From: Gemmatimonadota bacterium
GTDB lineage: Bacteria; Gemmatimonadota; Gemmatimonadetes; Gemmatimonadales; Gemmatimonadaceae
Length of the DNA stretch: 38,904 nucleotides
NCBI GenBank assembly: GCA_028876525.1
Contig: JAGWRI010000022.1
Span: forward strand, 1 to 38,904
Direction of reading: 5' to 3'
The first letter of the stretch is position 1. Every line of letters starts with the position of its first letter. Below the pieces are notes generated by a model that made no database searches, was not told the origin of the DNA, and worked only from the letters and a program-made list of their open reading frames with translations. The translations under genes and the position numbers were made by a program. This document shows, one piece after another, positions 1 to 38,904 of the stretch.

Positions 1-249
1 GCGCATGCGCCGAGCGAGATTGATCTGCGTGGAATGCGCGCCGACGAAGCGGAGGGCGTGGTGATGCAGGCGATCGACTCGGCGGTCCGGGCCGACCTCC
101 GGACGCTGCGCATCATCCACGGGAAAGGCACCGGGGCGCTGCGCGAGCGCGTGGGCGAGATGCTCAAGAAGGACGCGCGCGTGAAGGCCTTCCGGCTGGG
201 CGCCTGGAACGAGGGCGGCGCCGGCGTGACCGTGGCGGACCTGGCGTGA
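1..249 (+). CDS. mutS2: Endonuclease MutS2, C-terminal Smr domain (5' truncated by window)
   Basis: Open frame from base 1: AHAPSEIDLRGMRADEAEGVV...LRIIHGKGTGALRERV...; Smr-domain motifs DLRG and HGKGTGALR. Confidence 0.85.
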   Translation, partial: AHAPSEIDLRGMRADEAEGVVMQAIDSAVRADLRTLRIIHGKGTGALRERVGEMLKKDARVKAFRLGAWNEGGAGVTVADLA

Positions 250-2078
250 TCCCCGACGACGTGGTCGAGCGCGTGGCCGAGGCGGCCGACATCGTGCAGA
301 TCATCGGCGAGCACGTGAAGCTCAAGCGCGTGGGCCGCACCTGGCGCGGACCCTGTCCCTTCCACCAGGGCACGCACCCCAACTTCTCGGTCACGCCCGG
401 CGGCGGCTACCGCTGCTGGTCGTGCGGCGAGAAGGGGAGCGTGTTCACCTTCGTGCAGAAGCGGCTGGGCCTCGATTTCGTGGACGCCGTGAAGTACGTG
501 GGGCAGAAGTCGGGCGTCGAGGTCCGCGAGGTCTCGCGCCAGCGCGAGGGCCCCGACCCGCGCGAGCCGTTCTGGGAAGTGAATGCCGCCGCCGCCGACT
601 ACTTCCAGCGCATGCTCTGGGAGGGCGAGGCGGGGCAGGCGGCGCGCGACTACCTCGCTCAGCGCGAGGTGCACCGCGAGCAGGCCGACCGCTTCCAGCT
701 CGGCTTCGCCCCGCGCGAGATCGGGCTCATGCGCGCGCACCTGCAGACGCTGGGCTTCGACGACGAGCGGCAGCTGCAGGCGGGGCTGCTCGCGAAGCGC
801 GACGACACCGAGGAGCCGCGCCCCCGGTTCCGGAACCGGCTGATGTTCCCGATTCTCGACGCCCAGGGACGCGTGATCGCGTTCGGCGGGCGCATCCTGG
901 GGCAGGGCGAGCCCAAGTACCTCAATTCGCCCGAGTCGCCCACGTTCGTCAAGGGTCGCACGCTGTACGGGCTGTCGTGGGCCAAGAACGCCATCCGCCG
1001 CTCCGACCGGGTGATTCTCGTCGAAGGGTACTTCGACTGCGTGCGCCTCATGATGGCCGGCGTGGACGAGGTCGTCGCGCCGCTGGGTACGGCGCTGGCC
1101 GAGCCGCAGGCCGAGCTGCTGCGCCGGTACACGCGCAACGTGTTCCTGCTGTACGACAGCGACACGGCGGGGCTCAAGGCCACCTTCCGGGCCGGCGACG
1201 AGCTGCTCCGCCTCGGCATGGCGGTGCAGGTCGTGACCCTGCCCGAGGGGGAGGACCCCGACAGCTTCGTCCGCGCGCACGGGCGCGAGGGCCTCGAGTC
1301 GCACCTCGCGCAGGCGATCGACGTGTTCGAGCGCAAGATCCAGCTGCTCGAGCGCGGGGGCTGGTTCTCCGACCTCCGCCGCAAGCGGCAGGCGCTGGAC
1401 CGGCTGCTTCCCACGCTGCGCGCCGTGAGCGACCCGCTCACGCGGGACCTGTACGTGGCGCGCACCGCCGAGGCGGCGGGGGTGGGCCGCGAGCTGCTGG
1501 AGCGGGAGATCGGCCACGGGCCCGAGCCGGTGCGGGGCGGGAGCGCGGGCCCCCCGCCGCCGCCCCCGGAGTACTTCGAGGAGGAGCCGCCGGCGCCGCC
1601 CGCGCCCCGGGCCGCCGGTCGTGACCGGCGGCGGGCCCCGGGGGTTAGGACTGAGTGGGAGCTCGTGCGTGTGATGTTGCACCAGCCGACGTATCTTGAG
1701 ATGGTGGCGGAACGTGTCGGGCCGGACGATTTCCGGGATCCGGCGCTGCGCGCGATCTACGGCCGGATCGCGGCGGCCGGGCCGGATCGCACGGTACAGG
1801 AGCTGGCGTCGGGTCTCGACGACGAGGCCGGCGGCGTGCTGGAGCTGCTCCTCGAAGAGGACGGTGGACTGGAGAGCGCCGACCAGTTGGTTCAGGAGTA
1901 CCTGAAGCGGCTGCAGCTGGAGCGGTTGCAGCGCCAGCGCGCCGAGATCGACGAGCATCTGCGAATTGCCGGCGAGGCCGAGAAGTCGGAATTGCTCGCG
2001 CGGAAGCAAGCGCTAACGGAGGAGTCGCGTCTACTGGGCGGTCGCGACTGGGCAGGGTTCCGAAGAACACGCCCGTGA
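246..2078 (+). CDS. dnaG: DNA primase
   Basis: CHC2-type zinc finger GPCPFHQGTHPNFSVTPGGGYRCWSCGEKGSVFTFVQ; TOPRIM region VILVEGYFDCVRL...LLYDSDTAGLKA; 4-bp overlap with mutS2. Confidence 0.97.
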   Translation: MIPDDVVERVAEAADIVQIIGEHVKLKRVGRTWRGPCPFHQGTHPNFSVTPGGGYRCWSCGEKGSVFTFVQKRLGLDFVDAVKYVGQKSGVEVREVSRQREGPDPREPFWEVNAAAADYFQRMLWEGEAGQAARDYLAQREVHREQADRFQLGFAPREIGLMRAHLQTLGFDDERQLQAGLLAKRDDTEEPRPRFRNRLMFPILDAQGRVIAFGGRILGQGEPKYLNSPESPTFVKGRTLYGLSWAKNAIRRSDRVILVEGYFDCVRLMMAGVDEVVAPLGTALAEPQAELLRRYTRNVFLLYDSDTAGLKATFRAGDELLRLGMAVQVVTLPEGEDPDSFVRAHGREGLESHLAQAIDVFERKIQLLERGGWFSDLRRKRQALDRLLPTLRAVSDPLTRDLYVARTAEAAGVGRELLEREIGHGPEPVRGGSAGPPPPPPEYFEEEPPAPPAPRAAGRDRRRAPGVRTEWELVRVMLHQPTYLEMVAERVGPDDFRDPALRAIYGRIAAAGPDRTVQELASGLDDEAGGVLELLLEEDGGLESADQLVQEYLKRLQLERLQRQRAEIDEHLRIAGEAEKSELLARKQALTEESRLLGGRDWAGFRRTRP

Positions 2079-2091
2079 TGGGGAGCGGCTA

Positions 2092-2796
2092 GTGCATCAG
2101 GAAGTCGAGGTCTTGTTGGAAGTGCAGCGCGACGACGCGGCGATCTTCGAGCTCGAAGACAAGCTGGCCGCGCTGGCACCGCGCATGGCGGCCCTCGAGG
2201 CCGACACCAAGCGCGCCGAGCGGGCGCTGGACGAGGCGCGGGCCAGCCTGGCCGCCGAGGAGAAGCGGCAGCGCGACGCGCAGTTCCGGATCGACCAGCA
2301 CCGGGAACTGCTCAGGCGGAACGAGGAGGTGATGAACGTCATCACCTCGCCCCGCGAGGCCGCCGCGGCCATGGCCCAGACCGACCAGGCCAAGCGCATG
2401 CTGGCCGACGACGAGCGGGACATGGCGTCCATCCACTCCCGCGTCGAGGACCTGCGCAAGTACGTCGCCGAGCGCGCCGCCGTGGTCGACAGCACCCGGG
2501 CCGCCCAGGGCGATGCCCGCGCGACGCTGGAAGCCGACCGCGCCGGGATCCAGGGACAGCTCGATGCCGCGATGGCCGACCGGAACAAGAAGGCGGTCCG
2601 GGTTTCGCGCTCGCTGCTCGCCCGCTACGACCGCATCCAGCGGCGCCAGCGCTCGGTGGCCCTGTTCGCCCTTCGCGGCCAGTCGTGCAGCCACTGCGAC
2701 ACGCTGATCCCGATGCAGCGCCGGAACGTGATGGTGGGCAGCGGCACGCCCGAGGTCTGCGAGGGGTGCGGCGTGCTGCTGTACGCGGTGGAATGA
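2092..2796 (+). CDS. Zinc-ribbon domain protein with long N-terminal coiled coil
   Basis: Heptad-rich helix followed by C-terminal CSHCDTLIP...EVCEGCGVLLY C4 zinc ribbon; GTG start. Confidence 0.85.
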   Translation: MHQEVEVLLEVQRDDAAIFELEDKLAALAPRMAALEADTKRAERALDEARASLAAEEKRQRDAQFRIDQHRELLRRNEEVMNVITSPREAAAAMAQTDQAKRMLADDERDMASIHSRVEDLRKYVAERAAVVDSTRAAQGDARATLEADRAGIQGQLDAAMADRNKKAVRVSRSLLARYDRIQRRQRSVALFALRGQSCSHCDTLIPMQRRNVMVGSGTPEVCEGCGVLLYAVE

Positions 2797-2834
2797 TGGT
2801 TGTTGGGGGGGAGGGGCCCCGATAGCTTTGGGGC

Positions 2835-4556
2835 GTGACCGCCCCCGGAACCCGGCTCCGCGCGCCCACCCGCTGGGTCCTGGCGCCCGAGCCCGACCCG
2901 CCCGCCGTCGAGCGCCTGCGCGATGCGCTCCACGTGAGCGAGCCGGTATGCCGGCTCCTGCTCACGCGCGGCTACGCCGAGCCTGAACAGGCCAAGCGCT
3001 TCCTGCGCCCGCGCCTCGACCAGCTCCACGATCCCGCGACCCTGCTCGACATGGATCGCGCCGTCGCGCGCCTCGCCCACGCCATCCGCCAGGGCGAGAC
3101 CGTGCTCGTCCACGGCGACTACGACGTGGACGGCATGTGCTCCACCACGCTCATGGTGAAGACGCTGCGCGCGCTGGGCGGCACCGCGGTGCCGTTCGTG
3201 CCGCAGCGCCTGCGCGACGGGTACGACCTGTCCGACGCCGGCGTGCGCGCGGCAATCGCCGCGAAGGCTGGCGTGGTGCTCACCTGCGACTGCGGCACGA
3301 GCGCCCTCGAACCGGTGCGCGCGCTCAACGCCGCCGGCATCGACGTGATCATCACCGACCACCACCTTCCCGGCGGGCCGCTGCCCGACGCCCTCGCGGT
3401 GCTCAATCCCAGGCGCCCCGGATGCCCGTCCCCCGACAAGGACCTGGCCGCCGTCGGGGTGGCGTTCAAGCTCGCGCTGGCCCTGAGGCGCGCCTTCGGC
3501 GAGAGCGAGCAGCCGGCGTACGAGATGCTCGACCTCGTGGCCCTCGCCACGGTGGCCGACATCGCCCCGTTGCGCGGCGAGAATCGCGTCATGGTGCGCT
3601 ATGGCCTCCGGCTGCTGTCCGAGACCCGGAACGTCGGCCTCAGGGCGCTGATCCGCGCCGCCGGACTGGACCGCAAGCCGCTCACCGCCGGACGCGTGGG
3701 GTACATCCTGGCCCCGCGCCTCAACGCCGTGGGGCGGCTCGATCACGCGATCCGCGGCGTCGAGCTGCTCATGACCGACGACGAGGGGGAGGCCAACCGG
3801 CTGGCCCGGGAGTTCGAGGAGCTGAACGTGCGGCGCCAGGACATCGACCGGCGCACGCTCGACGACGCCCGTCGCAAGGCCGAGGCGCTGGACCTGGACC
3901 GCACGTTCGGCATCGTCCTCGCCGGCGACGGCTGGCACCCCGGCGTGATCGGCATCGTCGCCTCGCGCGTGGTCGAGGAGTTCGGTCGCCCCACGGTGCT
4001 CGTCGCCCTCGAGGGCGAAACGGGGAAGGGATCCGGCCGCTCGATTTCGGCGTTCGACCTCCACGGCGGGCTCGCCCGTTGCAGCGACCTGCTGATGCGC
4101 TTCGGCGGGCACCGCTCGGCTGCCGGCGTGACCGTGGCCCGCGACCGGGTCGAGGCCTTCGCCGAGCGATTCAACGCCGTGGCCGCCGAGGCCCTGACCC
4201 CGGACGACCTCGTGCCCGAGCTGCGCGTGGACCTCGAGCTGCCGTTCGACGCCGCCACCGACGATCTCGAAACGGTGCTGCGCCACCTCGAACCCTGCGG
4301 GATGGGGAACCCGTCTCCCGTGCTGGCATCGCGCGGCGTGAGGCTCGGCGCGCCGCCGCGCGCCGTCGGGAAGGATGGCCTGCGCCTCGTGCTGCAGGCG
4401 GGCGGGCACACGCTCACCGCCATCGGCTGGGGAATGGCCGGGCGGCGCGGGGAGCTCGACCTCGGGCGGCCCCTGGACGTGGCGTTCCGCCTCGAGCGCG
4501 ACGAATGGAACGGCGAGTCGCGCCTGCAGGCGCGGCTCGCCGATTTCCGGGGCTGA
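2835..4556 (+). CDS. recJ: Single-stranded-DNA-specific exonuclease RecJ
   Basis: DHH motifs HGDYDVDGMCST, TCDCGTSA, IITDHHLPGG; DHHA1 region GMGNPSPV; GTG start. Confidence 0.95.
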   Translation: MTAPGTRLRAPTRWVLAPEPDPPAVERLRDALHVSEPVCRLLLTRGYAEPEQAKRFLRPRLDQLHDPATLLDMDRAVARLAHAIRQGETVLVHGDYDVDGMCSTTLMVKTLRALGGTAVPFVPQRLRDGYDLSDAGVRAAIAAKAGVVLTCDCGTSALEPVRALNAAGIDVIITDHHLPGGPLPDALAVLNPRRPGCPSPDKDLAAVGVAFKLALALRRAFGESEQPAYEMLDLVALATVADIAPLRGENRVMVRYGLRLLSETRNVGLRALIRAAGLDRKPLTAGRVGYILAPRLNAVGRLDHAIRGVELLMTDDEGEANRLAREFEELNVRRQDIDRRTLDDARRKAEALDLDRTFGIVLAGDGWHPGVIGIVASRVVEEFGRPTVLVALEGETGKGSGRSISAFDLHGGLARCSDLLMRFGGHRSAAGVTVARDRVEAFAERFNAVAAEALTPDDLVPELRVDLELPFDAATDDLETVLRHLEPCGMGNPSPVLASRGVRLGAPPRAVGKDGLRLVLQAGGHTLTAIGWGMAGRRGELDLGRPLDVAFRLERDEWNGESRLQARLADFRG

Positions 4557-4558
4557 CC

Positions 4559-5077
4559 ATGCGCATCGTGGCCGGCAAATGGCGTGGGCGCCGCATCGAA
4601 CCGCCGGCCGACGAGCGGGTGCGTCCCACGGCGGACCGCGTGCGCGAGGCGTGGATGAGCATCGTCTCGCCCTGGCTGCCCGAGGCGCGCGTGGTGGATC
4701 TGTTCTCCGGATCGGGCGCGCTGGGGCTCGAGGCCCTGTCGCGCGGGGCGGCCGAGGCGCACTTCGTCGAGGTCTCGCCGGCGGGGGTGCGCTGCATTCG
4801 CCAGAACGCCGCCGCGCTCGGCGCCGGCGACGAGGCGGTGATCCACCGCGGCGACGCGCTGCGGTTCATCGAGGGCCTCGCGCCGCACGCCTTCGACGTC
4901 GCGTTCGCCGACCCCCCGTACGGGCACGGCCTGGCCACCCGCGTGGCCGAGGCGTGGCTCGCCGTGCCGTTCGCCGACGTGCTGGGCGTGGAGCACCGGA
5001 AGAACGAGCACCTCCCCGGCGAGGGCTCCCGGCGCGTATACGGCGACACCGTGGTCACGATCTACCGGGCCGATTGA
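4559..5077 (+). CDS. rsmD: 16S rRNA (guanine(966)-N(2))-methyltransferase
   Basis: MRIVAGKWRGRRIEPP...RPTADRVREAWMSI...VVDLFSGSGALGLEALSRGA...FADPPYG. Confidence 0.93.
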   Translation: MRIVAGKWRGRRIEPPADERVRPTADRVREAWMSIVSPWLPEARVVDLFSGSGALGLEALSRGAAEAHFVEVSPAGVRCIRQNAAALGAGDEAVIHRGDALRFIEGLAPHAFDVAFADPPYGHGLATRVAEAWLAVPFADVLGVEHRKNEHLPGEGSRRVYGDTVVTIYRAD

Positions 5078-5177
5078 CGGTGGGCGGCGGGCGGCCGCGG
5101 TGCTATCATTGGGCAAGGCGACGGGCGCCCGGGCGGCCGCCGCCGCGGGCCGCCACGACCTCCACGCCTCGATCGCC

Positions 5178-5663
5178 ATGACGCGCATCGCCATCTACGC
5201 CGGCAGCTTCGATCCGATCACGCGGGGCCACGAGGACCTGATGCTGCGCAGCCTCGGCTTCGTGGACCGCCTCATCGTGGGCGTGACCACCAACGTCGCC
5301 AAGCAGCCGCTGTTCTCGGTGGACGAGCGCGTGGCCCTGATCCGCGAGGCCGTGGACAACGAATCCCGCATCGACGTGCGGGAGTTCAGCGGCCTGCTGG
5401 TGGACTTCGCGCGCCAGGTCGGCGCCACGCTGGTCATCCGCGGGCTGCGCGCGGTGAGCGACTTCGAGTACGAGTACCAGATGGCGCTCATGAACCGCCA
5501 CCTCTCGCCCAACCTCGAGACCGTGTTCATGGTGCCGTCGCTCGACACGACGTACATCAGCGCCAGCCTGGTGCGCGAGATCGCCAAGTTCCGCGGCGAC
5601 CTGAGCGGGCTGGTGCACCCGTCGGTGGCCGACGCCCTGCGCCGGAAGATCGCGGGGGCATGA
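5178..5663 (+). CDS. coaD: Pantetheine-phosphate adenylyltransferase
   Basis: [25 protein letters not shown]...[26 protein letters not shown]...SASLVREIA. Confidence 0.97.
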
Positions 5664-6691
5664 GCTTCCTGGCCGACGTCCGCACGCGGGCCGCGGCGCT
5701 GGGCAAGCGGATCGTCTTTCCGGAGTCGGCCGACCCGCGCACCCTCGACGCCGTGCGCGCCCTCAGGGCGCAGGCGGTCGTGGCGCCCGCGCTGGTGCTC
5801 GATCCGGCGGTCCCGGGCTCGCACGCCGCGGCCCGCGCCGTGGGGGTCGAGACCGCCGACCCGGCCACCGACCCGCGCGCCGACCAGATTGCGCACCTGC
5901 TGTTCGCCGCCCGTCACGCGAAGGGGCTGAGCGAGGCCGAGGCGGGGCGGCTGGCCCGCACGCCGCTCTACTTCGCCGATGGGCTGGTGCGGATGGGGCA
6001 GGCGGACGGGTGCGTGGCGGGCGCCTGCCACACCACGGCCGACGTGCTGCGCGCCTCGCTGGCGCTGGTCGGGCCGGCCGCCGGCGTGCACAGCGTGTCG
6101 AGCGCGTTCTACATGGTCGTGCCCCCGTTCCGCGGCACCGCGAGCGACGAGGTGCTGACGTTCACCGACTGCGCGGTGATCCCGTATCCGACCGCCGACC
6201 AGCTGGCGGACATCGCGATCGCCGCGGCGCGCGACCGGCGGCGCATCGTGGGCGACGATCCGGTGGTGGCCTTTCTGTCGTTCAGCACGCGGGCCAGCGC
6301 CGAGGGGGCCAGCGTGGACCTGGTGCGGACCGCGCTGCAGCTGGCCCGCGCCCGGGCGCCGGACGTCCCGATGGACGGCGAGGCGCAGGCCGACGCGGCG
6401 CTGATCGCGTCGGTGGCCGGCCGCAAGATGCCCGACAGCCCGGTGGGCGGCCGCGCGAACGTCCTGGTCTTCCCGTCGCTCGACGCCGGCAACATCGCGT
6501 ACAAGCTGGTCCAGCGGCTGGCCGGAGCCCACGCCGTGGGGCCCATCGTCCAGGGGCTGCGGCGCCCGTGCAGCGACCTTTCGCGCGGAGCGACCAGCGA
6601 GGACATATTTCACGTGGCGGCGGTGACCGCCCTGCAGGCACACGATGGCGCGGCCGCGGCCGCGCCGGTCCTCGAGGAGAGAATGGCATGA
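5660..6691 (+). CDS. pta: Phosphate acetyltransferase
   Basis: [21 protein letters not shown]...[19 protein letters not shown]...; PTA_PTB family signature; 4-bp overlap with coaD. Confidence 0.9.
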
Positions 6692-7020
6692 GCTTCACGA
6701 TCACGAAGCAGGGCGACGTGTCCATCGTCGAGATCGACGGCCAGCTCATCGTGGGCAACCGGCAGGAGCTCAAGCAGAAGATGCTCGAGGCTCTCGAAGC
6801 CGGCGCCCGCAAGCTGCTGGTGGACTTCACGAAGACGGGGTACATCGACAGCTCCGGGCTGGGCGTCCTCGTGTCGCTGTCGAAGAAGATCCGGGAGCAG
6901 GGCGGGGAGCTTCGCCTGGCCGCGCTCAACGAGGATCTGCGCACGCTGTTCGAGCTCACCAAGCTCGACACGCTGTTCCAGATCGCCGACACCCGCGAGC
7001 AGGCGCTCGCCAGCTTCTGA
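6688..7020 (+). CDS. STAS-domain anti-sigma factor antagonist (SpoIIAA/RsbV-like)
   Basis: [33 protein letters not shown]...[33 protein letters not shown]; phosphorylatable Ser context DSSGLG. Confidence 0.93.
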
Positions 7021-7060
7021 CGGCGGCCGGCCGGATCGGCGCCGCAGCCCCGGTGACGCG

Positions 7061-7507
7061 ATGACGAGCCCGCAGGAGCTTCCGCCGCAAGGGCGCACCC
7101 TGGAGTTCGAGATTCCGAGCGACGTGCGGTTCATCGAGCGCATCGTGGACGCGGTGCGCGCGGAGTGCCGCAGCCACCGCTTCGACGAACGCCACCTGGC
7201 GCTCAACGTCCCGGTGGCGCTCACCGAAGCGCTCTCCAACGCCATCCTGCGCGGCAACGAGCGCGACCGCGCCAAACTGGTGCGGGTGCGCGCCGTCGTG
7301 GACGAGATCCGCCTCGTGATCGAGGTCGCCGACGAGGGCAGCGGCTTCGACCTCGAGACCAGCCTGCGCGACCCGACCACCCCCGAACGCCTGATGGCCG
7401 AAGACGGCCGCGGGTTGTTCCTCATGCTCCGCCTGATGGACCGCGTGGAACGGGTCCCGGTGCCCGGCGGCAGCCTCGTGCGGATGGTCCTCCACCGCGC
7501 CTCATGA
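7061..7507 (+). CDS. ATP-binding anti-sigma factor kinase-like protein (RsbW/SpoIIAB-type HATPase)
   Basis: LNVPVALTEALSNAILRGNERDRAKLV...IEVADEGSGFDLE...DGRGLFLMLRLMDRV. Confidence 0.92.
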   Translation: MTSPQELPPQGRTLEFEIPSDVRFIERIVDAVRAECRSHRFDERHLALNVPVALTEALSNAILRGNERDRAKLVRVRAVVDEIRLVIEVADEGSGFDLETSLRDPTTPERLMAEDGRGLFLMLRLMDRVERVPVPGGSLVRMVLHRAS

Positions 7508-9093
7508 GCGAACTCACCTCGGTCCTCGCCGCGTTCAAGGAAGCCACGCGCTGCGAAGCGTCGGTGTGGGTCGAGCCGCGCGCCGGCGGACCGCCCCAGT
7601 GCGAGGCGGCGACGTACCGGGGCCCGCCGGTCGAGCGATGGCCGGGGCCGGCGGAGGGTGCCCAGCGCATCACCACTCCCGGCGGCCCCGCCCTGATCGC
7701 CGCCGTGCCGGGCCCCCGCCACGCCTGGCTCCTGGTCGGACCGTCGCCCTCCAGCCGCGCCGCCCTCGAGACGCACCTCCGGTTCCTCCTGCCCGTCGTC
7801 TCCCACTTCCTGCAAGCCTCCCTCGAAGTCGAACACGCCGCCACCGAACTCGCCGAGCGCTACGAGGAGATCAACCTCCTCTACACGATCGGCGAGATCC
7901 TGGGCCGCACCGTGACCCTGGAGGAGGCCGCGCACACCATCCTCACCGAGGTGAGCGAGACCGTGGGCGCCCGGCGCGCCGCGCTGCTCGTCCACGACAC
8001 CGCCACCGGCCAGCTCCGGGCCGTCGCCGCGCTCGGGGCGCGCCCCGCCGCGCTCCCCCCCATCCGCACCGACGACCCGTGCAGCGTCACGGCGCGCGTG
8101 TTCCGCACCATGCACCCCGAAATCGTCGAGGCCGGCCAGTCGTTCTGCCCCGAGGAGGCGGAGCATCGCGAGGGCGCCATGCTCTCCGTGCCCATCCTCT
8201 GGACCGCCACCCAGGGCGCCGAGCCCCTGGGCGTGGTCAATCTCTCGGGGCGGCGGAACGGCGCGCCGTTCACCGCCGGCGACCAGAAGCTCGTCGCCGC
8301 CGTGGCCTCGCAGATCGGCACCGCGATCCAGAACGCGCGCCTCGTGCGCACCTCGCTTGCCCAGCAGCGGCTGGAGCACGAGATGCAGATGGCGCACGAC
8401 CTGCAGATGAAGCTGCTGCCGGCCGGCGCCGAGCTCGCCCCCGACGCCGACGCGGCCGCGCGCCTCATCCCGGCCGAGAGCGTGGGCGGCGATTTCTACA
8501 ATTTCTTCCGCCTCGGCCGCGGCCGCGTGGGCGTGCTGCTCGGCGACGTGTCGGGGCATGGCTACCAGGCCGCGCTGGTCATGGCGCTGGTGATGAGCGC
8601 GTCGGCCATCCACGCCAAGACGACCTCCGATCCGGGCGAGACCCTCGGCGCGCTCCTGAACACGCTCCGCGAGGAGCTCACGGCGACGGAGATGTTCCTG
8701 TCCGCCTTCTACGCCGTCATCGACCGGAGCGCCGGCGTCGTGCGGTACGCCAACGCCGGCCACCCGTCGGCGTTCGTGGTCCACGCCGACGGGACGAGCG
8801 AGCGCCTGCCCGCGCTCGACCTCCCGCTCGGACTGGGCGCCGAGGCGCCGAGCACCGCCAAGCACCGGTGGAACGCCGCCGGCGACCTGCTGGTGCTGTT
8901 CACCGACGGCGTCAGCGACGCGCGCAATCGCGACGGCGAGCGGTTCGGCGAGAAGCGGGTGCTCGAGGTCGTCGGGCGCCACCGCGCCGACGCGGCGGCC
9001 GCCATCGTGCAGCGCGTGTTCGACGCCGTGCAGCGGTTCCTGGGCGGCGCCCGCTTCCGCGACGACCTCACCGTCGTCGTCGTCCGGAGCTGA
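7504..9093 (+). CDS. GAF domain-containing PP2C (SpoIIE/RsbU-type) serine phosphatase
   Basis: GAF-like region (TLEEAAHTILTEVSETVGARRAALLVHD) followed by LQMKLLPAG...SVGGDFYNFFRLG...LLGDVSGHGYQAALVMALVMS...LVLFTDGVSDARN. Confidence 0.93.
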   Translation: MSELTSVLAAFKEATRCEASVWVEPRAGGPPQCEAATYRGPPVERWPGPAEGAQRITTPGGPALIAAVPGPRHAWLLVGPSPSSRAALETHLRFLLPVVSHFLQASLEVEHAATELAERYEEINLLYTIGEILGRTVTLEEAAHTILTEVSETVGARRAALLVHDTATGQLRAVAALGARPAALPPIRTDDPCSVTARVFRTMHPEIVEAGQSFCPEEAEHREGAMLSVPILWTATQGAEPLGVVNLSGRRNGAPFTAGDQKLVAAVASQIGTAIQNARLVRTSLAQQRLEHEMQMAHDLQMKLLPAGAELAPDADAAARLIPAESVGGDFYNFFRLGRGRVGVLLGDVSGHGYQAALVMALVMSASAIHAKTTSDPGETLGALLNTLREELTATEMFLSAFYAVIDRSAGVVRYANAGHPSAFVVHADGTSERLPALDLPLGLGAEAPSTAKHRWNAAGDLLVLFTDGVSDARNRDGERFGEKRVLEVVGRHRADAAAAIVQRVFDAVQRFLGGARFRDDLTVVVVRS

Positions 9094-9101
9094 GCGCGCC
9101 G

Positions 9102-9923
9102 GTGCCCGGACGTCCGCCGCGCCGCGGCCGTGGCGGCTTCCCCCCCGTCCGGAAGAGCCTGGGCCAGCACTTCCTTCACGACGCGCGCGCCCTCGGCCGG
9201 ATTGTCGAGGCACTGGGTCTCAGCGGCGCCGAGACGGTGATCGAGGTCGGGCCGGGACGCGGGGCGCTCACCGACCGGCTCGTGCCGCTCGCCCGGCGGC
9301 TCATCCTCATCGAGGTCGACCGCGCGCTGGCCGACATCCTGCGCCAGCGGTACGCGTCCGCGCCCAACGTGGAAGTGGTGGAAGCCGATGTGCTCGCCAC
9401 CGATCTCGGGGCGCTCGCCAACGGGCCGTACGTGCTGGTGGGGAACGTGCCCTACTACATCACGACCCCCATCCTGTTTCACGCCCTGAAGCGCCCGCGC
9501 CCCGACCGCGCCGTCTACCTGGTGCAGCGCGAGGTGGCCGACCGCCTCGTCTCCGCGCCCGGCTCGCGCGACTACGGCGCGCTGTCGGTGAACGTGCAGG
9601 CGGTGGCGGTGCCCGAACTGATCGCGGCGGTGCCGGCGCGCGCCTTCCGCCCGCCCCCCAAGGTCGAGAGCGCGATCGTGCGCCTCGTGCCGCGCGAGAC
9701 GCCCGTCATCCCGCCGGAGCAGGAGGCGCGATTCCGCACGCTGGTGCAGCAGATATTCGGGATGCGCCGGAAGCAGATGCGGCGGATCGTGCGGTCGCTG
9801 GCGCCGCTGGATGCGGTCGCGGCAGACGAACTGCTGCATCTGGTCGGCATCGACCCCGAGGCGCGGCCGGAGACGCTGGCGCCGCCGGCGTTCGCGGCGC
9901 TTCTGGAGCGGGTGGGAGGGTAG
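9102..9923 (+). CDS. rsmA: 16S rRNA (adenine(1518)/(1519)-N(6))-dimethyltransferase
   Basis: VRKSLGQHFLHDARALGRIV...VIEVGPGRGALTDRL...YVLVGNVPYYITTPILFH; GTG start, N-terminal part of ORF-track frame not coding. Confidence 0.95.
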   Translation: MPGRPPRRGRGGFPPVRKSLGQHFLHDARALGRIVEALGLSGAETVIEVGPGRGALTDRLVPLARRLILIEVDRALADILRQRYASAPNVEVVEADVLATDLGALANGPYVLVGNVPYYITTPILFHALKRPRPDRAVYLVQREVADRLVSAPGSRDYGALSVNVQAVAVPELIAAVPARAFRPPPKVESAIVRLVPRETPVIPPEQEARFRTLVQQIFGMRRKQMRRIVRSLAPLDAVAADELLHLVGIDPEARPETLAPPAFAALLERVGG

Positions 9924-9984
9924 GAGGGTGCGCCCGGACTCCGGGCCGCCACCGCACCGCGCGCTCCGTTTCTCTCCTGCTCTC

Positions 9985-10608
9985 CTACTCTCGATTCGTC
10001 AACGCGAAGGACAGCCCTTCCAGCTCCATCGCCATGTTCACCGTCTTCACGGTGACCTCCGGCGGCACCTGGAGCTGGGCCGGAGCGAAATTGAGCACCG
10101 CCTTGATGCCCGCTCGCACCAGCCGATCGGTCACCGCCTGCGCCGCCTGCTCCGGCACGGCGAGCACGGCGATGTCGGGGTGGTCGCGGTGGATGTCGCG
10201 CTCGAGATGGCCCGCGTCCCGCACCGCGAGGCCATCGAGGTCGAGTCCCACGATCTGGGGATCCGCGTCGTAGACGGCGGTGATCGTGAACCCGCGCTGC
10301 TGGAAGCCGTGGTGGCGCGCCAGGGCGGCGCCGATCTTCCCGGCGCCCACGATGATCACCTTCCACTCGCGCCCCAGCCCCAGGATCTCGCGCAGCCGCC
10401 CGGCCAGCTCGGGCACTGAGTACCCCAGTCCGCGCTTGCCGAACGAGCCGAAGAACGACAGGTCCTTCCGGACCTGCGCCGAGGTCGTGCCGCCGCGCTT
10501 GGCGAGCTCGTCGCTGGAAATCGTGGTCAGCCCCCGGGTCTCGAAGTCCTCGAGAAACCGGAGGTAGGCCGACAGGCGGCGAACTGTAGAATCCGCAATG
10601 TGTTTCAC
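9985..10608 (-). CDS. rex: Redox-sensing transcriptional repressor Rex
   Basis: TVRRLSAYLRFLEDFETRGLTTISSDELAKRGGTTSAQVRKDLSFFGSFGKRGLGY; Rossmann motif VGAGKIGAALA; GTG start; adjacent Rex operator. Confidence 0.96.
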   Translation of the reverse strand: MKHIADSTVRRLSAYLRFLEDFETRGLTTISSDELAKRGGTTSAQVRKDLSFFGSFGKRGLGYSVPELAGRLREILGLGREWKVIIVGAGKIGAALARHHGFQQRGFTITAVYDADPQIVGLDLDGLAVRDAGHLERDIHRDHPDIAVLAVPEQAAQAVTDRLVRAGIKAVLNFAPAQLQVPPEVTVKTVNMAMELEGLSFALTNRE

Positions 10609-10620
10609 GGGGTCAGAGCG

Positions 10621-10640
10621 CTTGTGAATTGATTCACAAG
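10621..10640. promoter_or_regulatory. Rex operator (ROP), perfect inverted repeat CTTGTGAAT-TG-ATTCACAAG
   Basis: TTGTGAA-N4-TTCACAA matches the established Rex-family consensus; lies just upstream of the rex GTG with an AT-rich -10-like ATATAT adjoining. Confidence 0.92.
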
Positions 10641-10712
10641 ATATATGCCGGCCCCGGCGCGCACCAGCGGGAAAGCCCCCCGTCGCGCGGGCCGCTCCGT
10701 GGGGGTCGCGAT

Positions 10713-10718
10713 TAGGTT
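10713..10718 (+). promoter_or_regulatory. Putative -10 element TAGGTT, 6 nt before arginine deiminase ATG (leaderless-type)
   Basis: gatTAGGTTtggggcATG; spacing identical to recJ TAGCTTtggggcGTG; no convincing -35. Confidence 0.45.
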
Positions 10719-10724
10719 TGGGGC

Positions 10725-11960
10725 ATGCCAGTCCACGTCACTTCCGAGATCGGTCGGCTGCGCGAAGTGCTGGTGCATGCCCCGGGGAGCGAGTTGCTGG
10801 CCGTCACCCCGTCGACCCGCGAAGACTACCTCTACGACGACATCATCGACGCCGAGGCCGCCCAGCGGGAATACCGCCAGTTCGTGGCCCTGCTCGAGCG
10901 GTTCGCCACGGTGCACAGCGTGCGGGACCTGCTGGAGCAGGTGCTGGCCAGTCCGGCGGCGCGCGAGGGGCTGATCCGGGCGGCCCTCGACATCGTGCCG
11001 TCGGAGCCGCTGGCGCGCGACCTGGCCGAGCTGCAGCCGCCGGCGGTGGCGCGGATGCTCATCGAGGGACGCGAGGACGAGCCGGGCCCGCTGGCCAAGG
11101 CGCTCAACGAGCCGGGGTACACGCTCCCCCCGCTTCCGAACCTCTTCTTCACCAGGGACAGCGCCATGGTCACGGGCGACCACGTGCTCGTGGGCTCCAT
11201 GCGCTACGGCATCCGGTGGCCCGAAGAGCTGATCATGAAGTCGCTGTTCACGCACCATCCGGCGCTGGCCAACACCGGCATCCTGTTCGACGGCGCCAGC
11301 GAGCGGCGCACCAACCACACGCTGGAGGGCGGGGACGTGCACCCGCTGCGGCGCGATCTGGTGCTGATCGGGTTCAGCGAGCGCTCGAGTCCGGCCGCCA
11401 TCGACCAGCTCGCCGGCCTGTTCTTCGAGCAGACGCCGGTCACCGACATCATCGTCGTCGTGATGCCCAAGCAGACCACGGCCATCCATCTCGACATGAT
11501 CTTCACCCAGGTGGACCGCGAGCTGTGCGTGGTCTACCCGCCGCACTTCATCGGCTCCGAGCGCCTGAGCGTTCTGCACTGGCGCAAGGGCGCGGCTCGG
11601 CTTCAGGAAATGCCCAGCCTGTTCGCGGCGCTCGACGCCTGCGGCATGCCCATGGAGCCGGTGTTCTGCGGCGGCCACCGGCGCACGATGCAGGAGCGCG
11701 AGCAGTGGGCGTCGGGGTGCAACTTCGTGGCGGTGCGGCCGGGCACGGTGATCTCGTATCAACGCAACGAAGCCACCCTGCGGGAGCTGGAGCGCGCCGG
11801 TTTCCGGGTCGTGCCCGCGGTGTCGTTCCTCACCGGGCAGGAAACGCTGGCCGAGGACGCGCGGGCGGTGATCACGGTGGACGGCGCGGAGCTGGTGCGC
11901 GCGGGCGGCGGCCCGCGCTGCATGACCTGTCCCGTGGTGCGCGACGACCCGTGGGCGTGA
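10725..11960 (+). CDS. arcA: Arginine deiminase
   Basis: MPVHVTSEIGRLREVLVHAPGSELLAVTP...NLFFTRDSAMV...EGGDVHPL...C-terminal GPRCMTCPVVRDD (active-site Cys region). Confidence 0.92.
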   Translation: MPVHVTSEIGRLREVLVHAPGSELLAVTPSTREDYLYDDIIDAEAAQREYRQFVALLERFATVHSVRDLLEQVLASPAAREGLIRAALDIVPSEPLARDLAELQPPAVARMLIEGREDEPGPLAKALNEPGYTLPPLPNLFFTRDSAMVTGDHVLVGSMRYGIRWPEELIMKSLFTHHPALANTGILFDGASERRTNHTLEGGDVHPLRRDLVLIGFSERSSPAAIDQLAGLFFEQTPVTDIIVVVMPKQTTAIHLDMIFTQVDRELCVVYPPHFIGSERLSVLHWRKGAARLQEMPSLFAALDACGMPMEPVFCGGHRRTMQEREQWASGCNFVAVRPGTVISYQRNEATLRELERAGFRVVPAVSFLTGQETLAEDARAVITVDGAELVRAGGGPRCMTCPVVRDDPWA

Positions 11961-11968
11961 TCGGCGCC

Positions 11969-12604
11969 ATGCACAGGCTGGCCGGCCTCTCGTACGTCGT
12001 GGTGGACGTCGAGACCACCGGCACGTCGCCGCAGCGCGGCGACCGCATCACCGAGATCGCCGCGGTGGTGGTCCGCGACGGGCGCGTCGACGAGACCTTT
12101 CACTCGCTGATCAACCCCGAGCGCCCGATTCCCCGCTACATCACGCAGCTCACCGGCATCTCGTGGGCCATGGTCAAGGACGCGCCGCGCTTTTCCGAGG
12201 TGAGCGCCCGCCTGCGCGCGCTGCTGGCCGACCACGTGTTCGTGGCCCACAACGCGCCCTTCGACTGGGGATTCGTGAGCATGGAGATGGATCGCGCGGG
12301 GCACGAGCCGCTGGACAACGAACGCCTCTGCACGGTGCGGCTGGCGCGGCGGCTCCTCTCCCACCTGCCGCGCCGCTCGCTCGATCACGTGACCGCGCAT
12401 TACGGCATCGCCATCGAAGACCGGCACCGCGCGCTGGGCGACGCGCTGGCCACGGCGCAGGTCTTCGCCCGCCTGCTCGACGACGCGTACGCCCGCGGCT
12501 GCGACACCTGGGCCGACCTCGACCGGCTGCTCCACCCGGGCGTCGCCCCTCGGCGCCGCTGGTCGGCGCTGCCGCGCCCCGCCTCCGACGACCGATCGGC
12601 CTGA
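11969..12604 (+). CDS. DnaQ-like 3'-5' exonuclease (DEDD family)
   Basis: VVVDVETTGTSPQRGDRITEIAAVVV...HNAPFDWGFVSME...HRALGDALATAQVF; start codon uncertain (GTG 11951/11957 possible). Confidence 0.9.
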   Translation: MHRLAGLSYVVVDVETTGTSPQRGDRITEIAAVVVRDGRVDETFHSLINPERPIPRYITQLTGISWAMVKDAPRFSEVSARLRALLADHVFVAHNAPFDWGFVSMEMDRAGHEPLDNERLCTVRLARRLLSHLPRRSLDHVTAHYGIAIEDRHRALGDALATAQVFARLLDDAYARGCDTWADLDRLLHPGVAPRRRWSALPRPASDDRSA

Positions 12605-12606
12605 CC

Positions 12607-13476
12607 ATGGAACCGAAGATCGAAACGCGCACCCTCGGCAGGTGGAAGATCCACGCCATCCAGGCCGGCGGGCAGAAGCTGGACGGCGGGGCGATGTTCG
12701 GCGTGGTGCCCAAGCCGCTCTGGGAGCGGCGCATCCCGGCCGACGAGAAGAACCGCATCCAGATGGGCATGCGTTGCCTGCTCGTGCAGCATGAGCGCGG
12801 CCTCGTGCTGATCGACAACGGCCTGGGCAACAAGGAGACGGAGAAGTTCCACCAGATCTACGGGGTGGAGAACGCCGGGGCCGAGGGGCGCACCTGGCTC
12901 GAGGACGCGCTGAAGAAGCTGGGCGTGGATACGCGCGACGTCATGATGATGATCGACACGCATCTCCACTTCGACCACGCCGGCGGCAACACGTACCGGG
13001 ACGCCGAGGGGCAGGTGCGGCTCGCGTTCCCGCGGGCGCGCTACGTGGTGCAGCGCGCCGAGTACCACTGGGCCACCAACACCAACGAGCGCACGGGCGC
13101 CAGCTACTTCGGGCACAACTTCGTGCCGGTCATGGAGTCGGGCCGGCTGGAGCTGGTGCAGGGGGAGGTGGAGATCCTGCCCGGGGTCACGCTCATGCCG
13201 ACGCCCGGTCACACCCCCGGGCACCAGTCGGTGCGGCTCGACTCGGGGGGCGAGACGGCGCTCTTTCTGGCCGATCTGGTGCCCACGGCGGCGCATCTGC
13301 CGCTGCCCTGGATTATGGGGTACGACGTGGAGCCGCTGGTGACGCTGGAGACCAAGCGCCGGATCCTGCGGGCCGCGCACGACCAGCAATGGCTGATCGT
13401 GTTCGAGCACGACGCGACGACGCCGTGGGGGCGGGTGGTGCACGATGGGAAGGGGTATGCGTTGGGGGCGGCGTGA
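12607..13476 (+). CDS. MBL-fold metallo-hydrolase
   Basis: HxHxDH motif DTHLHFDHAGGN, TPGHTPGHQSVRL, FLADLVPTAAHL. Confidence 0.93.
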   Translation: MEPKIETRTLGRWKIHAIQAGGQKLDGGAMFGVVPKPLWERRIPADEKNRIQMGMRCLLVQHERGLVLIDNGLGNKETEKFHQIYGVENAGAEGRTWLEDALKKLGVDTRDVMMMIDTHLHFDHAGGNTYRDAEGQVRLAFPRARYVVQRAEYHWATNTNERTGASYFGHNFVPVMESGRLELVQGEVEILPGVTLMPTPGHTPGHQSVRLDSGGETALFLADLVPTAAHLPLPWIMGYDVEPLVTLETKRRILRAAHDQQWLIVFEHDATTPWGRVVHDGKGYALGAA

Positions 13477-13495
13477 GGCCCTCGGCTCCCCGCCC

Positions 13496-13524
13496 TTGAC
13501 GCTTCAGGTGTGCCCCCCTAAGTT
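13496..13524 (+). promoter_or_regulatory. Putative sigma-70-type promoter for infC operon: TTGACG-N17-TAAGTT
   Basis: TTGACG 13496-13501, 17-bp spacer, TAAGTT 13519-13524, followed by a structured leader of roughly 180 nt. Confidence 0.7.
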
Positions 13525-13605
13525 CAACGGACACAATTCAGTAAGCGAAACGACGGGCTGTCGTTTCCACCCTCTGGCCCCGCGCTTCGGCACGGGCGTG
13601 CTGCA

Positions 13606-13690
13606 GGAGTCCAGGCCGGAACGCCGCGTCACTCGCTCGCGAGTGCGGGCACCGTCGTGCGGACTCCCAGGGGGTCCGCACTTTTTGTCT
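13606..13690 (+). promoter_or_regulatory. infC leader attenuator: antiterminator segment GGAGTCC, intervening hairpin, intrinsic terminator
   Basis: Terminator stem GTGCGGACTCC/GGGGTCCGCAC (13657-13681, one G-U pair) followed by TTTTTGTCTT; upstream GGAGTCC (13606-13612) is the exact reverse complement of GGACTCC (13661-13667); hairpin CACTCG-CTCG-CGAGTG at 13630-13645. Confidence 0.7.
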
Positions 13691-13709
13691 TCAGAACGAG
13701 GGTTTCACC

Positions 13710-14225
13710 ATCCAGGACACCACGAAGCGCGTGCGGGTCAACCGTCAGATCCGCATCAGTCCGCTCCGCGTCATCGGGGCCGACGGCTCTCAGCTCGGCA
13801 TTCTCGAAGTGGACGCCGCTCTCCGCCTGGCGGATGAGCAGGGGCTGGACCTGGTCGAGGTCGCTCCCACCGCGCGTCCCCCGGTGGTCCGCATCATGGA
13901 CTACGGGAAATACAAGTTCGAGATGGCCAAGCAGGCCCGGGTGGCCAAGAAGAAGCAGCACGTGATCGAGCTCAAGGAGGTCAAGTACCGTCCGGGCATC
14001 GACGATCACGACTTCGACACCAAGACGCGGCACGCGCGCCGGTTTCTGGAAGAGAAGAACAAAGTGAAGGTGACCATGATGTTCCGCGGTCGCCAGGTGA
14101 CGCACCCCGAGCTCGGACAGGCCGTGCTGGAGCGCGTCGCCACCTCCCTCGCCGACGTCGGGAAGATCGAGAGCGCGGGACGGTTGGAAGGCAAGTCGAT
14201 GACCATGATTCTCACGCCGAAATAA
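13710..14225 (+). CDS. infC: Translation initiation factor IF-3, probable AUC start codon
   Basis: In-frame extension upstream of the ORF-track GTG: (ATC)[30 protein letters not shown]...; GAGG Shine-Dalgarno at 13698-13701; no ATG in frame. Confidence 0.93.
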
Positions 14226-14236
14226 GCGAGCAGGCC

Positions 14237-14434
14237 ATGCCGAAGATGAAGACGCACCGGGGCGCCGCCAAGCGGTTCAGCGTCACGGGAAGCGGAAAAG
14301 TGAAGCGCAACAAGGCGCACAAGAGCCACATCCTCACCAAGAAGACGTCCAAGCGGAAGCGCCGCCTCCGCCAGTCGGGGCTCATCGCCACGAACGGCGA
14401 GGTGAAGAACATCAAGCGCCTGCTGCAGGCGTAA
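14237..14434 (+). CDS. rpmI: 50S ribosomal protein L35
   Basis: [45 protein letters not shown]. Confidence 0.97.
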
Positions 14435-14446
14435 GGAGAGAGACCC

Positions 14447-14809
14447 ATGCCTCGCGCCGTATCCAATGTCCCGCGCCTCAAGCGCAAGAAGCAGATCCTC
14501 AAGGCCGCCAAGGGCGGCTTCGGGGCCCGCAGCAAGCTGTGGAAGGCCGCCAAGGAGAACGTCGAGCGCGGCTGGAAGTACGCGTACCGCGATCGCAAGA
14601 ACAAGAAGCGCGACTTCCGCCGGCTGTGGATCACCCGCATCAACGCCGGCGCCCACCAGCACGAGCTGACGTACGCCACGTTCATCAACGGCCTCAAGAA
14701 GGCCGGCATCGAGGTCAACCGGAAGATCCTCGCCGATCTCGCCGTGCACGACCCCGCAGCCTTTGCGGCGCTCGCCGACAAGGCCCGCTCCGCGTTGAAC
14801 GCAGCGTAG
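14447..14809 (+). CDS. rplT: 50S ribosomal protein L20
   Basis: [68 protein letters not shown]. Confidence 0.97.
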
Positions 14810-14827
14810 GTTTCCCTCTGCGACTCT

Positions 14828-14872
14828 TCGGCGGCAGCGCGGCCTCGGTGCGCGCTGCCGCCGATTTGCTTT
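14828..14872 (+). terminator. Strong hairpin between rplT and pheS
   Basis: Perfect 14-bp stem TCGGCGGCAGCGCG / CGCGCTGCCGCCGA with 9-nt loop, followed by TTTGCTTT. Confidence 0.7.
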
Positions 14873-14891
14873 GGACCATCCTCGTTCTCGA

Positions 14892-15941
14892 ATGACGCTC
14901 CCCGACCACCCGTCGCTCGACGACTACCGCGGCCAGATCTCCGAAATGGCCGCCCAGGGGCTCGCCGCCATCGGCGACGCCCCGGACCTCGACGCCCTCG
15001 AGGCGGCCCGCGTCGCCTATCTCGGCGACCGCCGGGGCCGCATGCTCGAGTTCCAGCGGGCCCTGGGCGCCATCGCCAGGGACGCCAAGCCCGAGGCCGG
15101 CAGGCTGTTCAACACGGTCAAGCGCCAGCTCGAGAGCGCCCTCGACGAACGCCGCGCCCGCCTGGGACGCGGCGCCGGCGGCTACACGCCCCCGGCCGAC
15201 CTCACGATGCCCGCCCGCCCCCAGTGGACGGGCGCCCGGCACCCGGTCACGCTCGTCATCGAGGAAATCGCCGCGATCTTCCGCGAGCTGGGATTCACGA
15301 TCGCCCTCGGCCCGGAGGTCGAGACCGAGTGGTACAACTTCGGCGCCCTCAACTTCCCGGCCAACCACCCGGCCATGGACCTGCACGACACGCTGTACGT
15401 GCAGGACGACGTGCTGCTGCGCACCCACACCTCGCCGGTGCAGGTGCGCACGCTGCAGCGGTTCGCGCCGCCCATCCGAATCCTGGCCCCGGGCAACGTG
15501 TACCGGCGCGACTTCTTCGACGCGTCGCACGCCCCGATGTTCGCCCAGATCGAGGGGCTGTGCGTGGACGAGGGCGTCAGCTTCGTGGACCTCAAGGCCA
15601 CGCTGGGCCACTTCGCCCGGCGCTTCTTCGGCTCCACCCGCGCCCGGTTCCGCCCCAGCTACTTCCCGTTCACCGAGCCGTCGGCCGAGATGGACGTCGA
15701 GTGCCGCCTCTGCCGCGGGGCGGGGTGCGCGGCGTGCAAGGGCACGGGCTGGATGGAGATCCTCGGCTCGGGGATGGTGCACCCGGCGGTGCTCGAAGCC
15801 GCCGGCGTGGACAGCGAGAAGTACACCGGATGGGCGTTCGGCATGGGCCCGGCCCGCATCGCCATGCAGCGCTACGGCGTGACCGACATCCGCGTGTTCT
15901 ACGATTCCGACGTCCGCTTCCTGGAGCAGATCGCCGAATGA
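14892..15941 (+). CDS. pheS: Phenylalanine--tRNA ligase alpha subunit
   Basis: ARPQWTGARHPVTLVIEEIAAIFRELGF...GPEVETEWYNFGALNFPANHPAMDLHDTLYV...CKGTGWMEILGSGMVHP. Confidence 0.96.
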   Translation: MTLPDHPSLDDYRGQISEMAAQGLAAIGDAPDLDALEAARVAYLGDRRGRMLEFQRALGAIARDAKPEAGRLFNTVKRQLESALDERRARLGRGAGGYTPPADLTMPARPQWTGARHPVTLVIEEIAAIFRELGFTIALGPEVETEWYNFGALNFPANHPAMDLHDTLYVQDDVLLRTHTSPVQVRTLQRFAPPIRILAPGNVYRRDFFDASHAPMFAQIEGLCVDEGVSFVDLKATLGHFARRFFGSTRARFRPSYFPFTEPSAEMDVECRLCRGAGCAACKGTGWMEILGSGMVHPAVLEAAGVDSEKYTGWAFGMGPARIAMQRYGVTDIRVFYDSDVRFLEQIAE

Positions 15942-18373
15942 ACGTCTCCTACGAGTGGCTCCGGGCGTTCGTGCCGTTCGAGGAGACTCCCGCGCAGCTC
16001 CGCGAGCTGATCACCACGCACGCCGCCACGGTGGACGACCTCGTGCACCTGCGGGCCGACCTGGCGGACATCGTCGTGGCCCGCGTAGTCGAGGAGGGGC
16101 CGCACCCCGATTCGGACCACCTGCACGTCACCCGGGTGGACGACGGGAGCGGCGAGCTGCTCGACGTCGTGTGCGGCGCGGCCAACGTCACGGCGGGCAA
16201 GCTGTACCCGTTCGCGCGGGTCGGCGTCACGATCCCCACCGGCATCACGCTCGAAAAGCGCAAGATCCGCGGGCAGACCTCCAACGGCATGCTCTGCTCG
16301 GCGCGCGAGCTCAAGCTCGGCGACGACCACGCGGGCATCATGGAGTTGAGCGTGGACGTGCCGCCGGGCACGCCGTTGCTGCGGGCCCTTCCGCTGTCCG
16401 ACATGCAGTTCGTGGTTGACGTGCTGCCCAACCGGCCCGACCTGCTCTCGCACCTGGGCGTGGCCCGCGAGGTGAGCGCCGCCACCGGCAAGCCGCTGGC
16501 CCTCCCCGCGCTGCCCGGCGAGGCGCCGGTCTGGGGCGAGGCGCCGCACGTGCGGCACGAGGGCACGACCGCGGGCGTCACGGTGCGCGTGGACCACGCG
16601 CTGGCGCCGCGCTATATGGGATTGGTCATCAAGGGCGTGAAGGTGGGGCCCAGCCCCGAATGGCTGGTGAAGCGGCTGGAGAGCGTGGGCAGCCGCTCGA
16701 TCAACAACGTCGTGGACGCCAGCAACTACGTCCTGCACGAGGTGGGCCAGCCGACGCACGCCTTCGACCTGGCGCGACTGGCCGGCGCCACGGTGCAGGT
16801 CCGCGCCGCCAGGAAGGGCGAGAAGATCGTCACGCTGGACGGCGTGGAGCGCGCGCTCGACGAGACCGTCACCGTCATCGCCGACGCCGAGCGCGCCCAC
16901 GCCATTGCCGGCGTGATGGGCGGGCGCGACAGCGAGGTGACCGACGCCACGACCGACCTGTTCCTCGAAGTCGCCGTGTTCGACGCGCGGCGGACGCGCA
17001 CGGGGCGCAAGCGCGTGGGCCTGAGCACCGACGCCAGCTATCGCTTCGAGCGTGGGGTGGACTTCGCCCTGCCGCCCATGGCGCTCGAGCGCCTGGCCCG
17101 TCTGATCATGGCCGTGGCCGGTGGGCAGGTGGCCGGGCCGCCGGTGGACGTCGTGGAACAGGTGCCCGTGCCGCGTGCCGTGACCGTACGCTCGTCCCGC
17201 GTGGCCAAGGTGCTCGGCGCGCGGGTGCCCAGCGTGGACGCCGCGGCGCGGCTGACCGCGATCGGCTTCACGGTGGACGCCGAGGAGGGGGAGGGGGAAC
17301 TCACGGTCGTCGCGCCCTCGTGGCGGGCCGACATCGTGCGCGAGATCGACGTGATCGAGGAGATCGCGCGGCTCAAGGGCTACGACTGGTTCCCCACCGA
17401 GATCCGCCCGTTCCGCCCGGGCACGCCGCCCGACGATCCGATCTGGGTGCAGTCCGACCGGGTGCGCGAGACGCTCGTGTCGCTCGGCTTGCTCGAGGCT
17501 CGGCCCATGCCATTCACGAAGGGCGACGGCGCGTCGCGCTTCGTGCGCGTGGCCAACCCGCTGGCCGAGGACGAGCCGTATCTGCGCCGCGAGCTGCTCG
17601 ACACGCTGGCCCGCCGCGCCGAGGACAATCTGGCGCACCTGCAGGGGAACCTGCGGCTGTTCGAGATCGGCTCGGCGTTCGAGCCCACGGGCGCCGCGAT
17701 GCCGCGCGAGATCGTGCGCGTGGGCGTGCTGATGATGGGCGACCGGCACCCCGAGCACTTCGCGTCGGCCAGGGGCCAGCGCTACGACGAGTGGGACGCC
17801 AAGGCCGTGGCCGAGCGGGCCGCCCGCGCCGCGCATCCGGCGGCCGACATCGCCCTCGTGCCCGCCGACGGCGGGTGGCTCTGGCGCGTGCACGCCGGCG
17901 GGCGCGACGTGGGCGGTGTGCGCCATGTGGCGCTCGACGCCCCGGTGTGGGCGGCGCCCGCCTTCGGCGTCGAGATCGACCTGGCCGAGATGCCCAACGC
18001 CGACGTCGCGCCGGCGGGCCAGAACGCGCACGGCACCGCGCCCGGTCCCGTGGGGCGGCACTGGCCGCAATATCGTCCCGTGCCCACCATGCCCTCCGCC
18101 GAATTCGACCTGGCGCTCCTCGTGCCGGCGGGGGTCACCTCGGCTCAGGTCGAGGCGAGCATCCGGGCCGCGTCGGGCGAGCTGCTGGAGCGGCTGCAGT
18201 TGTTCGACCAGTACACGGGCCAGGGCGTGCCCGAGGGAATGCGGAGCCTGGCCTGGCGATTGACCTTGCGCCATCCGGAACGCACTCTACGGGACAAGGA
18301 AATCGAGGGTCGCCGCTCGAAGATCCTCAGTGTCCTCGACCAGGAGCTACATGTCCGAGCGCGAACGTCCTGA
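15938..18373 (+). CDS. pheT: Phenylalanine--tRNA ligase beta subunit
   Basis: MNVSYEWLRAFVPFEETPAQLRELIT...; tRNA-binding and B3/B4/B5 domains; C-terminal anticodon-binding domain; 4-bp overlap with pheS. Confidence 0.95.
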   Translation: MNVSYEWLRAFVPFEETPAQLRELITTHAATVDDLVHLRADLADIVVARVVEEGPHPDSDHLHVTRVDDGSGELLDVVCGAANVTAGKLYPFARVGVTIPTGITLEKRKIRGQTSNGMLCSARELKLGDDHAGIMELSVDVPPGTPLLRALPLSDMQFVVDVLPNRPDLLSHLGVAREVSAATGKPLALPALPGEAPVWGEAPHVRHEGTTAGVTVRVDHALAPRYMGLVIKGVKVGPSPEWLVKRLESVGSRSINNVVDASNYVLHEVGQPTHAFDLARLAGATVQVRAARKGEKIVTLDGVERALDETVTVIADAERAHAIAGVMGGRDSEVTDATTDLFLEVAVFDARRTRTGRKRVGLSTDASYRFERGVDFALPPMALERLARLIMAVAGGQVAGPPVDVVEQVPVPRAVTVRSSRVAKVLGARVPSVDAAARLTAIGFTVDAEEGEGELTVVAPSWRADIVREIDVIEEIARLKGYDWFPTEIRPFRPGTPPDDPIWVQSDRVRETLVSLGLLEARPMPFTKGDGASRFVRVANPLAEDEPYLRRELLDTLARRAEDNLAHLQGNLRLFEIGSAFEPTGAAMPREIVRVGVLMMGDRHPEHFASARGQRYDEWDAKAVAERAARAAHPAADIALVPADGGWLWRVHAGGRDVGGVRHVALDAPVWAAPAFGVEIDLAEMPNADVAPAGQNAHGTAPGPVGRHWPQYRPVPTMPSAEFDLALLVPAGVTSAQVEASIRAASGELLERLQLFDQYTGQGVPEGMRSLAWRLTLRHPERTLRDKEIEGRRSKILSVLDQELHVRARTS

Positions 18374-18656
18374 CGCCGCCGCATTTCGCGAGCTGGAGTC
18401 GCTGGTGCGCAGTCTCGGGGACGAGCTGGCCTCCATGCGCCGGCGGGCGCTGCTGGCCGAGGCGCGGCTCAAGGAGCTGGAGTCGGCGGGGAGCGGGGGC
18501 GCGGTGCAGCCGAAGCTCGCCGATCGCATCTCGCGGCTGGAGCGGGAGAACGCGCGGCTGCGCGACCGGCTGGACCGGGCGAAGGAGCGGTCGAAGGTGA
18601 TGCTCGACCGCGTGCACTTCCTGCGGCAGCAGGTCGAGACGCGGGGGGATCGGTGA
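18351..18656 (+). CDS. Small coiled-coil protein between pheT and zapA
   Basis: MSERERPDAAAFRELESLVRSLGDELASMRRRALLAEARLKEL...SRLERENARLRDRLDRAKERSKVMLDRVHFLRQQ; leucine heptads; overlaps pheT end by 23 bp and zapA start by 4 bp. Confidence 0.75.
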   Translation: MSERERPDAAAFRELESLVRSLGDELASMRRRALLAEARLKELESAGSGGAVQPKLADRISRLERENARLRDRLDRAKERSKVMLDRVHFLRQQVETRGDR

Positions 18657-18949
18657 GCGCGACCAAGCACTCGGTGAAGGTTTCGATTCTGGGCGAGGAG
18701 TACACGATCCGCAGCGACGTGCCGCCGGAGCAGACCAAGGCCATCGCGAAGTACCTCGACGACGCGGTCCGCGAAGTCATGCACGGCGGCAAGGTGCTGG
18801 ACTCGCAGCGGGCGGCGATCCTGGCGGCGCTGCAGATCACGAACGACCTGTTCGAGGCGCGCGCCGGGGCCGAGGAGATCGCGAGCTCGATGGAGGCGTT
18901 GAGCGCCGACGTGCGGCGCTGGCTGCCGCCGGCCAAGCGGGGGAACTGA
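18653..18949 (+). CDS. zapA: Cell division protein ZapA
   Basis: HSVKVSILGEEYTIRSDVPPEQTKAIAKYLDDAVREVM...SQRAAILAALQITNDLFEAR; GTG start. Confidence 0.9.
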   Translation: MSATKHSVKVSILGEEYTIRSDVPPEQTKAIAKYLDDAVREVMHGGKVLDSQRAAILAALQITNDLFEARAGAEEIASSMEALSADVRRWLPPAKRGN

Positions 18950-18958
18950 CCGCCCGGC

Positions 18959-20668
18959 TCAGCCGCCGCCCCGTGCGGCGGCCGGGCGGGGTCGTGGCGC
19001 GAGGTCCAGCGTAACGATTCCCAGGGGGCCGGCCGGCGCGGTCACGGTGGAGTCGAGCCACACTGTCGTGTCGCGGAGCGCGTGAATCGAGATCGAGACG
19101 CCCCGCGGAATGCCGCACGCCGCGAAACGGCCCTTCACCGCGTGCACGAGGCGCGTCGTCGTGCCCGCGAATGCGCCCCCGTAGGCCCAGGTGAGCTTGA
19201 GATCCGTTCCGGCGTCGGACTGCCGGCTGTCGTCGCGCACATTCCCGACCAGCACGGTGGTCTGCGAATCCAGGGGCTGCCCCTCGCAGAGCCGCCGCTC
19301 GACGTCGTCATACGAGAGCAGGACCATGGGGCGGAGGGTGTCGGCGCGGTCGGGGACCGTGATGTCCGACCGCAGCGGCGGCTCGGCATCAAACGGGGCG
19401 AGCGCCGGATCCTCGGCGTGGATCGTGTACGGGCCCGGGAGCAGATCGCGGAACCGGAACGCGCCGCGCGCATCGGTGGTCACGGTGTCGGCGTACTTCT
19501 CGAGCCACACGCGGACACCGGGTGCCGGAGACGCCGCGCGGCCGCGCACCACCAGGCCGACGACGGTGCCCACCGGCCCGTGCCAGTGCAGCCCGCCGGG
19601 CCACGAGGCGTCGGCCAGGATGCCGCCGATGTGCTGCACCTGGGTCACGTCGTACTGCCACACGCCGGGCTCCCACCGGTACGACCGACGGCGGCGCAGC
19701 ACGGGCGCCGTCAGATCCCATCGGCTGAGCATCACCACGCCGTTGGGCATCGTGCTGAAGTCGATCGTCCCGCCGGCGCCGGCCTCGCGGGCCGCGTCCT
19801 CGATGCGCACGTAGCCGAAGCTCATGCTCCGCAGCTCGGGTGTGCCGCTGCGCAGCCAGAGCGTGCCGGCGACGTCCACGATGGCATCGGGCGCGTTCTT
19901 CGCGGGCTCGAACGCCAGCCCGATCTCGTCCGGGTGGCGGCGCGGATCGGCCGTGACCGAGAAGCAGTGGTTGGCCGCGAACTGCGGGTCGAGCAGGACG
20001 TCGGCGTCCGGGGCGTAATAGGTGCGCCCGTCGTCGGCATCGACCACGAAACCGGTGTGTTCGAAATCGCGCGCCGTGGCGGCGGCGGCGAATGGGCGCT
20101 GGGAGCTGCCCGCGGAGATCCGGGCGCGCTGCTGGAGCAGATGGGCGCCGCCGGCGTCGTAGACCTGCCGGTACTCCAGGACGCGCACGGCGGCCGGCAC
20201 GGCCTGCCGCGCGACGACGGTGGCCAGCAGCCCGGCCCGCGCCTGCTGCCACAACTCGGCCGCCGCGCTGCCCGGGCGGTCGTCCTCCCCGCAGATCTTC
20301 TCGCTGGACGTGCGCACGGCGGCCAGCACGATCGAGATCTCCGGCATCGCGAGGTCGAGGGCCGTCGCGCTTCCCGGCCTGGCCTCGACCGTCCGCTGGA
20401 CCGGGCGGAAGCCGATGCGCAGCACGCGCACGCGGACCCGGCCCGCCGGCACCGTGGCGCCGAACCGCCCGGCGGTGTCGGTGATGAGCTGCCGCAGGGT
20501 GCGGCCGGCGCCATCGCTCATCGTGACCACGGCACCGGCGATCGGCAGCCGGCTCAGGCTGTCGCGCACCGCGCCGGTCACGCGCTGGGCGCTGGCGACC
20601 GCCGGCGAGACGGCGGCGAGGAGCAGGGCGGCGAAACGCCACCGGCGGCGAGCGGAGGAGGGCCCCAT
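18959..20668 (-). CDS. Secreted/periplasmic protein with carboxypeptidase regulatory-like domains
   Basis: Signal peptide RRRWRFAALLLAAVSPAVASAQ; N-terminal RVTGAVRDSLSRLPIAGAVVTMSD...; C-terminal GLVVRGRAASPAPGVRVWLEKYADTVTTDARGAFRFRDLLPGPYTIHAED. Confidence 0.8.
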   Translation of the reverse strand: MGPSSARRRWRFAALLLAAVSPAVASAQRVTGAVRDSLSRLPIAGAVVTMSDGAGRTLRQLITDTAGRFGATVPAGRVRVRVLRIGFRPVQRTVEARPGSATALDLAMPEISIVLAAVRTSSEKICGEDDRPGSAAAELWQQARAGLLATVVARQAVPAAVRVLEYRQVYDAGGAHLLQQRARISAGSSQRPFAAAATARDFEHTGFVVDADDGRTYYAPDADVLLDPQFAANHCFSVTADPRRHPDEIGLAFEPAKNAPDAIVDVAGTLWLRSGTPELRSMSFGYVRIEDAAREAGAGGTIDFSTMPNGVVMLSRWDLTAPVLRRRRSYRWEPGVWQYDVTQVQHIGGILADASWPGGLHWHGPVGTVVGLVVRGRAASPAPGVRVWLEKYADTVTTDARGAFRFRDLLPGPYTIHAEDPALAPFDAEPPLRSDITVPDRADTLRPMVLLSYDDVERRLCEGQPLDSQTTVLVGNVRDDSRQSDAGTDLKLTWAYGGAFAGTTTRLVHAVKGRFAACGIPRGVSISIHALRDTTVWLDSTVTAPAGPLGIVTLDLAPRPRPAAARGGG

Positions 20669-20754
20669 GTCCCTACCGTACGCCGCGGACCTGCCGCCGG
20701 AAAGGCGGCGGGATTAGGGTACGATGAAGGTTGGCTTACGTTCCGCCGGCCACC

Positions 20755-21816
20755 CTACCGGTACTCCTCCATCAGCTCCTGCAGGGCCGCGTTGCCGGGG
20801 CACAGCTCCTCGTACGGCAGCTCCACCAATGGCCGGGCCACGGTCTTGTTGAGCGTGTGCAGATCCTGGCTTCGCTCGTTGATGTAGATGAGCCCGGTCG
20901 GGATCTCGCCGCGGCGCTGGTGGTCGCGCAGGTGCCGGTACGCCACGTCGCGGTCGCGCGGATTGTAGTCCTCGGGCGTCTTGCGGAACCGCACGACGCT
21001 GCCGTCGTGCATCGCCACCGACATCGCGTCGCCGGCGCCGGCCTCGGCGGGGGCCGTGATCTCCTTGCGAAGGGGCACGAAGTCCACCGGCGCCAGCTCC
21101 TGGTAGTGCTCGCGCGTGTAGCGGTAACTCTTCGTGGACCCGACGTGGTCGTTGAAGCTCACGCAGGGCGAGATGATGTCGATGAACCCGAACCCGTTGT
21201 GCAGGAGCCCGGCCTTGAGCATCGGCACGAGCTGGGCCTTGTCGCCCGAGAACCCGCGGGCCACGAACGTCGCCCCCAGGCTGAGCGCGAGGAGCACCGG
21301 ATCGATGGGGGGGAACTCGTTCTCGTCGCCCTTCTTGGACGTGGAGCCGATGTCGGCCGACGCCGAGAACTGCCCTTTGGTGAGGCCGTACACGCCGTTG
21401 TTTTCCAGCACGTACAGCATGTTCACGTTGCGGCGAATGGCGTGCACGAACTGGCCGAGTCCGATGGAAAGCGAGTCGCCGTCGCCCGAAATGCCGATGT
21501 ACACGAGGTCGCGGTTGGCCGCGTTGGCGCCCGTGGTGAGCGCCGGCATCCGCCCGTGCACGCCGTTGAAGCCGTGCGACTGCTTCATGAAGTACGCGGT
21601 GGTCTTGGACGAGCACCCGATGCCGCTCATCTTGGCGGCGCGGTGCGGGGGGACGTCCAGCTCCCAGAACGCCTGGACGATGGCCGCCGTGATCGAGTCG
21701 TGGCCGCACCCCGCGCAGAGCGTGGACATCGCGCCCTCGTAGTCGCGCCGCGTGAGGCCGAGCGCGTTCCGGGGCAGGGACGGATGCTTGACGGGCGGCT
21801 TGACGATGGACGTCAT
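20755..21816 (-). CDS. korB: 2-oxoacid:acceptor oxidoreductase, beta subunit (TPP-binding)
   Basis: MSTLCAGCGHDSITAAIVQAFWEL...SGIGCSSKTTAYFM...ISGDGDSLSIGLGQFVHAIRRNVNMLYVLENNGVYGLTKGQFS. Confidence 0.9.
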   Translation of the reverse strand: MTSIVKPPVKHPSLPRNALGLTRRDYEGAMSTLCAGCGHDSITAAIVQAFWELDVPPHRAAKMSGIGCSSKTTAYFMKQSHGFNGVHGRMPALTTGANAANRDLVYIGISGDGDSLSIGLGQFVHAIRRNVNMLYVLENNGVYGLTKGQFSASADIGSTSKKGDENEFPPIDPVLLALSLGATFVARGFSGDKAQLVPMLKAGLLHNGFGFIDIISPCVSFNDHVGSTKSYRYTREHYQELAPVDFVPLRKEITAPAEAGAGDAMSVAMHDGSVVRFRKTPEDYNPRDRDVAYRHLRDHQRRGEIPTGLIYINERSQDLHTLNKTVARPLVELPYEELCPGNAALQELMEEYR

Positions 21817-23612
21817 ACGGCGGCTCCCTCCAGGTGAGCCGTGACGGCGCCGACCACGCGCCCCGCGGTGAGCGGGAGGCCGCCGTAGTCGAGCACCGGA
21901 ATCATGTGGTCGCGCGGCACGCCGGTCTCGATGGCGAGCATGGCGCGGAGCTGCGCGTCGCGATTCTGCTCCACGACGAACACGAACTCATGCTCGTTGA
22001 GGAAATCCGCGACTTCCGCCGCGAACGGGAATCCGCGAATGCGCATGTAGTCGGCCCCGATGCCCTGGGCGCGGAGCAGGTCCAACGCCTCGCGCAGCGC
22101 CCCGTGGGTCCCGCCCAGCGCCACGAGCCCCACCGACGCGCCCTCCTGGCGGAAGACCTCCGGCGCCGGCACCGCCGACGCCGCGCCCTGGATCTTCCGC
22201 GCGATGCGGTCCACGAGCTCCAGGTACGCGTCGGAATCCTCGGTGTAGGCCGCGTTCTTGTCGTGCCCCGACCCGCGGGTGAAATACGCGCCCTTGGGTC
22301 CCACGCCGGGCAGCGTGCGATAGGGGATGCCGTCGCCGTCCACGTCGGTGTAGCGCGCGAACTTCTTGACGTTCTCCAGATCGGCGGCGCTCAGCACCTT
22401 GCCGCGGTCCGGCACGTACGCATCGTCCCAGGAAAATCGGGGCACCATCCAGTCGTTCATGCCGATGTCGAGGTCGGACACCACGAACACCGGCGTCTGG
22501 TACCGCTCGGCGAGGTCGAACGCGTCGCGCGCCATCGTGAAACACTCGGCCGGACTGCAGGGATACAGCGCGATGTGCTTGGTGTCGCCGTGCGAGGCGT
22601 AGGCAATCGCCATCAGGTCGCCCTGCTGCGTGCGCGTCGGCATGCCGGTGGACGGGCCGGTGCGCTGGACGTCGAAGAACACGCAGGGCACCTCGCCGTA
22701 GTAGGCGAGGCCGATGAACTCCTCCATGAGCGAGATGCCGGGGCCGGCGGTCGACGTGAACGCCCGCGCGCCCGCCCAGCCGGCGCCGATCACCATCCCG
22801 GCGGCGGCCAGCTCGTCCTCGGCCTGGATCATCGCGTACCGGCGCTGGCCCGAGTCGGGGTCGCGGCGGTAGCGCTCGCCGAACGTCCGATAGGCCTCCA
22901 TCAGCGACGTCGACGGAGTGATCGGATACCAGGCGCCCACCGTCGCGCCCGCGAACACGCATCCCAGCGCCGCCGCCGTGTTGCCGTCGATGACGATTGA
23001 ATCCCGGGTCGCGTCCATCCGCTCGAGGCGGATGGGCAGGGGACAGTCGAAGTGCTTCATCGCATAATCGTGCCCGAGCTGGATGGCGCGGAAGTTGGCG
23101 TCCAGCAGCGCCTTCTTCTTCGAGAACTTCTCGCGCAGCATCTCGCCCACGACGTCCATGTCGATGTCGAACAGGGCCGCGAGCGTGCCCGTGTACACGA
23201 TGTTGCGGAGCAGCGTGCGCGGCCGGTCGCCCTCGAAATTCTCCACGCAGAGCTGGCCGAACGGCACTCCGAGGTACTGCACGTCGTCGCGGATCAGCGA
23301 CCGATCCAGCGGCCAGCTCGAGTCGTACACGAGGTACCCGCCCGCCCGCACCGCGGCCACGTCGCGCTCGTACGTGCCGGTGTTGAGCGCCACCACGAGG
23401 TCGATCTGCTCCGGGCGCGCCATGTACCCGTCCCGGTTGACCCGGATTTCGTACCAGGTGGGCAGCCCCTGAATGTTGGACGGGAAGATGTTCTTGCCCG
23501 ACACGGGGATGCCCATCCGGAAGATGGCCTGCATCAGCAGTCCATTGGCACTGGCCGAGCCGGTGCCGTTGACGGTGGCCATCTTGAACGCGAAGTCGTT
23601 CACCCCACTCAT
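21813..23612 (-). CDS. korA: 2-oxoacid:acceptor oxidoreductase, fused gamma-alpha subunit
   Basis: N-terminal gamma domain (NGTGSASANGLLMQAIFRMGIPVSGKNIFPSNIQGLPTWYEIRV), C-terminal alpha domain (WYPITPSTSLMEAYRTF...TSTAGPGISLMEEFIGLAYYGEVPCVFFDVQRTGPSTGMPTRTQQGDL); ATGA overlaps on both sides. Confidence 0.9.
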   Translation of the reverse strand: MSGVNDFAFKMATVNGTGSASANGLLMQAIFRMGIPVSGKNIFPSNIQGLPTWYEIRVNRDGYMARPEQIDLVVALNTGTYERDVAAVRAGGYLVYDSSWPLDRSLIRDDVQYLGVPFGQLCVENFEGDRPRTLLRNIVYTGTLAALFDIDMDVVGEMLREKFSKKKALLDANFRAIQLGHDYAMKHFDCPLPIRLERMDATRDSIVIDGNTAAALGCVFAGATVGAWYPITPSTSLMEAYRTFGERYRRDPDSGQRRYAMIQAEDELAAAGMVIGAGWAGARAFTSTAGPGISLMEEFIGLAYYGEVPCVFFDVQRTGPSTGMPTRTQQGDLMAIAYASHGDTKHIALYPCSPAECFTMARDAFDLAERYQTPVFVVSDLDIGMNDWMVPRFSWDDAYVPDRGKVLSAADLENVKKFARYTDVDGDGIPYRTLPGVGPKGAYFTRGSGHDKNAAYTEDSDAYLELVDRIARKIQGAASAVPAPEVFRQEGASVGLVALGGTHGALREALDLLRAQGIGADYMRIRGFPFAAEVADFLNEHEFVFVVEQNRDAQLRAMLAIETGVPRDHMIPVLDYGGLPLTAGRVVGAVTAHLEGAAV

Positions 23613-25396
23613 ATGGCGTGCTCCAGGCCGCCCGCGACGGCGCGAATCAGGTCGAACTTCTGCATGTCCCACGCCGCGGTGGGGCACCGCTCGGCGCACA
23701 GCCCGCAGTGCAGGCACACGTCCTCGTCCTTGACCATCAGCCGTCCCGTCTGCGGCAGCGCCGCCGACACGTACAGTCCCTGGTCCGGGTTCGCCGCCGG
23801 CGCCGACAGCCGCGCCCGCAGGTCGGCCTCGCCGCGTCCGTCGGGCGCGATCGTGAGGCAGTTCACCGGGCACACGTCCACGCAGGCATCGCACTCGATG
23901 CACAGCGTGCTCGTGAAGTGCGTCTCGATGTCGCAGTTGAGGCACCGCTGCACTTCGGCCGCCGTCTGCTCGGGGGTGAAACCCAGCTCCACCTCCACCG
24001 CCACGTCCGAGAAGCGCTTGACCAGCGCCTCGTGCTCCATCTTGGCGCGCGACGACGGGTTGTAGTCGTTGTGGTAGCTCCAGGCGTGCATGCCCAGCTT
24101 GGCGCTCACCAGGTTCATGCCGTCCGGCGGGCGGTCGGTGACCGGGACGCCCTGGCAGTGGTTGTCGATCGAGATCGCCGCCTGGTGGCCGTGCTCCACC
24201 GCCCAGATGATGTTCTCGGGCCCCCACGCGGCGTCGCCGCCGAAGAACACGCCCGGGCGGGTGCTCATGAAGGTCGTGCGATCCACCACGGGCATGTCCC
24301 ATTTGGGGTCGAACGCGAGCCCGATGTCCCGCTCGATCCACGGGAAGGCGTTGTCCTGCCCGATGGCGAGGATGACCTCGTCGCAGGGAATCACCGTCGT
24401 GCCGATCACCTTGCTCTTCTGCTTCCCGTCCGCTTCGGTCCACTCGAGCTGCTCGAATTCCATGCCCACGAGCTTGCCGCCCTCGATCACGAAGCGCTTC
24501 GGCGCGTGGTTCTCGACGATCTCGATGCCCTCCTCCTCGGCGTCCTCCAGCTCCCACGGCGACGCCTTGAAGTAGGGGCGCGACCGGCGCGCCACGACCT
24601 TCACGTCGGTGCCGCCCAGCCGCTTGGACGTGCGGCAGCAGTCCATGGCCGTGTTGCCCACGCCGATGATCAGCACCCGCGGCGAAATCGTTTCGACGTG
24701 GCCGAAGTGCACCGAGCCCAGCCATTCGATGCCGATGTGGATCTGCGCCTTGGCGTCCCAGCGCCCGGGGATGTCCAGCTCCTTCCCCCTCGGGGCGCCG
24801 CTGCCGACGAACACGGCGTCGTACCCCTCGGCGAGCAGCGCCTTGAGGCTGGTCACCGGCATCTCGTAGCGGATGTCCACGCCCATGTCGAGAATGGCGT
24901 CCACCTCGGCGTCGAGCACCGGCGCGGGCAGGCGGAACGCGGGAATGTTGTAGCGCATGAGGCCGCCGGCCTGCGGCAGCTTCTCGTAGATCACGCACTC
25001 GTACCCGAGGGGCATGAGGTCGTTCGCCACGGTGAGCGACGCCGGACCGGCGCCGACGAGCGCGACGCGCTTTCCATTCTTCTGCGCCGGCGCCTGGGGC
25101 AGCCGGTCGTCGATCTCGTCGCGCAGATCGGCCGCCACGCGCTTCAGCCGGCAGATCGCGACGGGCTTTCCGTCCACGCGGCCGCGCCGGCAGGCGGGTT
25201 CGCAGGGACGGTCGCAGGTGCGGCCGAGGATGCCCGGGAACACGTTCGACATGCGATTGAGCATGTACGAATCCGTGTACCGGCCCTGCGCGATGAGGCG
25301 AATGTATTCGGGAACGTTGGTGTGGGCCGGACAGGCCCACTGGCAGTCGACGACTTTATGGTAGTACTGCGGATTTCGAACGTCCGTTGGATCCAT
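23609..25396 (-). CDS. GltD-like NAD(P)/FAD oxidoreductase with C-terminal 2x[4Fe-4S] ferredoxin domain
   Basis: N-terminal CQWACPAHTNVPEYIRLIAQG...CDRPCEPACRRG; RVALVGAGPASLTVANDL; VLIIGVGNTAMDCCRTSKRLG; C-terminal CIECDACVDVCPVNC and CLHCGLCAERCP. Confidence 0.9.
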   Translation of the reverse strand: MDPTDVRNPQYYHKVVDCQWACPAHTNVPEYIRLIAQGRYTDSYMLNRMSNVFPGILGRTCDRPCEPACRRGRVDGKPVAICRLKRVAADLRDEIDDRLPQAPAQKNGKRVALVGAGPASLTVANDLMPLGYECVIYEKLPQAGGLMRYNIPAFRLPAPVLDAEVDAILDMGVDIRYEMPVTSLKALLAEGYDAVFVGSGAPRGKELDIPGRWDAKAQIHIGIEWLGSVHFGHVETISPRVLIIGVGNTAMDCCRTSKRLGGTDVKVVARRSRPYFKASPWELEDAEEEGIEIVENHAPKRFVIEGGKLVGMEFEQLEWTEADGKQKSKVIGTTVIPCDEVILAIGQDNAFPWIERDIGLAFDPKWDMPVVDRTTFMSTRPGVFFGGDAAWGPENIIWAVEHGHQAAISIDNHCQGVPVTDRPPDGMNLVSAKLGMHAWSYHNDYNPSSRAKMEHEALVKRFSDVAVEVELGFTPEQTAAEVQRCLNCDIETHFTSTLCIECDACVDVCPVNCLTIAPDGRGEADLRARLSAPAANPDQGLYVSAALPQTGRLMVKDEDVCLHCGLCAERCPTAAWDMQKFDLIRAVAGGLEHAI

Positions 25397-25480
25397 GCCG
25401 CGACTTCCCTCTAATTGGCGGGTTCGCTTGAGTTTCGCGGGACGGGTGAGCGATTGCAAGCCGGCCGGTCGGGATTCGGA

Positions 25481-25509
25481 TTGCCTTTTTCGCGGCCGGG
25501 GCGTAGGTT
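25481..25509 (+). promoter_or_regulatory. Putative promoter TTGCCT-N17-TAGGTT upstream of rny leader
   Basis: TTGCCT 25481-25486, 17-bp spacer, TAGGTT 25504-25509. Confidence 0.55.
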
Positions 25510-25514
25510 TTGAG

Positions 25515-25680
25515 AACGAGTAGCCTTCTGGTCCGTAGGTTCAAGCGCGCACATGAGTTAGCTCCACCCGCCTCACGCCCTGCGTCGGCGTCGGGCCGGA
25601 ACAGGAGCCGCGCGCGCTCGGCGGGCCCCGGTTCTCCCCCCGATTCCGCGGGACCCACCCCGCGGTGGAGCATAGATTCC
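25515..25680 (+). ncRNA. Candidate structured RNA / long leader upstream of rny (possible 6S RNA, ssrS)
   Basis: About 165 nt between a promoter-like element and rny ATG; pairing segments GAGAAC/GTTCTC, GCTCCACC/GGTGGAGC, hairpin CCGCGGG-acccac-CCCGCGG; identity as 6S is synteny-based inference only. Confidence 0.35.
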
Positions 25681-25682
25681 AG

Positions 25683-27266
25683 ATGAATCTCACCGCGATC
25701 ATCGCCGCGCTTGGCGCTCTCATTGTGGCGTCGCCGGCGGTTTTTTTTGTCGGACGCAGGCTTGGCCGGTCGGCCGAGCTGCGCCGCCAGGCGGAGGCCA
25801 AGGCCACCGCCCAGGACCTCGCCAAGCGCGTCATCGAGGACGCCGAGCGCGAAGCCGAGAACCTTCGGAAGAGCGCCATCGTGTCGGGCAAGGAAGAGCT
25901 GATCAAGCTCCGCGAGACGTTCGAGCAGGAAGCCCGCGGCCGCCGCGAGGAAGTGGAGCGCGAGGAGCGGCGCGTCGAGGACCGCGAGGGCCAGCTCGAC
26001 CGCAAGTTCGACGCGCTGGAGCAGCGCGAAAAGGACCTGTCGCGCCGCCAGAGCGACTTCGGGCGCCGCGAGAAGGACGTGGCGCAGCGCGAAGGGGAGC
26101 TCGAGAAGCTGATTGGCGAGGAGCGGCGGCGGCTGGAGCAGCTGGCCGGGATCTCGGCGCAGGAGGCCAAGGCCGAGCTCATCCGGCGCATGGAGGAGGA
26201 AGCCCAGGCCGACGCGGCCAGCCAGATCCGCGAGATCCGCGAGACGGCGCGCCGGAATGCCGAGCGCGAGGCCAAGAAGATCGTGGCGCTCGCCATCCAG
26301 CGCATCGCCGCCGAGCACACGGCCGAGAGCACGGTCTCGGCCGTGTCGCTGCCCAACGACGAGATGAAGGGACGCATCATCGGACGCGAGGGGCGCAACA
26401 TCCGCGCCTTCGAGCTGGCCACGGGCGTGGACGTGATCATCGACGACACCCCCGACACGGTGGTCGTGTCGTGCTTCGACCCGATCCGCCGCGAGGTGGC
26501 CCGGCTGGCGCTGGAGAAGCTCGTCACCGACGGGCGCATCCACCCCGGGCGCATCGAGGAAGTGGTGAACAAGTCGCGCAAGGAGATCGACGCCCAGATC
26601 GTCGAGATCGGCGAGGAGGCGGCGTACGAGGCGGGGGTGCACGGGCTGCACCCCGAACTCGTGAAGCTCGTCGGGCGCATGAACTGGCGCACCAGCTACG
26701 GGCAGAACATCCTCCAGCACTCGAAGGAGGTGGCGTGGCTGGCCGGGATCATGGCCGCGGAGCTGGGGCTGGACGTGGCGATGGCCAAGCGCGGGGCGCT
26801 GCTCCACGACATCGGCAAGGTGCTCACCCACGAGCACGAGGGCACGCACGTGCAGCTCGGCGTCGAGGTGGCCACGAAGTACGGCGAGCACCCGCTGGTC
26901 GTGAACTGCATTGCGGCGCACCACGACGACGTGCCGCACGAGAGCGAGATCTCGGTGCTGGTGCAGGCCGCCGACGCGATCTCGGGCTCGCGTCCGGGCG
27001 CGCGCCGCGAGGCGTTCGAGACGTACGTGAAGCGGCTGGAAGGGCTGGAGCGGATCGCCTCCAGCTACAAGGGCGTCGAGCGCACGTTCGCCATCCAGGC
27101 CGGCCGCGAGGTGCGCGTGATCGTCCTGCCCGAAGAGGTGGACGACCCGCGCATGGCGTCGATGTCGGAGGAGATCGCGCGCCGCATCGAGGCCGAGCTG
27201 CAGTACCCGGGACAGATCAAGGTCGTGCTGATTCGCGAAACGAGGGCCGTGGACTTTGCCAGATGA
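25683..27266 (+). CDS. rny: Ribonuclease Y
   Basis: N-terminal TM helix, long coiled coil, KH domain ([34 protein letters not shown]), HD domain ([23 protein letters not shown]). Confidence 0.97.
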
Positions 27267-28158
27267 TACCGCGGTGCGGGGCACGCTGATCGACGGCGTC
27301 GCGCTCGCCAAGAAGATCCGGTTGCGCGTGGCCGAGGAGGCCGCGGCGCTCACCGCCCAGGGCACCACGCCGGGGCTCACGGTGGTGCTCGTCGGCGACG
27401 ACCCGGCGAGCGCCGTATACGTCCGCGCCAAGGGACGCGCCTCCGAAGAGGCGGGCATCCGCTCGGACACCATCCGCCTGCCGGCGTCCACGCCCGAGCA
27501 CGAGCTGCTCGCGCTCATCGACCGGCTGAACGCCGACCGCGCGGTGCACGGCATCCTCGTGCAGATGCCGCTGCCCAGGCACATCGACGCCGACGTCGTG
27601 ATCCGGCGCCTCGACCCCGAGAAGGACGTCGACGGCTTCCACCCCGTGAACGTCGGGCTGCTCTGCGCCGGCTCGAAGGAGGGCTTCGCCCCCTGCACGC
27701 CGGCGGGCGTGATGGCCATGCTCCGCGCCTACGGCGTGGAGACCCGCGGCGCCCACGTCGTGGTGCTGGGGCGCAGCAACATCGTGGGCAAGCCGATGGC
27801 CTCGCTGCTCATGCAGGCCGGCCCAGACGCCGACGCCACGGTCACGGTCTGCCATTCGCGGACGCGCGACCTCGCCGAGCACGTGCGCCGGGCCGACATC
27901 GTCATCGCCGCCGTGGGCCGGCCGCACATGGTCACGGCCGACATGGTGAAGCCGGGCGCGGTGGTGATCGACGTGGGCATCAACCGCGTGAACGATCCGG
28001 CCGCGCCCAAGGGCTACCGCCTGGTGGGCGACGTGGATTTCGAGAACGTGAAAGACGTGGCGTCGCTCATCACCCCGGTGCCCGGCGGCGTGGGGCCGAT
28101 GACCATCGCGATGCTGCTGCAAAACACCGTCCGCGCCGCGTTCCGCGCGTTGGGCTGA
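27256..28158 (+). CDS. folD: Bifunctional methylenetetrahydrofolate dehydrogenase/cyclohydrolase
   Basis: [26 protein letters not shown]...[13 protein letters not shown]...[11 protein letters not shown]...[11 protein letters not shown]...[21 protein letters not shown] start. Confidence 0.96.
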
Positions 28159-29405
28159 TGCCCCGCCGGCGGGATCCGCGCGCCGCCGGCCACGGCGACT
28201 ACGAGCTGTTCGCCGGGGCGGCCGACGCGCCGGGCATGATTCCGGCCGAGGCCGCGCCCGGCGAGAGCGCCGAAACCGCCGTCGCGGTCGCCACGCTCAC
28301 CCAGACCGCCAAGGCCGTGGTCGAGGGCGCCTTCTCGCCGCTCTGGGTGCGCGGCGAGGTGAGCGACTTCAAGGCCCACCGCAACGGCCACTGGTACTTC
28401 ACCCTGCGCGACGACGCGGCGCAGATCCGCTGCGTGGTCTGGTCGCGCGACCAGCGCGGCATGCCGGCCGCGCCCGACGACGGCATGCAGGTCTCGGCGC
28501 TGGGCCAGCTCACCGTGTACGCCGCCCGCGGCGAGATGCAGTTCACCATCCGGCGGCTGGAGGCGGCCGGCGACGGGCTGTGGCGCAAGGCGTTCGAGCA
28601 GACGCGGGCCCGCCTCGAGGCCGACGGCCTCCTGGCCCCCGAGCGGAAGCGCCCGATCCCGAAGTATCCGCGGCGCATCGCCGTGATCACGAGTCCCACC
28701 GGCGCCGCCCTGCACGACATCGCGGCCGTCGTGCGCCGGCGCGCGCCCGGGGTGGAGATCGTGGTCATTCCCGCGGCCGTGCAGGGGGAGTCGGCGCCCG
28801 CCGAGCTCGTGGCCGCCCTCGACCGGCTCGCGCGGTGGCGCGACGCCGATCTCCTCATCATCGGCCGCGGGGGCGGCGCCCGCGAGGACCTCTGGGCGTT
28901 CAACGACGAGCGGGTGGCGCGCGCCCTCGCCGACTGCCCGATCCCCGCCATTTCCGCGGTGGGGCACGAGGTGGACGTCACGATCTGCGACCTCGTGGCC
29001 GACCTGCGCGCCCCCACGCCGTCGGCCGCCGCCGAAGCGGCGGTGCGATCGGTGCAGGAGCTGGCCGCGCAGGTCCGCTCGCTGGGCAACCGGCTGCGTC
29101 GAGGCGTGACTTCGCGGCTCGAGGTCGCCGACCTGCGGCTGCACCGCGCCGGGCGCGGCCTCGCGGCGCTGAGCCGCCGGGGCGTGGAACGCCGGCGTTC
29201 GCGCGTGCAGGGGCTGGCCGGACGGCTCGATGCGCTGAGTCCGCTCGCCACGCTCGAGCGCGGATACGCCGTGGCCCGCGACGACGGCGGACGCGTGCTT
29301 GCATCGGCGCGCCAGTTCGCGCCCGGCCTGGACTTCCGCCTCACGCTGCGCGACGGCGACGTCCGCGCGCGCGCCACGGATCCGATGCCGAGGGATGACG
29401 CATGA
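28158..29405 (+). CDS. xseA: Exodeoxyribonuclease VII large subunit
   Basis: LWVRGEVSDFKAHRNGHWYFTLRDDAAQIRCVVW...IAVITSPTGAALHDI...IIGRGGGAREDLWAFNDERVARA. Confidence 0.96.
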   Translation: MPRRRDPRAAGHGDYELFAGAADAPGMIPAEAAPGESAETAVAVATLTQTAKAVVEGAFSPLWVRGEVSDFKAHRNGHWYFTLRDDAAQIRCVVWSRDQRGMPAAPDDGMQVSALGQLTVYAARGEMQFTIRRLEAAGDGLWRKAFEQTRARLEADGLLAPERKRPIPKYPRRIAVITSPTGAALHDIAAVVRRRAPGVEIVVIPAAVQGESAPAELVAALDRLARWRDADLLIIGRGGGAREDLWAFNDERVARALADCPIPAISAVGHEVDVTICDLVADLRAPTPSAAAEAAVRSVQELAAQVRSLGNRLRRGVTSRLEVADLRLHRAGRGLAALSRRGVERRRSRVQGLAGRLDALSPLATLERGYAVARDDGGRVLASARQFAPGLDFRLTLRDGDVRARATDPMPRDDA

Positions 29406-29614
29406 GCTTCGAAGCACGCCTGCAGCGCCTGGAACAGATCGTCGCCGAGCTGGAGGGCGACACGCTGGACCTGGCGCGCGCGCTCGCCCTGTTCGAGGAG
29501 GGCATCGCCTGCCTGCGCGACGCCACGACCGAGCTGACCAAGGCCGAGGCACAGGTCCGGCGCCTGGTCGAGAAGGACGACGGCACCTTCGAGGTCACCG
29601 ACCTCCGTGACTGA
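29402..29614 (+). CDS. xseB: Exodeoxyribonuclease VII small subunit
   Basis: MSFEARLQRLEQIVAELEGDTLDLARALALFEEGIACLRDATTELTKAEAQV. Confidence 0.93.
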   Translation: MSFEARLQRLEQIVAELEGDTLDLARALALFEEGIACLRDATTELTKAEAQVRRLVEKDDGTFEVTDLRD

Positions 29615-30500
29615 CCCCGCCGGGGAATTCGCCGGCCAGCGCGCCCTCGTGGACGCGGCGCTCGGCGCGCTCGCCGAGCGCGAGACCCGGGCCCTGGCCG
29701 ATCCGGCCGGGGATGCGATTCGCTACAGCCTGGCGGGCGGCGGGAAGCGGCTGCGCGGCGTGCTGTTCCTGGCTTCGTACCGCGCCGCAGGGGGCAGGGG
29801 CGACGCCGCCGAGCTGGCGGCGGCCATCGAAGTGGTGCACGCCTATTCGCTGGTCCACGACGACCTGCCCTGCATGGACGACGACGACATGCGGCGCGGG
29901 CGCCCCACGGTGCACCGCGCGTACGGCGTGGCGGTAGCCACCGCGGCCGGGGTCGCGATGGTGCCGCTGGCCGCCCGGGCCGCGGCGCGGGCGGGCCGCG
30001 CCATGGGCTTGTCACCGGCCGTCTGCGCCCGGATCGTCGAGGAGCTGATGCGGGCGTCGGGGGCGGGGGGGATGGTGGGCGGGCAGCTGCTGGATCTCGA
30101 GGGGGAGGGCCGCTCGCACACGCTGGCCGAGCTGGAGCGGATCCACCGCGCGAAGACGGGCGCCCTCATCGCCGCCGCGGTGACCCTGGGCGGCCTGGCC
30201 GCCGGGGCGGGCCCCGAGCGGACGGCGGCGCTGGAACGGTTCGGCACCTGCGTCGGACTGGCCTTCCAGATTGCCGACGACGTGCTGGACGTCACGGCGA
30301 CCACCGATCAACTCGGGAAGACCGCCGGCAAGGACGTCGCCTACGGCAAGACGACCTATCCCGCGCTGCTCGGGGTGGACGGCGCGGTGGCCAAAGCCGA
30401 CGCCCTGGTGGCCGACGCCTGCGCCGCGCTGGCCGGGGCGGGCATGCTGAGCCCGGAGCTGGAGCGCCTGGCCCGATTCATCATCGCGCGCCGATCGTAG
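29607..30500 (+). CDS. ispA: Polyprenyl synthetase (geranyl/farnesyl diphosphate synthase)
   Basis: GGKRLRG; first Asp-rich motif VHDDLPCMDDDDMRRGRPTVH; second motif FQIADDVLDVT; GKDVAYGKTTYP. Confidence 0.92.
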   Translation: MTDPAGEFAGQRALVDAALGALAERETRALADPAGDAIRYSLAGGGKRLRGVLFLASYRAAGGRGDAAELAAAIEVVHAYSLVHDDLPCMDDDDMRRGRPTVHRAYGVAVATAAGVAMVPLAARAAARAGRAMGLSPAVCARIVEELMRASGAGGMVGGQLLDLEGEGRSHTLAELERIHRAKTGALIAAAVTLGGLAAGAGPERTAALERFGTCVGLAFQIADDVLDVTATTDQLGKTAGKDVAYGKTTYPALLGVDGAVAKADALVADACAALAGAGMLSPELERLARFIIARRS

Positions 30501-30538
30501 TAGGTTTGTAGGACAGCCGAATCCCGATTGCGTTAGCC

Positions 30539-32437
30539 ATGAGCCTCCTGGACGGAATCAAGACCCCCGCCGATCTCCGCACGCTGACCCGGCCTCAGAT
30601 GGTCGAGTTGGCCGACGAGATGCGCGCGCGCCTCGTGGACGTGTGCTCCCGCACCGGAGGCCACATCGGCGCCGGCCTGGGCGTCGTGGAGCTGACCATC
30701 GCGCTCCACGCCACGTTCGAGACGCCGGCCGACCAGATCGTGTGGGACGTCGGGCACCAGGGGTATCCGCACAAGCTCCTCACCGGCCGCAACGGCCAGA
30801 TGGAAACGCTGCGCAAGGAGGGCGGGATCTCCGGCTTCCTGAAGCGCAACGAGAGCGAGTACGACGCCTTCGGCGCCGGCCATGCCGCCACCGCGATCTC
30901 GGCCGCGCTGGGCATGGCCGCCGGGCGCGACATCCGCGGCGAGGCGTTCAAGGTCGTGGCCGTGCTCGGCGACGGCGCCCTGACCAGCGGGCTGGCCTAC
31001 GAGGGACTCAACAACGCCGGCCATTCCGACCGCGACATCGTGGTCGTGCTCAACGACAACGAGATGTCCATCGCCCCCAACGTGGGCGCGATGTCCAAAT
31101 ACCTCAATTCGGTCCAGCGCAACTCGCTCTACAACCGCGTGCGCACCGTGCTGGGCGACATCGTGGACAAGGCGCCGAAGCCGCTGGCCGGCGTGAGCGG
31201 ATGGGTGAAGAAGTGGGAGGAGAGCGTCAAGTCGCTGCTCACCCCGGGCGTGCTGTTCGAGGAACTGGGCTTCCGCTATTTCGGCCCCATCGACGGCCAC
31301 GACATCCCGCTCATGCTCGACACCTTCGCCGCCGTGCGCGGCATGTCGGGCCCGCGATTGGTGCACGTGATCACCCAGAAGGGCAAGGGATACCCGGCCG
31401 GCGAGCACGCGGCCGGCGAGAAGTGGCACGCGCTGCCGCCCGATCACGACCCGGCCACCGGCAAGCCGCTCAAGGCGAGCACCGGGAACCCGGCCTACAC
31501 CGCCGTGTTCGGCAAGGCGCTGGCCCAGCTCGCCAAGGACGATCCGCGCGTGGTCACGATCACCGCGGCGATGCCCAGCGGCACGGGCACCGGCTTCGTG
31601 GCCCAGGCCGTGCCCGAGCGCTTCTTCGACGTCGGCATCGCCGAGGGGCACGCGGTGACCTTCGCCGCCGGTCTCGCCACCCGCGGCGTCCGGCCGGTCG
31701 TGGCCATCTACTCGACCTTCCTCCAGCGCGGCTACGACAACATCATCCACGACGTGGCCCTGCAGTCGCTGCCCGTGGTGTTCTGCATGGACCGCGCCGG
31801 CCTCGTCGGCGAGGACGGCGAGACGCACATGGGGCTGTACGACATCGCCTACATGCTCGCCGTTCCGGGCATGACCGTCACCGCGCCGCGCGACGGGACC
31901 GAGATGCTCGGCCTGCTGCGCGCCGGGCTCGCCCACGACGCCGGTCCCTTCTGCCTGCGCTATCCGCGCGCCAACGTCCCCGACGCCACGCCGGACGTGC
32001 GGCAGATCGAGCCGGTGCCCTACGGCACGTGGGACGTGCCGCGCCGCGGCGCCGAGGTCGCGATCCTCGCCGTCGGCACGATGGTCGAACCCTCGCTCCG
32101 GGCGGCCGAGACGCTGGCGGCCGAGGGGCTCCACGTGACGGTCGTGAACTGCCGCTTCCTCAAGCCGTACGACGAGGCGACCCTGGCCGCGGTGCTCGCC
32201 GACCACAAGCACGTGCTCACGGTGGAGGAAGGCACGGTCGTGAACGGATTCGGCGCGTACATGAGCGCCGTCATCGAGCGCCACGATCCGGCGGTGCGCG
32301 TGGAGACGCTGGGCGTTCCCGACCGCATCGTCTACGCGGCGCCCCGCGCGCGGCAGCTCGCGCTCTGCGGCCTCACGCCGGAGGGGATTGCCGACCGCGT
32401 GCGGGCGCTGCACGAGAGCGAGGCGATGGCCGGGTGA
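30539..32437 (+). CDS. dxs: 1-deoxy-D-xylulose-5-phosphate synthase
   Basis: SRTGGHIGAGLGVVELTIALH...DVGHQGYPHKLLTGR...GDGALTSGLAYEGLNNAG...GPIDGHDIPLM. Confidence 0.97.
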   Translation: MSLLDGIKTPADLRTLTRPQMVELADEMRARLVDVCSRTGGHIGAGLGVVELTIALHATFETPADQIVWDVGHQGYPHKLLTGRNGQMETLRKEGGISGFLKRNESEYDAFGAGHAATAISAALGMAAGRDIRGEAFKVVAVLGDGALTSGLAYEGLNNAGHSDRDIVVVLNDNEMSIAPNVGAMSKYLNSVQRNSLYNRVRTVLGDIVDKAPKPLAGVSGWVKKWEESVKSLLTPGVLFEELGFRYFGPIDGHDIPLMLDTFAAVRGMSGPRLVHVITQKGKGYPAGEHAAGEKWHALPPDHDPATGKPLKASTGNPAYTAVFGKALAQLAKDDPRVVTITAAMPSGTGTGFVAQAVPERFFDVGIAEGHAVTFAAGLATRGVRPVVAIYSTFLQRGYDNIIHDVALQSLPVVFCMDRAGLVGEDGETHMGLYDIAYMLAVPGMTVTAPRDGTEMLGLLRAGLAHDAGPFCLRYPRANVPDATPDVRQIEPVPYGTWDVPRRGAEVAILAVGTMVEPSLRAAETLAAEGLHVTVVNCRFLKPYDEATLAAVLADHKHVLTVEEGTVVNGFGAYMSAVIERHDPAVRVETLGVPDRIVYAAPRARQLALCGLTPEGIADRVRALHESEAMAG

Positions 32438-33300
32438 CGCGCCTCGGCGTGATCGGCCACCGCGGGTACGTGGACGCCGGCCTCGGCGACGTGCTGCGCA
32501 CCCTGGGCCGGATCGCGCCGACTCTGGGACTCGAGCTGTTCACCGAACAGGACCTGCTCGAGGAGGGCGCGCCCGGCTCGCCCCTCGATGACCCCCGCGC
32601 CCTCGACGCCCTGCTCACCCTTGGCGGCGACGGCACGCTGCTCCGCGGCGCGCGCCTGCTCCAATCGCATCAGGTGCCGATTCTCGGCGTCAACCTGGGG
32701 CGGCTGGGATTCCTCACCTGCACCCCGGCCGAGCAGTTCGAGGAATCGCTCGCGCGCCTGGCGAAGGGCGACTATGCCGTGGAGCACCGAATCGCCCTGC
32801 ACGCCACGGTGCGCGACGCCACCGACACGCCGCGCCAGGAATGGTTTGCCCTCAACGACGTCGTGCTCCACAAGGGCGGCTACGCGCGCGTCGTCTCGCT
32901 GCACGTGTCGGCCAACGACGAGACCCTGGCGCGGTACTCGGCGGACGGCGTCGTGATCTGCACCCCCACGGGGTCCACGGCCTACTCGCTGTCCGCCGGC
33001 GGGCCGGTGCTCTTTCCGACTCTCGAGACCCTGCTCGTGACGCCCGTGTCGGCCCATGCCCTGGCCATCCGCCCGGTGGTGCTCCCCGCCGACTCCGTGG
33101 TCGCGGTGCGCGCAGATGATAATCCCGAAGAGCTTCTGGTGACGGTGGACGGCCAGCCCGGCACCAGCTTCTCGTCGGGAGAGACCCTCATCGTGCGCCG
33201 GGCGCCGAACGGAATCGGCGTCGTGCGCTTTCCAGGCAGCAGCTTCTTCAATACGCTGCGCCAGAAGCTGGGGTGGGGCGGACTCCCGCAACGGGATTAG
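32434..33300 (+). CDS. nadK: NAD kinase
   Basis: LGGDGTLLRGARLL...VNLGRLGFLT...VICTPTGSTAYSLSAGGPVL; GTG start. Confidence 0.94.
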   Translation: MTRLGVIGHRGYVDAGLGDVLRTLGRIAPTLGLELFTEQDLLEEGAPGSPLDDPRALDALLTLGGDGTLLRGARLLQSHQVPILGVNLGRLGFLTCTPAEQFEESLARLAKGDYAVEHRIALHATVRDATDTPRQEWFALNDVVLHKGGYARVVSLHVSANDETLARYSADGVVICTPTGSTAYSLSAGGPVLFPTLETLLVTPVSAHALAIRPVVLPADSVVAVRADDNPEELLVTVDGQPGTSFSSGETLIVRRAPNGIGVVRFPGSSFFNTLRQKLGWGGLPQRD

Positions 33301-33308
33301 TCCTCGGC

Positions 33309-35030
33309 ATGCTGATCGAACTGCGGATTCGCAATTTCGCCATCATCGAGTCGCTCACCCTCCCCCTCGCGCCGGGGTTCAACGTGCTGTCGGGCGAGAC
33401 GGGGGCCGGGAAGTCGATCATCGTCGGCGCGCTGGGCCTGCTGCTCGGCGAGCGGGCCAGCGCCGACCTCATCCGCACCGGCCAGGAGCGGGCCACGGTC
33501 GAGGGCGTGTTCGACGTCTCCGACCGGCCGGCGCTGCGCGCCGTGCTCGACGAGCACGGGCTCGAGGCCGAGGATTCGCTGATCGTGCTCAAGCGCGAGG
33601 TCGCGGCGGGTCGGGCGCGCGCCTGGGCCAACGGCTCGTCGGTCACGGCGGCGGTGCTCGCCCAGATCGGACGGCAGCTCGTGGACCTGCACGGGCAGCA
33701 CGAGGCCCAGTCGCTGCTCGACCCCGAATCGCAGCGCGCCATCCTCGACGCCTTCGGCGACGCGGCGGCGGACGCGGCTTCGGTGCGCGACACGTTCCAT
33801 GCGGTGAGCGACATCCGCCGCGAGATCGCCGACCTGGACACGCGCGCCCGCGACGCCCAGCGCCGGGCCGATTACCTGCGCCACGTGGCGAAGGAAATCG
33901 AGGAGGCGCGGCTCACGGAGGGCGAAGACGCGCGCCTGGAAGAGGAGGCCAACCGGCTGGAGAACGCCGACGAGCTGCGGGCGCTGGCCGGCGAGGCGCT
34001 GGCCCACCTTTCGGCCGAGGAGCAGGGAGCGCTCACCCGGCTCGGCGCGCTGGAGCGCGTCCTGCACCAGCTCCAGCGGCTCGATCCGTCGCTGGCCGGC
34101 CTGCAGGAGTCGTACGACGCCGCCTACTACGCGCTCGACGCGATGGCGCGGGAGCTGGAGCGCTATCAGGGCGACGTGGACCTCGATCCCCAGCGCCTGG
34201 CCCAGGTGCGCGCCCGCCGCGAGCTGCTGTTCGACCTGGTGAAGAAGTACGGGCCCGCCCTGGCCGACGTGATGCAGCAGGGGCGCGAGGCGCGGCGCGA
34301 GCTGGACCTCGTGGATTCGTCGGGGCTCGAGCTGCGGACCCTGCGCGAGCGGCTGGAGGCGGGCGAGCAGGCGCTGGGCAAGGCGGCGGCCGCGCTCACG
34401 AAGCGGCGCAAGGCGGCGGGGGCGCGCCTCGCCCGCGCCGTGGACGAGGTGCTGCCCGATCTCGGCATGCCCGACGGGCACCTCGAGGTGGCGCTCCGCC
34501 CGCGCGGCGAGGTCGGCGCCGAGGGCGCCGAGGACGTCGAGTTCCTGGTGTCGCTCAACGTGGGCCACGACGCCCGGCCGCTGGCGCGCGTGGCGTCGGG
34601 CGGCGAGCTGAGCCGCGTGATGCTGGCCCTCAAGACCATCCTTGCCCGGCTGGATCACGTGCCCACGCTCGTGTTCGACGAGGTCGACGCCGGCATCGGC
34701 GGCACGGTCGGGCTCCAGGTGAGCGATACGATGCGCCGCGTGGCGGCCAGCCATCAGGTGTTCGCGATCACCCACCTGCCGCAGATCGCGGCGCGGGCGC
34801 ACCACCACATCCGGGTGAGCAAGGACGCGGCGGGCGGGGTCACGACGGCGGGCATCGCGGTGCTGGAAGGCGAGGCCCGCGTGGTCGAGATCGCGCGGAT
34901 GCTGGGCGGCGACCCCGACAGCGCCGTGAGCCGGGCGCACGCCCGCGAACTGCTGAAATCGGCGGCCGCCCCGGCGGCGCCCCCGGACGTCCCGCGCGGC
35001 GGAGCCGGGCGGCCCCGGCGCCGCCCGTAG
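33309..35030 (+). CDS. recN: DNA repair protein RecN
   Basis: MLIELRIRNFAIIESLTLPLAPGFNVLSGETGAGKSIIVGALGLLLGERAS...SGGELSRVMLALK...LVFDEVDAGIGG. Confidence 0.96.
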   Translation: MLIELRIRNFAIIESLTLPLAPGFNVLSGETGAGKSIIVGALGLLLGERASADLIRTGQERATVEGVFDVSDRPALRAVLDEHGLEAEDSLIVLKREVAAGRARAWANGSSVTAAVLAQIGRQLVDLHGQHEAQSLLDPESQRAILDAFGDAAADAASVRDTFHAVSDIRREIADLDTRARDAQRRADYLRHVAKEIEEARLTEGEDARLEEEANRLENADELRALAGEALAHLSAEEQGALTRLGALERVLHQLQRLDPSLAGLQESYDAAYYALDAMARELERYQGDVDLDPQRLAQVRARRELLFDLVKKYGPALADVMQQGREARRELDLVDSSGLELRTLRERLEAGEQALGKAAAALTKRRKAAGARLARAVDEVLPDLGMPDGHLEVALRPRGEVGAEGAEDVEFLVSLNVGHDARPLARVASGGELSRVMLALKTILARLDHVPTLVFDEVDAGIGGTVGLQVSDTMRRVAASHQVFAITHLPQIAARAHHHIRVSKDAAGGVTTAGIAVLEGEARVVEIARMLGGDPDSAVSRAHARELLKSAAAPAAPPDVPRGGAGRPRRRP

Positions 35031-35045
35031 GCGGAGCCGGGCGCC

Positions 35046-36728
35046 TCAGCGGCGGTTGTAGTAGAACCGCACCTGGATCCGGTCCATCCAGGACTTCGGC
35101 ATTCCGTACGCGCCGCTCAGCGTCTCGAGGTGGGTGAACGTCACGTCGATGGGCAGCCCCACCTTCCGGCGGTCGTACTCGGGCACCGACGAGTAGCTGA
35201 TGCCGAACCCGGCCGCCTGCTGGGCGCCGGGGGCGGTGCTGATCCCGTTCCAGGTGGCGGTCGGCCGCTCGGGCTGCTGGGCGCCGAGGGCAGGGGAGAT
35301 GAGGGAGCCGGAGGCGTACGTGTTGGCGGCGACGTTGGTGTAGTCGTAAATGGCGTTCACCCCGAGCTGGTGGGTGATGATGAACCGCGGAGCCACCTCG
35401 AGCCGGGTGATCGCGCCAGGGGTATACGGGAACGTGGAAGAGGTGTTGGGCGGGAAGGGAAGCGCGGCGCCGATCGGGAACGCGCCGGTCTTCGTCTTCC
35501 CGGTGGGCTGGAGGTACTCGGCGGCCGCCGACAGGCCCAGCCGGTCGCCCTGCTGGAGGTAGGCCGCGAACCGGCCGCCCACCTGCATCGCGCCGCGGCC
35601 GGTGCCGATGTCCGCCGGATTCGTGGGCGACGCCACCTGGCCGGTGGGCAGGGTCACGAGCGCGGTGAGCGTCGATCGCGCGAGCAGCGCCCCGGGGCGC
35701 CTGGCCGCCGCCGAGTCGAGAAAGCCGTCGAACAGTCGCACGCGCACGCTCAGCTCGACGTCGCCCGTGCTGATGCGGATCGTGCTGGCCACCGAATCGA
35801 ACCCGGCGACGCCGGGGTCGCTGAGAAACGTGTTGAGATCGCCGGCGCCCATCACCGCGCCGGCGCCGGCGGGCGTGGACGTGATCAACGGGCCGCCGTT
35901 GAGGAAGGCCCGGAACGACGAGTCGAACGCGGCCAGCCGCCCGCGGATCGCGAGGTCGGCCACGGTCCCGTTCACCGGCACCACCGGCGCGCCCCGGGTC
36001 TGCGCGTTCTCGCCGTACACCGCCGCGAACGCGGTGGAGAACGTCGCCGCGCTCTGCAGCAGGCTGGCCACGTCGCCGGGGCGCGCGAGAATCGCGCCGC
36101 AGCTCGGATTGGCGGCCGGGTTCGCCTGGCACGCCTGCTGCGCCGCCTGCAGCGCCCCGGCGGCGTTCACGAGCTGGGCGAACACCGCGCTGTCGCGGGC
36201 GAGCGAGGCGGGGTTCACCGCGGCCGGATTGATGCCCACGTTCCCCGTGCTGTCCGTCGGGTTCACCCGCAGCATGATGCTCGTGCGCGTCCGCACCAGG
36301 GGCACCATGAATCCGAGCGTGATCCGGCTGGTGAGTCCGTACTCGCCGCGAATGGGCGTTACCGCGACTCGGGCGTCGGCGGCGGCCATCGTGCGCCCGA
36401 GCGACAGGGAGAAGGGCGACCCGGTGAGGGCGCCGATGGCCGACTGCGTGCCCGACAGGGCCGGAAGCTGCGCCGCGCCCAGCGAGTCGAAGCTGAATCC
36501 GCCGCCCAGCGGCATCGTCGCGGTCGCGCTCCCGGCGGGGGCGAACAGCGCGTTGTACCGGGTCCACTCCGACGCCGCGTCCAGCCGGAACTGCCCGCGG
36601 GCCAGGACCGTGGCGTCGTCCAGGTGGGGAAAGCCGGCCTGGGCCCGCGCCGCGCGGGGCAGGGCGCCGGCAAACAGCGCGAACAGCGAGATCCGGAGCA
36701 GGGCGCGGGGCGCGCGCGAACGGTGCAT
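35046..36728 (-). CDS. Predicted outer-membrane beta-barrel-type protein with signal peptide
   Basis: MHRSRAPRALLRISLFALFAGALPRAARAQAGFPHLDDATVLARGQFRLDAASEWTRYN...; alternating strand pattern; ends RIQVRFYYNRR. Confidence 0.7.
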   Translation of the reverse strand: MHRSRAPRALLRISLFALFAGALPRAARAQAGFPHLDDATVLARGQFRLDAASEWTRYNALFAPAGSATATMPLGGGFSFDSLGAAQLPALSGTQSAIGALTGSPFSLSLGRTMAAADARVAVTPIRGEYGLTSRITLGFMVPLVRTRTSIMLRVNPTDSTGNVGINPAAVNPASLARDSAVFAQLVNAAGALQAAQQACQANPAANPSCGAILARPGDVASLLQSAATFSTAFAAVYGENAQTRGAPVVPVNGTVADLAIRGRLAAFDSSFRAFLNGGPLITSTPAGAGAVMGAGDLNTFLSDPGVAGFDSVASTIRISTGDVELSVRVRLFDGFLDSAAARRPGALLARSTLTALVTLPTGQVASPTNPADIGTGRGAMQVGGRFAAYLQQGDRLGLSAAAEYLQPTGKTKTGAFPIGAALPFPPNTSSTFPYTPGAITRLEVAPRFIITHQLGVNAIYDYTNVAANTYASGSLISPALGAQQPERPTATWNGISTAPGAQQAAGFGISYSSVPEYDRRKVGLPIDVTFTHLETLSGAYGMPKSWMDRIQVRFYYNRR

Positions 36729-36785
36729 GGGGATGTTCGAGTCGCTGGGGTGGAACCTCGGGCTTATTATCCTGTTCGGAAGCTC

Positions 36786-38606
36786 GTGGAAGTTAACCTC
36801 TACCCCGCGCCGGTGTCTTCGCTCCCCAGTCCCCGACCCATTCCCCGCGTTCCCTGGCAGATCACCGGCAACCACTGGCTGGCGCTGCCGTGCGTGCATC
36901 CGGCCAACGGCGCCGTGCACGCCGTCGGGGTCCTGCATCGCGGCGCGCGTTCGGCGGTCGAGCTGGCCGGCCATGCCGAGTTCCAGGAAGGCGAGGGCCC
37001 GGCCCTTCTGCGTCCGACGCTGGCCGTGAATGGCGCGGCGCACGATTTCGCGTCGTCGCCCATGGCGTGGGAGCGGGCGCTCGAATGGCTGCCCACCTTC
37101 ACCAGCCAGGCCGGGCCGCTGGTCATCCGGGGCACCGTGTTCGCCCCCTTCGGGCGCGACGCCGACGTGGCCGGCGCCGTGTACGCGCTGTCGCTGGAGA
37201 ACCGGTCGCGCGCGGCGTGCACCGTGCGCGTGGGGGTCGAGGGAAGCCTTGGGCACCGCCAGCTCCGCGTCCGCACGCCGCGACCGTTCGCCGATCCGCA
37301 CCGGGTGGGCGTGCAGGACGGCTACGTGGTGCTGGACGGTTCCGCGGAACCCGGACTCGTCGCGCTCGCCGTGGGCGCCGACGCCGAGTCGGGCGTCGCG
37401 GTGTCGGGCGGCCCGGCGCCGGGCTACGCGATGGCGCGCGAGGTCGAGCTGGCGGCAGGCGGGCGCGAGCAGGTGGCGTTCTACCTCGCCGCCGGCCCGG
37501 AGCGCGACGGCGCGCTGGCCTCGGCCGCCGTGCTGCGCCGCCGCGGCTGGCGCGAGCTGCTGGCCGGCACCCGCGACGCCCTGCAGGCGCTGCAGCAGTC
37601 CACCGGCGTCGAGCCGCTGGACCGGCTCATCAACCGGAACCTGTTATTCGCGTACTTTTATGGGGTGGGGCGGGCGCTGGACGACGCGCACTACTACCTG
37701 ATGCGCACCCGCGCCCCGTGGCACGCCGCCGGCGTCACGGTGCGCGACTGGGAGGCGCTCACCTGGACCCTGCCCGCGGTCCAGCTCGGCGACCCGCCGC
37801 TGGCGCGCGAGTTGATCCTCCGGGCCTGCGAGCTGCACGGCTACGCGCCGGGGCGGGGAGTCCATTACCTGGACGGCACCCTGTTCGAGCCCGGCTTCTG
37901 CCTGGACGGCGCCGCGGCCTTCCCGCTGGCCGTGGACCGCTACATCCGCGACACGGGCGACGACGCCATCGTGGACGAGCCGGTGCTGGGCGACACCCTG
38001 TACGGGGCCCACGACGAGATCGCCGACCGCCGCGACGGCGACTGGCCGCTGTACTCCACCGAAGTGACGCCCTCGGGGGCGCCGGCGGCGCAGCCGTTCA
38101 CGCTGCACGGCAACGCGGCGGTGGCCATGGCGCTCGAGGTGCTGCGCCGCACCCTCGACGAGGAGACGGCGCGCGACGTCCAGGATCCGGAGGGCGTGCG
38201 CGCCGCGCTGGCCCGGCACTTCCTCCGCACGCACGACGGGGCGCCGCGGCTCGCCACGGCAATCGATGCGGCGGGCCATGCCCACTTCGAGGACGATGCC
38301 GTGGGCTCGGCGTTCTGGCTCCCGCTGTACGAGGCGGTGGCGCGGCAGGACTCCACCTACCGACGCACCGCCAAGGCGCTCGGCGCGCCGGGAGAGCGGC
38401 TGGCCGAGCACTGCGCCCGCCTCATGGGCCCGGACGCATCGGCGATGCTCAAGTGGTTCCGCCGCGCCCCGCTCGATGGCGGGGTGGCCGCCGAGACGGT
38501 GGACGAGGCCGGTCGCGCGACCGGGAACGGGGGAGACGCGTCGCTCTCGGGGCTGGTGGCCTGGAGCGTGTGGTACGCCGTGCACGCGCTGGGCGAGCAC
38601 CCCTGA
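36786..38606 (+). CDS. Six-hairpin glycosidase-like protein of unknown specificity
   Basis: N-terminal beta-rich region then (alpha/alpha)-type helices: NRNLLFAYFYGVGRALDDAHYYLMRTRAPWHAAGVTVRDWEALTWTLPAVQLGD...RYIRDTGDDAIVDEPV; GTG start. Confidence 0.65.
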   Translation: MEVNLYPAPVSSLPSPRPIPRVPWQITGNHWLALPCVHPANGAVHAVGVLHRGARSAVELAGHAEFQEGEGPALLRPTLAVNGAAHDFASSPMAWERALEWLPTFTSQAGPLVIRGTVFAPFGRDADVAGAVYALSLENRSRAACTVRVGVEGSLGHRQLRVRTPRPFADPHRVGVQDGYVVLDGSAEPGLVALAVGADAESGVAVSGGPAPGYAMAREVELAAGGREQVAFYLAAGPERDGALASAAVLRRRGWRELLAGTRDALQALQQSTGVEPLDRLINRNLLFAYFYGVGRALDDAHYYLMRTRAPWHAAGVTVRDWEALTWTLPAVQLGDPPLARELILRACELHGYAPGRGVHYLDGTLFEPGFCLDGAAAFPLAVDRYIRDTGDDAIVDEPVLGDTLYGAHDEIADRRDGDWPLYSTEVTPSGAPAAQPFTLHGNAAVAMALEVLRRTLDEETARDVQDPEGVRAALARHFLRTHDGAPRLATAIDAAGHAHFEDDAVGSAFWLPLYEAVARQDSTYRRTAKALGAPGERLAEHCARLMGPDASAMLKWFRRAPLDGGVAAETVDEAGRATGNGGDASLSGLVAWSVWYAVHALGEHP

Positions 38607-38622
38607 CCGTCGCCGGGGCCCG

Positions 38623-38652
38623 TTGTCGGGCCTCCGGGGCGGGGGCTATATT
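38623..38652 (+). promoter_or_regulatory. Putative tRNA-Gly promoter TTGTCG-N18-TATATT
   Basis: TATATT 38647-38652 ends 8 nt before the mature tRNA 5' end; TTGTCG 38623-38628. Confidence 0.6.
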
Positions 38653-38660
38653 GGGGGCAC

Positions 38661-38733
38661 GCGGGAATAGCTCAGTTGGTAGAGCACAACCTTGCCAAGG
38701 TTGGGGTCGCGGGTTCGAGTCCCGTTTCCCGCT
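38661..38733 (+). tRNA. tRNA-Gly (anticodon GCC)
   Basis: Cloverleaf: GCGGGAA/TTCCCGC acceptor, AGCTCAGTTGGTAGAGC D-arm, CAACC-TTGCCAA-GGTTG anticodon arm, GCGGGTTCGAGTCCCGT T-arm. Confidence 0.97.
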
Positions 38734-38756
38734 CTGACAAATGGCGGTGTAGAATG

Positions 38757-38782
38757 AGGAGCGGCTTCGGCCGCTCCTTTTT
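38757..38782 (+). terminator. Rho-independent terminator between the two tRNAs
   Basis: AGGAGCGGC-TTCG-GCCGCTCCT perfect 9-bp stem, UUCG tetraloop, then TTTT. Confidence 0.9.
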
Positions 38783-38793
38783 CGTGTGCATCC

Positions 38794-38877
38794 GCCGGGG
38801 TGGCGAAACTGGTAGACGCGAGGGACTTAAAATCCCTTGGGGGCAACCCCATCCGGGTTCGAGACCCGGCCCCGGCA
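38794..38877 (+). tRNA. tRNA-Leu (anticodon TAA)
   Basis: GCCGGGG/CCCCGGC acceptor, class II variable arm TGGGGGCAACCCCAT, anticodon arm AGGGA-CTTAAAA-TCCCT, T-arm CCGGGTTCGAGACCCGG. Confidence 0.97.
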
Positions 38878-38904
38878 TCCTCCCCGCGCGACGCGCCTCG
38901 CGCC

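Follow-up and report, generated by a model that had tools for sequence, protein, structure and literature searches.

An operon of the Azoarcus evansii KorABC type in a Gemmatimonadota genome: a probable three-subunit 2-oxoglutarate:NADP+ oxidoreductase

Which enzyme is served by a flavoprotein that resembles the small subunit of glutamate synthase when its gene directly precedes korA and korB? The question is raised by a locus in a window of 38,904 nucleotides, the whole stretch of DNA analyzed here (contig C161 of a 3.25-Mb assembly that is 94% complete). The nearest named relatives by the KorC sequence are Gemmatimonadota, and the genome is Gemmatimonadota-like. Such a locus is easily misread in two ways: korC may be annotated as encoding a glutamate synthase subunit or some nondescript FAD oxidoreductase, and the whole operon may pass for a KorAB that depends on ferredoxin, a frequent marker for reductive carbon fixation. 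An NADP+-linked oxidative reading alters the inference of redox balance and carbon fixation for many environmental genomes, and KorABC would represent a testable NADPH route, whether or not an organism also has 2-oxoglutarate dehydrogenase.

The operon and its closest known counterpart

Three minus-strand open reading frames, joined by ATGA overlaps at both junctions, make up the operon (Table 1), as described previously in a sequence-only reading of this DNA. Its assignment of the second and third genes to a fused gamma-alpha KorA and a KorB was borne out. KorA passes the TIGR03710 model (546.9 bits; cutoff, 482.75) and matches Pfam POR and POR_N, and KorB matches TPP_enzyme_C. Also in agreement with that reading, neither a GltB large subunit nor a separate delta ferredoxin gene was found within the three-gene block. 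The neighbours are the housekeeping genes pheT, zapA, rny and folD, and an aromatic-degradation context was not seen around the operon. The rny gene is divergent and lies upstream of korC.

Table 1. Features of the operon, in window coordinates unless indicated otherwise; masses are calculated.
Feature	Position	Strand	Description
korC-like gene	23609..25396	-	FAD/NADP(H) Fe-S flavoprotein, 595 aa, 65.4 kDa, two C-terminal [4Fe-4S] ferredoxin motifs
korA	21813..23612	-	fused gamma-alpha 2-oxoacid:acceptor oxidoreductase subunit, 599 aa, 65.3 kDa, YPITP motif
korB	20755..21816	-	TPP-binding beta subunit, 353 aa, 38.5 kDa, one [4Fe-4S] set and K71
korC-korA overlap	23609..23612	-	4 bp, ATGA
korA-korB overlap	21813..21816	-	4 bp, ATGA
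First ferredoxin motif, CIECDACVDVCP	23867..23902	-	KorC 499-510
Second ferredoxin motif, CLHCGLCAERCP	23681..23716	-	KorC 561-572
Relocated GltD/NfnB-type Fe-S helix	23918..24031	-	KorC 456-493, with C485-x2-C488
K85 codon of KorC	25142..25144	-	position of the StnC K170 / NfnL E126 cluster ligand
Operon CDS of Aromatoleum aromaticum EbN1 (own coordinates, plasmid 2)	4890-6677, 6674-8542, 8539-9594		

The closest precedent is the 2-oxoglutarate:NADP+ oxidoreductase (KGOR) purified from Azoarcus (Aromatoleum) evansii by Ebenau-Jehle, Boll and Fuchs in 2003 (J Bacteriol 185:6119). Its three subunits reportedly have masses of about 63, 62 and 37 kDa; the enzyme is reported to contain FAD, TPP and Fe-S, to be specific for 2-oxoglutarate, and to reduce NADP+ but not NAD+. 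The reported subunits correspond to those encoded in the window, i.e. a GltD-like Fe-S subunit with FAD and NADP sites, KorA and KorB. Unlike the A. evansii system, the window operon comes from a different phylum and is located amid housekeeping genes. Kinship was measured via the congeneric A. aromaticum EbN1, whose plasmid 2 carries these three genes in one operon; they overlap by the same 4 bp and are 58/55/59% identical to the genes described here. In that strain a gene for a CBS-domain protein lies directly before korC (L052:4389-4853), which was not seen in the window. In PMC10134865 the A. evansii 2-oxoglutarate:NADP+ oxidoreductase is one of the lineages named within the GltD/NfnB family.

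We consider it very likely (probability about 0.85) that the three genes specify the subunits of a 2-oxoglutarate:NADP+ oxidoreductase of the A. evansii type (KorABC) with a non-bifurcating KorC. The idea that the GltD-like protein is the built-in ferredoxin/NAD(P) module of KorAB, as put forward in the sequence-only reading, is supported by gene linkage (see below) and by the purified A. evansii enzyme, and hence is not new. Literature on Gemmatimonas or Gemmatimonadota in combination with a KorABC-type enzyme yielded nothing on point. KorABC turns out to be a known but little-studied kind of enzyme that is common and strictly conserved across many bacterial phyla; added here are its breadth, the strictness of the linkage, the finding that the CxxC helix is relocated, and the prediction of a lysine ligand.

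In the proposed complex, KorA and KorB would bind CoA and TPP and catalyze the oxidative decarboxylation of 2-oxoglutarate to succinyl-CoA. Single electrons would then leave the lone [4Fe-4S] cluster of KorB for the C-terminal ferredoxin domain of KorC, which holds two clusters; from this domain they would reach a distal cluster (C485, C488, C18, C69) and an FAD-proximal cluster (C22, C61, C65 plus K85 and/or C82), and finally pass via FAD to NADP+ as hydride. KorC would be built-in delta subunit and NADP reductase in one. NADP+ is favoured over NAD+ as the putative acceptor by homology: NfnB, StnC, GltD and dihydropyrimidine dehydrogenase (DPD), with which KorC is grouped by fold search and sequence (as it is with NfnC), are all NADP(H) enzymes of the KorC fold.

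The KorAB enzymes of Thauera aromatica, Hydrogenobacter and Magnetococcus likewise have a gamma-alpha fusion in KorA and a TPP/[4Fe-4S] subunit KorB; they reduce soluble ferredoxin, and we know of no GltD-like subunit associated with them. The type present in the window differs from such two-subunit ferredoxin-dependent enzymes by its strictly linked reductase subunit. It is nevertheless conceivable, if somewhat doubtful, that soluble ferredoxin is the main acceptor or donor of the same complex and that KorC docks it or balances the pools of ferredoxin and NADPH, NADP+ being one of two outlets. A supply of ferredoxin in addition to NADPH has reportedly been proposed for the A. evansii enzyme. 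The Nfn-like AadN of R. palustris is thought to replace KorAB in supplying ferredoxin to benzoyl-CoA reductase (PMC9973337). Against a main role of soluble ferredoxin speak the 2[4Fe-4S] ferredoxin domain that KorC itself possesses and the fact that many carriers belong to ordinary soil or aquatic lineages.

Direction, substrate and place in the TCA cycle

The redox potential is near -0.5 V for the couple 2-oxoglutarate/succinyl-CoA and near -0.32 V for NADPH, which makes NADP+-linked oxidation of 2-oxoglutarate by KorABC a downhill reaction and NAD(P)H-driven carboxylation an uphill one. On these general thermodynamic grounds KorABC is unlikely to work as a reductive carboxylase when NAD(P)H is the only electron donor, an option that the sequence-only reading had left.

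With respect to the substrate, KorB contains one set of [4Fe-4S] cysteines (C34, C37, C68, C218) and a lysine, K71, that corresponds to Lys49 of StOFOR1; L145 also matches a StOFOR1 residue shaping 2-oxoacid use. KorA retains the YPITP motif and the carboxylate arginine of StOFOR1. The position of StOFOR1 Asp468 is occupied by serine in KorA, and by leucine in MmOGOR and in Hydrogenobacter KorAB (PMC5020499 for the latter), so that the substrate pocket is not decisive. An enzyme of the same architecture might act on another 2-oxoacid (pyruvate, branched-chain or mixed), which we regard as rather unlikely. The substrate of an OFOR is not safely readable from its sequence, and StOFOR enzymes that have the same Lys49/Leu123 accept pyruvate as well as 2-oxoglutarate (PMC5020499); moreover, sucA is present in 73 of the 78 KorC-carrying genomes of our phylum sample. 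On the other hand, KorB keeps the lysine whose replacement in StOFOR1 (K49I) abolishes 2-oxoglutarate use (PMC5020499), the related purified enzyme bears the name 2-oxoglutarate:NADP+ oxidoreductase in PMC10134865, and one genus has KorABC together with other TCA cycle genes and no detectable sucA.

In this genus (g63; two genomes, G110 and G122, 93% complete) neither sucA nor a second KorB was found, while genes for KorABC, citrate synthase, sucC and one member of the Iso_dh family are present. This suggests that KorABC performs the 2-oxoglutarate step in g63 in place of 2-oxoglutarate dehydrogenase. The genome of the window does contain sucA and, therefore, KorABC is not the sole candidate for 2-oxoglutarate oxidation there. 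It also harbours a second KorAB (G000:C241, L135) whose KorB is 37% identical and whose genes are followed by one for an RnfB-like Fe-S protein; this pair may form a 2-oxoacid oxidoreductase of its own that is linked to ferredoxin or Rnf. The products of sucA and of the second KorAB genes may share the pathway with KorABC in this genome. We tentatively speculate that bacteria of many phyla use KorABC to gain NADPH at the 2-oxoglutarate step of the TCA cycle, that it fully replaces the dehydrogenase in some lineages such as g63, and that the fourth ligand of its proximal [4Fe-4S] cluster can switch between the invariant K85 and the invariant C82.

Domains and predicted cluster ligands of KorC

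KorC comprises the Pfam domains Fer4_20 and Pyr_redox_2 followed by a C-terminal Fer4_7 domain. The two C-terminal [4Fe-4S] motifs noted earlier are present, whereas the Fe-S cysteines of the GltD-type domain, previously described as an N-terminal set, are split: C18, C22, C61, C65, C69 and C82 are N-terminal, and the CxxC pair C485/C488 is on the C-terminal side. The N-terminal Fer4_20 match begins at profile position 31, and the missing first part of the profile, including the CxxC, was found at KorC 456-493. When this segment was moved ahead of the N-terminal domain the Fer4_20 score rose from 60.6 to 79.0 bits and profile positions 6-108 were filled; a shuffled segment used as control gave 59.4 bits. 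Since the equivalent stretch pairs with the protein's own N-terminus in two NfnL structures and the CxxC stretch of StnC-like proteins is collinear with that of KorC, relocation of the CxxC is common to known proteins.

All eight cysteines of the GltD-type domain are invariant in 38 KorC sequences, as are those of the ferredoxin domain (C499, C502, C505, C509, C561, C564, C567, C571) and C513. K85, which aligns with StnC K170 and NfnL E126, is present in 38/38 sequences; C82, where StnC has Ala167, is also invariant. The same applies to two residues of the second nucleotide-binding motif, R270 and K277, which by analogy with the relatives would bind the 2'-phosphate of NADP. The AlphaFold model of KorC (mean pLDDT 72) is good only in the FAD/NAD core and falls below 50 in much of the Fe-S parts; the cluster ligation proposed here was therefore taken from the alignment only.

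KorC resembles Sporomusa StnC (8oh5) and NfnC-type proteins (9bov, 9n5u) in its GltD-like FAD/NADP domain, the CxxC helix following it and the proximal lysine. StnC, however, has a fused NuoG-like domain and the bifurcating StnAB as partner; KorC has a short ferredoxin domain, KorAB as partner and the extra invariant Cys82, and no NuoG domain was detected by Pfam within its 595 residues. With GltD and NfnB it shares the FAD/NADP fold and the Fer4_20 Fe-S domain, but it differs from them by the relocated CxxC helix, the additional ferredoxin domain and the lack of a GltB or NfnA partner, and from NfnB also by the lysine in place of glutamate at the proximal cluster. In NfnB the cluster ligand is a glutamate, and in the non-bifurcating StnC it is K170 (or C114), with K170 being essential (PMC10482914). 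As K85 of KorC matches StnC rather than NfnB, we predict that KorC is a non-bifurcating shuttle. An electron-bifurcating Nfn-type module in which 2-oxoglutarate and NADP(H) are coupled to a third carrier is highly improbable: the NfnB/StnC fold and the invariant R155, the equivalent of R201/R239, would fit it, but the glutamate ligand of NfnB is replaced by an invariant lysine as in StnC, which lost bifurcation, and an NfnA-like partner is absent from the operon.

Linkage of korC with korA and korB

In a sample of 150 genomes of the phylum, orthologs of the GltD-like protein (counted at about 65% identity or more) occur in 78 and KorB orthologs in 74. All 74 genomes with KorB also encode the GltD-like protein, and such a KorB was never seen without it. 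The four genomes with only the GltD-like protein have its gene truncated near a contig end or in pieces, or on a short contig that stops before korB. In 70 of the 72 genomes in which both genes were placeable by simple coordinates, korC and korB are adjacent, i.e. on one contig and one strand and 1.8-2.15 kb apart, which leaves room for korA; in the other two a contig break separates them. Named genomes, when scanned, yielded 80 loci (59-79% identity) in Gemmatimonadota, Acidobacteriota, Actinomycetota, Myxococcota, Planctomycetota, Binatia, and Alpha- and Gammaproteobacteria, and wherever the contig reaches far enough korC is directly followed by korA and korB. Labels of metagenome-assembled genomes may be wrong for single bins; the co-linkage pattern would stand. 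Co-occurrence, adjacency and identical gene order across phyla thus point to KorAB as the partner of the GltD-like protein. The distance matrices of the subunits correlate (r = 0.73-0.86), which, without an unrelated-protein control, is weak evidence that adds little beyond synteny. A natural korC-korA fusion was not seen in the surveyed genomes; short matches, among them the pieces in G075, did not count as fusions. Apparent split or fused KorC genes at two places in the single-contig genome G125 (G125:C1; L049, L050; 1381-aa frame) were rejected as assembly artefacts because the scaffold is joined there across runs of N.

In the genome of the window no GltB was detected with PF04898, and PF01645 gave a single fragment of 39 positions and 22 bits. 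A GltD acting with a distant gltB was dismissed, the genome being without gltB; only 19 of the 78 carriers have this gene. KorC scored below the cutoff of all three GltD models (TIGR01316, TIGR01317, TIGR01318). That KorC truly serves as the small subunit of a glutamate synthase and is located beside korAB by chance is scarcely credible, since its Pfam and fold resemblance to GltD is outweighed by the absence of gltB from this genome (about 6% of the assembly is missing) and from 59 of the 78 carriers, by the unmet GltD cutoffs and the extra C-terminal ferredoxin domain, and by korAB linkage that is strict across phyla. The warning that 'glutamate synthase small subunit' would be a misleading annotation was well founded.

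A related arrangement exists on a plasmid of Phenylobacterium zucineum (L054, 4935-10194), where the gene for a PRK12771 NAD(P)-binding protein with KorC-like domain order (32% identity to KorC) lies directly upstream of nifJ, which encodes a one-chain pyruvate oxidoreductase. The PRK12771-type flavoprotein and NifJ may thus form a pyruvate system that is linked to NAD(P) in parallel fashion. KorABC itself is encoded by a korC-korA-korB operon (59/53/59% identity) on a megaplasmid of Variovorax paradoxus (L053); the operon can therefore sit on large extrachromosomal replicons.
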